64,000 nucleotides of DNA from the IMG/VR virus record IMGVR_UViG_3300000234_000002, positions 1-64,000 of that record, one strand, 5' to 3'. Below, piece by piece: positions 1 through 64,000 of this stretch. Position 1 is the stretch's first letter, and each line of letters starts with the position of its first letter. Made by a program: the position numbers and the translations under genes. The notes under the pieces were generated by a model, which was given only the letters and a program-made list of their open reading frames with translations, searched no databases and had not been told where the DNA came from. The stretch comes from a virus.

Positions 1-1415
1 AGTTTATAATCCACATAAAATCCATATCCGATTTGTAATGGGTCTTTTGAATTTTTCAAATTCCCTGAGAAAAACCCGCCACTACCAGAAGGAGTCGTAC
101 ATTTATAATTCAAAAATTCATTATCAATAGGAACGGTTGGAAGTATTAGGAAAGGAGATCCGCTTAAACTTCCACTTATAACTTGATCTTCTACGGAGTA
201 CACTTTATAGAAATCACTAACCTTTGGATATCCCATCCCATTTACAGAACTTCTTGTGAATTTAACGGAAGTTCCTTTGTCAACAAGAAGATTCCTACTT
301 ACCAGTTTAATATCCAGAAAGGGGAAGTTGGCGGCATCATTTGGATTTACATAAAGATTACCGCTATTTTTATCAATATAGGCAAAACCTTCTGGGGGTT
401 GAGAAATGGAGTCAACAAAAACTAGAGTTAAATAATATCTTCCAGAATTTGAATTTATGAAGCAGTAATAATCATCACTCGACCCATTTATAAGGTCAAC
501 GTTAGCCCCAACAGGTGTTGGGTAAGCAATTGTTGCTCCCATCAAGATGGAATTTAGAGAAAGTTCACCTAAACAACAGCCATCATAAAAAACATCTACA
601 CCAAGATTTGAGCCAACATCATTACTGGAAAAAACAACTTTCCCGGAACTTATAGAAAAAACAACTTCCCCAGAATTTGGGGTATACAAAGCTTGATCGT
701 CGTTTACTTGTATTGATTTTAAATGTAATTTGTTACCCATTCTTATCTGAGGTATTTGATGAGAAGATGGAATAGGATTTAAGTATAAATCATATGAAAC
801 TCCAGAGGATATAGGAAAAGACCCGATTTTCCCATCAACTCTGGATCTGTCGTAAAAAGTCTGAGCAGATAAATATAAATCGTTTGAAACAAGTATTTGG
901 TTATTCAGGTCATCTTCACTAAAGTTAAGGTTACCAGTTTCTCGGCTTATCTGAACCTGACCACTCGATAATATAGTGAATTCATCATTCGACGACACAA
1001 CAGAATAAGAAAAAGTAATAATTCTATTTATCAAACCAATATAAAGGTCATATCTAGACTCAGTTGGGCTTACATCCAAATCCGGAACTGGAACAGTAAT
1101 TCTGGGTTCGTTTGATATTTTTCCAAGTTTTTTGGGAATGGTTCCAGGATTTAATCCCCATCTTCTATTAAAACCATCCCAACTAAAACGTTGAATTGTG
1201 TTGTTGTTTCTCGACCAAAGAAATTTAAGATCTGGGGACCCTATGTCATAATCATTTAGATTTCCGCTTATGTATATTAAATACTCAGATCTGGATTCAT
1301 TGGCTTCAAAAGCCGTATCATCTGATATAAAATTATCAGGAGGGTAAGTAAGAGGGTTGTTTGATGTGGCTATTCGAATTCCTTCTAACAAGGAGCCACT
1401 TACATCAAGAGCCAT
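1..1415 (-). CDS. Putative baseplate/tail structural protein, 3' part cut by the window edge
   Basis: An open frame of at least 471 codons runs from an ATG at 1415 to the window edge with no stop, so the C-terminus is missing. I recognise no enzyme motif. The product starts MALDVSGSLLEG and is rich in Ser, Asn, Asp and aromatic residues. It carries several short motifs of the type SGQVQISRETGNLNFS and SGEVVFSISSGKVVFS, which read as repeated beta-strand/turn units. Such motifs are common in large phage baseplate or fibre-connector proteins. It is the last visible gene of the minus-strand tail operon, 20 bases below the stop of the 1436-2005 gene, which supports a virion role. The exact function is unknown. 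Confidence 0.8.
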   Translation of the reverse strand, partial: MALDVSGSLLEGIRIATSNNPLTYPPDNFISDDTAFEANESRSEYLIYISGNLNDYDIGSPDLKFLWSRNNNTIQRFSWDGFNRRWGLNPGTIPKKLGKISNEPRITVPVPDLDVSPTESRYDLYIGLINRIITFSYSVVSSNDEFTILSSGQVQISRETGNLNFSEDDLNNQILVSNDLYLSAQTFYDRSRVDGKIGSFPISSGVSYDLYLNPIPSSHQIPQIRMGNKLHLKSIQVNDDQALYTPNSGEVVFSISSGKVVFSSNDVGSNLGVDVFYDGCCLGELSLNSILMGATIAYPTPVGANVDLINGSSDDYYCFINSNSGRYYLTLVFVDSISQPPEGFAYIDKNSGNLYVNPNDAANFPFLDIKLVSRNLLVDKGTSVKFTRSSVNGMGYPKVSDFYKVYSVEDQVISGSLSGSPFLILPTVPIDNEFLNYKCTTPSGSGGFFSGNLKNSKDPLQIGYGFYVDYK

Positions 1416-1435
1416 GAATTACGTTACAATTAAAG

Positions 1436-2005
1436 TTAAAATATTGTACCTATACCACCACCAGAACCTGGTAAAGGACTAGGAGGGCCAGCTATTATTA
1501 AAGGCGAAACTGTAAGAGGAAGAGTTGTATCTAAAGATAAAGCAATGGCGTTTGCAAGCTGAAATGAAAAAATACCAGAAATACCAGAACTTATAAAAGA
1601 AGATGTAAAAACTGGGACAGAAATTAAAGAATTTGGTGTTATACTGGAAACACCAGTCCCGACGCCAACACCTGCTGATATTGTTGATATCTGAGATACA
1701 CCAAAAGCTTGAATTATTCCATTTGATATTTCAAGAGCGAGTTTCGGTGAGCTTATACCAATAAGTCCATTTGCTACGAAAAATGATATCATGGTTGGTA
1801 TCAAGGTAGGAGAAATAGGAAATCCGAATCCGGTCCCAACACCAGCTCCTAAAGTACCAACATTAACTGAAGTCACAATGAGATTAGACTTGTAAATAAA
1901 TAATGAATTCGCAAGAGCATTTACAAGTTGTGTTTTTGAAGGACCAATATTAGAAGATAAATTGATATCAAAGATGTTCCTGAGCGTTATTAAATCCATT
2001 GCCAT
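1436..2005 (-). CDS. Hydrophobic Gly/Ser/Ile-rich tail-associated protein
   Basis: This 189-residue protein starts MAMDLITLRN, three bases below the spike gene. It is strikingly low in charge and rich in Gly, Ser, Ile, Val and Thr, with repeated GVGTG/GAGVGTG turns and segments such as ISPTLIPTMISFFVANGLIGI. It has no obvious signal peptide. The composition could reflect a membrane-active protein or a tightly packed beta-rich virion protein. The position immediately after the spike inside the baseplate operon favours a tail-tip component. I do not recognise the family. Confidence 0.75.
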   Translation of the reverse strand: MAMDLITLRNIFDINLSSNIGPSKTQLVNALANSLFIYKSNLIVTSVNVGTLGAGVGTGFGFPISPTLIPTMISFFVANGLIGISSPKLALEISNGIIQAFGVSQISTISAGVGVGTGVSSITPNSLISVPVFTSSFISSGISGIFSFQLANAIALSLDTTLPLTVSPLIIAGPPSPLPGSGGGIGTIF

Positions 2006-2008
2006 GGC

Positions 2009-4171
2009 TTATCCTATATTAATAGTTGGAATACCTAAGAGTGGTAAACCAGTTAAATAGTCTAGAGCAGGAGCTGGAGGACCGGGAACTCCAGCAACTG
2101 CAAAACCGACAGCAGTTAAACCTATTTGAGTGAAAGGTGCTTTTATTATGTTAGAAACGCCAGCTGTTATAGTATTTGTTAACGAAGAATTTAAAGAAAC
2201 TGGACCAGCAGCACAGTTCAAAGATATTGAACCAGCTGTTACGTTCACCGAGTAAACACCAGCTCCAACAGTGTTTGACATTGAACCGGCAGCAACTGAA
2301 TTTGACATTGAACCGGCAGCAACTGAATTTGACATTGAACCGGCAGCAACAGTATAACTGTACGAACCAACTAGCATGTTGGTAGTATCAAAACCAGCCA
2401 GTATATTGACTTGTCTCCCAAGTGCAAAGGTAGATGTTTTTAATTGAGCAAGCTGCTCTTGAGTTTTACCTAAAACAGTGCAAGATTCATCACCAGCAAC
2501 AACTCTTTTATTTCCACCGACCCCTATATTTAAAGAAAAAGAAGTCGCTCTTATGGCTTTTTCCCCGCCAATATCTTCAGAAAAACTACCACCTACATAT
2601 TTTAACTCGGATCCGGAAATCTTTGTGGAAACCGAACCGTTATAAGTATCATCTGAAGCAACACCAGAAGGGTCGCCACCATCAAATGTCTTCTTGATCT
2701 TTCCAGCAAGTTTTAAATTTATGCTATTACCATCAGCAAGTTTTCCTATCTCTATATTCATGCCGCCTAAAAATCTGGCATCAACTGAAGCGTTACTTGA
2801 GTTGGGGTCAGATCCAACCACCATTTTTATTAAGCCAGCTATGCTGGCTTCAACAGATTTGCCTTTTTGTTCAGAGCTTCCAGCTAAAGTTTTAGGGATA
2901 TAAAGTAAAACTTTTCCTTCTTTAGTAACGCCAAAAGCATATTGGTTTGAACTGTTTGGACTAAGAACTCTATAAAGTCTAGCTAAAGAAATACTATCCA
3001 TTATCCCAAGATTTTGAACAGTATCTACGGCTTCAAAAATAGGACCATTTGACAAAGACCTTTGATATGGGGAGTTAAATATTTTCATTGAAAGAACACG
3101 TTTATATAGTGTCCTCCCAGACTCTGAATGAAAGTCGTTACCAACAATTGTTCCGTGAACGTCTTCTATGAATACAGGATAAGGAGGATCAATCTGGAAT
3201 CCGTCACCTTCTTCTGTGACGGCCATTACCCCATCAGACAAATGACGAATTTCTTTTCTATCTTCAACATAACAAAGAGGATTTGAGTCAAAACCGGAAG
3301 TTGGTTCACCATGAACTACGTAAGAAATGTGCTGACCATCAGCAGTTACGACAGGAGGATAAAAAGGACTAGTCGGGTCATCAATAAAATTTCGAGTTCC
3401 ATCTTGTTTTATTAAACCAAATTGATATAATGTTGAATACGCAGGATTGTCTTGACTAATTTTATCCGGAATAGAACCATCAGGATTGCTCGGATAGAGG
3501 TCAGGAAGTAAGTTGAAAGCATTTCTCTTTATAAGACCTCTTCTATAATAGCCAGCGGCATTACTTGAAAATTCATTTATCGTCTGAAGGATGGAAGTTT
3601 GGTCAGAGTCACGAAGTCTAAATTCAACACCAGATCTGTTCGTGAAATAAACGTCCCTATCAAGTATGAAATCAGATCCGCTGCTTGAGGAAGATAAATA
3701 GTCTCCAGAGTAAACTTTTCTATTCTTAAGTCTTGTGATACCTAAATTAATTCCTGGATCGTCGTCAAAACTCGGATATCTATCTTTTAAAAGTTTAGCC
3801 TCTTCCAGTGATAAACTTGAAAAAGGTTCAAAATCTCGGGCCATATAAATGGCCGGAGTTAAATACTCAATTATGTAGGGTTTAAAAGAGCGGTCCCCAA
3901 ACTTTTTCCATCCGAGGATAACTTTGCTATTATTCTCTGGCATTACTCCGGACCAGCTACGCGGTCCGGAGCCTCCTGGTGCGGTTATAGGAACGTCGTG
4001 ATATTCACCCCATCCGGAATCAAGTCTGATTGAACAGACCATAGTTTCATAGTCAATATGTGTGATTCGGCCAGCCCAAAGATAAGCTTTAGCATCACGA
4101 GCCTCATTGGTTTGACTTTTATGCCCACCTATAAATCGGGGATCCGGATGCGGATAGACAGGCTTTTTCAT
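2009..4171 (-). CDS. Baseplate central spike-like protein with OB-fold N-terminus and repeat C-terminus
   Basis: This 720-residue protein lies in the baseplate cluster. Residues about 28-105 (AYLWAGRITHIDYETMVCSI... GWKKFGD... YIIEYL) look like the OB-fold domain of gp5/gpV-type spikes, with the usual alternating strands and a PxNNSKVILGW turn. The middle is a long acidic/aromatic region. The C-terminal part, about residues 600-690, holds short repeats (AAGSMSN, AGSISLN, AAGPVSLN) expected of a trimeric beta-helix or beta-prism needle. Three copies of a 27-base unit encode part of this. The likely job is puncturing the outer membrane at the tip of the contractile tail. The OB assignment is by pattern, not by search. 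Confidence 0.75.
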   Translation of the reverse strand: MKKPVYPHPDPRFIGGHKSQTNEARDAKAYLWAGRITHIDYETMVCSIRLDSGWGEYHDVPITAPGGSGPRSWSGVMPENNSKVILGWKKFGDRSFKPYIIEYLTPAIYMARDFEPFSSLSLEEAKLLKDRYPSFDDDPGINLGITRLKNRKVYSGDYLSSSSSGSDFILDRDVYFTNRSGVEFRLRDSDQTSILQTINEFSSNAAGYYRRGLIKRNAFNLLPDLYPSNPDGSIPDKISQDNPAYSTLYQFGLIKQDGTRNFIDDPTSPFYPPVVTADGQHISYVVHGEPTSGFDSNPLCYVEDRKEIRHLSDGVMAVTEEGDGFQIDPPYPVFIEDVHGTIVGNDFHSESGRTLYKRVLSMKIFNSPYQRSLSNGPIFEAVDTVQNLGIMDSISLARLYRVLSPNSSNQYAFGVTKEGKVLLYIPKTLAGSSEQKGKSVEASIAGLIKMVVGSDPNSSNASVDARFLGGMNIEIGKLADGNSINLKLAGKIKKTFDGGDPSGVASDDTYNGSVSTKISGSELKYVGGSFSEDIGGEKAIRATSFSLNIGVGGNKRVVAGDESCTVLGKTQEQLAQLKTSTFALGRQVNILAGFDTTNMLVGSYSYTVAAGSMSNSVAAGSMSNSVAAGSMSNTVGAGVYSVNVTAGSISLNCAAGPVSLNSSLTNTITAGVSNIIKAPFTQIGLTAVGFAVAGVPGPPAPALDYLTGLPLLGIPTINIG
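2273..2350 (-). repeat. 27-base tandem repeat inside the spike gene
   Basis: Close to three tandem copies of a 27-base unit (containing gaatttgacattgaaccgg) encode the nine-residue motif VAAGSMSNS in the C-terminal needle region of the spike. The copies are almost identical at DNA level, so this is a recent in-frame expansion that could lengthen or shorten the needle by replication slippage. Confidence 0.85.
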
Positions 4172-4202
4172 TCCTTACAATACGAACAATGTAAAGTTTA
4201 GT

Positions 4203-4589
4203 ATGCTAATACAAGTTGAAAAACTCGATGGGTCGGATATAGAAAATGCTTCTTGGGTAACAAACAAAAATGTTGTATTCGATAAAAATTCATTTTTCTT
4301 TTTGACTTTAGATCTGAATGAAGAAAATTCGTTAAAAATAAAGAATTATATAAGTAAAACAAGGGTGTCTGGAATTGCATTAATTGGAGAAGAAATAAAT
4401 TTAAGAACTATAATGGATTCAGTCAACCACATGTACAGTATCAAAAATAATGAAATTGAAATGATTCTTAACCTAAAACCAATAAACAAAAGCGTTGAAC
4501 AAATTATATGTTATTTATGCTCACCAAACCAATGTGATAGCACTTTCCTTAAACATCTTGATAGTAAAAATTCTATAGAGAACCTCTAG
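4203..4589 (+). CDS. Small hypothetical protein on the opposite strand within the baseplate operon
   Basis: A 128-residue ORF (MLIQVEKLDGSDIENASW...) exactly fills the gap between two minus-strand baseplate genes. It overlaps the last 17 bases of the 4573-8442 gene convergently and starts 31 bases above the spike start. It is AT-rich, with normal-looking composition and no low-complexity shadow character. No family is recognised. It contains the hydrophobic core pattern VSGIALIGEEINLRTIMDSV and a CYLCSPNQC cysteine cluster near the C-terminus. Its opposite orientation suggests separate timing of expression from the tail genes. It is likely a real gene of unknown role. Confidence 0.6.
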   Translation: MLIQVEKLDGSDIENASWVTNKNVVFDKNSFFFLTLDLNEENSLKIKNYISKTRVSGIALIGEEINLRTIMDSVNHMYSIKNNEIEMILNLKPINKSVEQIICYLCSPNQCDSTFLKHLDSKNSIENL

Positions 4590-7500
4590 GAACGAATTCT
4601 AAATTACTACCAGCCGAGTTAAATTTAGTCGGGTTTATAGGATCAGCCAAAGTCGGAGAAGACGCAGGCTGCGGCTGAGTTCTCGGTGGGTTTGTCGTAA
4701 CCTGAACTGTAGGACCTCTTACCGAAACTCCACCATCAAAAGAAGTTCTTGCTTTTTCTTGAGCAGATGATGTTGTCTCTTTAAAGTTCGAAAGTGCGTT
4801 TTTGGTTAAACCAAATTGAAAATTCGCTTCATTTTGAAGAGCGCGTATGGCGTCAGGATCACCCAAAGACGCTCTATTAAACAAGGGATTTTTAGGATCG
4901 GGCAAGGTATTATCAACCTGAGTGTAAGGTTCAAATGGAACCTGGATATCTAAATCCCCAGCAGTAAATTTCTCTTCTCTCTTTGAGTTATACTCGTCAT
5001 AATTCTTCATAAACGTATTTTTCAAGAATTTTTCAAGTTCACCAAAAAACCCATCAGAAGTTATATTTGTGAGAAGAACGTTTCTCTCGATGGGTTTTTT
5101 AGGGTCTGCTTTCAAGATGCTTGAATATAAGCTATACTTTTGATCCCAAATGAGTTTGGTATCAGGGGTTGTGGTGGCCGCCAAACCCTCAGGACTATTA
5201 AGTTCATCAATTTGTCTTTGAGCTTCTTCTTTTGATATTAGTTCGGGAGATCCTTCAAGGGTGGAAGTGACCGTTTTATCGGAAGATCCGGCAGATTTTC
5301 CTGAAGACTGCGATATGATTTTCTCTATAAGAGTGCTGGGTAATAGTGTATACCAAGAAGTTCTACCTATACCACAAGAACATTTATTGCCAGCAAAAGC
5401 TGCAGAGAACTCACCCTTATTGATAGTTGGTTCCATTTCTTCAAGCTGGCGTGCTTTTCTTGTGGCATCAGCTTCTATATAAAGACCAACGCCTTTATTG
5501 GCATTCACTAAGTTAGTATAAGTCTGAGCGCTAGTAAGCTTGATTCCACTTATGGCATCCCCGGTCGTTCCAGTGAATGATGCACCTGTTATATAATCTT
5601 CCGGAACCATTTCCTCAAATTGCTGAGAAAAATTTAAAGAGTCTATCCCATTTATTCTCGACGGTTCTGTTAAAAGGCCAGAAGTTGGAGAAAATGGAAT
5701 AGTAAGACGATTTACTAATTTATCCCCATCTTTTACCTGAAGTTTACCTCTATCTATAAAAGCGCTTCTTCCATATCGATAATGACCTATAACTTCAAAA
5801 CCAAATTCATCAGATACTGGCCTTACTAAGATGTTAAGAGATGGTATAATTGAAAGTGATGAATTCTGGGATGTAAGTTCTTTATTTTTTGCCTCAATTT
5901 CAGAGGCTTCTTTTGTTGCTTTATCAAATTCAGCTTTAGTTAATTTTATTATATCTTTTAGTTTTTTCTCTTCCGGGGGGCTATCGTCAAATTCATAAAC
6001 TTCAATAGGTATATAAGCGATATTTGGATTGTTATCACCTCCAAGTTTTTCATACTCTTCTAGGCTAGTAGTAATTTTAGCATCAACATTTTTATTTTCT
6101 AAATTATTAATTATATAATCAGTTAAGTCATTCTTTGAAGGTGGCTTCTTAGGATTAGGGACTAATTTCCCGTGTTTTTGCTTCAAAGCTTGAAGTTGCT
6201 TTTCCAACTTCGAAAGCTTTGAGGATAAATCCTTTACAACTTTTTGTTTCTTTTTAAGATCTTCAGAAGTCTTCTTTATTTCAACATCTAAAGCTTTTCT
6301 TCTTTCTTGGTCTGTTTTATCAGACGTTACAACACCAGCAGTTGCGATTTGTCCATCAGGTGTTGAAAACAACTTTCTATTATTATCAGGCCCGCCATCA
6401 GTACCGGTTCCCCAAGCTATATAATTTGCAGGAATTAAAGTAAGTTCTTTAAATTTACGACTTTCGTCGTAAGCATAATCATAAGCTCCCATGTTGGTCA
6501 TCCCGGCTTCATAACGATGAGCACGGATTCTGCTTATGAGCTTTTCTTTATCCCCATAAACGAATTCTTTAAGAACGTCCCGAACGACGTTGTTATAATC
6601 ATTTGGAGTTCCTTCACTACTTTTTTGTTTACCACCTGCGTTTTTAGACTTGGAACTTCCTTTTGCTTCCAGAACTCTCGCAAGAACAGTTCCGTCGTAA
6701 GTCGAACGATAAACCATTACGACATTTGGATATCCCAATAATTTTCCAGTTTTAGGGTCACGAATTATAGCAGGCCCGCCATTTGAAGTTACAAGTTGAT
6801 CCTGTCCGCTTGAAGACCCAACGTCTCCTGGGAAAGTCACAGAATAAGAGTCATCTTCAACCTTAGGTCCAGCTTTACCATTCTCATTAACTGATGTTAC
6901 TGTTCTAGTCCCAGTTTTTTTGATAATTCCTATATTTTTTGGTGCTATGAATTTTGACCTTTTGGCAGTTAGAGTCAAAGTAGTAGTGGCGTCAGCACCA
7001 GGGCTATAGGAATGGGATATTCCCTGAATATAAAAGAAAGAATCATATTTGGGAATCCAAACCGGAAATCCCATTCGAAGTTCAGGCCTTAAAGGGACTG
7101 TAACAGTTCCATACTGTCGTTTGGAATTGAGTCTATCCATCCAGTCTAAAATATGGAAGAACAACTTTCTAGGATTTCCAGCCCATTCTAACTGAAGGTC
7201 AGCTCGTCTCCACCCATACCGCTTCAAAAGATGATAGTCGTAAACTCCGGTTCGAGGAGTAGTGATTTCATCATTCAGACCGTTATCCATCACGCCGCCA
7301 AATGCGTTACCAGAAGATGTAACATGAGTAACAACTTCAGCTTCGGAATCTGTAATAGAATCCTCTAATATATCAATATCATTTATCCAGCTGACAGGCT
7401 TATTAGCTAAAGTGTTTAAATTATAGAATGGTGGTTTGAATATGATATCGCCTGTTGTGTCACAATAAAATTCATAACCTATCTGATCTCTAGCTTGCAA

Positions 7501-8442
7501 AGCAAGAGACAGCTTGGTAACAGTGTCGTTCTGAAAGAACTCAACATCGCCTGCTCGTGAAAGTTCAATCTTAGCAGTTGCTACTTCTTTGTTATTTGAA
7601 TAAAGCAAAGTCGTAGACTGATTGCTTTGGAGTTTCTTATACTCCTGTTTAAATATTTCTGCCGAAATTTGATTCGGAGATACAGTCCCTTGAATACCAG
7701 AGAAGGAATAAGCTTGCCCTGAAGTTCCGAATAAAACTAAATTTGACTGAATATTTGAAAATTTAAGCTGCCAATAAGCCATCATATCTTTTGAATAAGA
7801 ACCAATAATTCCGGCTTCAGCTCCTCTTTCAGGAAGATAAGAAGTAAAAGAGCCTGTGGAAAGCAAAAAGTCACCCATAGCGTCACGTGCTAATTGGATG
7901 ATGGTTGTATATGGATTCTGTCCGGCGAACTGGTTTTGAAATAATTGATAGCCACCAGCGCTGGATCCAAAACCCGAAAGGAACGCGGGGTTTTGAGTTA
8001 CGTTAGTGAGTTCCCACCAACGAAGTATGTCTTTGCAGCTAACGCTTACTGTGGTAGTTCCGTTACTCCAACTTTGGGATACAGAACTCACCAAGCCCCA
8101 AAAAATTTTGTAATATTGAGGAATTCCTCCTACCATATAATATCCTTTAGCATATATTTCAACTTCCATCATAGGAATGATGATGAGCTGCCCGTCAACG
8201 AAAAATTGATTTACATCATTGTCTGGGATAGATAAATTGAAAGAAGCACTCCCTGGAGGAGAGTCTACTGAAGCTTCAGTTGTAATGCCAGTTATATAAT
8301 CGTTATAATTCACTTTTTTCTGACATTCACCACAACCTATAACAGAAGTCTCCCCTTGAAGAGAAACATAAGCATCAGCTGCGACTCTTATATAAGGTCT
8401 TTTATTTGCATCCCAAGTGTTTTTAAAAGCAGACTGTCTCAT
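4573..8442 (-). CDS. Large baseplate hub-like protein
   Basis: A 1289-residue protein lies between the tail lysozyme and the spike, the usual hub position. The N-terminal ~480 residues read like a hub domain: a CGECQKK motif near residue 37, a run YITGITTEASVDSPPGSASF, an IPMMEVEIYAKG strand and a FWGLVSSVSQSWSNG... KDILRWWE stretch, as in gp27/gpD-like hubs that shape the tube end. A segment at about residues 700-780 (LKKKQKVVKDLSSKLSKLEKQL) is strongly predicted coiled coil by heptad pattern. The C-terminus is Pro/Thr/Gln-rich and probably flexible. The length is well above that of classical hubs, so extra inserted domains are likely. The hub call is inferred from position and strand pattern. 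Confidence 0.75.
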   Translation of the reverse strand: MRQSAFKNTWDANKRPYIRVAADAYVSLQGETSVIGCGECQKKVNYNDYITGITTEASVDSPPGSASFNLSIPDNDVNQFFVDGQLIIIPMMEVEIYAKGYYMVGGIPQYYKIFWGLVSSVSQSWSNGTTTVSVSCKDILRWWELTNVTQNPAFLSGFGSSAGGYQLFQNQFAGQNPYTTIIQLARDAMGDFLLSTGSFTSYLPERGAEAGIIGSYSKDMMAYWQLKFSNIQSNLVLFGTSGQAYSFSGIQGTVSPNQISAEIFKQEYKKLQSNQSTTLLYSNNKEVATAKIELSRAGDVEFFQNDTVTKLSLALQARDQIGYEFYCDTTGDIIFKPPFYNLNTLANKPVSWINDIDILEDSITDSEAEVVTHVTSSGNAFGGVMDNGLNDEITTPRTGVYDYHLLKRYGWRRADLQLEWAGNPRKLFFHILDWMDRLNSKRQYGTVTVPLRPELRMGFPVWIPKYDSFFYIQGISHSYSPGADATTTLTLTAKRSKFIAPKNIGIIKKTGTRTVTSVNENGKAGPKVEDDSYSVTFPGDVGSSSGQDQLVTSNGGPAIIRDPKTGKLLGYPNVVMVYRSTYDGTVLARVLEAKGSSKSKNAGGKQKSSEGTPNDYNNVVRDVLKEFVYGDKEKLISRIRAHRYEAGMTNMGAYDYAYDESRKFKELTLIPANYIAWGTGTDGGPDNNRKLFSTPDGQIATAGVVTSDKTDQERRKALDVEIKKTSEDLKKKQKVVKDLSSKLSKLEKQLQALKQKHGKLVPNPKKPPSKNDLTDYIINNLENKNVDAKITTSLEEYEKLGGDNNPNIAYIPIEVYEFDDSPPEEKKLKDIIKLTKAEFDKATKEASEIEAKNKELTSQNSSLSIIPSLNILVRPVSDEFGFEVIGHYRYGRSAFIDRGKLQVKDGDKLVNRLTIPFSPTSGLLTEPSRINGIDSLNFSQQFEEMVPEDYITGASFTGTTGDAISGIKLTSAQTYTNLVNANKGVGLYIEADATRKARQLEEMEPTINKGEFSAAFAGNKCSCGIGRTSWYTLLPSTLIEKIISQSSGKSAGSSDKTVTSTLEGSPELISKEEAQRQIDELNSPEGLAATTTPDTKLIWDQKYSLYSSILKADPKKPIERNVLLTNITSDGFFGELEKFLKNTFMKNYDEYNSKREEKFTAGDLDIQVPFEPYTQVDNTLPDPKNPLFNRASLGDPDAIRALQNEANFQFGLTKNALSNFKETTSSAQEKARTSFDGGVSVRGPTVQVTTNPPRTQPQPASSPTLADPINPTKFNSAGSNLEFVPRGSL

Positions 8443-8445
8443 GAT

Positions 8446-10092
8446 TCACCTAATTGAAGGGAGTAAAGATTGATTTGCTTCGATTTCGTACATAACATTG
8501 AATTTAAAACTATACTCCATACTATGAGGTCTATCCGCACTGTCAGTTATTGAAAAATCTAAGAATGAACCTATGTAAATCTTTCCATCATAATAAATGA
8601 ATATGCTCATTGGTATAAGTCGTATACCAGAATTTGTAGAACCGGCTTTTGGTCCTGCAAATATATAACCATTATTTTTATAAATTTTAACCAAACTCAT
8701 CAAATTCTGATACGCTAAACTTCGAACCCTCCGGAGATTCGAAAGGCCACCATTCCCAGCGGCGTCCATGGCATAAAAAGCAGCGGTCGATCCTGAACAC
8801 TGAATGGTCATTGGCTGTTCGAGCCAACTATGAATAACAGTAGTTCTTCTCGTCTTAGCCTTATCTATTGTGTGAGTGAAAGATTTATCAAAGTCTTTGG
8901 GATTGACAAGCAACGCCAGAGGCGGAGTTGACTGGAAAATTTTAATTTGTTCTTTAACTTCATTCAGATAATCTTGATTTGACCTATACTTTCTACCATC
9001 AAGAACTTTGCGGATATTACGACCCGGAGTTGCAGCTAAGGGATCATCAGACTCTAAATCTGTGACTCCACCTGAAGTCATGATACTGAAAGGTGGTGGT
9101 AAGGGGCCCTTCGTGCCTTTTTCTGGCGGTTTAGAATTAGCAGCCGGATTAGATGGGGATGCCTTAAGACCAAGTTTTTGTTGGGCAAGAACAGCGCCAG
9201 CAGTAACATTTCTTATGTATCTTGAGACCGGAGCTTCATAATAACCATATTTTGATTCTTTTCCGTCAGAACCTAATCTACCAGGGTACTCCGGAAATTT
9301 ATCTGGTCTTAAAGCTTTTGCGTACTCTTCAGGTGTTTGGGCATTTAAAATTCCTGGCCATCCAGAAACAGTATTTTGGAGCCAAGAACCAACTGCATCT
9401 TCTAAGGATCCATAAGATCTGAAATAAACTGGATACCAGTTACTGTTAGAATCACTATCAACAGTCAAATAGTAACTCCCACCACTCGGAAGAGGCGGCG
9501 GTTTTGACCAATTTGCAGGAACATTTTGTGGTGAAGGGCCAGGGGCTTTTGTTGGATTAGAGAAAGACCCACCACCACTGGCGTGGACAGCACCTATATT
9601 GAAGTTCTGACAACCAAATCTTCCTGATGGTTTATCACCGCCACCAGATTCAGCATTAATGTTACCTATCATAAGAGGAACTAAACGATTAATATCATTA
9701 TTACTAAAACCATTTTGTTTAAGAATTTTAATAAATAAAGCGGATAAATCTTCAATTCCGAAATTTGTTTGTACCTTTGGTTGTAAACCATCTTTTCTTT
9801 CACCACTAGTAAAAGCTATCGAAACACGTCCAATATCAGAAGGTTGTGAATTTTCAGAACCAGAAGAAGGAATTCCAAATTTATCATAAATATTTTCAGT
9901 TAAGATAAAATCAACTAATTGGTCAGGAGGAATAAATCCAATTATAAATGGCTTTAACTGCTTGGCTCCAGTAAGAGTTCTGTAGTTTCCGTCTTCTCTC
10001 TGGTCGTATGAAATGTTACCAGGACCATATGAATCTTTCAAAAATCTTGTTAGATTTGAAGTATACTGAGATAAATTATTGTAGAATTCCAT
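8446..10092 (-). CDS. Tail lysozyme: glucosaminidase-like domain plus baseplate-binding C-terminal domain
   Basis: This is a 548-residue protein. Residues about 110-310 resemble glucosaminidase/muramidase-type cell-wall hydrolases: MIGNINAESGGG (candidate catalytic Glu148), FNIGAVHASGG, corresponding to the N-L-F-G-I-K turn of GH73 enzymes, and YFRSYGSLEDAVGSW, corresponding to their F-R-x-Y-x-S-x-E motif. A Pro-rich linker follows. Residues about 420-545 form a second domain shared with the neighbouring 10095-10943 protein (a CSGSTAAF-type strand, NGYIFAGP, an IYIGSFLDFSITDSADRPH-type hairpin). It probably degrades peptidoglycan locally during DNA injection. It follows the tape measure and the small baseplate gene and lies 3 bases above the hub gene. 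Confidence 0.75.
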   Translation of the reverse strand: MEFYNNLSQYTSNLTRFLKDSYGPGNISYDQREDGNYRTLTGAKQLKPFIIGFIPPDQLVDFILTENIYDKFGIPSSGSENSQPSDIGRVSIAFTSGERKDGLQPKVQTNFGIEDLSALFIKILKQNGFSNNDINRLVPLMIGNINAESGGGDKPSGRFGCQNFNIGAVHASGGGSFSNPTKAPGPSPQNVPANWSKPPPLPSGGSYYLTVDSDSNSNWYPVYFRSYGSLEDAVGSWLQNTVSGWPGILNAQTPEEYAKALRPDKFPEYPGRLGSDGKESKYGYYEAPVSRYIRNVTAGAVLAQQKLGLKASPSNPAANSKPPEKGTKGPLPPPFSIMTSGGVTDLESDDPLAATPGRNIRKVLDGRKYRSNQDYLNEVKEQIKIFQSTPPLALLVNPKDFDKSFTHTIDKAKTRRTTVIHSWLEQPMTIQCSGSTAAFYAMDAAGNGGLSNLRRVRSLAYQNLMSLVKIYKNNGYIFAGPKAGSTNSGIRLIPMSIFIYYDGKIYIGSFLDFSITDSADRPHSMEYSFKFNVMYEIEANQSLLPSIR

Positions 10093-10094
10093 CT

Positions 10095-10943
10095 TTAACC
10101 TGTTAAACCGTCATCACCACCACTTCGAACAAAGTCTGGTATAGGAGGCGGAACTCTTACTCTTCCATTTTCAACTCCTCCACCATCTTCAACGTCACCA
10201 TTTATGTCATCGTCAGGGTTATACTCACCTATATTCTCCAATATTGCTTGCTGTTGAACAGGTTCAGGTTCAGGTTCAACAGCAACCTGTTGGACCGGAG
10301 ATGGACGTGAAGGAACTTGAAGAACCGTCGTTCCAGTTTCCAAAATTCCTATTTGATTTGTTGGAATTGTGTAAATAGTATTTTCTACTTCGAACTCCCA
10401 AGTGAGTTCAAAAGCGTAAGGAGTTGTGGCGGTCTCTTTAACACTGAAACTTGTGAAATGTCCTATAAAAGAACCTCTGTCGTAGAGGCACATAACACGA
10501 CCTCTTAAAACTGGTTGTCCTCTATCATTGAATATGCAGCCGTTGCCTCTAAAAAGTTCTATAAGATCTTCCATTCTTTCCCAAGCCATAGTATTTCTAC
10601 GGCTCGGATCAACACCATTCGGAGTCGAAAAGCTAGCAGTAGCTAGGCCACCATAAATGTTGAGAAAAGCACCAGTCGAAGCGGTGCACGATATAGTGTC
10701 GAGTTCGTCCACCCAAACGAACTCTATGAAAGCACCATAAGACATTTTAGTGCTTATGGATTTAGTCATTCTTTCATCTAAAGAATTTGGATTCGTGTGA
10801 AGTGCTAAAAAGACCTCAAATAATGGCTCTAAGGTTCCAGGACTAAGTATCTGAAATAACATCGGACGACCCTTACGAGAGGTATACCCGTAAGAGTCGT
10901 TTATCTTAGGATTCGGTACGTGTGGGAACTTTATGGTGGGCAT
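10095..10943 (-). CDS. Baseplate/tail-tip protein sharing a domain with the tail lysozyme
   Basis: This 282-residue protein sits two bases below the tape-measure gene and two bases above the lysozyme gene. Residues about 60-200 match the C-terminal domain of the lysozyme in pattern and order: ISCTASTGAFL / IQCSGSTAAFY, LIELFRGNGCIF / LVKIYKNNGYIF, FIGHFTSFSVKETATTPYAFELTW / YIGSFLDFSITDSADRPHSMEYSF. The C-terminal third is acidic and Pro-rich, with a VEPEPEPVQQQ stretch. I infer a tail-tip or tube-end initiator protein that docks the same surface as the lysozyme. No catalytic motif is seen. Confidence 0.7.
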   Translation of the reverse strand: MPTIKFPHVPNPKINDSYGYTSRKGRPMLFQILSPGTLEPLFEVFLALHTNPNSLDERMTKSISTKMSYGAFIEFVWVDELDTISCTASTGAFLNIYGGLATASFSTPNGVDPSRRNTMAWERMEDLIELFRGNGCIFNDRGQPVLRGRVMCLYDRGSFIGHFTSFSVKETATTPYAFELTWEFEVENTIYTIPTNQIGILETGTTVLQVPSRPSPVQQVAVEPEPEPVQQQAILENIGEYNPDDDINGDVEDGGGVENGRVRVPPPIPDFVRSGGDDGLTG

Positions 10944-10945
10944 TT

Positions 10946-13900
10946 TTACTGTTGTTTATAGAGACTATGAACAGCGTCACGTATTTCAGCCGCTGAAGCT
11001 TGAGAATTCACATTTATGGTTGCGTTCACATTAACAACTTTGGAACCAGAACCACCAGAACCACCAGAACCACTTACTAACACACCACCCTTCGGAACAA
11101 CATACTCGCCCGCATGCACTTTAGCGACTTGATCGTAATTTACAGAACCACCGGTATCAAATGATGGTCCTTTCCAGTCACCCTTAATTCCAAATCTTTC
11201 TTTCTGTTCTTTACCGTTAAGCCAACTTTGGGTCATAGTCATAGCGTCAACAGCGCTTGTTATACCGCCTTCTTCAAATTGTGGTTTCCATTTATCAACT
11301 GTTGCAGCATCAGTTAATAGAGCAAATTCAAATAAAGCAGTTCTGAAAGATTCTAAAGTAGATTCTTTTATTACATTCTTATACTTTCCTTCAGTAAACT
11401 GAGGGTCGAGCTTAATGCCCTTATAAAGATGCTTTTCTATTTTTGAAAGTAAACTATTTGAATCATCAGCATTTTCAGCTGTAGAAACAGCAGCTTCAGT
11501 AGAGTCAAGAATTTCTTCGTGAGTTTTTTCAGCAACTTTGGCTGCATCTTCCTGAGTTTTTACGACTTCTTTAGTTGGACCTGAAGCAGAAGTTGCAGGA
11601 TTTGTGGTGGTAACAGCTCCTGGAACAGCAGAAGGAGCCCCACTAATTGGTAAACTTTGGTCTGTTAAATCACTAACATTTTTAACTTTAGATAAGTCAA
11701 CGATTTTTTTTGCATTAGCAGCGTTAGTTTCAGCAATTTTTTCCTGTGCAGTTTTTGAACGAGTCGTATCAGCTGGATCTCTTTTAGTTTTAAGACCAGC
11801 TGCTTTATCCTTAGCTTCTTGTGAAGTAAGACCTCTTTCGGCCATCCTACCAGAAAGATGAAGAACGTTTTCACCAACCCCGCCATTACCTTCCCAGTCT
11901 TTTAACTCATCGAGAAGTTTCAAAACTGGTGCTATGTCACCAGTTTCTGAAGCGGTAATTTGCGCTTTACTTATTTTTTCAGAATATTCTCTAGATTGAG
12001 TCCCGGTATATTTATACCCTCTAGCCATATTTTCCATGACCTTTTTAAAACCTTTAGGATCCATAGATGTTATAGTTTCTTTTAAAGAAGAAGAACTTGA
12101 AAGATCCTGAACTAGTTTATCGCCTGTATGGCCCTTCGCGGAGCCTTTTTTAACTTCAGCATTTACTATATCCAAAAATTGGTCACCACCAGCTTTTTTC
12201 CATGTTTGATCATTACGATTTACAGCATAAGCCTTTAGATTATCTGTTATCTCGTCTGCTTTTTTGACTTGCTTCTGCCCGCCGTCTTTCCATAATCCAA
12301 AAACACCAGCTACCAATTGATCCAAATAATCTGCAAGAGGATCTAAAACACGAAGAATTTGTTCTAAAAGGAAAGATATAACGTTATCTATTTTATCGCC
12401 GATAGAAGATGTTACGTTATATTGTTCTTGGCCTAAGTCAAAAATTTTCTTGTTATCTTTTGAAAGTTCTTGCGCCCTAACAGTAGCTTCCAAAATTTCA
12501 TCTTTGGAAACTGTTTTCATATCGTCTAAAGTAAGTTGGTCAACAGATTTTTTAGTTCTTCTAGATACTATTTCAGCAAGAGCAGTATTTAGGGTTCTAT
12601 CTTCAGTTCCACCAGTTTCCTTAATGAGAGATGTGTTACCTGCTAAATTTTCGTCCATACTTCTTAGAGCTTCATATTGTTCATTACTCATTCCTTTGCT
12701 AATAACATATTCTTGTAGTCCATCAAAACCTGTTCCAAATCTTTGTGATAATTCTTTCATTATCTTATAATTCGCCATCATACCAGCACCAGACATGGCG
12801 GTAGTGATGTTAAGAGCATCACCTTTTTGTCTCGCGCCTTCGTAGCGAGCTAATTTCTGAGCACTTCCTATCTGTGCACCATCTATAGTTTCACCTTGAG
12901 CGGAAGCATTTTTTCTTGCTTTTGCTAACATGTTAGCAGTGGCTTTTTCTCCACCTTTTATTGCTTTGGTAAAATCTTCTTCGTTAACCCCATATTTAGA
13001 AAAATTTTTAGCCATAGAGCGAGCTTTAGAGTCAAAGTCCTTTGCTAGGATACCAGAGACTTTTCCAACACCAACTTTTAAAGCGGTTCCGAGTCTTTGT
13101 TTGAAGTCCATACCCTTAAAACTTGCTGAAAAAGAATCTGTGAAATTCTTAACGTCTTTAGAACTCATGGTCTTTGAAAGTAAACGAATAGTTCCCGTAA
13201 GTTCTTCAAGTCTGTTTTGGTAAGTTTCCATATCCGGGATGACACTGTGGAAAATCCCCATGAATTTGGAAACTGGCATATTGGCAGCAGCAGCACCTCT
13301 TACTATTTCACCAAGAGCATCAATTGACGCTTCTCTCGTATAACCAAGTTCTTGGTTTAAATGGCCCATCATAACAGTTGCGTCTTCAGCAGACATACCT
13401 AATGCCTGACCGAAAACCATGGCGGATTTTGCTAATTTCTCGATACCTTCGTCTAAATTACCATCACCAATTTTATGAAGGTCGTTTTGTAACTGTTGTA
13501 TGGAACCTCCGGTTTCTCTTGCGAAGGTTCCGATAATTTTAGAAGTGAGTTCAGAGTTACCACCAAAAGCCCTCATGGACCAATCAGCAGCGCGAACTCC
13601 TTCTCTAAGATTTGCTAAACTCTTTCTATATGCTTCTGATCCAGCTCCTGCGTCTTTAGCTATTGAAGTTCCTGCAGTAAGCTCACGATTCAATTTAGCT
13701 GAAGCCTGAGAAGTCATTTCAATTACTTTTATAAAAACAGAAATAGCTGCAACAGCAATACCCATGACTCCGGCAAATTTAGCAAGATTCCCAGAAAGGC
13801 CACCAACCATGGCAGCCATATCACCACCAGCAGCCGCACTCGCAGCTCCAGCTCCACCACCACCACCTCCGCCAGCACCACCCGCAGCCCTAGCGGCACC

Positions 13901-14512
13901 CCCAATTCCCTTAGCTATCCCTCCGGCTGAAATTGGTGACTTGCTTCTAAAACCCTTTATAATGTTTGACATCCCACCCGCACCTCGGGTGAGATTCGAT
14001 ATGACGCTCTTTAATCCTCTTCCACCACCACCTTGGAGACCATCTCTTAGAAGATTAGGAAGTGAACTCCCTAACTCTTTAACACCAGATTTCAACGTCC
14101 TTCTTAAGTCAGAAACATAACGTTCCTGAGCTTGTATCATATTTTTAGTTGAACGAATTTGCTTTTGTAGAAGAGCGTTATGCTGTCCTATATTTCTATT
14201 TTGCTTAGTTGATAACTTATCTTTGTTTTTATCGGACCCTATACCAGCGGGACCGCCACCTTTGGCTCTAGCTTTACCACCACCTCCACCACCTGAAGCT
14301 AAACCTTTAGCAGACTTTCCGACTTCATCTGATACTCTTCGAATGTTCCTAATAACTGGACCTGAATTTTTAGATATGCCTTTTAAGGCTTCAGTTATAT
14401 TAAGTAAATTTTTCTCTAGATTTTTAAGATCACGAATAGTATTAGCAGTCGCCCTTTTATCTAATTCGGGTACTACTGGTATTTTTATATTGATTTTTTC
14501 TTTGCTTGCCAT
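10946..14512 (-). CDS. Tail tape measure protein
   Basis: A 1188-residue protein follows the chaperone-position genes and precedes the baseplate genes, the canonical tape-measure place. It has a Lys-rich N-terminal helical region, a long Gly/Ala-rich stretch around residues 190-235, and one clear hydrophobic segment at about 236-265 (LAKFAGVMGIAVAAISVFIKVI) that could cross the host membrane. Long helical regions follow. The C-terminus carries a typical tape-measure signature, SFDTGGSV... VHAGEYVVPKGGVLV, then a Gly/Ser linker and a VNVNATINVNS tail. It sets tail length and is ejected with the DNA. Confidence is high from architecture and position. Confidence 0.88.
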   Translation of the reverse strand: MASKEKINIKIPVVPELDKRATANTIRDLKNLEKNLLNITEALKGISKNSGPVIRNIRRVSDEVGKSAKGLASGGGGGGKARAKGGGPAGIGSDKNKDKLSTKQNRNIGQHNALLQKQIRSTKNMIQAQERYVSDLRRTLKSGVKELGSSLPNLLRDGLQGGGGRGLKSVISNLTRGAGGMSNIIKGFRSKSPISAGGIAKGIGGAARAAGGAGGGGGGGAGAASAAAGGDMAAMVGGLSGNLAKFAGVMGIAVAAISVFIKVIEMTSQASAKLNRELTAGTSIAKDAGAGSEAYRKSLANLREGVRAADWSMRAFGGNSELTSKIIGTFARETGGSIQQLQNDLHKIGDGNLDEGIEKLAKSAMVFGQALGMSAEDATVMMGHLNQELGYTREASIDALGEIVRGAAAANMPVSKFMGIFHSVIPDMETYQNRLEELTGTIRLLSKTMSSKDVKNFTDSFSASFKGMDFKQRLGTALKVGVGKVSGILAKDFDSKARSMAKNFSKYGVNEEDFTKAIKGGEKATANMLAKARKNASAQGETIDGAQIGSAQKLARYEGARQKGDALNITTAMSGAGMMANYKIMKELSQRFGTGFDGLQEYVISKGMSNEQYEALRSMDENLAGNTSLIKETGGTEDRTLNTALAEIVSRRTKKSVDQLTLDDMKTVSKDEILEATVRAQELSKDNKKIFDLGQEQYNVTSSIGDKIDNVISFLLEQILRVLDPLADYLDQLVAGVFGLWKDGGQKQVKKADEITDNLKAYAVNRNDQTWKKAGGDQFLDIVNAEVKKGSAKGHTGDKLVQDLSSSSSLKETITSMDPKGFKKVMENMARGYKYTGTQSREYSEKISKAQITASETGDIAPVLKLLDELKDWEGNGGVGENVLHLSGRMAERGLTSQEAKDKAAGLKTKRDPADTTRSKTAQEKIAETNAANAKKIVDLSKVKNVSDLTDQSLPISGAPSAVPGAVTTTNPATSASGPTKEVVKTQEDAAKVAEKTHEEILDSTEAAVSTAENADDSNSLLSKIEKHLYKGIKLDPQFTEGKYKNVIKESTLESFRTALFEFALLTDAATVDKWKPQFEEGGITSAVDAMTMTQSWLNGKEQKERFGIKGDWKGPSFDTGGSVNYDQVAKVHAGEYVVPKGGVLVSGSGGSGGSGSKVVNVNATINVNSQASAAEIRDAVHSLYKQQ

Positions 14513-14521
14513 TTATAATTT

Positions 14522-15652
14522 TCAAGTCTTATCGAAGGTTTCGGGGTTGCTCAAATCAGCAAGTGATTTGTTGAAATTCTCTCTCTTTATTTCTTTCAGT
14601 CTATTAATTCTCTCCATGTATTCCTTAGCAGCTTGAGAATTACCAATAGATCTTGAACCGTCTTGGCTTTCAAGGTTGAGAGAGAATAATTTATGCTTTT
14701 GGGAATCTATTTCCTTGGACCTTCCTTCCATTTCCTTCATCTTCTGGTCCATCACCATGTCGTGATAGTCCTTCTCACCGGAAAGAGCGGAGGAAAGCTG
14801 CTCGGCTAGTTCTTCAGCAGTTTCAGCCTTGAACTTATTGACGACTGTGGCTAAACGACCATCCGGGAGATAAATTTTGCTCTCATATTCTTCGCCCTCT
14901 TTATCGATTTTATTCAAATAACGATAAAGAACTTTCATTTTAAGTTCTTCTCGTTCTTGTTTCTCTTTATTTATACGACCTTTATCTTTTTCATCAATGG
15001 ACTTGATGGCTTTACCACCAGCCATGCAAGATCCTACGAATTTAGCGTTAGCCCAATCTCTTTCAACTTCTTCTTTGGTATCTACTATATGGTTGAGTGA
15101 TACCCACATTTGTTGGGTTGAAGTAAGACCTAAATGATCGGTTCCTGGAACACCTGTATTTAAATGTGAGTTTATTGGTGAACCTATTATATGGAGCCAT
15201 TTAAACCTTGAACGATTTTCATAGGTATAAACCTCGGTTAAAGGAAAAAGTCTGTTAGAACGTTCGTTAAGATAAGAAAGATTGTCTATTATTCTGTTTT
15301 GTTCAACTGGGGAAAGAGTTCCGATTATTCGGATTATTTTATCTATATGATTTGGTCTTTCATAAAGAACATTCACACCATTTATCATGAAAACGCTGTG
15401 AGCTATTAAACGAATTCGAAATGAAGTATCTGATTCGAATTTTGAAGAACGAACTGGTTTTGCATAACTTATTAATTTAATTTCATTTTGATTTATGGTT
15501 TTGAAAACAAAATGATGTTTTTTGACAATTGAAGTTGCTGTTAAAAAACCAGTGAATAAAAAATCTTCGAACTCTTTCCATACATCATCCGATACCTTTT
15601 TGTAGGTTTCGGGAACTGATATTACTATTTTCTTAGTTGTATTATCTGACAA
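14522..15652 (-). CDS. Putative tail assembly protein (chaperone position), TTG start, same frame as upstream gene
   Basis: This 376-residue protein (SDNTTKKIVISVPETYKKV...) precedes the tape measure by 9 bases. It has no ATG start: the first plausible codon is TTG at 15652. It lies in the same reading frame as the 15659-16510 gene, separated only by TGA, TCT and AAA. Either translation restarts at TTG after termination, or a minor fraction of ribosomes reads through the TGA to give a fusion. The C-terminal half is a long charged helix/coiled coil (KEKQEREELKMKVL, EMEGRSKEIDSQKHKL). Position suggests a tail assembly chaperone or tape-measure partner. The family is not recognised. Confidence 0.65.
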   Translation of the reverse strand: MSDNTTKKIVISVPETYKKVSDDVWKEFEDFLFTGFLTATSIVKKHHFVFKTINQNEIKLISYAKPVRSSKFESDTSFRIRLIAHSVFMINGVNVLYERPNHIDKIIRIIGTLSPVEQNRIIDNLSYLNERSNRLFPLTEVYTYENRSRFKWLHIIGSPINSHLNTGVPGTDHLGLTSTQQMWVSLNHIVDTKEEVERDWANAKFVGSCMAGGKAIKSIDEKDKGRINKEKQEREELKMKVLYRYLNKIDKEGEEYESKIYLPDGRLATVVNKFKAETAEELAEQLSSALSGEKDYHDMVMDQKMKEMEGRSKEIDSQKHKLFSLNLESQDGSRSIGNSQAAKEYMERINRLKEIKRENFNKSLADLSNPETFDKT

Positions 15653-15658
15653 TTTAGA

Positions 15659-16510
15659 TCACGCTTTTTTGAACCTCGGATTAACAGAATGAGTTATGTT
15701 AGGGTCTAAAACTGGAGTGTTATTTACTTTGACCTTTGGCTCCAAAACGTCATTTCTGACCGGAACGTTTTTGGCTTCTGGGATGGGAGACTCTTCAATG
15801 AATGGAGCTTCGTCAGATTCCAAATCTTTTACGCTAAAAGGTGACTCTTGCACAACGACTTCTTCCTCCTCTTCATACTCTGAAGGTGGGTCTATCCTCT
15901 TGAAAGGATCAAAATCTTCTTTTTCTTCCTCAGTTGATTCTCCTTCTTCGGAAGATTCAGACTCCTCTTCAGACCCGGAACTTTCAACAAGTTTCGGCTT
16001 TCCGAGATTCTTTCTGAGTTCTTGGACTCTAGATTCAAGATCAGAGAGTTCAACTTCAGGGTCTTTGACGTTATCGAATTCTATGTCTTTTAAATTTGAC
16101 TTCTGGTGTGATTCCATGAGATCTGAGTAAACGGTGAATATGTCATCTATGAGCTGGGCTCCCCAATTTTTCATATACCCTTCAAGCATAATATTAAGAG
16201 GAACGCTTACCGTTTTTCCTTCTTTAGACTTTTGGGGGAAAGACGGTTTGAAATCACGAAATTTTAGAAAGTCTATATTATCAATTCCAGATATTGCGTA
16301 GCTTAGGGTTATGCGCTTAATTTCTATCATAATATTGGCGCCGAGTTCACGAGAGTTCATCATCTCGTTTATCTTAAACTGCGAAAAATAAGGAATTGGA
16401 GAAAGCTTGAAAACTTTCCCGGCAATTTTTCTGTTCCAAACAACATCGGAATTTCCGATGTTTGAAAGTTTGTCTTCTATTTCTTGAAAAAATGCACTAT
16501 CTATAGCCAT
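15659..16510 (-). CDS. Putative tail assembly chaperone with acidic tail
   Basis: This 283-residue protein starts MAIDSAFFQEIEDKL. The N-terminal ~150 residues look globular and helical. Residues about 180-235 are very acidic and Ser/Glu-rich (SGSEEESESSEEGESTEEE), followed by a Pro/Val-rich tail. It is encoded between the tail tube and the tape measure, where contractile phages keep their tail assembly chaperones, usually with a longer fused form. Here the next gene is in the same frame after a single TGA. The motif GTATAGT lies exactly five bases above its ATG. It is called chaperone on position only. Confidence 0.6.
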   Translation of the reverse strand: MAIDSAFFQEIEDKLSNIGNSDVVWNRKIAGKVFKLSPIPYFSQFKINEMMNSRELGANIMIEIKRITLSYAISGIDNIDFLKFRDFKPSFPQKSKEGKTVSVPLNIMLEGYMKNWGAQLIDDIFTVYSDLMESHQKSNLKDIEFDNVKDPEVELSDLESRVQELRKNLGKPKLVESSGSEEESESSEEGESTEEEKEDFDPFKRIDPPSEYEEEEEVVVQESPFSVKDLESDEAPFIEESPIPEAKNVPVRNDVLEPKVKVNNTPVLDPNITHSVNPRFKKA

Positions 16511-16515
16511 GTGTC

Positions 16516-16522
16516 ACTATAC
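16516..16522 (-). promoter_or_regulatory. GTATAGT motif five bases upstream of a start codon
   Basis: On the minus strand the sequence reads ttaaGTATAGTgacacATG before the 15659-16510 gene. The same heptamer with the same five-base gap precedes the starts at 37037 and 46147. It may be a phage-specific promoter core or a translation signal. No Shine-Dalgarno motif is visible in the gap. Confidence 0.4.
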
Positions 16523-16558
16523 TTAACTGAATCAGTTTTTAATGTAAAAGATAAAATA

Positions 16559-16678
16559 ATGAAGCCCTCGCAAGTTGCCACTGAACTCCGTAAAATTGCT
16601 GCCGCTATCGAGGCGTCGAAGACGCCTGATAAGACGAAGGTCGCGTCAGCCATAAAGGGTCTTGTAAAAAAGATCGCT
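16559..16678 (+). repeat. 120-base tag-module repeat, copy 1
   Basis: This is the first of six near-identical 120-base copies; the others are at 20846-20965, 21271-21390, 38979-39098, 40563-40682 and 44214-44333, all on the minus strand. They match even at synonymous positions, and small variant blocks (ctccgt/ctaaga, acgaag/gcgagg, gtaaaaaag/gttaaaaag) occur in different combinations, which points to recombination or gene conversion among copies. Confidence 0.9.
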
Positions 16679-16810
16679 AATGACGAAATGACTGAAGAGG
16701 AAAAACTTTTAGAAAAAGGTATAACGCCTGGTCAAAGGAAAAAAACGGAAGCGCCTGGACATTCGACTGAAGAGCTAGAAGAAGACGGCGTATTCGACGA
16801 CGAATTTTGA
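16559..16810 (+). CDS. Small tag-module protein, acidic C-terminus
   Basis: This 83-residue protein consists of the shared 40-residue N-terminal module (MKPSQVATELRKIAAAIEAS..., ending KKIA) plus a short acidic tail (NDEMTEEEKLLEKGITPGQR... EEDGVFDDEF). I chose the ATG at 16559, although the frame is open further upstream, because all other copies begin exactly at this Met. It is divergent from the tail operon and ends at a strong bidirectional hairpin. The tail looks disordered, so this is close to a naked tag. The function is unknown; it could be cargo, a scaffold piece or a decoy for whatever recognises the module. Confidence 0.8.
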   Translation: MKPSQVATELRKIAAAIEASKTPDKTKVASAIKGLVKKIANDEMTEEEKLLEKGITPGQRKKTEAPGHSTEELEEDGVFDDEF

Positions 16811-16817
16811 GATAAGA

Positions 16818-16851
16818 AATTGTGGGGCCATAACTTTATGGCCCCACAATT
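16818..16851. terminator. Bidirectional hairpin terminator between convergent genes
   Basis: A near-perfect palindrome has 16-base arms, aattgtggggccataa and its complement. It lies between the convergent ends of the plus-strand tag gene (16810) and the minus-strand zinc protein (16855). On the minus strand the stem is followed by tttctta. The GC-rich core and the placement make it a good shared intrinsic terminator. Confidence 0.8.
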
Positions 16852-16854
16852 ATA

Positions 16855-17166
16855 TCACCACCTATAAATGGAACGTTCAGATCCCTGGTCGGGTTCAATA
16901 TCGTCATCTTCATCATTTGGTTTTATGATTTCGCGGCGTCTTATAGGATTTACAATTGTTACTGTTAATTTGAATTCAGGCTTAAAACTGTGGTTGCAAG
17001 TTCCGCAACCACAAGAAAGTATCCATATACCAGGACTTGGATTGGGATTTCCAACGTCAATGTCATAATCGTCAGCGTAAGTGTTAACATCATTTTTACA
17101 TTTTGGGCATGAAACAACACTTGGAAGTCCCAACATCATTTCTAGATTCAAATTATATCCCATCAT
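16855..17166 (-). CDS. Small zinc-ribbon-like protein
   Basis: This 103-residue protein carries two cysteine knuckles, CPKC at residues 20-23 and CGCGTC at about 52-57, spaced like a zinc ribbon. A hydrophobic strand pair follows, then a basic/acidic tail (PIRRREIIKPNDEDDDIEPDQ). Start codons at 17166 and 17163 are both ATG. It is encoded directly downstream of the tail tube gene and its terminator, so it may be expressed separately. The function is unknown; DNA binding or a structural virion role is possible. Confidence 0.7.
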   Translation of the reverse strand: MMGYNLNLEMMLGLPSVVSCPKCKNDVNTYADDYDIDVGNPNPSPGIWILSCGCGTCNHSFKPEFKLTVTIVNPIRRREIIKPNDEDDDIEPDQGSERSIYRW

Positions 17167-17185
17167 AAATAATACACCAAAAAGA

Positions 17186-17214
17186 TTTCAGGGGCGATAA
17201 TTTCGCCCCTGAAA
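17186..17214 (-). terminator. Intrinsic terminator of the tail tube gene
   Basis: On the minus strand, 24 bases after the tube stop codon, a 12-base perfect stem (tttcaggggcga and its complement) with a five-base loop is followed by tcttttt. This is a textbook Rho-independent terminator and fits a strongly transcribed gene. Confidence 0.88.
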
Positions 17215-17237
17215 CTCCGTGGAGACCGAATTTAAAA

Positions 17238-17930
17238 TTAACGAATACCACCACCGGGAACAGTGAAGAGACGAGATCCAGAACCGGGTTGGATGATCGG
17301 GTTGTTACCAGCGTCAAGGAGATCGCCGTAAGTATCAACCGAGTTACCAAAGTTCGTGAATCCGTCCGTCACGTCAGTTGCCATTGCCTGGCAATCTTCC
17401 AAAACGATGGCAGAATCGCCAGGGAAAGAAACCGAATAGCTGTTTATCCAGCAGGCTTCGAAGTATGTGACCATGGCGTAATTGGCACCATCAGTCTCAG
17501 TTGTCTTCTTGAAGATCGCCGCCTGATCGATGGCGGTCACAAGCTCCGAGAACACAAGCTCCGAGCGGATGTCAAACGGCCATTTGTGATGGCGAAGAGA
17601 GCGGACAAGACCATCAATACCACCTCTGTAACCGAGTTCCTGGACTATGCCAGCAGTGTACATGAGAGTGCGGTTGAGGGTCAAAGAAGCCGGTTCGGTA
17701 ACACCAGGAACGAGTTCCACAACTCGGTCACCGAAACCAACACCACGAACCGGATCGACTGAACGACTTTCCGAAAAGTCGAAAGTCGAAAGAACACCAA
17801 CTTGTTTCTGAGAAGGGGCTCCAGTGGTATAAGGCTTAGAAAAAACGCGATTCTTTTGGCTTATGGCCACCCTGGTGTTTGGTGAAGATCCTTTTCTATA
17901 AATCTGAGGTACGTCGGCTTCTCTTGACAT
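17238..17930 (-). CDS. Tail tube protein
   Basis: This 230-residue protein precedes the chaperone-position genes and tape measure, is followed by a strong terminator, and has a good GAGGAG ribosome site before the ATG. Its codon use is more GC-rich than most neighbours, as in the sheath gene, which signals high expression. The sequence is beta-rich with FDFSESRSVDPVRGVGFGDRVVELVPGVTEPASLTLNR, a pattern of tube/gp19-like proteins (an opening strand, then a long loop and a helix FEACWINSYSVSFPGDSAIVLEDC toward the end). It would form the inner hollow tube of the contractile tail. The call is from position, codon bias and size. Confidence 0.75.
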   Translation of the reverse strand: MSREADVPQIYRKGSSPNTRVAISQKNRVFSKPYTTGAPSQKQVGVLSTFDFSESRSVDPVRGVGFGDRVVELVPGVTEPASLTLNRTLMYTAGIVQELGYRGGIDGLVRSLRHHKWPFDIRSELVFSELVTAIDQAAIFKKTTETDGANYAMVTYFEACWINSYSVSFPGDSAIVLEDCQAMATDVTDGFTNFGNSVDTYGDLLDAGNNPIIQPGSGSRLFTVPGGGIR

Positions 17931-18010
17931 TTGGTCTCCTCATTCCAACAATAATCAAAAATTTATTTAATAAATGTGGAAATTTCAAATATTTTAGTGT
18001 AACCTATCAG

Positions 18011-18520
18011 ATGCTAATGCAAGACTGCTTGTCGACATATAAAGAGCGTGGACTTTGTTTCTTTTGGGATGGGATATTTTCTCAGTGGTATCCATCCCAA
18101 ATTCATTATAATGGGAATATATTTCAAACAGCTGAACATCTAATGATGTTTAATAAGGCCGAACTTTTTGAAGATTTCGAAACTCGAAATGAAATCTTGA
18201 AGTCTAAAACACCCAAAGAAGCCAAGAAGCTTGGGCGAAGTATCAAAAATTTCAACCAAAAAGTTTGGGATGAATGTAAATATCGTATTGTAGAACGTGG
18301 TAATATTTTAAAATTTACCCAACATCAAGATTTATTTAAAGAGTTATTTGCAACAAGATCAAAAATTCTTGTAGAAGCGTCCCCATACGACAAAATTTGG
18401 GGTATCGGTCTATCGGTCGAAGACCCAAAATCACTCGACCCGAATCAGTGGCTCGGAGAGAATCTATTAGGCTTCATACTTACGGACGTTCGAGATACTT
18501 TAATTCGAATTAAATTTTGA
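18011..18520 (+). CDS. NADAR/YbiA-family protein (N-glycosidase-like)
   Basis: This 169-residue protein matches the YbiA/NADAR (DUF1768, RibX) pattern along its length: FFWDGIFSQWYP (17-28), FQTAEHLMMFNKA with the conserved Glu (about 38-50), a TPKEAKKLGR helix, VWDECKYRIV, LFKELFATRSKILVEASPYDKIWGIGL (about 109-134) and GENLLGFIL near the end. NADAR proteins cleave N-glycosidic bonds, and some remove ADP-ribose from guanine in DNA, acting as antitoxins to DarT. A phage copy could therefore protect phage DNA from host ADP-ribosylation, which is my inference. ATG 18011 was chosen because the family homology starts just after it. The gene is divergent from the tube gene. Confidence 0.85.
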   Translation: MLMQDCLSTYKERGLCFFWDGIFSQWYPSQIHYNGNIFQTAEHLMMFNKAELFEDFETRNEILKSKTPKEAKKLGRSIKNFNQKVWDECKYRIVERGNILKFTQHQDLFKELFATRSKILVEASPYDKIWGIGLSVEDPKSLDPNQWLGENLLGFILTDVRDTLIRIKF

Positions 18521-18662
18521 CTTGTAGGTTTTTATTCTTCTATTGTTGAGTGATTTCACTTCATAAAATCGCCTTAGAGTCTAATATTGATCTGCTATTA
18601 TATTAAAAGCTATTCTTATAAAAGTTCTTGTTCAAATCTTTACCAAAACTTGGTCCTCTATC

Positions 18663-18701
18663 GGGTCAAGGTCAACAAGGTGAAATATATGACCTTGACC
18701 C
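18663..18701. terminator. 12-base inverted repeat, possible terminator or structured RNA
   Basis: The arms gggtcaaggtca and tgaccttgaccc are perfect complements around a 15-base spacer. No strong T-tract follows on either strand, so termination is only one option; an operator for a dimeric protein is another. Confidence 0.5.
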
Positions 18702-18704
18702 AAA

Positions 18705-18763
18705 CACTGAACTTTAGATGATAACGTTCGTGAAGCCTTAACCTAATTATCTAAAGTTCAGTG
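18705..18763. terminator. 15-18-base inverted repeat beside the first hairpin
   Basis: The arms cactgaactttagat (18705-18719) and its exact complement (18749-18763) extend by three more pairs, one of them G-T. The loop is about 23 bases. It lies three bases from the previous repeat, making a double-hairpin element between convergent transcription units. It could be a bidirectional terminator or a small structured RNA. Confidence 0.5.
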
Positions 18764-18799
18764 AAATGGAAGACTTAGACAAATAGTGGTTTAGGATAA

Positions 18800-19270
18800 T
18801 CATCCTATAGCAGCTAACTCTTCAGCAACAGCTCTGGTAGCTCCACTCATTGGTCCTTCATAAACGGGAGCTTGACCCATGGCGTCTTGCTCACTCATAC
18901 CGGCGTAAATTTTTACGCCCCTAGGTGACTTTTCAACAAGCCAAACTGGAGATTCAGAGTTTACCCAAACCGAACCCCAACCAGCTTCGTATAAACCTTC
19001 CCCATCAACTACCATTCTATTACTTAAGGCGTTCCTCAGTCCATACTCGATGGTAATTTCTGGATAATTCGAAACAGTTCCCATGTCAACAGGGCATTCT
19101 TCGATTATGGAAGTGTTGAAATTAGAAATATTCAACACAGTCTCTGAAGCCGTGATTGACCTAATTATCTTCTTTAGCTCTTGTGCGACAACACCCCGTT
19201 CAGGTCGAACGGAATTTTGAATCTTTGCCGCTATTTTTCGGAGTTCGGATGCAACCTTGCTTGGTTTCAT
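18800..19270 (-). CDS. Protein with diverged copy of the tag module
   Basis: This 156-residue protein begins MKPSKVASELRKIAAKIQNS, clearly homologous to the shared module but diverged in both protein and DNA. A second helix, VAQELKKIIRSI, matches the second half of the module. The remaining ~110 residues (VLNISNFNTSIIEECPVDMG... VWLVEKSPRGVKIYAGM) are unlike the other tag proteins. It shows that the module is old in this lineage, while the six near-identical copies are recent or homogenised. The function is unknown. Confidence 0.75.
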   Translation of the reverse strand: MKPSKVASELRKIAAKIQNSVRPERGVVAQELKKIIRSITASETVLNISNFNTSIIEECPVDMGTVSNYPEITIEYGLRNALSNRMVVDGEGLYEAGWGSVWVNSESPVWLVEKSPRGVKIYAGMSEQDAMGQAPVYEGPMSGATRAVAEELAAIG

Positions 19271-19323
19271 GTAAAAAATTATTAAAAAAATCTAAGTTTA
19301 GTTTGTTTATGTAAATTTAATAT

Positions 19324-19593
19324 ATGGCAGACTTAGACGGATTTGGTGCAGAAGTAGGGAAAAATTTCAAACATTATGTGTCGGAAAAGGGTAAAAATCT
19401 GACTCTTGATAATCTAAAAGAGTATAGAAGCGAAGGTTATAAACTAGATATTTTTAGCTATGAAGGAAAGATTGGGGATCTTGAAATATATGGTACTGAT
19501 TCAATCGTTCAAGAACCATGTATAATATTTGATGGAAAGAAGTTTTACTCTTTTAGAATCGCATTAAAAGCTATATCCGAAAAACTTACGTAA
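19324..19593 (+). CDS. Small hypothetical protein
   Basis: This 89-residue acidic protein (MADLDGFGAEVGKNFKHYVSEKG...) has a predicted alpha/beta mix and no recognised motif. It is the first gene of a short plus-strand pair with the nucleotidyltransferase 30 bases downstream, so the two are probably co-transcribed. Confidence 0.65.
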   Translation: MADLDGFGAEVGKNFKHYVSEKGKNLTLDNLKEYRSEGYKLDIFSYEGKIGDLEIYGTDSIVQEPCIIFDGKKFYSFRIALKAISEKLT

Positions 19594-19623
19594 ATTTTAT
19601 TTCAGTGTATTTATTATTTAATA

Positions 19624-20508
19624 ATGACCTCTCTAGTAAAATCCATCTACCCCGAAATTTCTTGTCCTCCGTGGCTTCCTAACGCCGTGTGTTACGAAGT
19701 CATTATGGGAAGTAACGCCTATGGAGTATCCTCCGATGACTCCGACACGGACATTTATGGTTTTTGCATCCCTAAAAAGGAAATGATTTTTCCGCATTTG
19801 GCGGGAGAAATCTTCGGATTCGGATCTCAAGCCAAAAGATTTGACGTTTGGCAAGAACATCATATTAAAAATAAAGATAAAGAATATGACTTTTCTATTT
19901 ATGGAATTGTGAAGTTTTTCCAGCTTTGCATGGAAAACAATCCTAATATGATAGATTCACTTTTTGTTCCTAATAACTGTGTTATTTATTCAAATGCCGT
20001 AGGACAACATGTTCGTGAGAATCGTCATAAGTTTCTCCATAAGGGCTGTTTCCACAAGCTAAAGGGATATGCTTATTCTCAACTCAACAAAATGAAGAAC
20101 GGTAGTCCTCGTGAAAATTCAAAGAGGGCTGAAAGCATAGCCAAATATGGTTTTGACGTGAAATTCGGATATCATGTTGTGAGGCTCGTTTTGGAAGCCG
20201 AACAAATTCTCACAACTGGAGATTTGAATCTTCAACTCCATAAAGAACAGTTGAAAGCGATAAGACGTGGAGAAGTTCCACTCGAAAAAATCGAAGAGTT
20301 TTTTAATGAAAAAGAGAAAGTTCTTGAGGGTCTTTATCATTCATCAACAGTAATTCCTTATTCTCCGGATGAAAACGCAATAAAAGAGCTTCTCATAAAT
20401 TGTTTAGAAATGCACTACGGCTCTCTTGAGAAAGCCGTAGTCATTGAGGATTCTCACATCAAAGCTCTTCGAGATATCAAAAAGATTCTCGAAAAAGCCA
20501 ACATTTAG
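19624..20508 (+). CDS. Predicted nucleotidyltransferase (RlaP/YcgL-like, DNA polymerase beta superfamily)
   Basis: This 294-residue protein carries the nucleotidyltransferase signature near the N-terminus: MGSNAYGVSSDDSDTDIYGF at residues 28-47, giving GS followed by two metal-binding Asp residues (41 and 43). The helical C-terminal half (FHKLKGYAYSQLNKMKNG... AKYGFDVKFGYHVVRL) fits the DUF4435-free RlaP-type proteins common in large phages. It would transfer a nucleotide to an unknown target, possibly RNA or a small molecule. Length and motif spacing are normal for the family. The substrate cannot be told from sequence. Confidence 0.85.
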   Translation: MTSLVKSIYPEISCPPWLPNAVCYEVIMGSNAYGVSSDDSDTDIYGFCIPKKEMIFPHLAGEIFGFGSQAKRFDVWQEHHIKNKDKEYDFSIYGIVKFFQLCMENNPNMIDSLFVPNNCVIYSNAVGQHVRENRHKFLHKGCFHKLKGYAYSQLNKMKNGSPRENSKRAESIAKYGFDVKFGYHVVRLVLEAEQILTTGDLNLQLHKEQLKAIRRGEVPLEKIEEFFNEKEKVLEGLYHSSTVIPYSPDENAIKELLINCLEMHYGSLEKAVVIEDSHIKALRDIKKILEKANI

Positions 20509-20545
20509 GTTTTTCCACTTCATGAAAGTTCTGGGGAGATAAAAC

Positions 20546-20965
20546 TCAACCTGAATTTTCAGAAGTCTCAATTATATCACAAAGTAAAGAATCTAGATAG
20601 TGATGAGAAAATTCGTCACCAAGAAAACCTAACGTCTGACTATCTCCCCATCTTTCATCAGATATTTCAACACCATCACAGGTAAAAACACCATCAGTGT
20701 TGTTTTTATCGAGTCGTCCATCAAATGTGCATTTTCTTCCATCGTGAAGAGTGAATTCAAAATATCCATCAATTATATCAAATGATTTATCTTTTTGGCT
20801 AATATATTCTCGAATTTTCACAACATTTGGGGTGAATAAATTTCCGGCGATCTTCTTAACAAGACCCTTTATAGCGCTTGCGACCCTCGCCTTATCAGGC
20901 GTCTTCGACGCCTCGATAGCGGCAGCGATTTTTCTTAACTCAGTGGCAACTTGCGAGGGCCTCAT
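20546..20965 (-). CDS. Tag-module protein, copy 2
   Basis: This 139-residue protein begins with the 40-residue module (MRPSQVATELRKIAAAIEAS..., a KARVASAIKG variant, ending KKIA), followed by a ~100-residue domain (LFTPNVVKIREYISQKDKSF... TLHDGRKCTFDGRLDKNN... CDGVEISDERW). I chose ATG 20965 over the upstream in-frame ATG at 20995 because the module starts there and it has an AAAAGAAA purine run above it. The sequence just above the start, tcggataaa-gaaa, is shared with the copy at 21390, so the duplicated unit included the leader. The domain is not recognised. Confidence 0.8.
   Translation of the reverse strand: MRPSQVATELRKIAAAIEASKTPDKARVASAIKGLVKKIAGNLFTPNVVKIREYISQKDKSFDIIDGYFEFTLHDGRKCTFDGRLDKNNTDGVFTCDGVEISDERWGDSQTLGFLGDEFSHHYLDSLLCDIIETSENSG
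20846..20965 (-). repeat. 120-base tag-module repeat, copy 2
   Basis: The most diverged of the six near-identical copies at synonymous sites (ttaagaaaaatc, gcgagg, gttaagaag), but the protein differs only by K/R and T/A changes. Confidence 0.85.
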
Positions 20966-20991
20966 TGTGTTTCTTTTATCCGAGCTGCGGA

Positions 20992-21993
20992 TCAAAGCTG
21001 CGGATCACTAAACAAAAGACCGTCAATTTTTCCATCAATATTAATTAACTCCGATGAAGCTTTTACTAGAACATTTTGCTGACGAATGTAAAGACTTTCA
21101 ATTTCATTTATAACATCATCGCCAAGATGACTGAATTCAGACCTCACATAATTCATATTTAATGGCACAACAGCCTCTGATAAAGCTTCCAAAGCATAAC
21201 CTGCACCCTCAAAGTCATTTAAAAATTTAGTAGCAAGGTTATTAGCATAAGATACATATTCATCATTGTGAGCGATCTTTTTAACAAGACCCTTTATGGC
21301 TGAAGCGACCTTCGTCTTATCAGGCGTCTTCGACGCCTCGATAGCGGCAGCAATTTTTCTTAGCTCAGTGGCAACTTGCGAGGGCTTCATGACATTTCCT
21401 TTATCCGAAGAAGTTTTCGTTTCGAGAACGTCCTTCAAAATTTCATTGAGGTCATTATCAAGTTCTAGCTTTGCAGCTTTTACCTTTTCAATATAACTAT
21501 CGTAAACTTTCTTTAATTTTAGCGCTTCATATTCTTCGACTCTCGGATGGTCGGCTTTAGGGAAACGCTTCAAACAAGAATCATAAGTTTTATACGCAGC
21601 ATTGTAAGCATCGTTAAATTTTGGAACGAACGACTTATGGAATTTACTGAAGAACTTATTGGCCGAGTTATTCCACTCGGACATTGAGTCTTTCTCTATA
21701 TTTTCTTTAACCTGAGTTACAATGTCTTTCCCTTTAGCGGAAAGGTATTTCTGAGCGATTCTTTTGGACACTAAGCTATTGGATGACACTTGTGAATTCC
21801 CAACTTCTTTTTGTGCCCAAGAATCACCTTCAGGAGTATTGTAGACCAGACATTTATAACCTTGAATTTTCAAGTATCCGGAGAATGTTGAATCTCTAAC
21901 AACATTCTCCGGTACATTCTTAACATCCCACTGGCCGTCAGGCTGTAAATGGAAACCGAGACCCGACGTCATTTTAAAATCGTCTGATAACAT
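20992..21993 (-). CDS. 333-residue protein with the tag module in the middle (gene fusion or nested gene)
   Basis: Residues 1-200 are a Lys/Glu-rich helical domain (DSWAQKEVGNSQVSSNSL... RIAQKYLSAKGKDIV). The standard 40-residue module then begins at Met202 (base 21390), followed by a ~92-residue helical domain (DEYVSYANNLATKFLNDFEG...). The bases just above Met202, tcggataaaggaaatgtc, contain a GGA ribosome-site-like run and match the untranslated leader of copy 2. The leader has thus become coding (SSDKGN). Either an upstream gene lost its stop and fused, or two products arise: the full protein and an internal one from 21390. No enzyme motif is seen. Confidence 0.75.
   Translation of the reverse strand: MLSDDFKMTSGLGFHLQPDGQWDVKNVPENVVRDSTFSGYLKIQGYKCLVYNTPEGDSWAQKEVGNSQVSSNSLVSKRIAQKYLSAKGKDIVTQVKENIEKDSMSEWNNSANKFFSKFHKSFVPKFNDAYNAAYKTYDSCLKRFPKADHPRVEEYEALKLKKVYDSYIEKVKAAKLELDNDLNEILKDVLETKTSSDKGNVMKPSQVATELRKIAAAIEASKTPDKTKVASAIKGLVKKIAHNDEYVSYANNLATKFLNDFEGAGYALEALSEAVVPLNMNYVRSEFSHLGDDVINEIESLYIRQQNVLVKASSELINIDGKIDGLLFSDPQL
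21271..21390 (-). repeat. 120-base tag-module repeat, copy 3 (internal to a longer ORF)
   Basis: Near-identical to the copies at 39098 and 44333, but located in the interior of a 333-codon frame. An ATG and a GGAAA run at the proper spacing are kept, so internal initiation is possible. Confidence 0.85.
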
Positions 21994-22008
21994 CAGGTTA
22001 CCCTAAAT

Positions 22009-22494
22009 TCACTCTCCGTGATGACCTTTTCCACGTCTATCGAAGTAATAGGTAGAATTCTTCGACTGATCACCGTAAACGGAGTGAACAGCTTTCTCAA
22101 TTTGCTCAAGCGGCTTATCGAGGTCCTCAACGGTGTCTACTTGCTGGAAAATTCCAGCAAGTTTATGGACCGAAGAAGCCAAAGTGCGACGAGCTTTGAC
22201 GTCCGAGCGTCTCTCGGTCGCGGCTACTGCTTTCTTCAAAGTCTCCAGAATCGAAGAAATCTTCGAATAGATCTTCGCGTTGTGAGTAGAAGCGCTATGG
22301 AGAGTGTCGATTTGGCTGTGGATGAAACCGATGTCGTCTTTCATCGACTCTTTACCGAAAGATTCCTCAGCTTCGCTTGCCTGTTCACTTATAACTTTAA
22401 TTTCTTCCTGAAGTTCTTGAACAGTATCCGTGACAGCTTCGGACTGAGGGTCCATATTGGCAAGTTTGCGAACAGTGGAGATCAAAGATTTCAT
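22009..22494 (-). CDS. Coiled-coil protein with highly expressed-type codon use
   Basis: This 161-residue, almost fully helical, acidic protein (MKSLISTVRKLANMDPQSEAV...) has heptad patterns through residues 20-95. A second basic helix, RRTLASSVHKLAGIFQ, resembles its own N-terminus, so the protein may be an internal duplication. Its codon use is GC-richer than the flanking genes and resembles tube and sheath, and it has an AAAGGAAA ribosome site. I infer an abundant virion or scaffold-type protein. The family is not recognised. Confidence 0.7.
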   Translation of the reverse strand: MKSLISTVRKLANMDPQSEAVTDTVQELQEEIKVISEQASEAEESFGKESMKDDIGFIHSQIDTLHSASTHNAKIYSKISSILETLKKAVAATERRSDVKARRTLASSVHKLAGIFQQVDTVEDLDKPLEQIEKAVHSVYGDQSKNSTYYFDRRGKGHHGE

Positions 22495-22529
22495 GGTTTC
22501 CTTTCAATTCTTTCCTATCAATAGCTTAA

Positions 22530-24032
22530 TCAAACAAAAGAACTTTGGTTGGATTCTATCAAAATGCTGTCTGGAGGTGATTGATATTTATGATGTTTCT
22601 TAGACATCTGGCCAATTTTATGATTATCAATAATTTGCTTAGTTGCTTTTATGATGTTGTCGAGGCTGAAATAGCATACGCCCTCAACAACTCTTCCTTC
22701 AGCCACAGCATTTTTAATCGTATTCTTAACCAAACTCTTGATATAGTCGCCAGTCAAACCTTCAGTGAGTTCAATAATGTTGGAAAAAGAATCTGCGGTA
22801 AAACTATCATCATGCTGAGTGCAATATGATTTGAAGAACTTAGAAATCATTTCTCTTCTGTCGACAGCATCAGGAAGAGGGATTTCAATTTTCGAGTCAA
22901 ATCTTCCAGGTCGATTGATAAGGGCTTCATCCATAGAAAAAACGTCATTGGTGGAAGCCATAACAACCACACCAGAGTTTTCTCTAGCACCGTCTAAACA
23001 AGCTAAAAACTCGTTCAAAATTCTTCCGGATCCACCAAAACTCGATCTATCTTGACCGAAAAGGTCCATATCTTCTATAAAAATTATGCAAGGAGTCAAA
23101 GCTCTGGCAGCTTCAAAAAGCGAAGTCACATGGTCTGCCTGATTTATTGACTTACCGGTGCACCATATGCGAGTCATGCCTTCCGAGACTTCACAGTCTA
23201 TGGCTCGGAAAGTCATGGTTTTTGCCATACCGGGAGGTGATATGAGCATTACGTTATTGGAAGGCGGCATCCCAAGTTCAAGAAATTTATCGGCATTCTT
23301 TAATATTTCAACAGTGTTATTTCTTATCATTTCCTTCAGAGAAGGCTTCATTATAATGGAGTCCCAAGAGGTGTTGGTGACTTCACCAAAACCAAAAATT
23401 CCCTGATCATAAGTTAAACATTTCTTATAATAAATATCGTTTACCATTCTAGACTCGTCAAGATCAACCAAGAAATTCTCAGCAAGTTGAGAATTTTCAG
23501 GGTTCGTCATGACAGAGACACTGCAACTCATGCTTGTGTAGCACAAGTCCAAGTTCACAGTCAAATTCTTATTCGTTTTACGGCATTTGACGAAAAAACA
23601 TCCAAAAGCCGGAAGAAGCATTTTTTGATTTAAAGATATTTCAAAAAGCTCAGATTGAATTCTGAAATTGTAATCATTTTTAATCATATCCGAAAACTCA
23701 TAAGAGTCCATGAACGGAATAATGTCGTAAGATGAAGAAGGTCCGTTGAAAAGGCAATAGAATGAATAAGAATTCAGGGCTCGAGACCAGCTCGGATAGG
23801 TTCTATTTACAGAAGTGCACTTATAAAGAGAAGATTCAAGCCAAATCTCTTTTATGTGGTTAACCGGATCCGATGGATACCACTTTTGGGGAGCTTTTTT
23901 GTTTCTTTCATCGACCTTATAAAAGTAAGTGTCAACAAAGTAATTTATAAGACCTGAAACCATAGAACTGATATTATAAGGTTTAGAGTCAAGATTTTTA
24001 ATATAATTAGCAGTTTTAGCTAAGTTACTCAT
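22530..24032 (-). CDS. AAA+ ATPase of the FtsH/Cdc48 type
   Basis: This is a 500-residue protein. The C-terminal half is a classical AAA module: Walker A PPGMAKT (266-272), Walker B CIIFIED (315-321), sensor-1 ASTN (359-362) and the arginine-finger motif NRPGRFD (373-379), with a small helical lid after 390. The N-terminal ~215 residues are a private domain, presumably for substrate or partner binding. No protease or zinc site is present, so it acts as an unfoldase or remodelling motor, not FtsH itself. A proteasome-like hydrolase is encoded 1.8 kb downstream in coordinates on the same strand, with one gene between. Helicase loader and clamp loader are less likely given the FtsH-like second region of homology. 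Confidence 0.88.
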   Translation of the reverse strand: MSNLAKTANYIKNLDSKPYNISSMVSGLINYFVDTYFYKVDERNKKAPQKWYPSDPVNHIKEIWLESSLYKCTSVNRTYPSWSRALNSYSFYCLFNGPSSSYDIIPFMDSYEFSDMIKNDYNFRIQSELFEISLNQKMLLPAFGCFFVKCRKTNKNLTVNLDLCYTSMSCSVSVMTNPENSQLAENFLVDLDESRMVNDIYYKKCLTYDQGIFGFGEVTNTSWDSIIMKPSLKEMIRNNTVEILKNADKFLELGMPPSNNVMLISPPGMAKTMTFRAIDCEVSEGMTRIWCTGKSINQADHVTSLFEAARALTPCIIFIEDMDLFGQDRSSFGGSGRILNEFLACLDGARENSGVVVMASTNDVFSMDEALINRPGRFDSKIEIPLPDAVDRREMISKFFKSYCTQHDDSFTADSFSNIIELTEGLTGDYIKSLVKNTIKNAVAEGRVVEGVCYFSLDNIIKATKQIIDNHKIGQMSKKHHKYQSPPDSILIESNQSSFV

Positions 24033-24058
24033 GCAAACTGTACTTTAATAGGAGCTTA

Positions 24059-25852
24059 TTAGAAGGACATAGAATCTAAATATTTATCCCAAATATAAAT
24101 TTTATCTGAGAAATTCATATTCAATGAAATACTCGCAACAGAAGATGACTTTCTTCTTTTAAGGGCTTTATCTGCATATCCTCTTAGTTCCTCGTTTTCA
24201 TTTTCTGAAATTTCTTCAAGTGTTTTTAAAGGTGTGTTTGGGTTGCCACAAAGCCATACTAATGTTATGAAATCACCAGTTTTTGAAAATTTATGGAGTA
24301 CTTCAGGAGGACTTTTTGGATTGCTGGAGATAGACTTAATGAACTCTGGGTCTTCAGTATCCGAAAAACTTTCAATTATTTCGACGGGAATTTTCGGGTT
24401 ATTGAGCAAAGAAGTTATTGAATGATGATCTCCATATTCAATGATTTCATTTGCGATTTCATTATTAATATTTGAATTGCGAGCAATGCCTCTTTGAATA
24501 TGGGGATCTTTTTTTCTTGCCAAAAGAATAAGAATTTCTGAAGAAACTTTTTTATTTGCACCTAAAGCGTTCAAAACTTCTTTGTTATGACTTTCTGAAA
24601 GTGCTTCAATAATTCCGGGTGTTATATTTTTATTACTAGCCAAACTTGCAAGAACTTCATGATCATCGTCCAATAAATTTTCAAGAATTTCAACAGGAGT
24701 CAAAGGATTAGATGCTATAACTGATCGAACTTCAAGGTCTTTGTCAGTTGATAATTTTTCGATAATACTCCGTGGTAAATTAGTATTAGTACCCAAAAAA
24801 GCACGAATCTCTGCACTTTCATGATTTGAAAATTTTTCTAAAGTATTAGCATCCGTATTTGGGTTGCGAACAACACCTGAAAGAACGTCATAATCTTCGG
24901 AGTTTGAAAGTTTTTCCAAAATGTATGGTGGGGTGCTGTGATTATAAGCAATACCAATATTAGTATTAACATCGTTTTCATCAAATAATAACTCAATCAT
25001 ATAGGGAGTCAAGTTTTCATTTGAAGAAATTGCTTTTTTTATTTCCTTATTGTCACTCTTAACAAGATCTTCTTGTTCTTTTTTAGATAACTCTTCACCC
25101 GACCCGAATTTTGCAAGTGCACTCTTTGGAGCATCTTTAGCTTTTTGATCGCAAACATTCATAATACTATTGAAACTATCACCTAAATATTTTGAAACTT
25201 TATAATCAGAAAGTTGTTTGTCATAGGAGTTCCAAAATATTTTCTCTTCAGTGTTATTATCAACGTCTCTTTGATAGCTTATCGCTATTTTATAAAGTGG
25301 ATCCGAAATATCGGATTTTTTGTTTAATACGAAAAAGAAAACACAATTTGATAATTGATACTCCTCATAATATGATGCACCCTTCATCGTTATACACCAT
25401 TTAGAGCCTTGACCGTGGAATATTGAAGCAGCTTTATTTTTTATCCACAAAACTTCAAAATCATCATTTTCAAAAATTTTCTCAGAATCAGGAACTTCTT
25501 CTAGTTTATAACGTTTTTGAACTTTATCTTTCCTACCCGATTGGTTATCTTTCAATTCAAATAACTGGTCTCTAAGTTCCGTAAATTCATTAAATTTATA
25601 CTGATAAATATCTCGCTTTTCTAAATTCTTCCCAAATTTCTCGAAAAGTTCAACAACATCAGCAATTTCAGCAGAAAGTGCTTGCCCAGACTCAAGTATT
25701 TTAAGTTCCCACTCAAGATATTTATTCTTCCCTTTTGTGGGATCTTTAGAACTAAAATACTCTATGTCTTTTTGATACTGTGGATATTTGACTAAAGCAT
25801 CTTTTTCTGATAATGCAGCGATAATTGAATATGCTATACGAACTAAATTCAT
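24059..25852 (-). CDS. LRV-repeat protein with a phage 'KWC' N-terminal domain, paralogue 1
   Basis: This is a 597-residue protein. Residues 1-270 form a domain with a KYLEWELKIL helix and the core motif GQGSKWCITMKG followed by YYEEY and a hydrophobic strand VFFFVLNKKSD. Such K-W-C domains recur in large phages without known function. Residues about 285-565 are tandem ~24-residue units of the leucine-rich-repeat-variant type (for example NPNTDANTLEKFSNHESAEI, NPKSPPEVLHKFSKTG) that should form a curved helical solenoid for protein binding. The C-terminus SVASI... WDKYL is shared with the paralogue at 51321-53030. It lies between the AAA+ ATPase and the Ntn-hydrolase. Its role is unknown. Confidence 0.8.
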   Translation of the reverse strand: MNLVRIAYSIIAALSEKDALVKYPQYQKDIEYFSSKDPTKGKNKYLEWELKILESGQALSAEIADVVELFEKFGKNLEKRDIYQYKFNEFTELRDQLFELKDNQSGRKDKVQKRYKLEEVPDSEKIFENDDFEVLWIKNKAASIFHGQGSKWCITMKGASYYEEYQLSNCVFFFVLNKKSDISDPLYKIAISYQRDVDNNTEEKIFWNSYDKQLSDYKVSKYLGDSFNSIMNVCDQKAKDAPKSALAKFGSGEELSKKEQEDLVKSDNKEIKKAISSNENLTPYMIELLFDENDVNTNIGIAYNHSTPPYILEKLSNSEDYDVLSGVVRNPNTDANTLEKFSNHESAEIRAFLGTNTNLPRSIIEKLSTDKDLEVRSVIASNPLTPVEILENLLDDDHEVLASLASNKNITPGIIEALSESHNKEVLNALGANKKVSSEILILLARKKDPHIQRGIARNSNINNEIANEIIEYGDHHSITSLLNNPKIPVEIIESFSDTEDPEFIKSISSNPKSPPEVLHKFSKTGDFITLVWLCGNPNTPLKTLEEISENENEELRGYADKALKRRKSSSVASISLNMNFSDKIYIWDKYLDSMSF

Positions 25853-25874
25853 ACTTTTTTTTCTTATTATAAGT

Positions 25875-26381
25875 TTATACAGACATTATTTTAAATGGAG
25901 GACGAACTGCATTGCTGTGAATAGAAGCAGCTTTCAATGCAGTTTTTATTCGGGTCTTAGGATCAAAACCAACAGTTGAGGCTAAAGAACCTAAACAGAT
26001 TTCGTCTGCTATTCCTATTGCATTATAACAGTTTACGGATCTTTCTAAGTGGTAATCATTGTAACTGGTCCAAATGCGACCTTTGCTACCAACTATTATT
26101 TGCCAGTCGTTTAAATTATATTTATTACTCTTTATGTATCGATGAAAAGAATCCATGAAGATGTTACCATCGTCATCCGATCCTAAAGGTTCTAACGGTT
26201 TAAAATTCAAAAAAGCCGTTTCAAATTTCCAATTTCCTGCAAATCCGACAAGCCAGCCATTTCTTTTAAAAAGTTTTTTATTTGTAACAGAACAAATAGT
26301 AGAATTCGACACTCCGGAACTAGCAGAGTCCGAACCGAACCAAACTTTCCCATCTGATTCAATGCCAACTACTGCAGTCAT
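25875..26381 (-). CDS. Proteasome/HslV-like Ntn-hydrolase
   Basis: This 168-residue protein resembles the HslV/proteasome beta fold. From Met at 26381 the sequence is M-TAVVGIESDGKVWFGSDSA: Thr directly follows Met, and Asp falls at position 17 counted from that Thr, exactly as in HslV. A KK pair at 34-35 precedes the strand WLVGFAGNWKF, corresponding to Lys33 and the HslV IAGFAG strand. I chose 26381 over the ATG six bases upstream because a GAGG site has better spacing and Met removal would expose the catalytic Thr. It may cut proteins with the nearby AAA+ motor; some phage homologues are of unknown activity. The neighbours share strand and close spacing. Confidence 0.75.
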   Translation of the reverse strand: MTAVVGIESDGKVWFGSDSASSGVSNSTICSVTNKKLFKRNGWLVGFAGNWKFETAFLNFKPLEPLGSDDDGNIFMDSFHRYIKSNKYNLNDWQIIVGSKGRIWTSYNDYHLERSVNCYNAIGIADEICLGSLASTVGFDPKTRIKTALKAASIHSNAVRPPFKIMSV

Positions 26382-26390
26382 TTTCATTCC

Positions 26391-27605
26391 TCATTTATGA
26401 ATTGGGTGATTTTCGTCAACCCAAATCGGAGAAACTAGGCACTTTCCTCGTTTAGAATCAAGAAGATAACTTGCTTGAACCGGTTCTTGATAAGAGGCAC
26501 GGACCGAAGTTCCATAAGCCGAATGGCCTATGACTGAACCATTACATATCACTCGTCCTAAATCCAAAAACGTGTGCCAATGACCTATATGGTGGTAATG
26601 AGCTTTTAAACCAGGGATGGTATCCCAGGAAGAAACATATTTCATAAGGGGAATCGAAAGTCCACCAATTCCACCAGAGTATTTTGTTTCATCTCCATGA
26701 TGAAAATGGAGGTTCCAACCGTAAACACTAATGATGGTGTGGGCGCTTTTAGGAGCTTCTATTTTAACTCTGGGTTCATTTTTATAATAATGTTGAACGT
26801 CTTTGTAAACCGCCCATTCGTAAGAGTGGCTCCAACCGGTAGCTACTCTTCTTTCTTTAGTGGTTCGACCATGATTTCCGTAGTTACACGGGACTAAAAT
26901 ATTTTCAATTTGATCATCAGCCAAGAACGAGTCTATGGCTTCTACCATCATGTTTTTGAATACGGAAGCTGCCTGTAATGGAGCGAGAGATGTGGTTTCC
27001 ACGAGTTCATCGTGAATATGGCCTGTTATGTGATCTCCACCGAACCACAAAACAACGTCTCGAATTTTATAAGATGATCTATGGTGAGCAAGAAGCCAAT
27101 GGGCTCCTTCATACATTCTTTTGATTCTTGATTTTGCAATATCAAGAGAATATGAATTGCAACCGCCAACACTTTCAGAGTCAACAGTCTCCTCTATATG
27201 CCAATCCGAACCCATAACAACCAAGGCACCTTCTCTTTCGTGCCTTTCTCTTTGATTTATAAAGATTGTCCTCTCGATTGGTTGAGAGGACAATTCATCG
27301 TGAAATTTATTTTTTAGTCTTTCTTCTATTAACCTATCTGAGAGTTCTGAAATTTGAGATTTTAAGTCTTTTTCTTGAAACTTTCGAAGTTTCTTTTGAA
27401 CAATTTCTTCAGACTGGCTATTGACAAACCATCCTACAGTATTATTTGACTTTTTAGAAAATAAGACTTTATCTATTTCGAGTTCACGAATTTCTCTAGT
27501 TATAACAGAATGGTGAATTTTTAAAGAATTGGAGATGCTAGTTACGTTGGAACCTGGATTGGACTTCAGATAGTCCAATATTAGGTTTGCGTTTTTGCTT
27601 AGCAT
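26391..27605 (-). CDS. Winged-helix plus metallophosphoesterase
   Basis: This is a 404-residue protein. Residues 1-60 form a winged-helix DNA-binding domain (MLSKNANLILDYLKSNPG, VTSISNSLKIHHSVITREI). A coiled linker runs over 65-110. Residues 125-380 form a calcineurin-like phosphoesterase with SDWH (133-136), GGDH (189-192), NYGNHGR (241-247), HHGD (302-305) and GHWH (341-344), the full set of metal ligands. It could be a nuclease or phosphodiesterase targeted by the winged helix, or an autoregulated enzyme. Large-phage phosphoesterases with this signature exist, but the substrate is not known. Its start lies 9 bases above the hydrolase gene end of the same strand. Confidence 0.85.
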   Translation of the reverse strand: MLSKNANLILDYLKSNPGSNVTSISNSLKIHHSVITREIRELEIDKVLFSKKSNNTVGWFVNSQSEEIVQKKLRKFQEKDLKSQISELSDRLIEERLKNKFHDELSSQPIERTIFINQRERHEREGALVVMGSDWHIEETVDSESVGGCNSYSLDIAKSRIKRMYEGAHWLLAHHRSSYKIRDVVLWFGGDHITGHIHDELVETTSLAPLQAASVFKNMMVEAIDSFLADDQIENILVPCNYGNHGRTTKERRVATGWSHSYEWAVYKDVQHYYKNEPRVKIEAPKSAHTIISVYGWNLHFHHGDETKYSGGIGGLSIPLMKYVSSWDTIPGLKAHYHHIGHWHTFLDLGRVICNGSVIGHSAYGTSVRASYQEPVQASYLLDSKRGKCLVSPIWVDENHPIHK

Positions 27606-27660
27606 GACACAACAAATCGTAAAAAGAAGATTATTAAAAAGCGGTACAATTTTATTGAAA

Positions 27661-27972
27661 TTATTTATTCACAACGAATATTACTATACCAAAAATCGTA
27701 ATGGCGAAACCAGTCATTTTAGTATATGATATCTCAAAAAATGAATTACTGAAGTATCCTATCAATAATGGGTACATAATAACAAGTATTAAGTCATAAA
27801 TTATCGCATCCTTCAAGATGTCTTTAGAATAAGAGGCAACAATCGTCCAAGTGGGAACAAGTCCCATTAGATACATAATAACAGAATAGTGACTTCCACG
27901 GTGTAAGTTACAGCTAAGCCATGAATTTATGGATATTGTTATTAATAAAATTGGTATCCAATAAATCATCAT
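27661..27972 (-). CDS. Small multi-spanning membrane protein
   Basis: This ~103-residue protein has four hydrophobic segments (MMIYWIPILLITISINSWL; YSVIMYLMGLVPTWTIVA; AIIYDLILVIMYPLLIGYF; MTGFAITIFGIVIFVV). The frame also offers a TTG at 27978, but ATG 27972 is preferred. Its topology resembles small transporters or holin-like proteins. It is not next to a lysis gene, and no family is recognised. It may modify the host membrane. Confidence 0.65.
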   Translation of the reverse strand: MMIYWIPILLITISINSWLSCNLHRGSHYSVIMYLMGLVPTWTIVASYSKDILKDAIIYDLILVIMYPLLIGYFSNSFFEISYTKMTGFAITIFGIVIFVVNK

Positions 27973-28000
27973 CCGCAATAAGCAAAAAAGATTTATTTAT

Positions 28001-28045
28001 ATCATAACATTTAATAAGTATTTAATAGATATTAAATGTTATGAT
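28001..28045 (+). promoter_or_regulatory. 15-base inverted repeat covering a start codon
   Basis: The arms atcataacatttaat (28001-28015) and its exact complement (28031-28045) enclose a 15-base spacer. The second arm includes the ATG at 28041. It may be an operator for a dimeric repressor, or an RNA hairpin that hides the start codon. Confidence 0.55.
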
Positions 28046-28328
28046 TAGTGGAAAAGAAAAGTTTGTTAGAAAAATGGCTGCTTTAGCTTCTTCTTCAAAT
28101 CAAGAATTAGCAAGTGCAATTAAAACAAAAATATTCCCGAAGTGGATGCGTTCAACGAACCCGAATTGGGAATCAGGTGATACACAAGTTCTTGGAGAAC
28201 CTGTCAAGATGGGTGCACAAGATGGTGAACTCTATCTTGAAGCACGTGGAATTCGCGTTACGCAGGAATGGGATGGGGAGTTAAGTAAGAATTTAAACGA
28301 TCTTTTAGAAAGTTGGCTTAGTCATTAA
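28041..28328 (+). CDS. Small hypothetical protein
   Basis: This 95-residue protein starts MISGKEKFVRKMAALASSSNQEL, with an amphipathic N-terminal helix. It continues with IKTKIFPKWMRSTNPNW and ends in an acidic helix. Its start codon is inside a perfect inverted repeat, so regulation at initiation is likely. Its end overlaps the small minus-strand membrane ORF at 28325-28465. No family is recognised. Confidence 0.65.
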   Translation: MISGKEKFVRKMAALASSSNQELASAIKTKIFPKWMRSTNPNWESGDTQVLGEPVKMGAQDGELYLEARGIRVTQEWDGELSKNLNDLLESWLSH

Positions 28329-28465
28329 TCCGGCCATACTTTGGAAGCCCAGTAGCGAGCATCCCTTCTATTCTTTGAACGAATTATTTTATAGGTACAA
28401 AACGTGGACCAAATAAAATATGCCCAAATGAATCCTGTTAGTATATAAAGAATGTTATTCAACAC
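28325..28465 (-). CDS. 46-residue single-span membrane protein (GTG start)
   Basis: A short frame begins with GTG at 28465, overlapping the end of the 28455-28748 gene by 11 bases. It encodes LNNILYILTGFIWAYFIWS followed by a basic tail (YKIIRSKNRRDARYW). The pattern of one hydrophobic span plus a positively charged C-terminal side is that of a small inner-membrane protein. It fills an otherwise empty gap, and translational coupling through the overlap supports it. No ATG is available, so confidence is moderate. Confidence 0.5.
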   Translation of the reverse strand: MLNNILYILTGFIWAYFIWSTFCTYKIIRSKNRRDARYWASKVWPD

Positions 28466-28748
28466 TGTCTAACCAATCATTGAACACCCAAACCGGACGG
28501 CCATCGCAGGTCAAAACTGCATTAGCTTCTACAGCTTTCGCGAGCTTCTCAGGAGTCAGGTCACAAGCATTCGTAAACCCATTTGTATATGATACTTTTT
28601 CCCGGTTAAATGGTTTTGATGGTTCCGGAATTACTAATAAACTACCAAGCTCAACCGATAGGTTTGTCAACCGAGTGGATAATATCTGCATTTCCAAACG
28701 GATTTCTCGTGCTCGCCAGAAATTTCGTTCTTCAATTTTCATTTTCAT
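28455..28748 (-). CDS. Small hypothetical protein
   Basis: This 97-residue protein has a long charged N-terminal helix (MKMKIEERNFWRAREIRLEMQ), then LTNLSVELGSLLVIPEPSKPF and a C-terminal part with CDGRPVWVFNDWLDSVE. It lies in a chain of small, overlapping minus-strand genes, typical of early accessory genes. No family is recognised. Confidence 0.65.
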   Translation of the reverse strand: MKMKIEERNFWRAREIRLEMQILSTRLTNLSVELGSLLVIPEPSKPFNREKVSYTNGFTNACDLTPEKLAKAVEANAVLTCDGRPVWVFNDWLDSVE

Positions 28749-28813
28749 TTATCACCTCGCACAGCATCAATTCGAGCTTCAAGCTTTTTTAGATTTTCCA
28801 AGACATTGGTCAT
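28745..28813 (-). CDS. 22-residue micro-ORF, ATGA-overlapped with the next gene
   Basis: The frame reads MTNVLENLKKLEARIDAVRG then DK and TGA, with its stop overlapping the ATG of the 28455-28748 gene (ATGA). It is helical with a heptad-like pattern. It may be a leader for translational coupling or a tiny coiled-coil protein. The support is only the overlap and the clean fit in the gap. Confidence 0.4.
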   Translation of the reverse strand: MTNVLENLKKLEARIDAVRGDK

Positions 28814-28821
28814 GATCCTTA

Positions 28822-29196
28822 TCAGGTTTTGAGACAGTCATTTCCCCATTTTTGCTTTTGGGGCATTCTGTATGGAGCATTTACACCAGATTCAATTGCA
28901 TCCGGTGATGGAACTTTTCCACGACGAAAACAAGCTTCCTTGAAAACGTGAAAATTGAATTCATACCCCTTAAAATTGATAGTGGCAATTCCCTTATCTT
29001 CTATATCTCGACCATTTTCAATTCCGGCCATGAGATCCCAAAGAGATCTCCTCTGTCCGTTCAAATAACGTTTGAGAGTTTGGGTATACTGTTCATAACT
29101 GTTCAGGGTATTTTGTGCGGCTTCAACCGCTTTGAGATTTGAAGAACTTCTAACTACGAGTTTCAACCATTCGGTTGAAGAAATTTGGTCGATCAT
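28822..29196 (-). CDS. Small hypothetical protein
   Basis: This 124-residue protein (MIDQISSTEWLKLVVRSSS...) is helical at the N-terminus and has a basic C-terminus (FRRGKVPSPDAIESGVNAPYRMPQKQKW). No motif is recognised. It belongs to the same minus-strand chain as its neighbours, 15 bases below the 29212-29679 gene. Confidence 0.65.
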   Translation of the reverse strand: MIDQISSTEWLKLVVRSSSNLKAVEAAQNTLNSYEQYTQTLKRYLNGQRRSLWDLMAGIENGRDIEDKGIATINFKGYEFNFHVFKEACFRRGKVPSPDAIESGVNAPYRMPQKQKWGNDCLKT

Positions 29197-29211
29197 TTCA
29201 AATATTACATT

Positions 29212-29679
29212 TCAAATACTCGATTGTTCTACACTTAAAAGTAAATGATGATATTTGAGTTTATCTTTATACTCGGAGGTGTGATCCACTATAATAGATA
29301 AATATCTCTTCCTTGGAGGGAAAGAAGAGTATAACTTGATAATATTATCTATGACATAATACTTCTTTTCCGAAAGAAATCTATCGAGAAAATCTCTTAG
29401 AGACTTTTCATTATGAAGACCATTAAATTCAAGACCTTCAAAAATGTTGACAGTGAGAGCCCAGTCATTTAATCTTTCTTTTATATAATCCGGGTAATCA
29501 GTTACCATTCTAGTGCTGGCAGGTAGACAAGCCACAGTCATTATTACTGCACAAAGATTACCCTTAGAATCCAACTGGTGATAAAAACAAATTTGGTCTT
29601 TATCAACAGACATGACTTCGCCAGTAAAATTCGGACATCTAATAACTAATATATCTTCAACTGGATCATAACAAGCCAT
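29212..29679 (-). CDS. Small hypothetical protein
   Basis: This 155-residue protein starts MACYDPVEDILVIRCPNFTG. It is probably alpha/beta, with hydrophobic strands VIMTVACLPAS and a helix RDFLDRFLSEKKYYVID. It starts 7 bases below the stop of the nuclease-Mom gene. The family is unknown. Confidence 0.65.
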   Translation of the reverse strand: MACYDPVEDILVIRCPNFTGEVMSVDKDQICFYHQLDSKGNLCAVIMTVACLPASTRMVTDYPDYIKERLNDWALTVNIFEGLEFNGLHNEKSLRDFLDRFLSEKKYYVIDNIIKLYSSFPPRKRYLSIIVDHTSEYKDKLKYHHLLLSVEQSSI

Positions 29680-29686
29680 AAAAACA

Positions 29687-31444
29687 TTACATAGTTTTCA
29701 GCCATCTGACTTTTTTAAGATTTTCTTCGACTCGAACTAAACCCGCGTCCTTATAAAAATCATTCTCTGACATGTGGGAATTTTTTGCCATATCCCAAAC
29801 TGTTTTCTTATTTATTATTCTATTATTTTCAACATCTAAATAGTGATATGATGGCGGAGATTCACCAAGTTTAGTCCAATTCGAAGCTAAATATATGGTG
29901 CCGTTATCACCAACATTAGGATCCGAATAACTAACCACAGCTTTGATTTCTTTATTATTTATTTTCAAAAGCTTCAAAAATTTTCTTAAGGAAAAGCTGC
30001 TCAAATTCTTCAGATGATAGCTTGGATGAACACAAAATCTTCTAAGTTCTCTTATATCTTTCGGACCGAATTTGGACCCGGTTTTATCATTAATACTTTT
30101 TATTGTTTGATTTCTACCAACTCCGCTGAAAGCAGATAAAACAACAAGTTTCCCATCAAGATATCCACCATAACATGTAACAACTGAACCTAAATTCCCA
30201 AGATAATGGTATAAAGAAAGGAATTCGTGGGCTTCATGATTTGGGCATTTTTTGAATTCAATATTTTTAAGCTCAAAATCAAAAGACTCGGACTCCTTAT
30301 GATATAATTTATTATCAAGAATTTTGGAGAGCTTGCCTAAGTGGATTTCGTGTTCATAAATCCAAAGAAGTTTGTGATTCGTATTATTCTCAACATAAGA
30401 AGACTTCGACCTATCACGAGGATTACCAAAGTATCCATACTCTTTAAAATTGTGAAAATAATCACCCTGGCACTCTATGAGCAAATTATGATCTGGAAGG
30501 AAAAAGTCAAAAGAGTAAGGACCTATATTATAATTATGATGGTAATTTACTTTATACCTGTTTTCAAGCAAACCCATAACAATTTTTTCAGTAGAAGGAA
30601 TTTTATTACTTGATCCTGGAATCGATAAAGTGCATTTTACTCCATATTTTCTTTCTAAAGTTTTTACAGTTTTTGCTCTTTTACATTCTTTTTTATTGCA
30701 ACACAAATCTTCATATTTTTCAGTATATTTAGAAAAAGATAAGTCAAACTGAGATTTACAATAATCACATAAAGCGCAAACTTTCTTAGCTGTTTTGAAA
30801 TTTAAAGATTCGACATCATACCCGAATTTTTCTAAAGTTTCCTTTGCAAGTAAATTCGGGTTTAACTTTGGTTTTGTTCTCTCAATAAAATCTTTGTGGA
30901 ATTGACTTTTAGATACGGTTTGATCTTTATAAGATGAAGATAAAGCGTCACATTTTTTACAAGCACCATTAACAGAATTCGTTATATTACACATTTTTGT
31001 TTCAAAAGTAGAATCACAAAATTCACATTTAGCTATAACATTTTTCCTAGAAATTGGTTTTATATTTGGATAAGAATACCCATATTTCATGTATGTTAAT
31101 TTATTATCCATATTGCGATATGGTACAGAGTTTAAAAATAAAAAATAGCTTCTCTTAGAATGAGTAATTTCTAAATTTTCATAATCTTCGGAAATATTTG
31201 AACAACTTTGACAATTTTCTTTTAAACAAAACAGGCATTTCTTTTTACTTTTGAAATAAGGAATGTCTAAAAGGTTTGTGGAACCATATTTCTTTATAAG
31301 AGTTTCCTTGTTTCTATTTAGCTTAACAAGATCTTTATCTCTTGATTTCCAAACTTCACAATTCTTAAAATGTCTTTTTAAAGTAGAAGACGAATTCGCC
31401 CCCCAACCACATAAACAATGGTGGGAGGCGAATTTTTCAGTCAC
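29687..31444 (-). CDS. PD-(D/E)XK nuclease fused to a Mom-like (GNAT-type) domain
   Basis: This is a 585-residue protein with a GTG start. The N-terminal 1-270 region carries several cysteine knuckles (CLFCLKENCQSC, CEFCDSTF, CKKC, CALCDYCKSQ), as in mobile phage nucleases. Residues about 305-335 hold the Vsr/PD-(D/E)XK-type core YSFDFFLPDHNLLIECQGDYFH (Asp313, Glu324, Gln326). Residues about 395-585 match the C-terminal domain of the two HNH proteins here: YHYLG, ELRRFCVHPSYHLKN, VSYSDPNVGDNGTIYLASNW and INKKTVWDMAKN. That pattern resembles phage Mu Mom and related GNAT-fold DNA-modifying proteins. It starts 13 bases below the sheath stop. It is likely a homing-type or competition nuclease. 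Confidence 0.8.
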   Translation of the reverse strand: MTEKFASHHCLCGWGANSSSTLKRHFKNCEVWKSRDKDLVKLNRNKETLIKKYGSTNLLDIPYFKSKKKCLFCLKENCQSCSNISEDYENLEITHSKRSYFLFLNSVPYRNMDNKLTYMKYGYSYPNIKPISRKNVIAKCEFCDSTFETKMCNITNSVNGACKKCDALSSSYKDQTVSKSQFHKDFIERTKPKLNPNLLAKETLEKFGYDVESLNFKTAKKVCALCDYCKSQFDLSFSKYTEKYEDLCCNKKECKRAKTVKTLERKYGVKCTLSIPGSSNKIPSTEKIVMGLLENRYKVNYHHNYNIGPYSFDFFLPDHNLLIECQGDYFHNFKEYGYFGNPRDRSKSSYVENNTNHKLLWIYEHEIHLGKLSKILDNKLYHKESESFDFELKNIEFKKCPNHEAHEFLSLYHYLGNLGSVVTCYGGYLDGKLVVLSAFSGVGRNQTIKSINDKTGSKFGPKDIRELRRFCVHPSYHLKNLSSFSLRKFLKLLKINNKEIKAVVSYSDPNVGDNGTIYLASNWTKLGESPPSYHYLDVENNRIINKKTVWDMAKNSHMSENDFYKDAGLVRVEENLKKVRWLKTM

Positions 31445-31457
31445 TTAAACTTTACAC

Positions 31458-34400
31458 TTAGGATCTAACGCGGACACTCAAAGTGGCCACGATGTATTCA
31501 AGCGGAAAGACCGGGACGTAGATAGCAGATACTCTGAGTATCGTTGGGTCGTTCTCGTCAGAAGCCACCTCAATACCAGCAACGGAAGTAACGATTTGCT
31601 GATCGATCAGAGTGGTGAAAGCGCCACTAATGGCGGTCTCAACGCTCTTGATGAGGTTACCGGTTAACTTCTGTCCGATGTAAGGGTCGAGAACCTGACG
31701 GAGAACCTTCTGTACGTATTGGATGGTAAGGACGACCGAAGGAGTTCTCGTGAGAACCGAGTCAACGTTCGTGGTAAGAGCGTGTCGAACTCTGAGACCA
31801 GCCTGAACCTGCTCAATGATCGTTACGCCGTTAACCGCGATTTGGTTGGCTTCAGTCGGGTCAAGAACTCTTCCGATTCTTCGGAATCCCTGTATGGACC
31901 TTCTGGTAAGAGGGCTGGCGACATCAAAGGTCGGATTACAGGTCGAGGCGGCGTAAGCAGCGGCGGCGTAAGTTCCATCAACGAGTTGATCAACCAAATT
32001 ACCAAGAGAATCCTGGACCGAGATTACGAAAGAGTCAGGGTAAACGACAGTTACGAGTTCCGAGTTCAAAGATCTTGCTATGGACTGAACTCCAAGAGGA
32101 GAAGTTCCGGTAGCAACACCAACAACGCCAGTACGCTCGCCCTCCTGACGAGGAGCGCTCATGAACACACAGTGCTGGTTGAGGTAACCAAACACCTGAG
32201 TATTCGAAGTCAGAGGAATAACGACGTCAGCAGGGGTAGAACCACCAATCTTCTTTTTCTGCTCATCAATTGCAGAGATGTAAGCAGAAACCGGAGCTTG
32301 GCTGCTATTGGCGGATCTAAAGACTTGCTTGAGACCAACAACAACGGCACCGTTCAACTGAGCTATGCGAGCCGCGAGAGAAAGAGGACTATCAGGGGTC
32401 GGGGATCCGAAAGCCTGAATTATCTTCTTCGAGTCTCTGTAGAGCTGAGTCGAGATATCGCTCTTGGCGTAGTCGTAGGAAATGTAGTAAACATCTCCTA
32501 CCTGGGGCTCAATACCAGATCTATCGTAGGTTCTCACCAAGGAAGTCGTTCCAGGATTCATATTGAATGTGTTGTAGACTGTGAGTTCTACACCATTCAC
32601 TGCACGAATCGGAAGCGAAGCATCGGTTACGAAAGTCTGGTTAACTACGAGAGTGAAGCTTCCTCCGCTCGTATAATCACCAGAAGACGCCGGGAGAACC
32701 GTAAATCTCAGGCCCGTGGTCGAATCCGTGTAGGTCTGACCAGGGAATCCAGTTCCGTGAGAACCTAAGAGACCCTGAGAAGAAGCCACAGTGAATCCGG
32801 ACTGAGCATTCTCACCAATATCGCCCGAAGATCCAACAACAATCCCCAAACCAGTGTCTTCAATCAGAGCCGAGTTGGCAACCGAACTGAATGCAACGGT
32901 GGAGCTGTTTCCAGTAGATCTGGAATTGACGGTCAGGTAATTTCCGAGACCCTGGACCGGAACTTGGTAAGCAAAAGCCAAGCTGGAGAAAGAAGAATTT
33001 GCGTTTAACGCGTTAGCGATTTTCTTGGCAGTCGGCTGACTTCTCTGAACCGTGAGACCGGGCTCAAGACCGAGAACCAAATTCGCGTTACCGGAGGTCT
33101 TGATGGTTATCAACGAGTTTACGGTGTTGATTCTGGAGGTAAGAACCAATTTACCGCTATTGATTCCCTGGCCGGTTCTCGCAACGAGTTCGTTGAGGAA
33201 GAAAGCGGAAGGGTTGGTCGTGTCGTTGGTGCCGTGGACGTGGTAGATTCCCTGAATTTCAGCCAAGTGGAGAGGATACTTGGTCTGGAGTTCAGTAGTA
33301 AGAGTTATGAGAGTACCAGAGTTGGTCGCGTTCGCCGAAGTGATGTTGTTGGTTACATCATCAACAACGTGAACACCGGACTGCAGTAAGTGAAGATTGA
33401 AGTCGGCCTTAAGCTCATTCGCGAGAGCAAGGGCGGTAGGACTGTCAACAGCATTGGTGGCTGTGATTATGTTGACAGTATCACTCGTCAAGTGAGCAGA
33501 AGCCAAAACGCGGTGAGCGTTATATTTGGCCTTCAAGTCATTGAGGATTGGGTAGCAGTCAGATTCAATAACCGGCGCCGACGCGGGGGTCAGAGTATTG
33601 GTTGCGTCGTCCTTACCATGAACGCCACGCTGCGTTAAGTGGAGATTGAACGCATCTTTGAGATCATTGGCGAGTCTAACAGCAGTAACCAAATTCGAAG
33701 CGTTAGCAGTTGTTACGACATTCAGAGTGTCGTCGAGCTGATGGATACCAGCTTGACTCAAGTGAAGATTGAACTTGGTCTTTATATCATTTAAGAGCGT
33801 TAGAGAGTCACCAAGCGTAACGGCAACAGGCGCCGATATGGTGTTAACGGCATCTGCTATGACATGGAACACAGTAGAAACTCTGTGAGCTTCATACTTC
33901 GTTCTAAGGTTGTTGGCAAGAGCGATGACATCAGCCGTGTAAGTCGCAACATCGGCAGCCGAAGCATATTCGATGTAGACGTCGTTGATGGAAGTTACGA
34001 CGTCATTAAGCGTTACAGCACTTCCAGACGGAATGGTGGCAGTTACGTCAACACCGTCAACGTTGATTTGGACGGAATCATTGACTCCGGCAGTCACATT
34101 GTACGGCGCCGTCTTGGTCGCGACGTAAGAAGCAACCTGATTTATGGAGTTATAAGAACCCTGAGCGCTTGCGTTCGGAGAAAGACCAATCTTGGTCGAT
34201 CCATCAGTCTGTCCAGATCCAGTCGGAGGAAGAACGAGAACAGAAGAAACGAGACCATTGGTGAACGAAGGAACGCTTCGTCCACGAATCACGATGGCGT
34301 TTTCTGAACCGTAAGAAAGGACCGAGGCCAGAGCGTTGGGAGCGGAAGAAAGGAACGTTCCGGAACCGTCCGCGTGAACCTGAGTGTCGGCATCGACCGC

Positions 34401-36509
34401 AGCGTTTATAGCTGTAGCAACGTCCGAAAGAGTCGTAGCAGCCGAAATGTCGATGGGAGCAAGGGTAATCCCGTCGATCACAAGAAGCAATCTGTCAGTC
34501 GACAATGGAGTAACCGAAGCTACCGGATTACCCAAAAGAAGGGCTCGGAATGCGGTAGAAAGGTTAACAGTTACCGGTGCATTTCCGTCGATTACTACGC
34601 CACCAAAGTTCTGGCTGTAAGCGTAGATGTCGTACGGCTCCTGCTTCCCATTAGAGAAAGAAGCGTGGGTCGCGGGATTCAACGCGTTAGAGAACGTGAC
34701 CGTGACGGTCTCCGAAGTCGGATTTCCGGCTCCAGTGTGGATGACGTCAGGAGCCTGTTCAGAGCCGGAAGGCCACTGAATGGTTTCAGGAAGGCCGGAT
34801 TTGGTTCCGAACTTGGTTCCGTAAAGGTTTACGCCAGTGAGAGCGGAAGCTATCGTGTAAGTTCCGATAGAAGAAGGTCCAGGAGTCACAACGCTGAAAG
34901 TATAGGTATCATCTACTATTCTGTTATACCAGAAAGTAGCGAAAGCCTTATAATCAGCAGGAACCGGGCTCTTCAACGTGACTGTGTTGTTAGTTCCGTC
35001 AACTTCAGTCACAGCTACAGGAGGTCTGGAACTGGCATCTCTCCAGTTCTTACCAACATGAACTATGACAAGATCGGGTCTGTTGGTCGGAAGGTCAATT
35101 CTTCCGTTCGTAACAGTCTGATAAAGGGAGACACCAAGGGGCGTATCTCTACCATTTCCAGTGGTGGGGGTCAGGGGAAGAACGAACTTGCTCGTAGAAA
35201 CCGAGTTCAAAACCGGATCTACGAATCTGGAGCACTCAGAACCATAAACACGATTATCAACAAGCAAACCAACTATTTGGGTGCTGTTGAAAGCGGTATT
35301 TCCAGTCTGAACGCCGGAGGAAACGTTGAAAGTCGCCCCCCACTGAATTCTTGACTGATCACCATCATTGGTAACAACGAAATCTTGACCATTGATATAA
35401 TCACGACGACCCGGACCAATTCCGACGTTCCCAACATTCACAATGTTGGTATTCGGAAGGTAGTCAAAAGTGTCTTGGAAAGTATTGAAATAATAGGTGA
35501 TGTTGACAGTCGAACCGTCAGTCGGAGCGAACGGGAGAGTCACCAAGCTATTAAGACCGTCAACCGACGATGCAATAACAACCTGTCCGTTCACCAAAAC
35601 GCTAACCTTCGTAATGTCAGTCGTTATGATTCCGCCATCGGAACCATCAACAATAGGACCTTGGAAGGTTCTGAAAGACTTGTTGCGGGAAGTGGAAACT
35701 CCGGGATTAAACCCGAAAACGCCGTTGGCATTTCCACTACTTATCGTTATATTCCCGGCAGCGGTCAATCTGACGTGATTCAAGCCGTCAGCATCAACGT
35801 GGATCGAAGCAGTCAAACCGGTGATGTTAGCAGCGTTGACGTCATTAGCAACATCCGCAGCAGGACGGCTCGTACCGGCGGTTAAATTGACAGAGTAGGT
35901 GGTGAGATCGTTCACCACTAAAGTGAGAGTGTCGTTGGTTCCCGATACAACAGAGTAAGGCTCAGCTTTGGGAGCGGTAAGAATAGCAAGGCCAGCGCTT
36001 ATTTGCTGGGAAAGATTGTCAGTTATTCTTACGTCTTTTCGGTGGAAGAAATAATTAACAAGAACAACATCATCTTCATTCGGTGGAACCAAGATGGTCA
36101 CCAAGCCGTTTACGCCGTCGACGGACGAAACTATAACAGACTCGTTATTGACAGTAACAGAAACCTTGGTAACATCGAACGTGGTGAGACCACGACCCGA
36201 ACCGTCCACTATAGGAACGTTTCTTACCTTAAACTGAGTTTTGGAACCATCCTGGTTACCTAAAACAGGGTTTGAAAGAGTTCCACCAGAAACCCATCTA
36301 CCAGTAACGTCCTCACCAAAAATGGGAGTATCAGCTACACTGCTGGAACCTCTCACCATTTCATAGTTGGATTGCGATAAGGTCTCCTTACCGACACCGA
36401 TAAGAACGGGAACTCGAATTCCACCAAGGTTCTGAGCCGCAGAGGGATCAGCAGAAGTAGAAACAGTCACACCAGGAGGAGTGTAGGTGGGGAAGGGACC
36501 AATCGCCAT
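31458..36509 (-). CDS. Giant tail sheath protein
   Basis: A 1683-residue protein begins with the sheath-type motif TYTPPGVTVS, continues with IRVPVLIGVG, and ends with a conserved sheath C-terminus (VNGVTIIEQVQAGLRVRHALTT, VLRQVLDPYIGQKLTGNLIKSVETAISGAFTTLI, RVSAIYVPVFPLEYIVATLSV). It wraps the tail tube and contracts. It is two to three times the usual length. The extra mass includes a duplicated beta unit (VDGSGRGLTTFDVTKVSV near 100 and VDGSDGGIITTDITKVSV near 290) and five ~41-residue repeats at about 860-1090. Codon use is GC-rich and even, and the ribosome site AAAGGAAG is strong, as expected for a major virion protein. Confidence 0.9.
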   Translation of the reverse strand: MAIGPFPTYTPPGVTVSTSADPSAAQNLGGIRVPVLIGVGKETLSQSNYEMVRGSSSVADTPIFGEDVTGRWVSGGTLSNPVLGNQDGSKTQFKVRNVPIVDGSGRGLTTFDVTKVSVTVNNESVIVSSVDGVNGLVTILVPPNEDDVVLVNYFFHRKDVRITDNLSQQISAGLAILTAPKAEPYSVVSGTNDTLTLVVNDLTTYSVNLTAGTSRPAADVANDVNAANITGLTASIHVDADGLNHVRLTAAGNITISSGNANGVFGFNPGVSTSRNKSFRTFQGPIVDGSDGGIITTDITKVSVLVNGQVVIASSVDGLNSLVTLPFAPTDGSTVNITYYFNTFQDTFDYLPNTNIVNVGNVGIGPGRRDYINGQDFVVTNDGDQSRIQWGATFNVSSGVQTGNTAFNSTQIVGLLVDNRVYGSECSRFVDPVLNSVSTSKFVLPLTPTTGNGRDTPLGVSLYQTVTNGRIDLPTNRPDLVIVHVGKNWRDASSRPPVAVTEVDGTNNTVTLKSPVPADYKAFATFWYNRIVDDTYTFSVVTPGPSSIGTYTIASALTGVNLYGTKFGTKSGLPETIQWPSGSEQAPDVIHTGAGNPTSETVTVTFSNALNPATHASFSNGKQEPYDIYAYSQNFGGVVIDGNAPVTVNLSTAFRALLLGNPVASVTPLSTDRLLLVIDGITLAPIDISAATTLSDVATAINAAVDADTQVHADGSGTFLSSAPNALASVLSYGSENAIVIRGRSVPSFTNGLVSSVLVLPPTGSGQTDGSTKIGLSPNASAQGSYNSINQVASYVATKTAPYNVTAGVNDSVQINVDGVDVTATIPSGSAVTLNDVVTSINDVYIEYASAADVATYTADVIALANNLRTKYEAHRVSTVFHVIADAVNTISAPVAVTLGDSLTLLNDIKTKFNLHLSQAGIHQLDDTLNVVTTANASNLVTAVRLANDLKDAFNLHLTQRGVHGKDDATNTLTPASAPVIESDCYPILNDLKAKYNAHRVLASAHLTSDTVNIITATNAVDSPTALALANELKADFNLHLLQSGVHVVDDVTNNITSANATNSGTLITLTTELQTKYPLHLAEIQGIYHVHGTNDTTNPSAFFLNELVARTGQGINSGKLVLTSRINTVNSLITIKTSGNANLVLGLEPGLTVQRSQPTAKKIANALNANSSFSSLAFAYQVPVQGLGNYLTVNSRSTGNSSTVAFSSVANSALIEDTGLGIVVGSSGDIGENAQSGFTVASSQGLLGSHGTGFPGQTYTDSTTGLRFTVLPASSGDYTSGGSFTLVVNQTFVTDASLPIRAVNGVELTVYNTFNMNPGTTSLVRTYDRSGIEPQVGDVYYISYDYAKSDISTQLYRDSKKIIQAFGSPTPDSPLSLAARIAQLNGAVVVGLKQVFRSANSSQAPVSAYISAIDEQKKKIGGSTPADVVIPLTSNTQVFGYLNQHCVFMSAPRQEGERTGVVGVATGTSPLGVQSIARSLNSELVTVVYPDSFVISVQDSLGNLVDQLVDGTYAAAAYAASTCNPTFDVASPLTRRSIQGFRRIGRVLDPTEANQIAVNGVTIIEQVQAGLRVRHALTTNVDSVLTRTPSVVLTIQYVQKVLRQVLDPYIGQKLTGNLIKSVETAISGAFTTLIDQQIVTSVAGIEVASDENDPTILRVSAIYVPVFPLEYIVATLSVRVRS
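33235..33930 (-). repeat. Five ~41-residue repeats inside the sheath
   Basis: The minus strand encodes five successive units of the form HLxQxGxHxxDDxxNxxTxxN...LxNxLKxxFN (for example HLSQAGIHQLDDTLNVVTTA and HLTQRGVHGKDDATNTLTPA), followed by a partial sixth. Conserved His and Asp positions could bind metal. The DNA copies have diverged, so the array is not recent. Confidence 0.85.
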
Positions 36510-36563
36510 TTGAAATTCTTCCTTTAAAAAGATTTTATGTATTTAGTAAGTATAAAGTATCGG

Positions 36564-36595
36564 TTTTTGGTTTCAGTATTACCTGAAACCAAAAA
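36564..36595. terminator. Hairpin between the FmdB-like gene and the sheath
   Basis: The perfect 13-base arms tttttggtttcag and its complement have a six-base loop. The arm ends are T- and A-rich, so either strand gives a stem flanked by T's or A's. It lies between the upstream small gene and the sheath start and would isolate sheath transcription. Confidence 0.6.
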
Positions 36596-36626
36596 TTCAT
36601 AAGGAGACTAAAATAAAAAAGAATAG

Positions 36627-37037
36627 CTACTGCTTAGCTTTATTGTATAAATTTATTGCTTTATTCCTAATTTCTAATGTGCTGCTATCGGCCTTCATAA
36701 GTTTGCCGTCAGGTGTCTGACTAAGAGAATTTGTTCCCAAACTCTGTCTTATTTTCGACCTCTCAGCTTTTTGCTGTTGTATCTTCTCCCACTTAGACTT
36801 TGAAGATCTACCAACAGCTTTATCTAAAGAAGGATAGTCAACATCATGGACTCCGCTATTTCCGACGGTCCCACCTTTAAAATTAAAAGAAACCAAACTC
36901 ACCATTTTTCTGGGAGATGAAGACGTGCAAATCGGACAAGGGTGTTCGGTTTTATACTTTTGAACATTTTCAGAACCCATTATTAGTTCTTCAAATAAAT
37001 TTCCACATTCGTGACATTCATACTCATAAACAGGCAT
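36627..37037 (-). CDS. FmdB-like zinc-ribbon protein
   Basis: This 136-residue protein starts MPVYEYECHECGNLFEE and has a second pair, HPCPIC, at about 33-37, the FmdB-type regulatory zinc ribbon. A basic helical C-terminus (SKWEKIQQQKAERSKIRQSL) follows. Such proteins are frequent in large phages, where they sit near structural or regulatory genes. GTATAGT lies exactly five bases above the ATG. The role is not established; transcription control is plausible. Confidence 0.8.
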   Translation of the reverse strand: MPVYEYECHECGNLFEELIMGSENVQKYKTEHPCPICTSSSPRKMVSLVSFNFKGGTVGNSGVHDVDYPSLDKAVGRSSKSKWEKIQQQKAERSKIRQSLGTNSLSQTPDGKLMKADSSTLEIRNKAINLYNKAKQ

Positions 37038-37042
37038 GTAAA

Positions 37043-37049
37043 ACTATAC
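37043..37049 (-). promoter_or_regulatory. GTATAGT motif five bases upstream of a start codon
   Basis: The minus strand reads tttaGTATAGTtttacATG before the FmdB-like gene, the second of three identical heptamer-plus-gap occurrences. Confidence 0.4.
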
Positions 37050-38257
37050 TAAATAATTCTCTCAAAAGAAAGGTGTTTACCTATTAAAACTGGCAGAGAC
37101 TGTGAATTGAGTAAATTTGAAGTCTTCACAAGATCCAAATCCAAAGTTCCATCAAGCCATCCTTTTTCATCTTCAGCAGATTTGGATACAAGTTCAGTGC
37201 GACTGACAACAGCCGGGAGGGGAATCCAGGTCTCCCAATCTACGCGAAGAGAAAGTGAAATTGAACTTTCATAAAAATAGCTATCATCAGTTTCATTATA
37301 TACTTCTTCGTTTTCTCCACCAGGAGAAAGGTCTATAAGTTCAATTCCTTCATAACCGAGTGAACTTTGTCTATCCCAAAGTTGATGAATTATGAAGTCG
37401 GAAAACTTCTCTCTATCCTCGGAGTCTCTGGAAAAAGCTATAAGTTCAAGAGAAACTTCAAATTTTCCACCGTATATTCTTGCAACGTCTGTTCTCTCAT
37501 CAGTTATTACTATAATGTGTTTGTCACATATTTCAATTCTATCGCCGAAACATATTACGCATCCGGGAATTGCTGAAATATTGGTGCCTTCATAATCAAA
37601 ATAGTGAGACTTTGTAGTAAAACCTTCGTAGCGATAATCTGCATGGACGCTATATCCAATAGGAACATCTTTGAGGAATAAAATTTCTCCAGTATCATAA
37701 TTTATTGTGTAGTCAGTATTGACTATCAACTGTTTTCTATTATCAAGCCATAATCTAAGAGAACCAGGGTATATCTTATCTCTTGATATTTGACCTTCAG
37801 TGCTAGATGTACTGGTGAAAAATATGACAGGTTCACCATGAACAGTGTAATGGGGAGTTACTGAAAATTCCCCTGGAACTTGTCTAGCTTTGTCCGGTAA
37901 TTTGTCGACGGTTATTATATAACTCCCCGGCTGAGAAGGAAATTTTGTTCTTCTCGGGTCCAATCTCTCAAGCTCATTATTATTTTCTTTAACCCATTCT
38001 ATAGAATAGCTTGGCTTTTGGTCAAAATAAGTTAACATGCAAAATGATGACAGAGTTCCCATATAATTATCGGCTGAAAGACGAACTCTTTCAGCCGAAG
38101 TACCATTTATTATAACACCTCTTTGAGGTCTTTCATCAAAGGAAAATTTATTTTGGACGTTATTTACATCGTTTCTATACTTTGGGTGAGTATAAAGTAC
38201 GCCTTTGATTTCGTTTATTATTTTCTTTTTAGTGGCGTTTGTTAGCCAATTCTTCAC
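37049..38257 (-). CDS. Putative neck/tail-completion structural protein
   Basis: This 402-residue protein has a GTG start that overlaps the end of the upstream gene. The middle contains beta-rich segments with INYDTGEILFLKDVPIGYSVHADYRYEG, a pattern often seen in phage structural proteins with a T-G-E-I strand. The C-terminal part (FEVSLELIAFSRDSEDREKFSDFIIHQLWDRQ) looks like tail-terminator or neck proteins. It lies between the sheath and the neck-region genes. No enzyme motif is present. The call rests on position and strand patterns. Confidence 0.6.
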   Translation of the reverse strand: MKNWLTNATKKKIINEIKGVLYTHPKYRNDVNNVQNKFSFDERPQRGVIINGTSAERVRLSADNYMGTLSSFCMLTYFDQKPSYSIEWVKENNNELERLDPRRTKFPSQPGSYIITVDKLPDKARQVPGEFSVTPHYTVHGEPVIFFTSTSSTEGQISRDKIYPGSLRLWLDNRKQLIVNTDYTINYDTGEILFLKDVPIGYSVHADYRYEGFTTKSHYFDYEGTNISAIPGCVICFGDRIEICDKHIIVITDERTDVARIYGGKFEVSLELIAFSRDSEDREKFSDFIIHQLWDRQSSLGYEGIELIDLSPGGENEEVYNETDDSYFYESSISLSLRVDWETWIPLPAVVSRTELVSKSAEDEKGWLDGTLDLDLVKTSNLLNSQSLPVLIGKHLSFERII

Positions 38258-38535
38258 GAATTTACGTTACTATAAAAACCTCGACGGATTCTTCCTATTT
38301 TCAAAGCTCCGTTAAGCCAGATTTTATGGTCGGAAATCTTTCTTTTAGTTCTCCTAAAACGAAGGATTTCCTTTATTATCTCTTTTTCTACTTGAATAAG
38401 TTGAGACTTACTAAGAGCTTTCGAATATTTGAAAAGAAGATCTAAAGAATAACTTGTCATATAGGTACTTCTACCAAGAGAGTATCGAATGGTGCTGAGT
38501 ATAAGTACCCAAAGATCTTCATCAAAAACTTCCAT
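38254..38535 (-). CDS. Small basic hypothetical protein
   Basis: This 93-residue, Lys/Arg-rich helical protein (MEVFDEDLWVLILSTIRYSLGRSTYMTSYSL...) ends RIRRGFYSNVNS. Its stop overlaps the GTG start of the 37049-38257 gene, so the two are translationally coupled. The function is unknown. Confidence 0.65.
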   Translation of the reverse strand: MEVFDEDLWVLILSTIRYSLGRSTYMTSYSLDLLFKYSKALSKSQLIQVEKEIIKEILRFRRTKRKISDHKIWLNGALKIGRIRRGFYSNVNS

Positions 38536-38684
38536 TCAAGATATTACATTCGTAAATTCAAAACTATTGAAGCGATATATCAAGAAAATGGTGAAAAAGT
38601 AAAGCCAAACCAAAACTCGGCTTCACACTTCATGTTGATAAATGGGTGTAGTATATAAATTTGGGTATAACTTCGGACACTGAA

Positions 38685-38733
38685 ATTTTGCGTGCAACTC
38701 GCCCTGTGGAAAACAGCGAGTTGCACGCAAAAT
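38685..38733. terminator. 18-base perfect hairpin between transcription units
   Basis: The arms attttgcgtgcaactcgc and its exact complement enclose a 13-base loop. It lies 8 bases below the stop of the minus-strand tag gene at 38742 and is the only strong element in a 206-base gene-free gap. On the minus strand it is followed by a short tt run, so intrinsic termination is likely. Confidence 0.7.
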
Positions 38734-38741
38734 GGAGTTAA

Positions 38742-39098
38742 TCACTCACGGGTACTGGGATGACCTAACTCTTCTATCATAGACATAATAATTTCCGTCT
38801 CTTCTTCCTGGTCTATATCCCCATCACTTTCACGAACCCAATCCGCATCTCTACCATCTTTTTCAAGGCTTATTTTATAAGTGTGCTCTTGCCCATCAGG
38901 AGTTTGGCTTGTGACTCTCCACTCTTCCCATCTGGGGTCTTCCTCAGGAAGAACTTCTTTTTTCAATATGGGGGAGTTAGCGATCTTTTTTACAAGACCC
39001 TTTATGGCTGACGCGACCTTCGTCTTATCAGGCGTCTTCGACGCCTCGATAGCGGCAGCAATTTTTCTTAGCTCAGTGGCAACTTGCGAGGGCCTCAT
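38742..39098 (-). CDS. Tag-module protein, copy 4
   Basis: This 118-residue protein consists of the 40-residue module plus a ~78-residue acidic domain (LKKEVLPEEDPRWEEWRVTSQ, a TYKISLEKDGRDADWV strand, then DIDQEEETEIIMSMIEELG). Start 39098 was chosen over 39125 because a GGAG site sits five bases above it and because all module copies start there. It lies directly below the actin-like gene, which reads into it with a short overlap of the alternative start. The domain is not recognised. Confidence 0.8.
   Translation of the reverse strand: MRPSQVATELRKIAAAIEASKTPDKTKVASAIKGLVKKIANSPILKKEVLPEEDPRWEEWRVTSQTPDGQEHTYKISLEKDGRDADWVRESDGDIDQEEETEIIMSMIEELGHPSTRE
38979..39098 (-). repeat. 120-base tag-module repeat, copy 4
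   Basis: This copy combines the ctaaga block of copies 3 and 6 with the gcgtca and gtaaaaaag blocks of copy 1, an example of block shuffling between copies. Confidence 0.85.
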
Positions 39099-39121
39099 GA
39101 AAACTCCGTGATATAAAAAAC

Positions 39122-40132
39122 TCAATCGCTCATTTGAGCGGCAGTGTGGAGACCGAGAGCAACAGCGTGCATAGGGTCAGATGCCTGTCTGATTTCCGAT
39201 ATTTCAATCGGAAATTTTGACTTCTTGGATTCAAAGATTTCAGTAAATTTATCCATGAAGCCCGAAGCCATGGAAGTTCCGCCAGAAACAATAATGGGAA
39301 TGGGAGTGGAAAGAAGAAATTCAGACTTTGCTCTATGAAATTGAGAAATAATCTTATCTATTGTATATTCGATAAGATTAGAAATGTAGAAAGAAATCGC
39401 TTCAGCTTCTCTTCCCCTTGGGTTCAAGATGTTAACCCCCGACTCTTTAATATGACAAGCCTTCGAAGCTGTGATCCCTAAAGCACTTGAAGCTCCAGCA
39501 TCAATCCAATCACCACCTCTCCCGAGCGAGAATTCCAAAGCGCTCATCGCGTTGTATGACAAACAAACATTTGTCATACCAGATCCATATGATATCCCAA
39601 GACCGGAGAATTTTGTGGATGAACCTTCGGAATAAACTATAGCGAGCGCTTCATTAACTGGCTCCGGGTCGTAACCAGTTTCTTGGATTATCTTTTTGAG
39701 AATGCTGGTGTGATAAATGGTATTGGAACCGGCAATATCAATTGCCGGGGCCGGAACAGAGAAACAGCATTTTTCGTTCGGGGACTTCGGCTTCCCGATG
39801 AGATTGTTAATTATAATGGCGATGACTTTCTGAGCCTCAACTTCACCGGACGAAACAACACCGCCTGCGAGGGGTCTGCGGATTTCTTTGTTGAAAAGAT
39901 TCGCAGAAGCTAATGCGTCATCACCAATAACATAAAGAGAACCATCAATTTCTACGAAAGCAGTGTTGCTGAGCTTGAGCATCCTCTTGTGCTCAATAGG
40001 CAAATCAAGGAAAGCATCCCTAACTCTTTTAATGGAAACTTTCTTTTCTGAACTTCGTGCAGCCACGAAGTTCATAGTTCCACAGTCTAGACCAACACCA
40101 AAGATTTCGTTTTTAGACATTTCGATAATCAA
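39122..40132 (-). CDS. Actin-like ATPase (ParM/MreB/Hsp70 superfamily)
   Basis: This 336-residue protein has the three signature motifs: phosphate-1 GLDCGTMN (14-21), phosphate-2 GISYGSGMTN (179-188) and adenosine motif VSGGTSMASGF (282-292), plus a connect-type helix EALAIVYSEG. It should bind ATP and may polymerise into filaments that position DNA or capsids, or act as a soluble ATPase switch. No ParR-like adaptor was recognised nearby, but it is flanked on both sides, on the same strand, by tag-module proteins. An alternative start is Met5 at 40120. Confidence 0.85.
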   Translation of the reverse strand: MIIEMSKNEIFGVGLDCGTMNFVAARSSEKKVSIKRVRDAFLDLPIEHKRMLKLSNTAFVEIDGSLYVIGDDALASANLFNKEIRRPLAGGVVSSGEVEAQKVIAIIINNLIGKPKSPNEKCCFSVPAPAIDIAGSNTIYHTSILKKIIQETGYDPEPVNEALAIVYSEGSSTKFSGLGISYGSGMTNVCLSYNAMSALEFSLGRGGDWIDAGASSALGITASKACHIKESGVNILNPRGREAEAISFYISNLIEYTIDKIISQFHRAKSEFLLSTPIPIIVSGGTSMASGFMDKFTEIFESKKSKFPIEISEIRQASDPMHAVALGLHTAAQMSD

Positions 40133-40154
40133 GTTACATCAAAGTTTTTATTTT

Positions 40155-40682
40155 TTAATATTTGGAATTCTCATATTCACGGAAAGATTCAGCTAAATCA
40201 GAAACTCCTGATTCTTCTAAGCCTTCAATAATATCATTTGAATGAAATGCTCCATGGGAGCAAAACCAAATAATAGTGTCTTCTTTTTGTAAAAACTCTT
40301 TCATAGAAGAATATTTTTTGAACGACTTCTGATCAAATCCTTCGACTTCATCCCAAGTTTTTGATCCAGATCCCAGGACGTCAACAGGACTACTGGATTT
40401 TAAACTTTTCGGGTCTGAATTAATAGCAACAAAAACTGAGTCAGTAAAAGCTGCCCAAATACTACCGCTAACCTTTAAACCTTCTTTCATTTCATAAACA
40501 AGGTCCATAGCAGAATAATCGCCGTTATTTATATCGATAGATACAACTGAGGGAACTTCAGATGAGATCTTTTTAACAAGACCCTTTATGGCTGAAGCGA
40601 CCTTCGTCTTATCAGGCGTCTTCGACGCCTCGATAGCGGCAGCAATTTTACGGAGTTCAGTGGCAACTTGCGAGGGCCTCAT
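40155..40682 (-). CDS. Tag-module protein, copy 5
   Basis: This 175-residue protein consists of the 40-residue module (here ending KKIS) plus a ~135-residue domain (VVSIDINNGDYSAMDLVYEMK... IWFCSHGAFHSNDIIEGLEESG) of alpha/beta look. The C-terminal domain is not recognised. ATG 40682 was chosen because of the module. It ends 22 bases above the actin-like gene and probably shares its transcript. Confidence 0.8.
   Translation of the reverse strand: MRPSQVATELRKIAAAIEASKTPDKTKVASAIKGLVKKISSEVPSVVSIDINNGDYSAMDLVYEMKEGLKVSGSIWAAFTDSVFVAINSDPKSLKSSSPVDVLGSGSKTWDEVEGFDQKSFKKYSSMKEFLQKEDTIIWFCSHGAFHSNDIIEGLEESGVSDLAESFREYENSKY
40563..40682 (-). repeat. 120-base tag-module repeat, copy 5
   Basis: This copy shares the ctccgt block with copy 1 and the gcttca plus gttaaaaag blocks with copy 3, again a mosaic. 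Its last codons differ (atctca instead of atcgct). Confidence 0.85.
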
Positions 40683-40720
40683 GAAAATTATAGAAAATAA
40701 AAAAATAAAAAACTCAAGAT

Positions 40721-41260
40721 TCAAATTTTTGGTTTTTTACCTCTCAAATTTTTGAGAGCGTTTATAGATTCGTGGTTTCCTTCAACCTTCTTCTCTTCGG
40801 CATTAAAATTGACTTCACTATTTTCCGGGGTAATTTGGCTGGGTATGAATATTGGCATACTATTATCGACAGCTTGTTCTGGTCGGGATGACTGGCTTGG
40901 CTGGAAATTACCAGAAGCGTTTTGCATAGTCTTCTCTAAAGACGATATCATGGATTCAAGTCTGTTCATAAGAGCGTCTACTTTAGACTCTTTAACATTA
41001 TCAGGTTCATTTTTAATTACCATATTATTGATGATCTGAGGCGGCGGCGGTTGAGTAACTTCTTCTTTGCGAAGAACTTGAGAGTGGACAACCTTTGTGG
41101 TATTGATAGGATGAACTGATATATAATGGGAAAGTCTACGAACATCTTGAGAAGATGAATATTGATGATCTGATATTATAGATTCACCTCCACCAGTTAA
41201 AGTTACTCCGATGTCTTCTATTGCCAAAGAAGTGTTCAAACGATTTTTTATTTTAAACAT
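40721..41260 (-). CDS. Hypothetical structural protein with coiled-coil middle
   Basis: This is a ~179-residue protein. The ATG at 41260 overlaps the upstream stop (TGATG), so translation is coupled. An N-terminal beta-like part (FKIKNRLNTSLAIEDIGVTLTGGGESI) is followed by a PPPP stretch, a helix DALMNRLESMISSLEKTMQ and a disordered Ser/Pro/Gln tail ending in a basic KNLRGKKPKI. It lies in a chain with neck-type genes. The function is unknown. Confidence 0.65.
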   Translation of the reverse strand: MFKIKNRLNTSLAIEDIGVTLTGGGESIISDHQYSSSQDVRRLSHYISVHPINTTKVVHSQVLRKEEVTQPPPPQIINNMVIKNEPDNVKESKVDALMNRLESMISSLEKTMQNASGNFQPSQSSRPEQAVDNSMPIFIPSQITPENSEVNFNAEEKKVEGNHESINALKNLRGKKPKI

Positions 41261-41925
41261 CACAAACTCTTTTCTATCAGATCTCTTATGGCTGATGAAA
41301 ACTCATTCGCCACTAAATCCGATACTCTATTCGCAAATCTTCCTATTATACCTTCAAGTTGTTTAGACTTGTAAATGAATTCTTTATTTTCAGCCTCATA
41401 CTCCTCTTTGCGGGCTGCCATATAAGAGTTAGATTTAATTATTAACTTGCCTTGCCTAGTAAGAAGCATAGACTTAGGGGTCGCACTAATTTTTCTTTTA
41501 AAGTCACGGTGAGATGAAGTCTCTCTGGCGTCAAGAACCCTTCGGCGCCCATCATTCAATCCATCGCCGTAACGCTTTCTAGCGTCAACGGCACCGTAAC
41601 CTCTTCTCAGAACTCTCTGAACTCCGCCTAAAGGCTTTTTTCTGAAAGTTTTGTCGGGTTTCGGCTCTTCCTCTTCGTCAGATTCTTCTACTTTTATATC
41701 AGAGTTTTCTAAATCTATGCCCTCGATGTCAAATACTATCTCGAATTCTATTACATTATTCGTTATATTAGCTAAAACTTCATAATGTTTTAAATGTTCA
41801 AATTTGGTAATACCTTCGGACACCAATAATTTATCAAGCAAATCAATGCCATCCTTAGCTATTTCTTCAACTATTGAAGAAATAATCTGTTTTGAAATTT
41901 GGAGGAGTGATTTCTCGATGCTCAT
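41260..41925 (-). CDS. Hypothetical virion-associated protein
   Basis: This 221-residue protein has a helical N-terminus (MSIEKSLLQISKQIISSIVEEIA), an acidic stretch EESDEEEEPKPD, an Arg-rich segment (RVLRRGYGAVDARKRYGDG) and a helical C-terminus ending SAIRDLIEKSL. Its start overlaps the 41922-43241 gene (ATGA). The Arg-rich middle could contact DNA at the neck. No family is recognised. Confidence 0.6.
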   Translation of the reverse strand: MSIEKSLLQISKQIISSIVEEIAKDGIDLLDKLLVSEGITKFEHLKHYEVLANITNNVIEFEIVFDIEGIDLENSDIKVEESDEEEEPKPDKTFRKKPLGGVQRVLRRGYGAVDARKRYGDGLNDGRRRVLDARETSSHRDFKRKISATPKSMLLTRQGKLIIKSNSYMAARKEEYEAENKEFIYKSKQLEGIIGRFANRVSDLVANEFSSAIRDLIEKSL

Positions 41926-43241
41926 CTACGGTAAGTATTTTCAAAAGTTACAGTGTTACCACGAAATTCACGTTCATCAGGGATAGCGGATCTTTCCGAA
42001 ACCATAGGGTTCGAAGAACCTTCACCCGGAATAGTGAATCTTGTTTGAGGAGAATAAAGACGGGAAGTATTTATAATAGGAACTTTACTTCTTATATCTT
42101 GTTCATCAATGTGTGATATTATAAAAAACTGCTGAAGTTGCATGCCTCTAGCAGTTGGCATTTTAACCGAACCTATCGAATATCTGTCACCATTCAATTT
42201 TAAAATGAAATCCCTTTGAGACAATAGAGGTGAAGGACTAGTCCAAGTATCTTGTTCGTGTGATAACGTCTGTCCCCTATTTGTTAATTTATGAGCTTTA
42301 TTTGAGTCATCGGGAGCTATTATTATATCGTAAGGACCGTCGTAACCACCTATGAATCCGGTGGCGTAGCAAAGTAAACAATCAGATTGCGGCTGTCTAT
42401 GCGTAGAAGAATAACAACCACATCTAATTCCAAAATTCTTTCGAATATAAACTTTTACCCTTTCCCCACCTTGGTAGAGAAGGAATTTATTCCTTCTTAC
42501 AGCTTCTCTCCATATCCAGTCAAGCTGTTCAGTTTCGTAATTATTGGATATAGCTGATTTACTGAGTGAAGTTTCAACTTCATTACCACTAGAATCAACA
42601 CAAACTGAAGTTAGTCTATAATACACTCTCTGCCCCATGTTAGTTTTCACAATATTATTTTTATAACGATAAGTTGCTAAAACAACACTATTTTCATTCG
42701 GGACTACTGGAGGAATAGGTTTTTGGGAAACAGGATCAAAAGAACCATAATTTCTTATTTGAACTTGACCAGAAGTTGAGTCTATGGAATCTATGGAAGC
42801 CACAACACCATCAATTGTGACGTAAACATTAAGGCTAGCGCAGTCTGCTTCACCAAGCCAAGGCTGGATGACGATCGGTTTGTATCTAGTTTGAAAAACC
42901 CATTGGGCATCAGGGTCAGTAGTTCCCTTATATACAAATGAGTTCGATACATCTTCTTCCAAAGAAAGAGCGGTAATAGTTTCGTCTCTCCAAAAGTTAC
43001 TGCAAACCGGAATTAAATTTAATTTTTGAAAATCACCATAAGGAGAATCGAAAGCCCTATAAATATTAACGCCTATTATTTGGAACCTGGAATTTTGAAA
43101 TAAACTTGACGGGTCATCCCATCTTAAATCAATAATTCCAGGTTCAAGACCAGACTGACAAGAAAAATTCAAAGGAGGTAAAGGAGAGGCCGAATAGTCC
43201 TGTTCCAGTATATGGGGAGGTCTATCAGCAGGAGCTGGCAT
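41922..43241 (-). CDS. Neck/connector-type structural protein with Cys cluster
   Basis: This is a 439-residue protein. Residues about 25-235 look like fibronectin-III-type or related beta domains (LRWDDPSS, GVNIYRAFDSPYGDFQKLN, VYYRLTSVCVDSSGNEV). The C-terminal half contains a cysteine cluster, GIRCGCYSS... DCLLCYATGFIGGYDGPYDIII, probably a zinc site. This layout recurs in virion proteins of large myophages encoded beside head-tail joining genes. It likely sits at the neck or upper tail. No catalytic motif is present. Confidence 0.65.
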   Translation of the reverse strand: MPAPADRPPHILEQDYSASPLPPLNFSCQSGLEPGIIDLRWDDPSSLFQNSRFQIIGVNIYRAFDSPYGDFQKLNLIPVCSNFWRDETITALSLEEDVSNSFVYKGTTDPDAQWVFQTRYKPIVIQPWLGEADCASLNVYVTIDGVVASIDSIDSTSGQVQIRNYGSFDPVSQKPIPPVVPNENSVVLATYRYKNNIVKTNMGQRVYYRLTSVCVDSSGNEVETSLSKSAISNNYETEQLDWIWREAVRRNKFLLYQGGERVKVYIRKNFGIRCGCYSSTHRQPQSDCLLCYATGFIGGYDGPYDIIIAPDDSNKAHKLTNRGQTLSHEQDTWTSPSPLLSQRDFILKLNGDRYSIGSVKMPTARGMQLQQFFIISHIDEQDIRSKVPIINTSRLYSPQTRFTIPGEGSSNPMVSERSAIPDEREFRGNTVTFENTYRR

Positions 43242-43274
43242 AATAAAAAGATTTAATCAAGAATTGAAACAAAT

Positions 43275-43556
43275 TTAGTCTTCTTCGACTAAGACGTGAA
43301 GTGAATATCCACCGTTTTCACCAGGTTCAACCGATAGTCTTTGTATTTTAGATTTATCGAGGTCCTCATCGGACAAAACCTTCTGGACAGTTTGAACCTT
43401 AGCCTGATTAATGGTTTTTATTCTTGCGTCGAGTTCGTCGAGTTCATGCTTACGACGAACATACTCAACGGACCAATGCGTCAAAGATGCATCATACTCG
43501 GATATGCGGGTGAGGGTCTCGCCGGAAAGAGGAAATTTTTTAGTAACCATAGCCAT
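43275..43556 (-). CDS. Small coiled-coil protein
   Basis: This 93-residue protein is helical through its middle (YVRRKHELDELDARIKTINQAKVQTVQKVL) with a beta-like C-terminus (GENGGYSLHVLVEED). Its start overlaps the upstream 43540-43815 gene by 17 bases. Codon use resembles the better-expressed structural genes. The function is unknown. Confidence 0.65.
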   Translation of the reverse strand: MAMVTKKFPLSGETLTRISEYDASLTHWSVEYVRRKHELDELDARIKTINQAKVQTVQKVLSDEDLDKSKIQRLSVEPGENGGYSLHVLVEED

Positions 43557-43815
43557 AAGGAATAATACCAGGCTTAAATGTGATTTTTAACTCTAAATTA
43601 TCCGCCGAAGCATAATGTCTATCAAGTCCGTATTCGTTTTTCGTTATATTAAGAGCTGACTCTACGGCAGCTTCTATTTCAAATTTAAGTTTTTCTTGGA
43701 GAGCATTCTTATCAACATCGCCCGAAAAATGAACTTCGAAAGATAGACTACCTTTTATAAAATATTGGTTGTCGTCTTCACTGGCGATCTTAGTGGCAAT
43801 TTTACCAAAATTCAT
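43540..43815 (-). CDS. Small hypothetical protein
   Basis: This 91-residue protein starts MNFGKIATKIASEDDNQYFIKG. It is followed by a beta-alpha-beta pattern (SLSFEVHFSGDV, LQEKLKFEIEAAVESAL, LELKITFKPG). The bases encoding its ASEDDNQYFIK segment are repeated exactly 208 bases away. The N-terminal K-I-A-x-x-I pattern recalls other short N-terminal helices in this window. The function is unknown. Confidence 0.65.
   Translation of the reverse strand: MNFGKIATKIASEDDNQYFIKGSLSFEVHFSGDVDKNALQEKLKFEIEAAVESALNITKNEYGLDRHYASADNLELKITFKPGIIPYGYGY
43753..43782. repeat. 30-base direct repeat, copy A
   Basis: An exact 30-base match to 43961-43990 that lies within the N-terminal coding part of the 43540-43815 gene. 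Confidence 0.9.
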
Positions 43816-43852
43816 AAAACATAATGAAAATTAAAAGAATAATACATGAAAA

Positions 43853-44029
43853 TTAGTTATTAACTGTTAATTTAATCAACGCAGACTCTCGTCGAACACT
43901 ATGACTAATGCCACATTGTCTCGTACAAGTCTTCATCATTTCACGTATAATAATGATGCTTTTTATAAAATATTGGTTGTCGTCTTCACTAGCTTTTGCT
44001 TGCAATTTTAACTTCATACTGAAATTCAT
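43853..44029 (-). pseudogene. Short ORF, probable remnant of a duplicated 5' gene end
   Basis: This frame, MNFSMKLKLQAKASEDDNQYF..., shares ASEDDNQYFIK and the exact 30-base repeat with the 43540-43815 gene, then diverges into unrelated Arg/Cys-rich sequence. It overlaps the end of the tag gene at 43989 on the same strand. It is most simply a leftover of a partial duplication, although a real small protein cannot be excluded. Confidence 0.4.
43961..43990. repeat. 30-base direct repeat, copy B
   Basis: An exact copy of 43753-43782. It ends at the 3' boundary of the tag-module gene, marking a recombination junction. Confidence 0.9.
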
Positions 44030-44333
44030 TGCTACCATCCCAATACATCAGAATATCTCTTAATAGATCCTCATCACCAACAACATTCTCTAAAACACCA
44101 TTTTGTAATTCATCAGTTGAAAAAATTGCAGAGTGTGATTCACCACCACACTTTGCAGTTATGAAATCAACATCACCTTCTTCAATTTTCACATCATAAA
44201 TTTTTGTCTTTGTAGCGATCTTTTTTACAAGACCCTTTATGGCTGAGGCGACCCTCGCCTTATCAGGCGTCTTCGACGCCTCGATAGCGGCAGCAATTTT
44301 TCTTAGCTCAGTGGCAACTTGCGAGGGCTTCAT
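43989..44333 (-). CDS. Tag-module protein, copy 6
   Basis: This 114-residue protein is the 40-residue module (KARVASAIKG variant) plus a ~74-residue domain (TKTKIYDVKIEEGDVDFITAKCGGESH... DILMYWDGSNEFQYEVKIASKS). It starts at 44333 and ends at a 30-base direct repeat. It lies just below the HNH-Mom nuclease gene, so this neighbourhood has seen at least three insertion or duplication events. The domain is not recognised. Confidence 0.8.
   Translation of the reverse strand: MKPSQVATELRKIAAAIEASKTPDKARVASAIKGLVKKIATKTKIYDVKIEEGDVDFITAKCGGESHSAIFSTDELQNGVLENVVGDEDLLRDILMYWDGSNEFQYEVKIASKS
44214..44333 (-). repeat. 120-base tag-module repeat, copy 6
   Basis: This copy combines the ctaaga block with the gcgagg block of copy 2 and the gtaaaaaag block of copies 1 and 4. 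Confidence 0.85.
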
Positions 44334-44356
44334 GTTAACTGTAAAGAATAAAAAAG

Positions 44357-46147
44357 TTACAAATCAAAGAAATACCTATGTTTAGGCGGAGTATGTACTT
44401 TCTTATAACCGAGTTTTGAAGCACACTCAGCTTCCTTCATGTTGTTTTTCTTTGCGTACCCATATAAAGTTTTCTTATTTATTTCTTGACCCGAATCATT
44501 TTCATAAAAATAACTTCTAGTTGTTTTACCATCAAATGTCCAATTTGAAGCTTGATATATGGTTCCTGAATGACCAAATCTCGGATCAGCAAATGACACC
44601 AATTTTTTGACTTCGGGATAATCGGATTTGAAAAGCTTAATGACTTTAGACATTGCATATGATGCGAAGTTTTTCTTGTGATATGAGGGATGAATGCAGA
44701 ATCTGTCGAGTTCCATAACTTGGTCATTATTGAGTTTAAACCTAGGGGCGATACCCTGGCGAACTGGAGGAGCAAATTTAGCGACCCCGACAATCTCCCC
44801 ATTAAGTTTAAATAAATAAACATGGCTAGAATTTCTACCAAAACCCCCATAATGAAATTTATTAAGAAAATCCCGGATACCGTCTTCGTGTTCAAGAATT
44901 TTGAATTTGACGGAATCGAACTCGAAGTCTTTGAGTTCATGTGATTCTCTATCTGGATTACGATAGGTGGGGGTTAAGATGGATTGATTTGTAGTCTTGT
45001 GAATACAAGTTCCACCGTTTTCATGTTTACTATAATTGCAGTTGAAACATAATATTTGATATTCTTCTTTGTTAAGCAACCCCCTTGATAATTTGGATAA
45101 TATATCAACGCCTGATCCATCGCCTTCTTCTCTTTTCAAACTCCCATCATTATTGATATGGTCGATGCAAAGATGAGTTAAATCGTCATCGCCGCAACAA
45201 GCACATTTACCACCAAAAGACTTTAAAATACTGTTTATCCTATCACGTTTCACAGACATGACACAAACAAGGCACCTATTTTTCTCATGGGATGTTTGGG
45301 AGTTAAAAAAAGATAAATCTTTTTCCTCCCCACAAAGATTGCAAGTTTTACTTATTCCGAATGTTGGTTTATTAGATAGATGGTGTACAGGGTTTACTCT
45401 ATATTTACTAGAATTGCAATTGTGACACATCGTTTGGAAATCATGATGATCGAGTTCACCGAGAAGAATTTTCCTTTTCCAACCTATGGAACCATGAACT
45501 CTATGTAAATGACCATCATTATTTTTATGATCTGTAGTTAAGAACCTTGGTTCAGATTCACCACAAATAACGCAAACGTGACCTATAAGTTCAAATAAAG
45601 ACTGTTTAACCAGTTCTCTATCGAGTTTTGACTTTTCAGACACATGTGATGAATTCTTTAACCTCCATTCCTTTTGTCGTTTAGTGATAGTTTCTTTATT
45701 CTTCTGTTGATATTCAACTTTCCGTTTAATTATTCTTTCTCTATTTTCAGCATAATACGCATGCTTTTTTTCTATGATCGATTCTTTATTATTCAGATAA
45801 TAATTCCGGCTACTCTCTTGTCGAGCTTCAATATTTAATCCAGTGACTTCTTTATTTCTTTGCCTCCTACAAATTTTGCACTTTGCATCATGACCGTTAG
45901 CTTTTGCGGAATTTTTAAAAAATTCAGAAAGTGGCTTTTCGATATCACATGATTTACATGTTTGCGTAGTTAATTCGTCAACTACTTTTTCTTCGAGTTT
46001 CCTTTTATTTAGTTCAAGATAATTATCATTTATTGCTTTTCTGCACGATTTGCACTTAACATCGAGACCATTACGATTAGTTCGAATCTTAAAAAATTCT
46101 GAAAAACTTTTTTCGGCCCCACAATTTTTACAAACCTGAGTGTCCAT
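44357..46147 (-). CDS. Double-HNH nuclease fused to a Mom-like (GNAT-type) domain
   Basis: This is a 596-residue protein. Zinc knuckles CKNCGAEKSFSEFF... CKSC (6-35) and CKSCDIEKPLSEFF... CKIC (64-93) are followed by a basic coiled linker. HNH 1 is at 191-245 (CVICGES... TTDHKNNDGHLHRVHG... CHNCNSSKY). A further knuckle at 269-295 leads to HNH 2 at 315-372 (CACCGDD... CIDHINNDGSLKREEG... CFNCNYSKH). The Mom-like domain at about 405-596 contains FHYGG, ELDRFCIHPSYHKKN, VSFADPRFGHSGTIYQASNW and INKKTLYGYAKKN. It probably cuts DNA at specific sites and may modify it. It is preceded by GTATAGT at five bases and by a 9-base tandem repeat. Confidence 0.85.
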   Translation of the reverse strand: MDTQVCKNCGAEKSFSEFFKIRTNRNGLDVKCKSCRKAINDNYLELNKRKLEEKVVDELTTQTCKSCDIEKPLSEFFKNSAKANGHDAKCKICRRQRNKEVTGLNIEARQESSRNYYLNNKESIIEKKHAYYAENRERIIKRKVEYQQKNKETITKRQKEWRLKNSSHVSEKSKLDRELVKQSLFELIGHVCVICGESEPRFLTTDHKNNDGHLHRVHGSIGWKRKILLGELDHHDFQTMCHNCNSSKYRVNPVHHLSNKPTFGISKTCNLCGEEKDLSFFNSQTSHEKNRCLVCVMSVKRDRINSILKSFGGKCACCGDDDLTHLCIDHINNDGSLKREEGDGSGVDILSKLSRGLLNKEEYQILCFNCNYSKHENGGTCIHKTTNQSILTPTYRNPDRESHELKDFEFDSVKFKILEHEDGIRDFLNKFHYGGFGRNSSHVYLFKLNGEIVGVAKFAPPVRQGIAPRFKLNNDQVMELDRFCIHPSYHKKNFASYAMSKVIKLFKSDYPEVKKLVSFADPRFGHSGTIYQASNWTFDGKTTRSYFYENDSGQEINKKTLYGYAKKNNMKEAECASKLGYKKVHTPPKHRYFFDL

Positions 46148-46152
46148 AGTTA

Positions 46153-46159
46153 ACTATAC
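46153..46159 (-). promoter_or_regulatory. GTATAGT motif five bases upstream of a start codon
   Basis: The minus strand reads taatGTATAGTtaactATG before the HNH-Mom gene, the third identical heptamer-plus-gap occurrence. Confidence 0.4.
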
Positions 46160-46168
46160 ATTAAAAAT

Positions 46169-46202
46169 TAACTGGGATAACTGGGATAACTGGGATAACT
46201 GT
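46169..46202. repeat. 9-base tandem repeat
   Basis: More than three copies of aactgggat run in tandem in the gap between the nuclease start and the end of the 46236-47132 gene, with a further partial copy (aattgggat) about 10 bases on. It could be a slippage product or a binding-site array. Confidence 0.85.
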
Positions 46203-46235
46203 GTTAAAATTGGGATAAACTGGATGATGGAAGAA

Positions 46236-47132
46236 TCAAAGTCCAACGAATTTACGTGGAGTAAGAGTACCTCTACCAACGTTAGGACCAAACGAAGAGC
46301 GTATCCCCATGCCGTATCTTGACTGTTTAAGACCGCGCATAAACTTTACAGTTTCTTTAGCAGGAATAATCATTTCCTGGAACCGAGAATTAGCATCGTT
46401 CATAAGACCTTGGAATTTTGAACTCTTCTCTAAATCGAGTGATATGCCGCCAATAGTGTAATTAAATTCGTCTTGGATCCAATTCACCGTAAGAGCCTGA
46501 AGAGCGTAAACCATTGCACCTGTTAGAAGTAAGGATCTCCATGGTCTATACTGTGTTATTAATTGATCCAGATTCTGAAAAGAAGTCATGGGTGGGTATA
46601 TATTGATTGAATCGTTAGATACGTTCAAATATTCAAGAAGTTCACATTCTTCCCAAACGTATCCGAAAACTCGTGTGAATTGATTGACTGACTCCTCACC
46701 AGAAGGGGGCATGAAATGGTAGTTGCGGGCCGGGTTATTATCTCTGAGAAGTATTCTGAGACTTCTTATTAGATCAAGTTCAATATTTGTAGCCCCGGCA
46801 AGGGATATAACTTGAGTTGGATCTGACACAATGGAAAATTCTTGGAGGACTTGAACTTCTCTGGCGCCGACATACTCTCTGAAGTGCCATCTTATTCTAT
46901 AATTACCGATGTTGGCATCCATCGGTATGAGGAAAGAAGCATAATATTCACCGACGCTCGGGTTTACGGGTTTTCTTTTTGCTGGAGGAAGTAATATCTC
47001 AACTCCGGTCGTGTAATCATAGATGTCATATGATATTTCAGCGGCATTCTTCGGAGTTTGGTCTTTCGATTTCAAAAATAATGAAAGACCATCCGAGCGA
47101 GAAAGTTCCATACCACGCTTGAAGGCAGTCAT
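46236..47132 (-). CDS. Putative neck/head-tail joining structural protein
   Basis: This is a 298-residue protein from ATG 47132; the frame also has a TTG nine bases upstream. Residues 1-110 look like an Ig-like beta domain (LSLFLKSKDQTPKNAAEISYDIYDYTTG... GNYRIRWHFREYVGAREVQVLQEFSI). The rest is helical (SLRILLRDNNPARNYHF... WRSLLLTGAMVYALQALTVNWIQDEF). This two-part build is common in structural proteins of large phages near the neck. No enzyme motif is seen. Confidence 0.65.
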   Translation of the reverse strand: MTAFKRGMELSRSDGLSLFLKSKDQTPKNAAEISYDIYDYTTGVEILLPPAKRKPVNPSVGEYYASFLIPMDANIGNYRIRWHFREYVGAREVQVLQEFSIVSDPTQVISLAGATNIELDLIRSLRILLRDNNPARNYHFMPPSGEESVNQFTRVFGYVWEECELLEYLNVSNDSINIYPPMTSFQNLDQLITQYRPWRSLLLTGAMVYALQALTVNWIQDEFNYTIGGISLDLEKSSKFQGLMNDANSRFQEMIIPAKETVKFMRGLKQSRYGMGIRSSFGPNVGRGTLTPRKFVGL

Positions 47133-47179
47133 ATAAAACAAAGTTTAACTAAACTCTTATTGTAAATTCAGTTTGACCA

Positions 47180-48589
47180 ATGTCTTATAAAGTGTGTAGT
47201 ATATGTAAAAAAGAACTTGAAATTACAGAATTTCATAAAGATAAGTCAAGAAAAGGTGGGTTAAGAAAAGATTGTAAAGAATGTACTAAATCTAGAAATA
47301 ATCTACGTTATCAAAAGAAAAAAGAAATTGTAAAAAGTAAAATTAAAGAATATTATGATGAAGGTGGAGGAAAGGAAAAAGAAAAAGAAAGAAATTCAAT
47401 TCTTCAAGAAAAATTATTTTCCATTATGGGTAATTGTTGTAAAATATGCGGAACTGAGGAACATCTAGTAATAGATCATATTGATGGTGGTGGAAATTTA
47501 GATAGAAAGAAAACATCAAAATGGGGGTTGATAAGAAAAATACTAAGTTCAAAAGTTGATATCAAAAAGTATAGGTTACTTTGTTCAAATTGCAACATTA
47601 AAAGTCATTTTATAAATAATGTAGTTAAAATAGAGACAAAAGAAAAAACAGGGATATTAAAAGAATGTAAAACCTGTCTTGAAAATAAAGACACATCTTT
47701 ATTTCATTCACACAAAAAATATGAAGATGGTCTTTATTATGAGTGCAAAACTTGCGATAGAAATAGGGGTCAAAATATTAAAAAGAAAGTAATGGACTTT
47801 ATTGGGAATGGAATTTGTGCAAAATGTGGTGAGTCTGATATTGATAAATTATCAATAGATCATGTAACACCTGTCGGAAAAAAGAGAGAAGCTCATGGTA
47901 GTATTTTATATAGAAGATTGTTAAGGAAAAAAGAAAAGTTAGAAAATCTTCAAGTTTTATGCTTCAATTGCAACCTAGAGAAAAGTGATAAAAAACCAGT
48001 TGAATTCATCGAGTTTGAATTCATCGAATGCCAATTTAGGTACATCGATAAAGAAAGTTCAAGTTCATTTCTCGATAATTATCATTACGATGGATATGGT
48101 AGACATCAAAAATTTTCTATAGGTGTTTTCTTTGAAGATGAACTTATCTGTGTAGCAAAATTTTGTCCAGTAGTAAGACAAAACGTATCAAGTAAAACTG
48201 GTTTTACAGATTCTGAAGTTTTGGAACTTGATAGATTCTGTATCCATCCAAAAAGACATAAATATAATTTTGGTTCGTTTTCGATGTCAAAAATAATGAA
48301 AATGATTAAAAATGATTTCAAAGATATTGGGTGTTTAGTATCCTTTTCTGATAAAGAACAAGGACATAATGGGTCGCTATACAGGTCATCGAACTGGAAA
48401 TTTATTGGTGAAACGGAAAAAAGTTATTTTTATGAAAAAGATGGAGAAATCATAAAAAAGAAAGTTTTTTATGATAGAGCGAAGTCTAGTGGACTTATGG
48501 ATAATAAAACTGAAAGAGAAGTTGCTATTGAAAATGGGTATAACATCATAAAAACTGACAAAAAGTTAAAATTCATGTACAAACTCTAA
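47180..48589 (+). CDS. Second double-HNH nuclease fused to a Mom-like domain
   Basis: A 469-residue protein with the same order of parts as the 44357-46147 protein but shorter: zinc knuckle CSICKKELEITEF... CKEC (6-35), HNH 1 at 87-138 (CKICGTEEHLVIDHIDGGGNLD... CSNC), knuckle CKTCLENK... CKTC, HNH 2 at 213-264 (CAKCGES... SIDHVTPVGKKREAHG... CFNC) and a Mom-like domain at about 278-469 (YHYDGYG, ELDRFCIHPKRHKYN, VSFSDKEQGHNGSLYRSSNW, KKKVFYDRAKSSG). It is on the plus strand and far more AT-rich than its neighbours, which suggests recent arrival. It starts 47 bases from the divergent neck gene. Confidence 0.85.
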   Translation: MSYKVCSICKKELEITEFHKDKSRKGGLRKDCKECTKSRNNLRYQKKKEIVKSKIKEYYDEGGGKEKEKERNSILQEKLFSIMGNCCKICGTEEHLVIDHIDGGGNLDRKKTSKWGLIRKILSSKVDIKKYRLLCSNCNIKSHFINNVVKIETKEKTGILKECKTCLENKDTSLFHSHKKYEDGLYYECKTCDRNRGQNIKKKVMDFIGNGICAKCGESDIDKLSIDHVTPVGKKREAHGSILYRRLLRKKEKLENLQVLCFNCNLEKSDKKPVEFIEFEFIECQFRYIDKESSSSFLDNYHYDGYGRHQKFSIGVFFEDELICVAKFCPVVRQNVSSKTGFTDSEVLELDRFCIHPKRHKYNFGSFSMSKIMKMIKNDFKDIGCLVSFSDKEQGHNGSLYRSSNWKFIGETEKSYFYEKDGEIIKKKVFYDRAKSSGLMDNKTEREVAIENGYNIIKTDKKLKFMYKL

Positions 48590-48607
48590 ATCAAAAGGAA
48601 ATATTTC

Positions 48608-48907
48608 ATGAAGCGCTGTTGTGATGTAATAAATCAAACCACAGGGGAACTTATCGGATACCTTGTGGAATGCCCAGCATGTAGAGATGCCGATAGATGC
48701 AGCGCCCACGTTTTCAATATCAGAAAAGACGGAAGAGGATGGGATTTCGATGGTAGCTACGAATTCCCAACGTTCTCGCCTTCAATGCTGGCTCGTGATT
48801 CACGCGGCCATATATGCCATAGTTTTGTTCGTAACGGGAAAATAGAATATCTTAGCGATTGCACACACGAGCTTGCCGGACAAACTATCGATTTACCTGA
48901 ATTATGA
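48608..48907 (+). CDS. Small cysteine-containing phage protein (DUF6527-like)
   Basis: This 99-residue protein resembles a small phage family with the ending CHSFVRNGKIEYLSDCTHELAGQ, which I recall as DUF6527 (sometimes mislabelled ammonia monooxygenase). The start MKRCCDVINQTTGELIGYLVECPAC carries a Cys cluster, and a GWDFDGSYEFPTFSPSML segment is typical. It is preceded by an AAAAGGAAA ribosome site. A zinc-bound fold is likely; its role is unknown. Confidence 0.75.
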   Translation: MKRCCDVINQTTGELIGYLVECPACRDADRCSAHVFNIRKDGRGWDFDGSYEFPTFSPSMLARDSRGHICHSFVRNGKIEYLSDCTHELAGQTIDLPEL

Positions 48908-49285
48908 CTTTTTATCGAGAAGAGAATTATATATTTGATATGTGAGTTCTTTCTTCATACTATCAGATAAGACAAAATGATATTCATTTGGTGGTTTTCC
49001 GGGTCTAGCGTCATCCATAGGATGACTTATTGCTTCACTATCACTCGGAAATCCCATTTTGACAGTAATGGTTCCGTCCGGGGCGTAAGATAGTTTATCT
49101 ATTCCTCTACTATGACCTATCCAAATATCAGCTTCTGGGGGTTCGGAACTTATTTCGCCATCGTCAGTATAAACATCAAACCCTAAACCAATAAGGAAAT
49201 TTTCCAAATCGTCGTAAAATAAACTAGCTTCTTTCGTGTCAGTATAAAGTGGATTTCCTTTGATTATAACAACCGACTTTTTCAT
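48902..49285 (-). CDS. Small hypothetical protein, alpha/beta
   Basis: This 127-residue protein starts MKKSVVIIKGNPLYTDTKEASLFYDDLENFLIGLGFDV, an alpha/beta opening. ADIWIGHSRGIDKL follows, a G-H-S-R-G turn that resembles the nucleophile elbow of alpha/beta hydrolases, but the rest is too short for that fold. Its end overlaps the plus-strand 48608-48907 gene by six bases. The function is unknown. Confidence 0.65.
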   Translation of the reverse strand: MKKSVVIIKGNPLYTDTKEASLFYDDLENFLIGLGFDVYTDDGEISSEPPEADIWIGHSRGIDKLSYAPDGTITVKMGFPSDSEAISHPMDDARPGKPPNEYHFVLSDSMKKELTYQIYNSLLDKKS

Positions 49286-49296
49286 TAAATTAACTG

Positions 49297-49581
49297 ATGA
49301 CTAAACTTCTAGCAAAATGTCCGGAAATTAAAAAAAATTATAATGTAATATATGGAGTCATGGAAAACAAAGAAAAAACGGTTAGTGTGAGACTGGAAGT
49401 CACGAAGAACTTTTATGAATTATCTAAAAAAGTTCAAGAAACCCCTGAAATGGAAACACTCAAGGCGTTGTTCATTCAAGGAGCAAGGATAATGCAAAAA
49501 TATGGAGAGTTGAAAAAGGAAGGATGGACACTTGAATTCGTTTCTCCTGATAGATCAAAAAGCATACAGGTCATGTTATAA
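49297..49581 (+). CDS. Small helical hypothetical protein
   Basis: This 94-residue Lys-rich protein (MTKLLAKCPEIKKNYNVIYGV...) is helical in the middle (YELSKKVQETPEMETLKALFIQGARIMQKYGEL). It is the first of a row of five small plus-strand genes, probably one early transcript. No family is recognised. Confidence 0.6.
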   Translation: MTKLLAKCPEIKKNYNVIYGVMENKEKTVSVRLEVTKNFYELSKKVQETPEMETLKALFIQGARIMQKYGELKKEGWTLEFVSPDRSKSIQVML

Positions 49582-49586
49582 GAAAT

Positions 49587-49841
49587 ATGAATAATTTCAT
49601 TTATTTAAAAAGTTTTAAGGCTCAAGATATGCATAAATTGAAGATGTTATACATTTTAAAAGAAAGTTATATAAATTTTTATGATTATGAAGAAAAACTT
49701 ACAATAGGACACCCAGAGGTAAACGTTCCGGATTTGGTAATAAATGCAATAAGTAAATGCAAACTTAAGCAGGGTGAAGTTTGCATTGAAAGAGGACTGA
49801 AAATAAAAAATATATTCATGGTCGGAAATCAGAAATGTTAA
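49587..49841 (+). CDS. Small hypothetical protein, paralogue pair member 1
   Basis: This 84-residue protein has the pattern FKAQDMHKLKMLYILKES... VPDLVINAISKCKLKQGEVCIERGLKI. The same scheme (VPDIVLKFLNKCEYEDGYLTIDKGRI) is present in the 49924-50205 protein, so the two are probably diverged tandem duplicates. The function is unknown. Confidence 0.6.
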   Translation: MNNFIYLKSFKAQDMHKLKMLYILKESYINFYDYEEKLTIGHPEVNVPDLVINAISKCKLKQGEVCIERGLKIKNIFMVGNQKC

Positions 49842-49924
49842 GACGTAATGTCCGTTATGGAGGAAAAGTAGTATTTGAAAGAAATGGCCTAAAAGTCATA
49901 AATAAGGATCGTTTTAAGCACTAA
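49835..49924 (+). CDS. 29-residue basic micro-ORF linking two paralogues
   Basis: The frame MLRRNVRYGGKVVFERNG... KDRFKH fits exactly between the two paralogues. Its ATG overlaps the end of the first by seven bases, and its TAA shares a base with the next ATG (TAATG). The overlaps suggest coupled translation. It is very basic. Confidence 0.5.
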   Translation: MLRRNVRYGGKVVFERNGLKVINKDRFKH

Positions 49925-50205
49925 TGTTTGATTTTTACATAGAAATAAAGAAATTTCAAAAGAAAGAACATGTAGTTCAGTTATTCATTTTGAAAGAAAA
50001 TCGTTATAAATTTGCAATGGAAATCCTATTAAATAGGATTAATAGAAACACCATAAAAATTTCGGTGAACAACCTTGAGAGTCTCGGGTTGGAAGTACCC
50101 GATATAGTTCTGAAATTCTTGAATAAATGTGAATATGAAGACGGATATCTAACAATAGATAAAGGAAGAATTACGATTATTGAACCAGTAGAAAATGTAA
50201 TTTAA
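49924..50205 (+). CDS. Small hypothetical protein, paralogue pair member 2
   Basis: This 93-residue protein (MFDFYIEIKKFQKKEHVVQLFILKEN...) shares the strand-helix order and the VPDIV..FLNKCEYEDGYLTIDKGRI ending with the 49587-49841 product. It is coupled to the micro-ORF by TAATG. The function is unknown. Confidence 0.6.
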   Translation: MFDFYIEIKKFQKKEHVVQLFILKENRYKFAMEILLNRINRNTIKISVNNLESLGLEVPDIVLKFLNKCEYEDGYLTIDKGRITIIEPVENVI

Positions 50206-50208
50206 AAA

Positions 50209-50451
50209 ATGAAAAATCTCGAAAAAGCGCTATCCGGGACACATGAAATAAGAATCATAGTTAACGCTGATGAATTTGAAGACCTTATGGATTGGAATAA
50301 AGTTATTGCAGAATTGCGTAAGAATAAAACATGTGTGTATATTTCGATGTATCCAGTACAACCACATACTTCAAATTATGAAATGACGTTCCCTGAAAAC
50401 GGAGCTTTGGGTACAGAAACGATTGAGTTGAAAACTGAGAAAATATTTTAA
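50209..50451 (+). CDS. Small hypothetical protein
   Basis: This 80-residue protein (MKNLEKALSGTHEIRIIVNADEFEDLMDWNKVI...) looks alpha/beta, with CVYISMYPVQPHTSNYEMTF near the end. It starts three bases below the previous stop and closes the plus-strand row. Its last four bases overlap the end of the convergent ligase gene. The family is unknown. Confidence 0.6.
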   Translation: MKNLEKALSGTHEIRIIVNADEFEDLMDWNKVIAELRKNKTCVYISMYPVQPHTSNYEMTFPENGALGTETIELKTEKIF

Positions 50452-51062
50452 TTCTGAGCCCAATAAACGATCTTCATCCAGTCGGGGTGCTCGTGACACT
50501 TTTTGCAGTGATCTCTTCTGACTGAATACTTTTTCTTCAAAACAACGCCATGAATGAATCCGGAGCGGGTTCCGGCATCTTTGTGAACTGTTGCAATACC
50601 GCGAATCATTCTTTCATTTTCAATATTTGCATCAAATTTTTCGACGATGGAAATTGAACTTGTGTTGAGGTTCAAATCCTCAAGGATGTTTCTTCTTTCA
50701 TTATAATTCTTTTTTGAAGTCATATTAAAATTCATTGAAACAACGTCCCAAAAAGTCAGTTTGCAAATAACTGATTTATTATGCCTCCAGCTTCCTCTCT
50801 TGGATGGAGTCCAGATTTCTCCGTCAAGAATTGTTCCATTAGGAATATTTGAACTCTTGAGCTCTTCGGTCAAATTATCAGTAATTTCCATTGAAACCTT
50901 GTCTCGCGTATAAAATTCGAATTTATTATTCATTTTATAAAGAAGAATACGGAAGCCGTCATACTTTGGCTCCATCACATAACCCGACAAGTCAATAGAC
51001 CCAAAAATGTCGTCGTTAACTCTGACGGGCTTTTGTGGATACATCCACCAATAGGGCTTCAT
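50448..51062 (-). CDS. Minimal ATP-dependent DNA/RNA ligase (adenylation domain only)
   Basis: This 204-residue protein carries the nucleotidyltransferase motifs in order: I, EPKYDGFR (31-38, Lys33 the adenylated residue); III/IIIa, LDGEIW (79-84) and KLTFWDVV; IV, GVVLKK (172-177); V, DWMKIVYW (194-201). There is no room for an OB-fold, so it is an adenylation domain alone, shorter than classical ligases. A CKKCHEHP segment lies just before motif V. It may seal nicks, cap ends or work with a separate OB protein. Confidence 0.82.
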   Translation of the reverse strand: MKPYWWMYPQKPVRVNDDIFGSIDLSGYVMEPKYDGFRILLYKMNNKFEFYTRDKVSMEITDNLTEELKSSNIPNGTILDGEIWTPSKRGSWRHNKSVICKLTFWDVVSMNFNMTSKKNYNERRNILEDLNLNTSSISIVEKFDANIENERMIRGIATVHKDAGTRSGFIHGVVLKKKYSVRRDHCKKCHEHPDWMKIVYWAQN

Positions 51063-51091
51063 GAAAACAGTTAAAAAGATTAAAACTAAAT

Positions 51092-51313
51092 TTACAAACT
51101 TTTGTGAGAGATTGATATAACAGAATTCCCAATGTTAAAAGTATGAATTTTGCGAATAACAGCCCCTGGAATATTATCAATTACTTTCCCGTCAATATCT
51201 TTAATATGAGAAAAATGTCTTTCTGTCATAGTGGCTGGCTTATATCTAATACCGTTATGTAGAATATAAAGTTCTTCTTTTTCAAGATTTATCGATAGAA
51301 TTAAATTCAACAC
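51092..51313 (-). CDS. Small hypothetical protein (GTG start)
   Basis: This 73-residue frame (LNLILSINLEKEELYILHNGIRYKPATMTERHF...) starts at GTG 51313, seven bases below the stop of the LRV-repeat gene. It is beta-rich by pattern. No ATG is available in frame at the beginning, so the start is uncertain. It is probably coupled to the upstream gene. Confidence 0.5.
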   Translation of the reverse strand: MLNLILSINLEKEELYILHNGIRYKPATMTERHFSHIKDIDGKVIDNIPGAVIRKIHTFNIGNSVISISHKSL

Positions 51314-51320
51314 ATCAAAA

Positions 51321-53030
51321 TTACATTGCTAAATATTTATCCCAAACACTTTCTTTGGAATCAACGATCCTGTATTCAGAATTTGAAAGAATACTTGCAA
51401 CAGTTCTCGATTTCTTGTTTTTTATGGCATCAGATCGAACGTAGTTACTTTTATCTTTTTCTAAAATGTCTAATACCTCAACAGGGGTATTCGGATTTTG
51501 AGCCAATTGCAGACGAACGGAAGGTTCAGGATCTTTTGCTAATTTTTTGGATATCTCCAAAGGAAGATTTGGATTACTAGCTAAATTACCTCTAATTCCC
51601 TCATCAGAACTGTTGGCGAAATCAGAAAGAATGTGAGGTGGGGTGTTGGGATTGGAAACAACATTTTGGATAACAATAAAATTCGTTTCTTTAGACATTT
51701 CTTCAAGTAAATGAGGAGGAGCGCTCGGGTTTTTTGAAACGAGGAAATGACTTATCGAGTCCTTATCATTTGCTAATTCTTCAAGAATGAATTGAGGAGA
51801 ATTAGGATTCTCAGCTAAACTTTCGGAAAACTTTCCAGTTCCATATAAGTCAACAAGAACTTCATGAGGAGTGTTAGGATTTACTGAAGCGGCTTTTACG
51901 ACTTCAATTTTGGGATCTTTAGCAAGAATTTCAAGAATATCTGAAGGAGTGTTGTGATTATACGCGACGTTCATACGAATGACATCTTTAGAATTTTTCG
52001 ATAAAATAGAAAGAACATTAGGTGGTGTTTTTCGGTTGTTTGAAATTGCTTCGTTAACCTTATAAATGTCAAGACCAACAAGCTTTTCGAAAATATGTGG
52101 TGGAGTGTTGTGATTATAAGCAATTTTCAGAATAACATCAGGATCTTCATCATCACTCAACAACTCGAGCATATAAGGCGTTATATGCTTGCTGCGAAAG
52201 ATTACGGATTTTATTTTTTCATTGTCATTCTTAACAAGGTCTTCTTGTTCTTTTTGACTTATTGACTCTCCGGAACCAAACTTCGCAAGTGCACTCTTTG
52301 GGGCGTCTTTAGCTTTTTGATCGCAAATCGTGTCTATTTTAGAAAAACTTTCTCCTAAATATTTTGATATCGTAGATTTAGATATTTGATCATCAAGTGA
52401 ACTCCAAAATATTTTTTCTTTAGTGTTGTTATCAATATCTCTCTGATAGGATATAGCGATTTTATAAAGTGGATCCGAGATATCAGATTTTTTGTTTAGT
52501 ATGAAAAAGAAAACAGTATTATCGAGCTGATATTGCTCATAATAAGATTTTCCTTTCATCGTTACACACCATTTTGAGCCTTTTCCATGAAATACTGAAG
52601 CCGCTTTGTTTTTAATCCACAAAACCTCAAAATCATCGTTTTCAAATAATTTTTCGGAATCCGGTACCTCTTCTAACTTATAACGCTTATCAGCTTTATC
52701 CTTCTTTAAACTTTTCTGTTCTTTTAATTCAAGAAGCTTATCTCTAAGTTCCGTGAATTCGTTAACTTTATACTGATAAATATCGCGTTTGTCGAGTTTT
52801 GGACTGAACTTTTCAAAAAGTTCAACAACATCAGCAATTTCTTCCGATAAAGCTTGGTTTGAATCAAGAATCTTGAGTTCCCATTCAAGGTATTTACTTC
52901 TACCCCTAGATGGATCCCTTTCGCTGAAATACTCGATTTCCTCTTCATAATGAGGAAATCGAGCTAATGCATCTTTCTTAGATAACGCCGCTGTTTTTAT
53001 AATCAAACTAGCAATACGACTAAAATCCAT
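51321..53030 (-). CDS. LRV-repeat protein with 'KWC' N-terminal domain, paralogue 2
   Basis: This 569-residue paralogue of the 24059-25852 product has the same start type (MDFSRIASLIIKTAALSKKDAL), the same KYLEWELKIL helix and GKGSKWCVTMKG core (about residues 150-162), and tandem variant-leucine-rich units at about 270-530 (NPNTPPHILSDFANSSDEGI, NPNTPVEVLDILEKDKSNYV). It ends with the same VASI... VWDKYL pattern. The N-terminal domains are close in sequence while the repeats have diverged, as expected if the solenoid binds different partners. The function is unknown. Confidence 0.8.
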   Translation of the reverse strand: MDFSRIASLIIKTAALSKKDALARFPHYEEEIEYFSERDPSRGRSKYLEWELKILDSNQALSEEIADVVELFEKFSPKLDKRDIYQYKVNEFTELRDKLLELKEQKSLKKDKADKRYKLEEVPDSEKLFENDDFEVLWIKNKAASVFHGKGSKWCVTMKGKSYYEQYQLDNTVFFFILNKKSDISDPLYKIAISYQRDIDNNTKEKIFWSSLDDQISKSTISKYLGESFSKIDTICDQKAKDAPKSALAKFGSGESISQKEQEDLVKNDNEKIKSVIFRSKHITPYMLELLSDDEDPDVILKIAYNHNTPPHIFEKLVGLDIYKVNEAISNNRKTPPNVLSILSKNSKDVIRMNVAYNHNTPSDILEILAKDPKIEVVKAASVNPNTPHEVLVDLYGTGKFSESLAENPNSPQFILEELANDKDSISHFLVSKNPSAPPHLLEEMSKETNFIVIQNVVSNPNTPPHILSDFANSSDEGIRGNLASNPNLPLEISKKLAKDPEPSVRLQLAQNPNTPVEVLDILEKDKSNYVRSDAIKNKKSRTVASILSNSEYRIVDSKESVWDKYLAM

Positions 53031-53053
53031 ATGTAAAAATACAGAAAAAAGAC

Positions 53054-54586
53054 TTAAGAAGATCTCAGAATAAAATCAGGAAGATTGCTCTGTCCCATGG
53101 AGTGTTCATACCTCACAGAAGGAGAAGCATGATTGAATGGAATATTAAGTTTTAGTCTAACATCACTTTCAACCCAATTACGAAGTTCAACTATCTGCTC
53201 AGATGATAAATGATCGGTAAAGGTATAAGACTTATATCCACCATTAGGATCACCTTTATAATATTCAGATACTTCCGTAAAATCAACATCATAAGCGTGA
53301 AGCCTGTCACCAGTTCTTGGGCTCGTGTAAGTCCAAACGTTATCAAATTCTTGATTCTTATAAGCTTCATCATAATAAGGGGTTCCGGGATAAGTGGTGA
53401 TCACGGTGCAATCAAAATCCGCAGGCTTTGACTTTATAAGCCAATCATGAACAGCACGAATAGAGTTTTCACTCTCTCCAGCATGACCTATACTCATCAA
53501 CGCTTTCACCTTTAAATCATATTTATTGGCTATATCCATAACATTATCGTTGTCTTCTACGGTTGCCCTCTTCTGTATGTTAGTCAGGATTCTGGGGTCT
53601 GCAGCTTCGAATCCGCAAAGAAGCCACCTGAAGCCAGCACGATACATCGAAGATGCCTGTTCTTCGTTAAATAACTCGGACTTAATGAAGCCTCTTAGAC
53701 TAAAATCCACACCGAGTTCCGATTGCAAATCGGAAATTTTATTCATGAGGTCAACAAGACCTTTATTCACGTTGAGTTCATCATCATAAAACATGAAACC
53801 AGTATGACCATAAGTCTCGTGAAGGAATTTGATTTCTTTAATAATGCTTTCCGAGCTTCTAGTTCTTATCATTCGGAGGCTTTTTGAATTTCTCCCACCA
53901 CAATAAGCACAAGCAAAAGGACAACCGAGCTGAGCAATAAGACTCGTCGACGGCTTCCCATCGATCATATATTTATAGCTTTTAGCATCAACAAGGTGTC
54001 TGGCCGGATAAGGGCTAGCTTCATATACTTCATCATCCATGAAGTATTCACCTTTATGATCGTCAGCATCTATCAACTTAGGGGAGTCAGGTCTTAAAGC
54101 AGTAAATATTGAATATTCTCCGTCACCAGAAACTAAGACATCAACTAAATTTTGAAGTTTATCGAAAGCCCTGTGGGCTCTATCGGCTCTTTTTTGTTTG
54201 ACCTCCATCTTTCTAGCTGAATCCACTAGAGTAATGTGAGGTCCGCCAAGAATGATTTTCAAATCAGGTCTAACACTTCGAATTCTTTCGATAATGAGCT
54301 TTACAGCTGGGAGCTGAGGAGTCGTGGTGGTTATTCCGATTGCTATATCATTACAATCTTTAGTATAAGATTCCACAACGTCCAAATAATTACTAATTCC
54401 GCTCGTATCTATGACGTTTACTTTATAACCAGCGCTTTCTAACGAAGACGCGACTTTGAGAACACCGAGACTCATAAAAACTCTTTCGTCGAGTAGAAAT
54501 AAAGAAGGAGGAATCAATAAAGAAACACTTTTACCCTTACCACTGTCGATTTTAATTTTACTGGAAAGAATTGGAAGAGTTAACAT
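53054..54586 (-). CDS. B12-binding-type radical SAM enzyme
   Basis: This is a 510-residue protein from ATG 54586, which overlaps the upstream stop (TGATG). Residues about 20-160 resemble a cobalamin-binding Rossmann-type domain (LGVLKVASSLESAGYKVNVIDTSG, IAIGITTTTPQL, LKIILGGPH). The radical SAM core follows, with the cluster ligands in GCPFACAYCGG (Cys222, Cys226, Cys229) and the later strands GFMFYDDELNVNK and RWLLCGFEAADPRIL. B12-type radical SAM enzymes methylate or rearrange unreactive carbons, often in glycan or antibiotic pathways. It sits in the glycosyltransferase cluster and shares coupled translation, so sugar or protein modification is the likely job. Confidence 0.85.
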   Translation of the reverse strand: MLTLPILSSKIKIDSGKGKSVSLLIPPSLFLLDERVFMSLGVLKVASSLESAGYKVNVIDTSGISNYLDVVESYTKDCNDIAIGITTTTPQLPAVKLIIERIRSVRPDLKIILGGPHITLVDSARKMEVKQKRADRAHRAFDKLQNLVDVLVSGDGEYSIFTALRPDSPKLIDADDHKGEYFMDDEVYEASPYPARHLVDAKSYKYMIDGKPSTSLIAQLGCPFACAYCGGRNSKSLRMIRTRSSESIIKEIKFLHETYGHTGFMFYDDELNVNKGLVDLMNKISDLQSELGVDFSLRGFIKSELFNEEQASSMYRAGFRWLLCGFEAADPRILTNIQKRATVEDNDNVMDIANKYDLKVKALMSIGHAGESENSIRAVHDWLIKSKPADFDCTVITTYPGTPYYDEAYKNQEFDNVWTYTSPRTGDRLHAYDVDFTEVSEYYKGDPNGGYKSYTFTDHLSSEQIVELRNWVESDVRLKLNIPFNHASPSVRYEHSMGQSNLPDFILRSS

Positions 54587-55725
54587 CAGGCCCAACCTCT
54601 TTCTTTTTTAGCGTCAAGTACAATCTTTTCTAAATCAGAGGATATTTTTTCCCAAGTATACTGTTTACTGAGTTCCATACCTAAATTTGAATATTTGTCT
54701 CTAGTTTCTTTATTTTTGAGAGTTTCAATTATCATATCAGAGTAGATTTTTTCTTTACCACCGAATGGTGTCTCTATCATCTGAACACTACCGCCATATA
54801 ATTCCCCTAAGGCATCTTGGTTCGTTATAATAGGGACAGTTCCAGAAGCACATGCTTCCATGATAGAAACTGAAAAACCCTCGGTATAAGACATCGTTTC
54901 ACAAGGGTAAGCAAGAACTTCTGCTTTATTAAATTCTTCACGTATTCTGTTGCGACTAACAGAATCGTGCAGATGAACGTTCATTTTTGCATTTTTCTTA
55001 AAACGTTTGAAACACTCTATTATATATTTTGCTCTGTTTGAAGATTCGGCATAGGTATAATGGTAACCAGGATTGACGTCTACGAAATGATCAAGCCAGT
55101 TTTTTATTTTGTAAAAAATATGAAGTTCTGCGTGGGGAACAGCTTCAATAACATTTGGCCATATAGAAAGTAAATTGTGAAGACCTCTGTCAGGAGAGGA
55201 AGCCCAAATCACTCTTCCAGGAATTTTGTTGCTCGTGTCATAAGAAGAAGGATCACAGCCGTTATGGAGAACTCTCCATTTATTGAAATGAGGAGTTAAA
55301 ACACCGACATTTTGTCGATGTGATTCAGAAGGACTAGTCCATATATCAACAAAATCATCATAATCAGGAAGACAATGTTCAAAAGAATTTATTTGGAGAT
55401 TACAAAGCCTTATTATTTTCCAACTTATGAATCTAAGATAATTCGGTTCATTCCATGAAATTGCGAAATCATAGTTATTGCTAGTGTTAACCTGATCTTG
55501 TATGTGTTCAAGAGGAATTATATGAATACCATTCCATTCCATAGGACCATGAGTTGTATCCATGAAAATGGATATATCATGACCCCTAGATTGGAGTACT
55601 CTTGCTATTGATATAAAAGAATATTCAGAACCGGTGAGACCTCTTGGGTTCGAATAAATATCTTCTGAAAAATTAAATTTATATCCAGCGGTACACCAAG
55701 GACTGTAAATAAATGCAGCTTTCAT
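54586..55725 (-). CDS. GT-B glycosyltransferase (group 1), paralogue 1
   Basis: This is a 379-residue GT4-like protein. The N-terminal domain starts MKAAFIYSPWCTAGYKF and contains GLTGSEYSFISIARVLQSRGHDISIFM. The C-terminal domain has WASSPDRGLHNLLSIWP, AELHIFY, and the acid motif EGFSVSIMEACASGTVPII that binds the sugar nucleotide. It is cytoplasmic. Translation is coupled to both neighbours by overlaps. It is close to the 55722-56864 product in motif and length. The acceptor is unknown; the fibre encoded upstream is my candidate. Confidence 0.85.
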   Translation of the reverse strand: MKAAFIYSPWCTAGYKFNFSEDIYSNPRGLTGSEYSFISIARVLQSRGHDISIFMDTTHGPMEWNGIHIIPLEHIQDQVNTSNNYDFAISWNEPNYLRFISWKIIRLCNLQINSFEHCLPDYDDFVDIWTSPSESHRQNVGVLTPHFNKWRVLHNGCDPSSYDTSNKIPGRVIWASSPDRGLHNLLSIWPNVIEAVPHAELHIFYKIKNWLDHFVDVNPGYHYTYAESSNRAKYIIECFKRFKKNAKMNVHLHDSVSRNRIREEFNKAEVLAYPCETMSYTEGFSVSIMEACASGTVPIITNQDALGELYGGSVQMIETPFGGKEKIYSDMIIETLKNKETRDKYSNLGMELSKQYTWEKISSDLEKIVLDAKKERGWA

Positions 55726-56864
55726 ATATAACTCGGTAGTCCTTCTTTTCCGCGAGTCAAAATTGTCTGTTCAAGTCTATCAGTTAGAATAGACCACTCG
55801 AATTTTTCGGAATGTTTGCGACACGAATCTGACATATGAGATTTTAAAGATTCACTATTTAATGCATGTAAAAGTTTTTCGGTATACTGAGATTTCTTTC
55901 CTTCATAAGGCGGCTCGACAAATAATGAAACGGGAGACCAAAGCTCTTTGAAGCAATCGTCAGCGCATATGACCGGAACAGTCCCGGAAGCGCAAGCCTC
56001 AAGTATAGAAACACCAAAAGTTTCAGTGTAATGAACTGCATCTAAAGGATAAGCCATAATCTCTGATGTAGAAATTTCTTCACGAATTCTGTTTCTACTA
56101 ACAGATCCATGAGGAAAAATATTATAACCGGAAGACATTCTCTTCATTGCCTCTTTTGAATATAATGAACGCATACCGAGTTCAGTGTTCATAACACCTC
56201 TTTCGGTCTTATTATTGAAGTCTATGGCGTTACAAAAAGCATCAAGGCCACTGAAATCATAAAAAATATGAAGGCTTGCATCAGGTACTTCAGAAATTAT
56301 TCTAGGCCAAATTTCCAAAAGCCTATGTAAACCTCTATCATGAGAGGAAGCCCAAACAACTTTGTTTTTTACTTTTTTCGATGGTTTAAAATCTTTTAAA
56401 TCAACGCCATTATAACATATCTTAATTTTTTCTTTTGGAAATGAGGTATACCTCATTAAATAATCGGCGTGGGAATAAGAAAGTGGAGTTAAAATATCCA
56501 CATAGTCTTCCCATCCAACAGGGCAGCTGAAAAAGTCAGAAACTTGCTGGTTGAAAATCTTTAAAACATCATTATTAGCAAGCGCCAACGGACGAGGATC
56601 CATCCACGACAAAAGAGCGCCCCAGTCTTGCTTACAGTAAATGTCTTCCCATTCTTTATAAGGACAAAGTGTCACACCATAAGTATTCCCGGCGTGAGGG
56701 AACCTCGAAAATAATGTTACTTCATGTCCTTTCTTAGCTAAATTTATTGCGTAAGAAAAACATGATATTTCGGATCCAGTCATACCACGACTTGAATCCC
56801 AAAGATTATTTGGGTCGAAGTCATGTCTTACGCAGAAATCAGGATAGAAAAAACCTATTCTCAC
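55722..56864 (-). CDS. GT-B glycosyltransferase (group 1), paralogue 2
   Basis: This 380-residue protein has a GTG start overlapping the epimerase stop (GTGA). It carries GMTGSEISCFSYAINLAKKGHEVTLF, WASSHDRGLHRLLEIWPRI, ASLHIFYDF, and ETFGVSILEACASGTVPVI with the conserved Glu. It shares these blocks in the same order with the neighbouring GT and with the C-terminal domain of the large GT, so the three arose by duplication. The donor may be UDP-xylose, made by the adjacent enzyme; this is inferred. Confidence 0.85.
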   Translation of the reverse strand: MRIGFFYPDFCVRHDFDPNNLWDSSRGMTGSEISCFSYAINLAKKGHEVTLFSRFPHAGNTYGVTLCPYKEWEDIYCKQDWGALLSWMDPRPLALANNDVLKIFNQQVSDFFSCPVGWEDYVDILTPLSYSHADYLMRYTSFPKEKIKICYNGVDLKDFKPSKKVKNKVVWASSHDRGLHRLLEIWPRIISEVPDASLHIFYDFSGLDAFCNAIDFNNKTERGVMNTELGMRSLYSKEAMKRMSSGYNIFPHGSVSRNRIREEISTSEIMAYPLDAVHYTETFGVSILEACASGTVPVICADDCFKELWSPVSLFVEPPYEGKKSQYTEKLLHALNSESLKSHMSDSCRKHSEKFEWSILTDRLEQTILTRGKEGLPSYI

Positions 56865-57820
56865 GTTTTATTCCTGCTCTCAAAAGCTTTGAGGCTAAAC
56901 CAATCAAGAGTTTGTCTCATACCCTCTTCGTATGAAACTTGAGGGGACCATCCAATAAGTTCATTTATGAGACTAACATTTGGACACCTTTGTTTAGGGT
57001 CGTCTTGAAGTGGTTTCAGATTCAGTATCTTGCTCTTGTTACCATAAAATTCATTTATATATTTGGCTATATCTAAAACAGTTCTTTCATCGGGATTTCC
57101 GATGTTTACTGCTTCTACAGGCTTTACCTTATCAGAGTTCATCAAACCATGAAGAGCCCTAACAGTATCTGATACATAACAAACACTTCTTGTCTGAAGT
57201 CCGTCACCATAAACAGTCATATCGTTACCATGAATAGCCTGCATGGTGAAATTTGGTATCATTCTACCATCTTCCATGTCCATCTTCGGTCCATAAGTAT
57301 TGAACAGACGAGCTATTCTTATGTCTGTTTTGTGAATATCATGATAACACCAAGCTAAAGATTCAGCAGCTCTTTTACCCTCGTCATAACAACTTCTAGG
57401 ACCTAGAGTATTGACTCTACCGTGATATGATTCTTTTTGAGGATGGACTTCAGGGTCACCATAAACTTCAGAAGTTGAAGTAATTAAAACTCTCGACCCA
57501 TTTATCGAAGCATAGTCAAAAACATTCTGAGATCCAATAAAAGCAGTTTCCATAGTATAAATCGGGTCTTTTTGATAATGAACAGGACTCGCAGGACAAG
57601 CGAGATGGTATATTTGATCAAATTTAACAGAAAGATTTAGTTCTCCTGAAAATCTAATATCTCGATTAAAAAACCGGATGTCGCGAATAACATCATCAAG
57701 ATTCTTTATGGAAGAACAGTATGAGTTATCAATTACATAAACAGTATCTCCATTCTCTACAAGGTGCTTAACTAAATGAGACCCAACAAAACCAGAACCG
57801 CCTGTTACCAGTATTTTCAT
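56861..57820 (-). CDS. UDP-glucuronate decarboxylase (UDP-xylose synthase)-like NAD-dependent SDR
   Basis: This 319-residue extended SDR enzyme has the Rossmann motif GGSGFVG (7-13), HLACPASPVHYQKDP (72-86), TSTSEVYGDPEVHPQ (114-128) with the active-site Ser/Glu, and the catalytic pair CYDEGK (Tyr145, Lys149), then RIARLFNTYGPKM and GDGLQTRSVCYVSD. The HLACPASP and SEVYGDPEVHPQ blocks are hallmarks of UDP-xylose synthases. It would convert UDP-glucuronate to UDP-xylose for the adjacent transferases. Length is normal. Related UDP-glucose epimerase activity is less likely. Confidence 0.88.
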   Translation of the reverse strand: MKILVTGGSGFVGSHLVKHLVENGDTVYVIDNSYCSSIKNLDDVIRDIRFFNRDIRFSGELNLSVKFDQIYHLACPASPVHYQKDPIYTMETAFIGSQNVFDYASINGSRVLITSTSEVYGDPEVHPQKESYHGRVNTLGPRSCYDEGKRAAESLAWCYHDIHKTDIRIARLFNTYGPKMDMEDGRMIPNFTMQAIHGNDMTVYGDGLQTRSVCYVSDTVRALHGLMNSDKVKPVEAVNIGNPDERTVLDIAKYINEFYGNKSKILNLKPLQDDPKQRCPNVSLINELIGWSPQVSYEEGMRQTLDWFSLKAFESRNKT

Positions 57821-57824
57821 GTTC

Positions 57825-60296
57825 TTATCTCTTCAGTATGGCTTTGTAAGGATGAATTACGATTGTAGACATTTCATCGACCAAAGAATTCAGCTCTTTA
57901 TCCCAAGAAATCGCCACATCGTTCCAACTAAAGTTGGACCTAGCATGATTAATGAGATTCATTCTCTTATCATCAGAAATTGGATTTCTGAGATTTTCTA
58001 TTATTGCTTTCTTATACTTCTCATTATATTCGTGAGAATTCCAGTCGCCGTGTATCATAGTACCACGATTACCGACCGTTTCATTAAGAGCAGCCACAGG
58101 AGAAGTTATTATTTGTAGACCAGCAGCCTGGGCTTCCATCGCCGATATACAACTGGTTTCTGAGAACCAAGTCCCATAAAGCCAATGGGATGCGGACATG
58201 AAATGGGAGGCTAATATTTCTTGTGAAACTCTGCCATGATAGAAAACATTTTTAGTGTTGTTAAGAAGATTCTTTAAGTGGCCTATATAAGAAATTTGAC
58301 TTTGATCGTTAACGAGCTTCGCGCTCATTTCCCAATTTTCAAAACCGTAGAAAACGTGAAGCTCAGCATCAGGAACTTCGTCTACGACGTTACCCCAAAC
58401 ATTGAGCAAAGACAAAAGACCTCTGTCTGGGCTTGAACTATAGATAGCTTTATTTTTGTTTTTCTTGATTTCAGAAAACTCTTTATCATTAAAACGATCG
58501 AAGTTTATCCCGTTTTTTGTTACGTGAACTTTATCCTCATGGAGATATTTATAATTCTCCAAGAAGAAACCCTTGTGCCAGTTAGATAGGGTCAAGAACC
58601 TATCAATTTTCAGGGACCTTGCATAGTTCAGTTCATCCCCACAATGAATGTCATGAACCCAGCAAAGGTTAACTTTAGACTTCAGTCCAAGATGCTCATC
58701 AAAAATGTGAGGGCGACGAGAAGAAATCATAATATCACACTCAACGTTTGCAAAATTTGAATAATCAGTGTATTGGACACCATCGAAAGTGCCCTCTAAT
58801 CCATAACAGTCGCCATAAACTCTAACACTATGGCCCATGCTTACGAGCCTAGTTGACATCTCTATTAAAGCAATTTCGCTTCCACCGTTACCCTTTTCTT
58901 TAACAGTTTCAGGATTCCACTTTTCATAACTATGACCAACAAAGAAAACTATATCTCTTTTTCTGTCGGTCTTGTAAGTGAAATCGTTGAGTGGAACAAG
59001 TTTTTCCACATCAACATTTTTTACGACTGGAGTAACAACACTAATATCATTACTTTCTTTTTCGATAATAGAAAGTATTCTGTTGAAATCCGATTTTGTT
59101 AAATGACCAACTTCAACAAGTTTGTTTAATGGATCGTTAAGCTTGATTTTGCTTAAATGAGTTGTATATATTTTCCGATTCAAAATTAGAGATTGATCAT
59201 CAGGAACGGTAGAAATAGCTCTATTGACACTTTCTAAAGCTTCCTCAACTTTCCCTAACTTATTTAGTGCAAAGTTATAATATTTTTGTATATCATATTC
59301 TCTATCAAGAGGATTAACAAATAAAATAGTTTTTGTTGGCGGTAAATCCAAACCCTTTTTGATAAATCTTACACACTTCGTCCAAAGTTCATTTTGAATT
59401 CTTAGATCAGATTGACTTTGGGCTTTAAAATAAAAACACTTTCCTATTGCAAAAAGTGGCTCACCCCAGTCATCTTTAGTGGAATGAGCCAAAAGAGCCC
59501 ATTTCAAAGAAGAATCGGTATCGCCCTTAGAAAGATAATGACGAGCAAGCTCCATGCACGAGAGACATTTCTCATCATCCCATCCAGAAAGAGCTACGTA
59601 TTTTTCATGAAATTTAATGGAGTTATCAATATCATTGATATTCCCGTATTCGAGACCTAGATAATAAAGCTGCCGAACGTCAGAATCACCAACTTTATCA
59701 TAATTCGATTTCAGAATCCTGAGATTCCTGTTTTTTTCTACAGGTTTTAGATTCAAATCACGCTTATGAACAATAACACACTCTTTGGATTCATGAAGAT
59801 GATCTAAAGGTTTTATTGGAACCAAAACTTCATGAACAGCGCCTTGCCATTCAAAATGAGAAGCCGGACTAACTAATCTTTCTCTGTAATGATAACAAGT
59901 CACATTCCCGTTATGGTCGTGTGAGTACTCATATGGGAACATTATCATGCAATTTTTATTATATTTAATATTCGTTACTAAATCATAAAGTTTCTCAGCC
60001 CCATAAACCTCATCATCACCATCTATCCACATAACCCAAGGTTGTGTGGCTAAGCTAAAACTTCTCTGTCTAGCGTTAGAAAAAGACTGAATTTTACCAT
60101 CAGAGTCGTTACAATCCAGATAAGTTTCAAACTTATCAGCATACTTTGAAACTATTTCTAAAGTTCTGTCTACAGAACCAGTATCAACAACGCATATTTC
60201 AGCAACATGTGGTCTGATAGATCTTAAACAATCTTCTATTTGAGCTTCTTCATTTTTTACTATAAGACAGACCGATATAGGGGCAACTTTATTCAT
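57825..60296 (-). CDS. Bifunctional glycosyltransferase: GT2 domain, helical repeats, GT-B domain
   Basis: This is an 823-residue protein from ATG 60296; a GTG nine bases upstream is less likely. Residues 5-230 form a GT2-type domain (ISVCLIVKNEEAQIEDCLRSI, VVDTGSVDRTLEIV, MWIDGDDEVYGAEKL with the DxD metal site). Residues about 205-400 are TPR-like helical pairs (YYLGLEYGNINDIDNSIKFHEKYVAL, ARHYLSKGDTDSSLKWALLA). Residues about 455-800 are GT-B (GNGGSEIALIEMSTRLVSMGHSV, SSPDRGLLSLLNVWGNV, AELHVFYG, MEAQAAGLQIITSPVAA). It may add two sugars in succession. It is encoded next to the UDP-xylose enzyme and just after the fibre genes. Confidence 0.85.
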   Translation of the reverse strand: MNKVAPISVCLIVKNEEAQIEDCLRSIRPHVAEICVVDTGSVDRTLEIVSKYADKFETYLDCNDSDGKIQSFSNARQRSFSLATQPWVMWIDGDDEVYGAEKLYDLVTNIKYNKNCMIMFPYEYSHDHNGNVTCYHYRERLVSPASHFEWQGAVHEVLVPIKPLDHLHESKECVIVHKRDLNLKPVEKNRNLRILKSNYDKVGDSDVRQLYYLGLEYGNINDIDNSIKFHEKYVALSGWDDEKCLSCMELARHYLSKGDTDSSLKWALLAHSTKDDWGEPLFAIGKCFYFKAQSQSDLRIQNELWTKCVRFIKKGLDLPPTKTILFVNPLDREYDIQKYYNFALNKLGKVEEALESVNRAISTVPDDQSLILNRKIYTTHLSKIKLNDPLNKLVEVGHLTKSDFNRILSIIEKESNDISVVTPVVKNVDVEKLVPLNDFTYKTDRKRDIVFFVGHSYEKWNPETVKEKGNGGSEIALIEMSTRLVSMGHSVRVYGDCYGLEGTFDGVQYTDYSNFANVECDIMISSRRPHIFDEHLGLKSKVNLCWVHDIHCGDELNYARSLKIDRFLTLSNWHKGFFLENYKYLHEDKVHVTKNGINFDRFNDKEFSEIKKNKNKAIYSSSPDRGLLSLLNVWGNVVDEVPDAELHVFYGFENWEMSAKLVNDQSQISYIGHLKNLLNNTKNVFYHGRVSQEILASHFMSASHWLYGTWFSETSCISAMEAQAAGLQIITSPVAALNETVGNRGTMIHGDWNSHEYNEKYKKAIIENLRNPISDDKRMNLINHARSNFSWNDVAISWDKELNSLVDEMSTIVIHPYKAILKR

Positions 60297-60321
60297 GCAT
60301 AACACTACCAGAAACGATAAA

Positions 60322-61296
60322 TCAAGTTAAATACTGTCTGAAGCACATAAACCAACCAGAAAAAGTCCCAGCTCCCGTGGAAACCTTTTCAACAGAAACT
60401 CTTATCTTCCATCTATTATGGAAGTAATCAGCTTTATAAGTTTCTATGTCAAGCATTCCTATTTGGCTTCCGAGAGGAATATTTTTAATATAAGAAACAC
60501 TTAGAGGGATGTTCAGTAAATGCCAGTCAGTCCCCCGAACAGAATTAGGAGTAACAGCGCCAGTTGCGAAGTCAACATTCCAAAAACCATCACCATTTGT
60601 AGGAGCTGGGACAGCTGTAGATAAATTCAGATCATGAGTTCCATTATTGTTAGTAGCTGGCATAATGACGCTATATCCATAACCAGTATCCAAAAGATTT
60701 ACATTTCCCGTGTTAGAACCATTTAAAACAGGAGAGTTTGCAGGTATAATGGAAGAAAGAGTGAATTTATCTCTTGAATCCCAATTTTCAACTGGATACC
60801 ATTGAGCTTGACAATCGTGAATCAATATTGGCTCAATAAATTCCATTTCCATATATTTGACTTCAGGAACAGTAAATTCTAAATAAACAGGAGTTCCTTC
60901 ACCTCTCCCAGAAGCAGGAGGTGTTGGGTTCTTATTATCACCAGCCCCGGTGAAATAAGTTCTCCAATAAAAAGGAGCCGGATTTATTACGATGTTTGGT
61001 CGATTATCAAATTCAGAAGGAGCATCAAGTTTGAAGTTGAAAGTTGGCCTTAGGGCGTTGCCTCTGTGAGCAGCCACTATATTATTTAAATTAGTTACTT
61101 CATCATTAGGTAAAGCGTTTTTAAACCAAACTGTAAAAGTTTGAAGAGTGTTATTGACATCGATTCTGTCCATTACGATAGTGAAATCAGAAAAACCATA
61201 ATTTCGAGAATACATTATTTGATTTTCAAATCTGTCAAAGTCAAACTTTCCAGTTTGGGTTTGAGAAAAATTGAATAAGTAAGAGGTTAGCGCCAT
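60322..61296 (-). CDS. Virion structural protein (fibre-associated)
   Basis: This 324-residue beta-rich protein ends with a domain seen in virion proteins of marine-type phages: WDSRDKFTLSSIIPANSPVLNGSNTGNVNLLDTGYGYSVIMPATNN, DLNLSTAVPAPTNGDGFW and IGMLDIETYKADYFHNRWKIRV, ending with WFMCFRQYLT. The N-terminal ~100 residues (YLFNFSQTQTGKFDFDRFENQIMYSRN) may attach it to the tail or fibre. The start overlaps nothing and lies one base below the 61297-62001 gene. It is probably a receptor-binding or fibre-tip protein. Confidence 0.65.
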   Translation of the reverse strand: MALTSYLFNFSQTQTGKFDFDRFENQIMYSRNYGFSDFTIVMDRIDVNNTLQTFTVWFKNALPNDEVTNLNNIVAAHRGNALRPTFNFKLDAPSEFDNRPNIVINPAPFYWRTYFTGAGDNKNPTPPASGRGEGTPVYLEFTVPEVKYMEMEFIEPILIHDCQAQWYPVENWDSRDKFTLSSIIPANSPVLNGSNTGNVNLLDTGYGYSVIMPATNNNGTHDLNLSTAVPAPTNGDGFWNVDFATGAVTPNSVRGTDWHLLNIPLSVSYIKNIPLGSQIGMLDIETYKADYFHNRWKIRVSVEKVSTGAGTFSGWFMCFRQYLT

Positions 61297-62001
61297 TTAA
61301 AATGAAAATCCAAAAAAAATTGAATTGAAATTGTTACCGGATGGAGAGTAGTTTTCGTCAAGGATTTCAGTTATAGAATGAGCCTGAGCGGTTGAAGAAC
61401 CGAAAGTCCAACTCATACTAGTAGTTTGAGGTGTTGAAATATTTTTTGAACTGACCATAAATCTTGTGCCGCTACTAAAAGAGTCATTAATTTCAGTTTG
61501 ACCTCCACCAGGGGTTGCAGCGGAAGCTGAGTCATTTGCACAAAGACAATCAACTAAAACAGAATTTGAACCTATTGTTGTTATATCAGTTGAATAAGAA
61601 GAAACAGTGTTGTTATCTGAAAAATTAGTTCCTACTGAACCGAGTGAAATTTGATAAACACCACTATACACTAAAACTAAAGCTTCCCATGAGTAAAGGG
61701 ATCCACCACCCGTAAAAGTCCATGAAAGATTATAACTTCCAGTAGATGAAGGTAAACTAGCATCTGGTAACCAGAAAACAGCAGATCTAGTTCTATTACT
61801 AAAAGAAACAGCGGTAGCGCTAGGACCAATATTCATAGACACACCATTATACGATGTGGAACCAAATACTAAAGTCCCAGAACCAATACTCTTAAGTATA
61901 GCTACTAAAAATCTATTAGAACCTGAAGCAACAGATAAATTATGAGAAAAACCAGCAGAAAATCCCGTAAAATAATCACTGTCAAGTTGAGTTATTGTCA
62001 T
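61297..62001 (-). CDS. Beta-sandwich (lectin-like) fibre protein
   Basis: This 234-residue Ser/Thr/Gly-rich protein has the pattern of jelly-roll domains found in phage fibres: GSNRFLVAILKSIGSGTLVFGSTSYNGVSMN, SAVFWLPDASLPSSTGSYNLSWTF, WEALVLVYSGVYQISLG and VLVDCLCANDSASAATPGGGQTEI. It lies directly between the collagen-like fibre and the 60322 protein. It may bind carbohydrate on the host surface. The call is by pattern only. Confidence 0.7.
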   Translation of the reverse strand: MTITQLDSDYFTGFSAGFSHNLSVASGSNRFLVAILKSIGSGTLVFGSTSYNGVSMNIGPSATAVSFSNRTRSAVFWLPDASLPSSTGSYNLSWTFTGGGSLYSWEALVLVYSGVYQISLGSVGTNFSDNNTVSSYSTDITTIGSNSVLVDCLCANDSASAATPGGGQTEINDSFSSGTRFMVSSKNISTPQTTSMSWTFGSSTAQAHSITEILDENYSPSGNNFNSIFFGFSF

Positions 62002-62002
62002 T

Positions 62003-64000
62003 TTATGAAAAATTCAAAGTACCAACACCATAATAAAGTGAACCGTTATAATAAAAAGTAACTATATGGACAGTATTAGCGGCAGTGTTTACAGCAGGAG
62101 AAGAACCTCCAGGCCATCGAACAGTAGAAGGCCAGTTTACAGTCCTTCCGCCAGTAGCATCTTGAACTAAACGAAGCAAAAGGTTTGAAACTCCGGTTGT
62201 TGGAGCGGTAAATATTAAAGTAGAAGCAGTTCCCGTTAAAGTAACAGCTTGCCTCAAGCCGTTATTCCAGTTAATGGTAGCAGTAGCACCACTGTTACCA
62301 TTAATGAATTCTTGATCAAAACCTATTGTTTTGACGTTGGATATTTGACCTTGGTCGTTTACAGTTACAGTAGAGCTGGTTATATTTCTACCATTTGTTC
62401 CAGAAAAACGAGCTATAGAATTGTTAATAGCAGTACCGGGACCTATAACAGCAGTAGGACTTACGGGACCGGTGGGTCCCTGAGGACCAGTAGCACCAGC
62501 TGGACCGGTTGGTCCAGCAGGACCGCCAGAAGGTCCTGTGGCTCCAGTAGCGCCATCAGCTCCTCTAGGAGAAAAAGCAACAAATTTCTGGTTTAGAATT
62601 TCAGGGAATCTACCAGAGTTATAAGGTCTTCTCCATTCAACATATAAAGTATGGACTCCAGCAGAAAGTCTTCTACTTTCAAAATTATTTACAATTTCTG
62701 GTTGACCAGAAATAACATTAACGAAGCCTTGAACAGGACTTCCACGATCGTTATCAAAAACTATCCTGAATTCCGCTACGGCACCAGTATTTCCAGTGCC
62801 AACTCTTGATGAAGCAAAAACAGAAGCATTGTATATAGCGAGTAAATCTGTTGATTGAGTTAAATTGAAATTCAAATAAGAACTTGGAACAGGGATAAAT
62901 GTTGCCGATGTTGCTATCGGACCAGAGTTGGTCGCAAAAGAAGCAACACTCGTCGAGACCAAAGTAAAAATAAGAGGACCAGGAACAACACCAGCTAAGC
63001 CTTGAGGACCAGTTACCCCTTGAGCGCCAGTGGGTCCAACGGGACCAGTGTCACCACGAGGGCCAGTTGGGCCTTGAGCACCGGTAGTTCCTGGGCCAGT
63101 TACACCTTGCGAACCAGTTGGACCAATAAGACCTGGAGAACCTTGGATACCTTGCGGGCCAATAATTCCTGTATCCCCACGGGGACCAGTGGCACCTTGG
63201 GGACCAGTTACACCCTGTATTCCTTGAACACCGGTAGCGCCCTGTGGTCCAGTGGATCCTATAGGACCCGTGTCACCACGAGGACCCGTTAAACCAGGGG
63301 AGCCTTGGGGTCCTGTGTTTCCTATAGGACCAATAGGACCAGTTATACCCTGCGGTCCAGTTTGTCCTTGTAATCCAGTAGCACCCTGGAGACCTATTTG
63401 TCCAGTTGGTCCCTGAATACCTTGGGGTCCAATTTGACCTGTGGGTCCGACAGCTCCGGTAGTGCCTTGGAGGCCAGTCGAACCTTGTATACCTGTAGCA
63501 CCTTGAGGTCCTGTGACACCTTGTATACCTGTGACACCCTGTATACCAGTGGCACCTTGTGGCCCGATTGGACCTGTAGCTCCAGTATTGCCACGGGGAC
63601 CTGTATCACCTCTTGGGCCAGTATCTCCTTGAATTCCTGTGTTACCACGAGGTCCGGTGATGCCTTGTATACCAGTTGGGCCCTGTGGTCCCGTATCACC
63701 TCTAGGGCCAGTTTGGCCCTGTGGTCCCGTAGAACCCTGAGGTCCAATTTGTCCGGTTTGACCTTGAGGACCAGTGACACCAGGAGATCCTGTCTGTCCC
63801 TGCGGGCCAATCTGTCCTGTCGACCCTTGGATACCGGTGGCGCCTTGGGGGCCTTGGGGGCCTGTAGGACCTTGGGGGCCGGTTGGTCCCACAATGCCTT
63901 GTGAACCTGTATCACCACGAGGACCAGTTTGTCCTTGAATACCAGTAGGACCTTGAATACCCTGAGGACCGGTATCACCTCTTGGTCCTGTTGGACCCTG
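62003..64000 (-). CDS. Collagen-like tail fibre protein, 5' end beyond the window
   Basis: The frame is open from 64000 down to the stop at 62003 (666 codons visible); the start lies outside the window. The first ~345 residues are uninterrupted Gly-X-Y triplets ([20 protein letters not shown]) with Thr very common in the third place. A beta-rich insert follows ([20 protein letters not shown]... [21 protein letters not shown]), then a second short collagen stretch ([14 protein letters not shown]), then a C-terminal domain ([29 protein letters not shown]... [22 protein letters not shown]) typical of trimeric fibre ends. Thr in position Y is a known O-glycosylation site in bacterial collagen-like proteins, and glycosyltransferases are encoded next door. 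Confidence 0.9.

Follow-up and report, generated by a model that had tools for sequence, protein, structure and literature searches.

A probable two-gene tail assembly chaperone module at an in-frame TGA junction in a virus sequence

When two long reading frames of a phage tail cluster share one frame and are divided by a single TGA, do they yield a fused protein by readthrough of the stop codon, or are they two genes that happen to be in register? This question is raised by a stretch of 64,000 nucleotides (the window), which is part of the 83,957-base virus record IMGVR_UViG_3300000234_000002. On its minus strand, the frame designated here as gene 1 ends in TGA, followed by TCT (15658-15656), AAA (15655-15653) and TTG (15652-15650), and the same frame then continues as gene 2 for 376 codons. 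This layout had been reported in a preliminary description made from the letters alone, which also remarked that the second gene has no ATG. Both observations are confirmed, with the coordinates falling on the minus strand and the TTG being the only ATG, GTG or TTG codon within the first 90 nt of the gene 2 frame. The features of the tail locus that concern us are the following.

17238-17930, minus strand: tail-tube candidate, a homologue of phage G gp180 ('virion structural protein'), with its function assigned from position
15659-16510, minus strand: gene 1, 283 aa, with ATG at 16510 and the stop TGA at 15661-15659
14522-15652, minus strand: gene 2, 376 aa, without an internal stop and ending in TGA at 14524-14522
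10946-14512, minus strand: large downstream protein of 1188 aa, tape-measure candidate, named by size and position

Locus and reading frames in the window

Gene 1 and gene 2 are both long frames and both have homologues. The order tail-tube candidate, gene 1, gene 2 is kept in all 85 sequences of our survey that carry both genes, and a homologue of the tape-measure candidate lies 3′ of gene 2 in 61 of them. BLAST returned no match to this candidate in the remaining 24 sequences (some of them end early), and the candidate itself matched no family at E 0.001. Gene 1 thus lies between a tube and a tape-measure candidate that are both named by position.

The neighbouring tail genes lie close against one another. 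Among 40 minus-strand ORFs that we selected from the window, 8 of the 26 tight consecutive pairs (gap of -10 to 40 nt), or about one third, share a frame. Two same-frame tight pairs lie within the tail cluster, one formed by gene 2 and the tape-measure candidate, where TGA, 9 nt and the ATG at 14512 follow one another, and one at 8446 to 8442. Taken by itself, the shared frame of gene 1 and gene 2 is therefore unremarkable and no more than chance would give. The codon between them is equally commonplace. TGA terminates 20 of the 40 listed ORFs and is therefore an ordinary stop here, and no tRNA gene was found in the window.

The window also contains a repeated leader, some 40 residues long and opening with ATG, that is shared by seven frames with different downstream sequence. 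The leaders start at these positions:

16559, plus strand
19270, minus strand
20965, minus strand
21390, minus strand (inside a longer frame)
39098, minus strand
40682, minus strand
44333, minus strand

Six of the copies are 93-100% identical to the query and one is 51% identical. In these six leaders a stretch of about 120 bases is near-identical at the DNA level, and on either side of it the similarity breaks off sharply. The leader could serve as a tag for sorting or packaging, or be a propeptide that is cleaved off, and may be spreading between genes; a search of viral contigs with one leader-carrying protein found no relative of it. Beside the tail genes lies a further recognizable gene:

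19624-20508, plus strand: nucleotidyltransferase of the RlaP/phrog_388 kind (Pfam PF10127, E 2e-20)

Frame relation and junctions among relatives

Direct searches gave little beyond the window. The gene 1 protein found no distant phage, the gene 2 protein found one distant huge phage (LR745208, 28% identity), and neither protein found a match when searched against viral contigs. In LR745208, gene 1 stops at TAG, and gene 2 starts at GTG in a different frame. The tail-tube candidate served as the anchor for fetching further relatives: its alignment provided the best 80 of 431 viral contigs, and a gene 2 alignment contributed 4 more loci. We thus examined 86 sequences (the window, LR745208 and 84 contigs), and dropped one contig, L049, in which neither gene was found, leaving the 85 with both genes. 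Clustering at 90% identity removed 17 near-copies and left 68 non-redundant sequences, and two of these (L010 and L075, with an inserted ORF) were set apart to give 66 non-redundant adjacent pairs, the window included. The gene 2 tree has 65 of these 66 rows, with L056 omitted (gene 2 cut at 97 aa).

A fused gene 1-gene 2 frame occurs in none of the 85 sequences, a survey that comprises the best 80 of the 431 contigs, the added loci and the window. In the 66 adjacent pairs the gap modulo 3 is 0 in 34, 1 in 11 and 2 in 21, with the gap itself falling between -8 and 11 nt in 63. Gene 2 starts with ATG in 56 pairs, GTG in 6 and TTG in 4, as counted under a start rule that prefers ATG and so favours the ATG tally. 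The 34 in-frame pairs stop at TGA in 17 cases, TAA in 12 and TAG in 5, and a second in-frame stop is present in 5.

Whether relatives keep the in-frame stop had been proposed as a check in the preliminary description, and the answer is that 34 of the 66 pairs are in frame and 32 are not. Mapped on the 65-row gene 2 tree, the label of same or different frame changes 22 times, against a mean of 22.1 for shuffled labels, and well-supported branches alone force at least 13 changes. Because the label changes as often as shuffled labels do, the frame relation between gene 1 and gene 2 is, across these sequences, not conserved. The lability extends to the closest relatives of the window, with gene 2 proteins 43-50% identical: in L005, L008, L011, L013 and L014 the genes are out of frame and gene 2 has an ATG, and in L006 they are in frame, again with ATG. 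Furthermore, an extra ORF of 220 or 228 aa separates gene 1 from gene 2 in the two sequences set apart:

3057-3719 in L010: inserted ORF between gene 1 and gene 2
11920-12606 in L075: inserted ORF between gene 1 and gene 2

Both inserted ORFs show putative HNH-like Cys/His patterns, read by eye from the letters.

In-frame pairs are nevertheless over-represented at this junction. Under the counting rule of the control, in which tight pairs at other junctions were taken with ATG starts only, 27 of 55 pairs are in frame here versus 75 of 252 other tight pairs from the same loci. The excess stems largely from gaps of exactly 3 nt between stop and ATG, which occur in 20 of 55 pairs at the gene 1/gene 2 junction versus 38 of 252 other tight pairs; at the next junction the count is 9 of 43. 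The excess of 3-nt gaps, which a reading as two separate genes leaves unexplained, is a point against that reading. As far as these junctions indicate, the in-frame excess does not look like readthrough, because the in-frame set includes TAA and double stops and the state flips freely.

Relationship of both proteins to tail assembly chaperones

Homology searches were undertaken with the families of both proteins. The profiles used with hmmsearch and hhalign were built from 68 of 75 distinct gene 1 rows (7 excluded for a wrong start or wrong ORF) and from 70 of 71 gene 2 rows (1 excluded), and the family alignments A4 and A5 hold 58 of 75 gene 1 rows and 63 of 71 gene 2 rows. The gene 1 product has a folded part of about residues 1-170, followed by an acidic tail, variable and of low confidence, whose last residues are NPRFKKA:

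15662-15682, minus strand: C-terminal motif region of gene 1

In 61 of 68 clusters gene 1 carries an N[PTA][RKH][FY] motif within its final 30 residues, after the variable acidic stretch.

With hmmsearch, the gene 1 profile matched gp181 at 2e-10 among the local ORFs of Bacillus phage G, and gp181 was the sole place found in the whole phage G genome (2.8e-9). Similarly, the sole place in the whole genome of Tunturiibacter phage Tunturi_5 was gp258 (1.4e-8), which is annotated as a tail assembly chaperone and directly precedes the annotated tape measure gp257. Neither gene had a match within the 30.6 kb around the tail-tube homologue of Tunturi_5. When restricted to the N-domain (the first 116 residues of gene 1), the profile found phage G at 2.5e-11 and Tunturi_5 at 2.1e-10, and the remaining linker part found neither at E 1; it is therefore the folded domain, rather than the acidic linker, that carries the match. 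Alignment of the gene 1 family with hhalign gave 2.5e-8 for gp181 and 0.05 for the T part of gp182, and none of 35 controls (15 other phage G proteins and 20 shuffles) did better than 0.0089. PHROG matches to tail assembly chaperones occurred in a minority of the 58 gene 1 relatives (phrog_2792 in 5, phrog_2992 in 4), and the window proteins of gene 1 and gene 2 themselves matched no chaperone family. Pfam yielded scattered weak matches to the gene 1 family, with no tail protein among them. The predicted structure of gene 1 (mean pLDDT 78.6) had the HK97 tail assembly chaperone 2ob9 as its top PDB match, a weak one (Foldseek E 0.87), and superposition gave a Z of 6.7, in or near the range that the tool calls common, over 99 aligned residues with an rmsd of 4.7. 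Overall, homology to annotated chaperones suggests that gene 1 is probably a short, lambda gpG-like tail assembly chaperone.

The gene 2 product appears to combine a G-like domain (about residues 20-130) with a helical region that carries the conserved pattern Q..W...N...D........W. Its link to phage G gp182 rests on hhalign, because the gene 2 HMM found nothing in phage G with hmmsearch, gp182 included; it also found nothing anywhere in the Tunturi_5 genome. By hhalign, the gene 2 family aligned co-linearly with the joined gp182 at 1.4e-6 (probability 90%, 151 columns). The match to the T part of gp182 alone was modest, at 3.8e-5 (probability 71%, 49 columns), and gp181 alone gave only 0.0069 (probability 5.6%); the best of the 35 controls reached 0.028. 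A single one of 63 gene 2 relatives matched a PHROG family, of unknown function.

Comparison of the two families with each other gave an hhalign value of 7.3e-5 (probability 62%, 57 columns), and the two predicted structures open with the same elements, namely a helix, two strands, two helices and a strand. The gene 2 model (mean pLDDT 84.9) also had 2ob9 as its top PDB match, again weak (Foldseek E 0.13), with a Z of 8.7, in or near the range that the tool calls common, over 102 aligned residues and an rmsd of 4.9. We consider gene 1 and gene 2 to be probably distantly homologous and gene 2 to be a candidate long, gpGT-like tail assembly chaperone. The earlier assignment of both frames to tail assembly is thus upheld, and as far as homology tells the two are of the chaperone type.

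Initiation of gene 2 and competing explanations

The explanation that we favour, with considerable confidence, is that of two separate and adjacent chaperone genes, probably distantly homologous, the second of which is initiated at the TTG. A point against its use is the weakness of TTG as a start codon. The TTG is nonetheless most likely the start of gene 2, because the relatives present separate genes, the frame is labile and an ORF has been inserted between the genes in two loci. The distance from the stop of gene 1 to the start of gene 2 is 3-8 nt in 46 of 66 pairs, and 6 nt for the TTG of the window. Of the two routes to the second protein offered in the preliminary description, a restart at the TTG is accordingly the better reading, with the gene 2 of relatives starting at the equivalent place. 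A candidate ribosome site precedes this codon:

15657-15662, minus strand: GUGAUC, (extended) Shine-Dalgarno-like match, overlapping the TGA and 4 nt before the TTG

The duplex of GUGAUC with the 16S 3′ end has an energy of -9.1 kcal/mol, the third strongest of 40 listed starts and a value reached by 2.5% of 2000 random stretches. The anti-Shine-Dalgarno letters used are those that we presume to apply, they may differ from the 16S of the host, and the pairing involves the outer part of the anti-Shine-Dalgarno sequence. A role for GUGAUC as the gene 2 ribosome site is therefore suggestive only.

The simplest mechanism for gene 2 would be termination-reinitiation aided by GUGAUC. Translation of gene 1 would terminate at the TGA, and gene 2 would be initiated at the TTG 6 nt on, by re-initiation, through the Shine-Dalgarno-like match that overlaps the stop, or by both. 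The gene 1 product would act as the short chaperone that coats the tape measure, and gene 2 would provide a complete long form, binding the tape measure through its own N-domain and recruiting tail-tube subunits through its T-like part. The ratio of short to long forms would then be set by the translation initiation rates of the two starts.

Low-level readthrough of the TGA, giving a 662-residue fusion beside the short form and taking the place of frameshifting, has some points in its favour: everything lies in one frame, only TCT AAA separates the stop from the TTG, and relatives have more in-frame pairs at this junction than at others. The RNA after the stop is also somewhat stabler in the window than its shuffles (z of -2.35, 6 of 200 as stable). 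However, 3 of the 8 relatives that we folded have a z of -2 or lower and all three are out of frame, and no common shape was apparent by eye in the post-stop RNA of the window and these 8 relatives. The junctions point the same way: the genes are out of frame in 32 of 66 pairs and fused in 0 of 85 sequences, the in-frame pairs include 12 of 34 with a TAA stop and 5 of 34 with a second in-frame stop, the frame label is as labile as shuffled labels, and an ORF separates the genes in two loci. TGA is an ordinary stop in the window (20 of 40 ORFs), which lacks a tRNA gene, and gene 2 seems to own a G-like domain, so that a fusion would carry two. The preliminary description had put forward a long form made by readthrough and had set against it relatives with the genes in different frames, an ATG on the second gene and no fused peptide. 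As far as sequence can tell, this is what the relatives present (other frames in 32 of 66, ATG in 56 of 66, no fused frame in 85), and we regard readthrough as very unlikely. Nor does a single gene, broken to TGA in this contig by point mutation or assembly error, account for the junction. The two codons between stop and TTG would suit it, but the unbroken frame occurs in 0 of 85 sequences, and gene 1 keeps the NPRF-type C-terminal end of its family (61 of 68 clusters) beside the stop. The relatives contradict such a break, to which we give next to no credence.

Frameshifting in the style of lambda or phage G might be suspected from the A6G run that ends gene 1 (TTC AAA AAA GCG TGA), a slippery-looking run of A a little 5′ of the stop. 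Gene 2, however, lies in frame 0 and is unreachable by one shift: 15 codons are open in the +1 frame before a TAG, and 5 in the -1 frame before a TAA. The sequence excludes a -1 or +1 shift at this run as a route into gene 2, and linkage of the genes by it has a negligible probability. A different kind of alternative accepts two genes but not a pair of short and long chaperones, with gene 2 sharing the N-domain or less and doing another job in tail assembly. The match to the T part is modest (hhalign 3.8e-5, probability 71%) and invisible to hmmsearch, and in Tunturi_5 the gene 1 homologue stands directly before the tape measure, with no match to gene 2. Against this, the gene after gene 1 is gene 2 in 85 of 85 sequences, and in the 61 that show the tape-measure candidate gene 2 comes before it; the match of gene 2 to gp182 is co-linear, and an HK97 chaperone is its top fold match. 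Another role for gene 2 is, in our judgement, unlikely.

The preferred reading of two separate genes removes a possible case of stop-codon recoding, and it leaves 68 non-redundant tail modules that apparently have two-gene short and long chaperones, beside a homologous module in phage G that uses frameshifting. On the usual view, frameshifting fixes the proportion of short to long chaperone forms, and this family offers material for testing whether a pair of start sites could do so in its place. A conceivable history, about which we are slightly more doubtful than convinced, is that a phage G-type module makes its short and long forms in one branch by programmed frameshift and in another by two genes that arose by duplication and diverged, with the NPR(F/Y)-type peptide of gene 1 as a possible new binding tag that replaces the linkage in cis. 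If true, a module with two such branches would let one ask what frameshifting is for.

Comparison with known tail modules

Phage G has the module in the same place, gp181 and gp182 sitting between gp180, the homologue of the tail-tube candidate, and gp183, which is noted as tapemeasure. The gene 1 family is homologous to gp181, and the gene 2 family aligns along gp182. In contrast to the two complete genes of the window, which involve no shift, the long form gp182 arises by -1 frameshifting (A AAA AAC TAG, an annotated join). The accessible part of PMC8570332 calls gp181 and gp182 tail chaperonins for their frameshift signature and describes them as undetected by mass spectrometry. The term 'tail assembly' is absent from the accessible part of PMC7824862. 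Tunturi_5 resembles the window in that gp258, directly before gp257, is homologous to the gene 1 family. It differs in having one chaperone gene, of 200 residues, with no gene 2 match in the genome, and in that its tail-tube homologue is about 66 kb away. The junction of gp258 and gp257 (L093, 3754-4360) is in the same frame with a 3-nt gap after TAA, another chance-like in-frame junction.

According to the accessible text of the PRFect preprint (PMC10274946), which cites Vladimirov, Gautam and Davidson (2022, Virology 566:9-15), some T4-like phages have one short and one long gene and no frameshifting. The same 2022 work is cited in the accessible text of PMC12846349 for frameshift signals in T4-like chaperone genes, and the T4-like precedent thus rests on second-hand accounts that differ. 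The likeness to the window family is that short and long forms are on separate genes (0 of 85 fused here). The window belongs to another phage lineage and has its genes adjacent before a tape-measure candidate, and the two systems are likened by description, not by sequence. On the PMC10274946 account, as far as its accessible text goes, the two-gene arrangement would be of a known kind, found here in another lineage.

In lambda, the part of PMC5009743 available describes gpG and gpGT as binding the tape measure via G, and T as recruiting the major tail protein. The module of the window resembles that of lambda in position and in the roles proposed for the short and long forms. It differs in that lambda uses -1 frameshifting, which the window junction cannot, its -1 frame stopping at TAA after 5 codons. 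Overall, the junction is ordinary as a case of recoding; its mild interest lies in a chaperone pair that does without frameshifting and is related to one that uses it.
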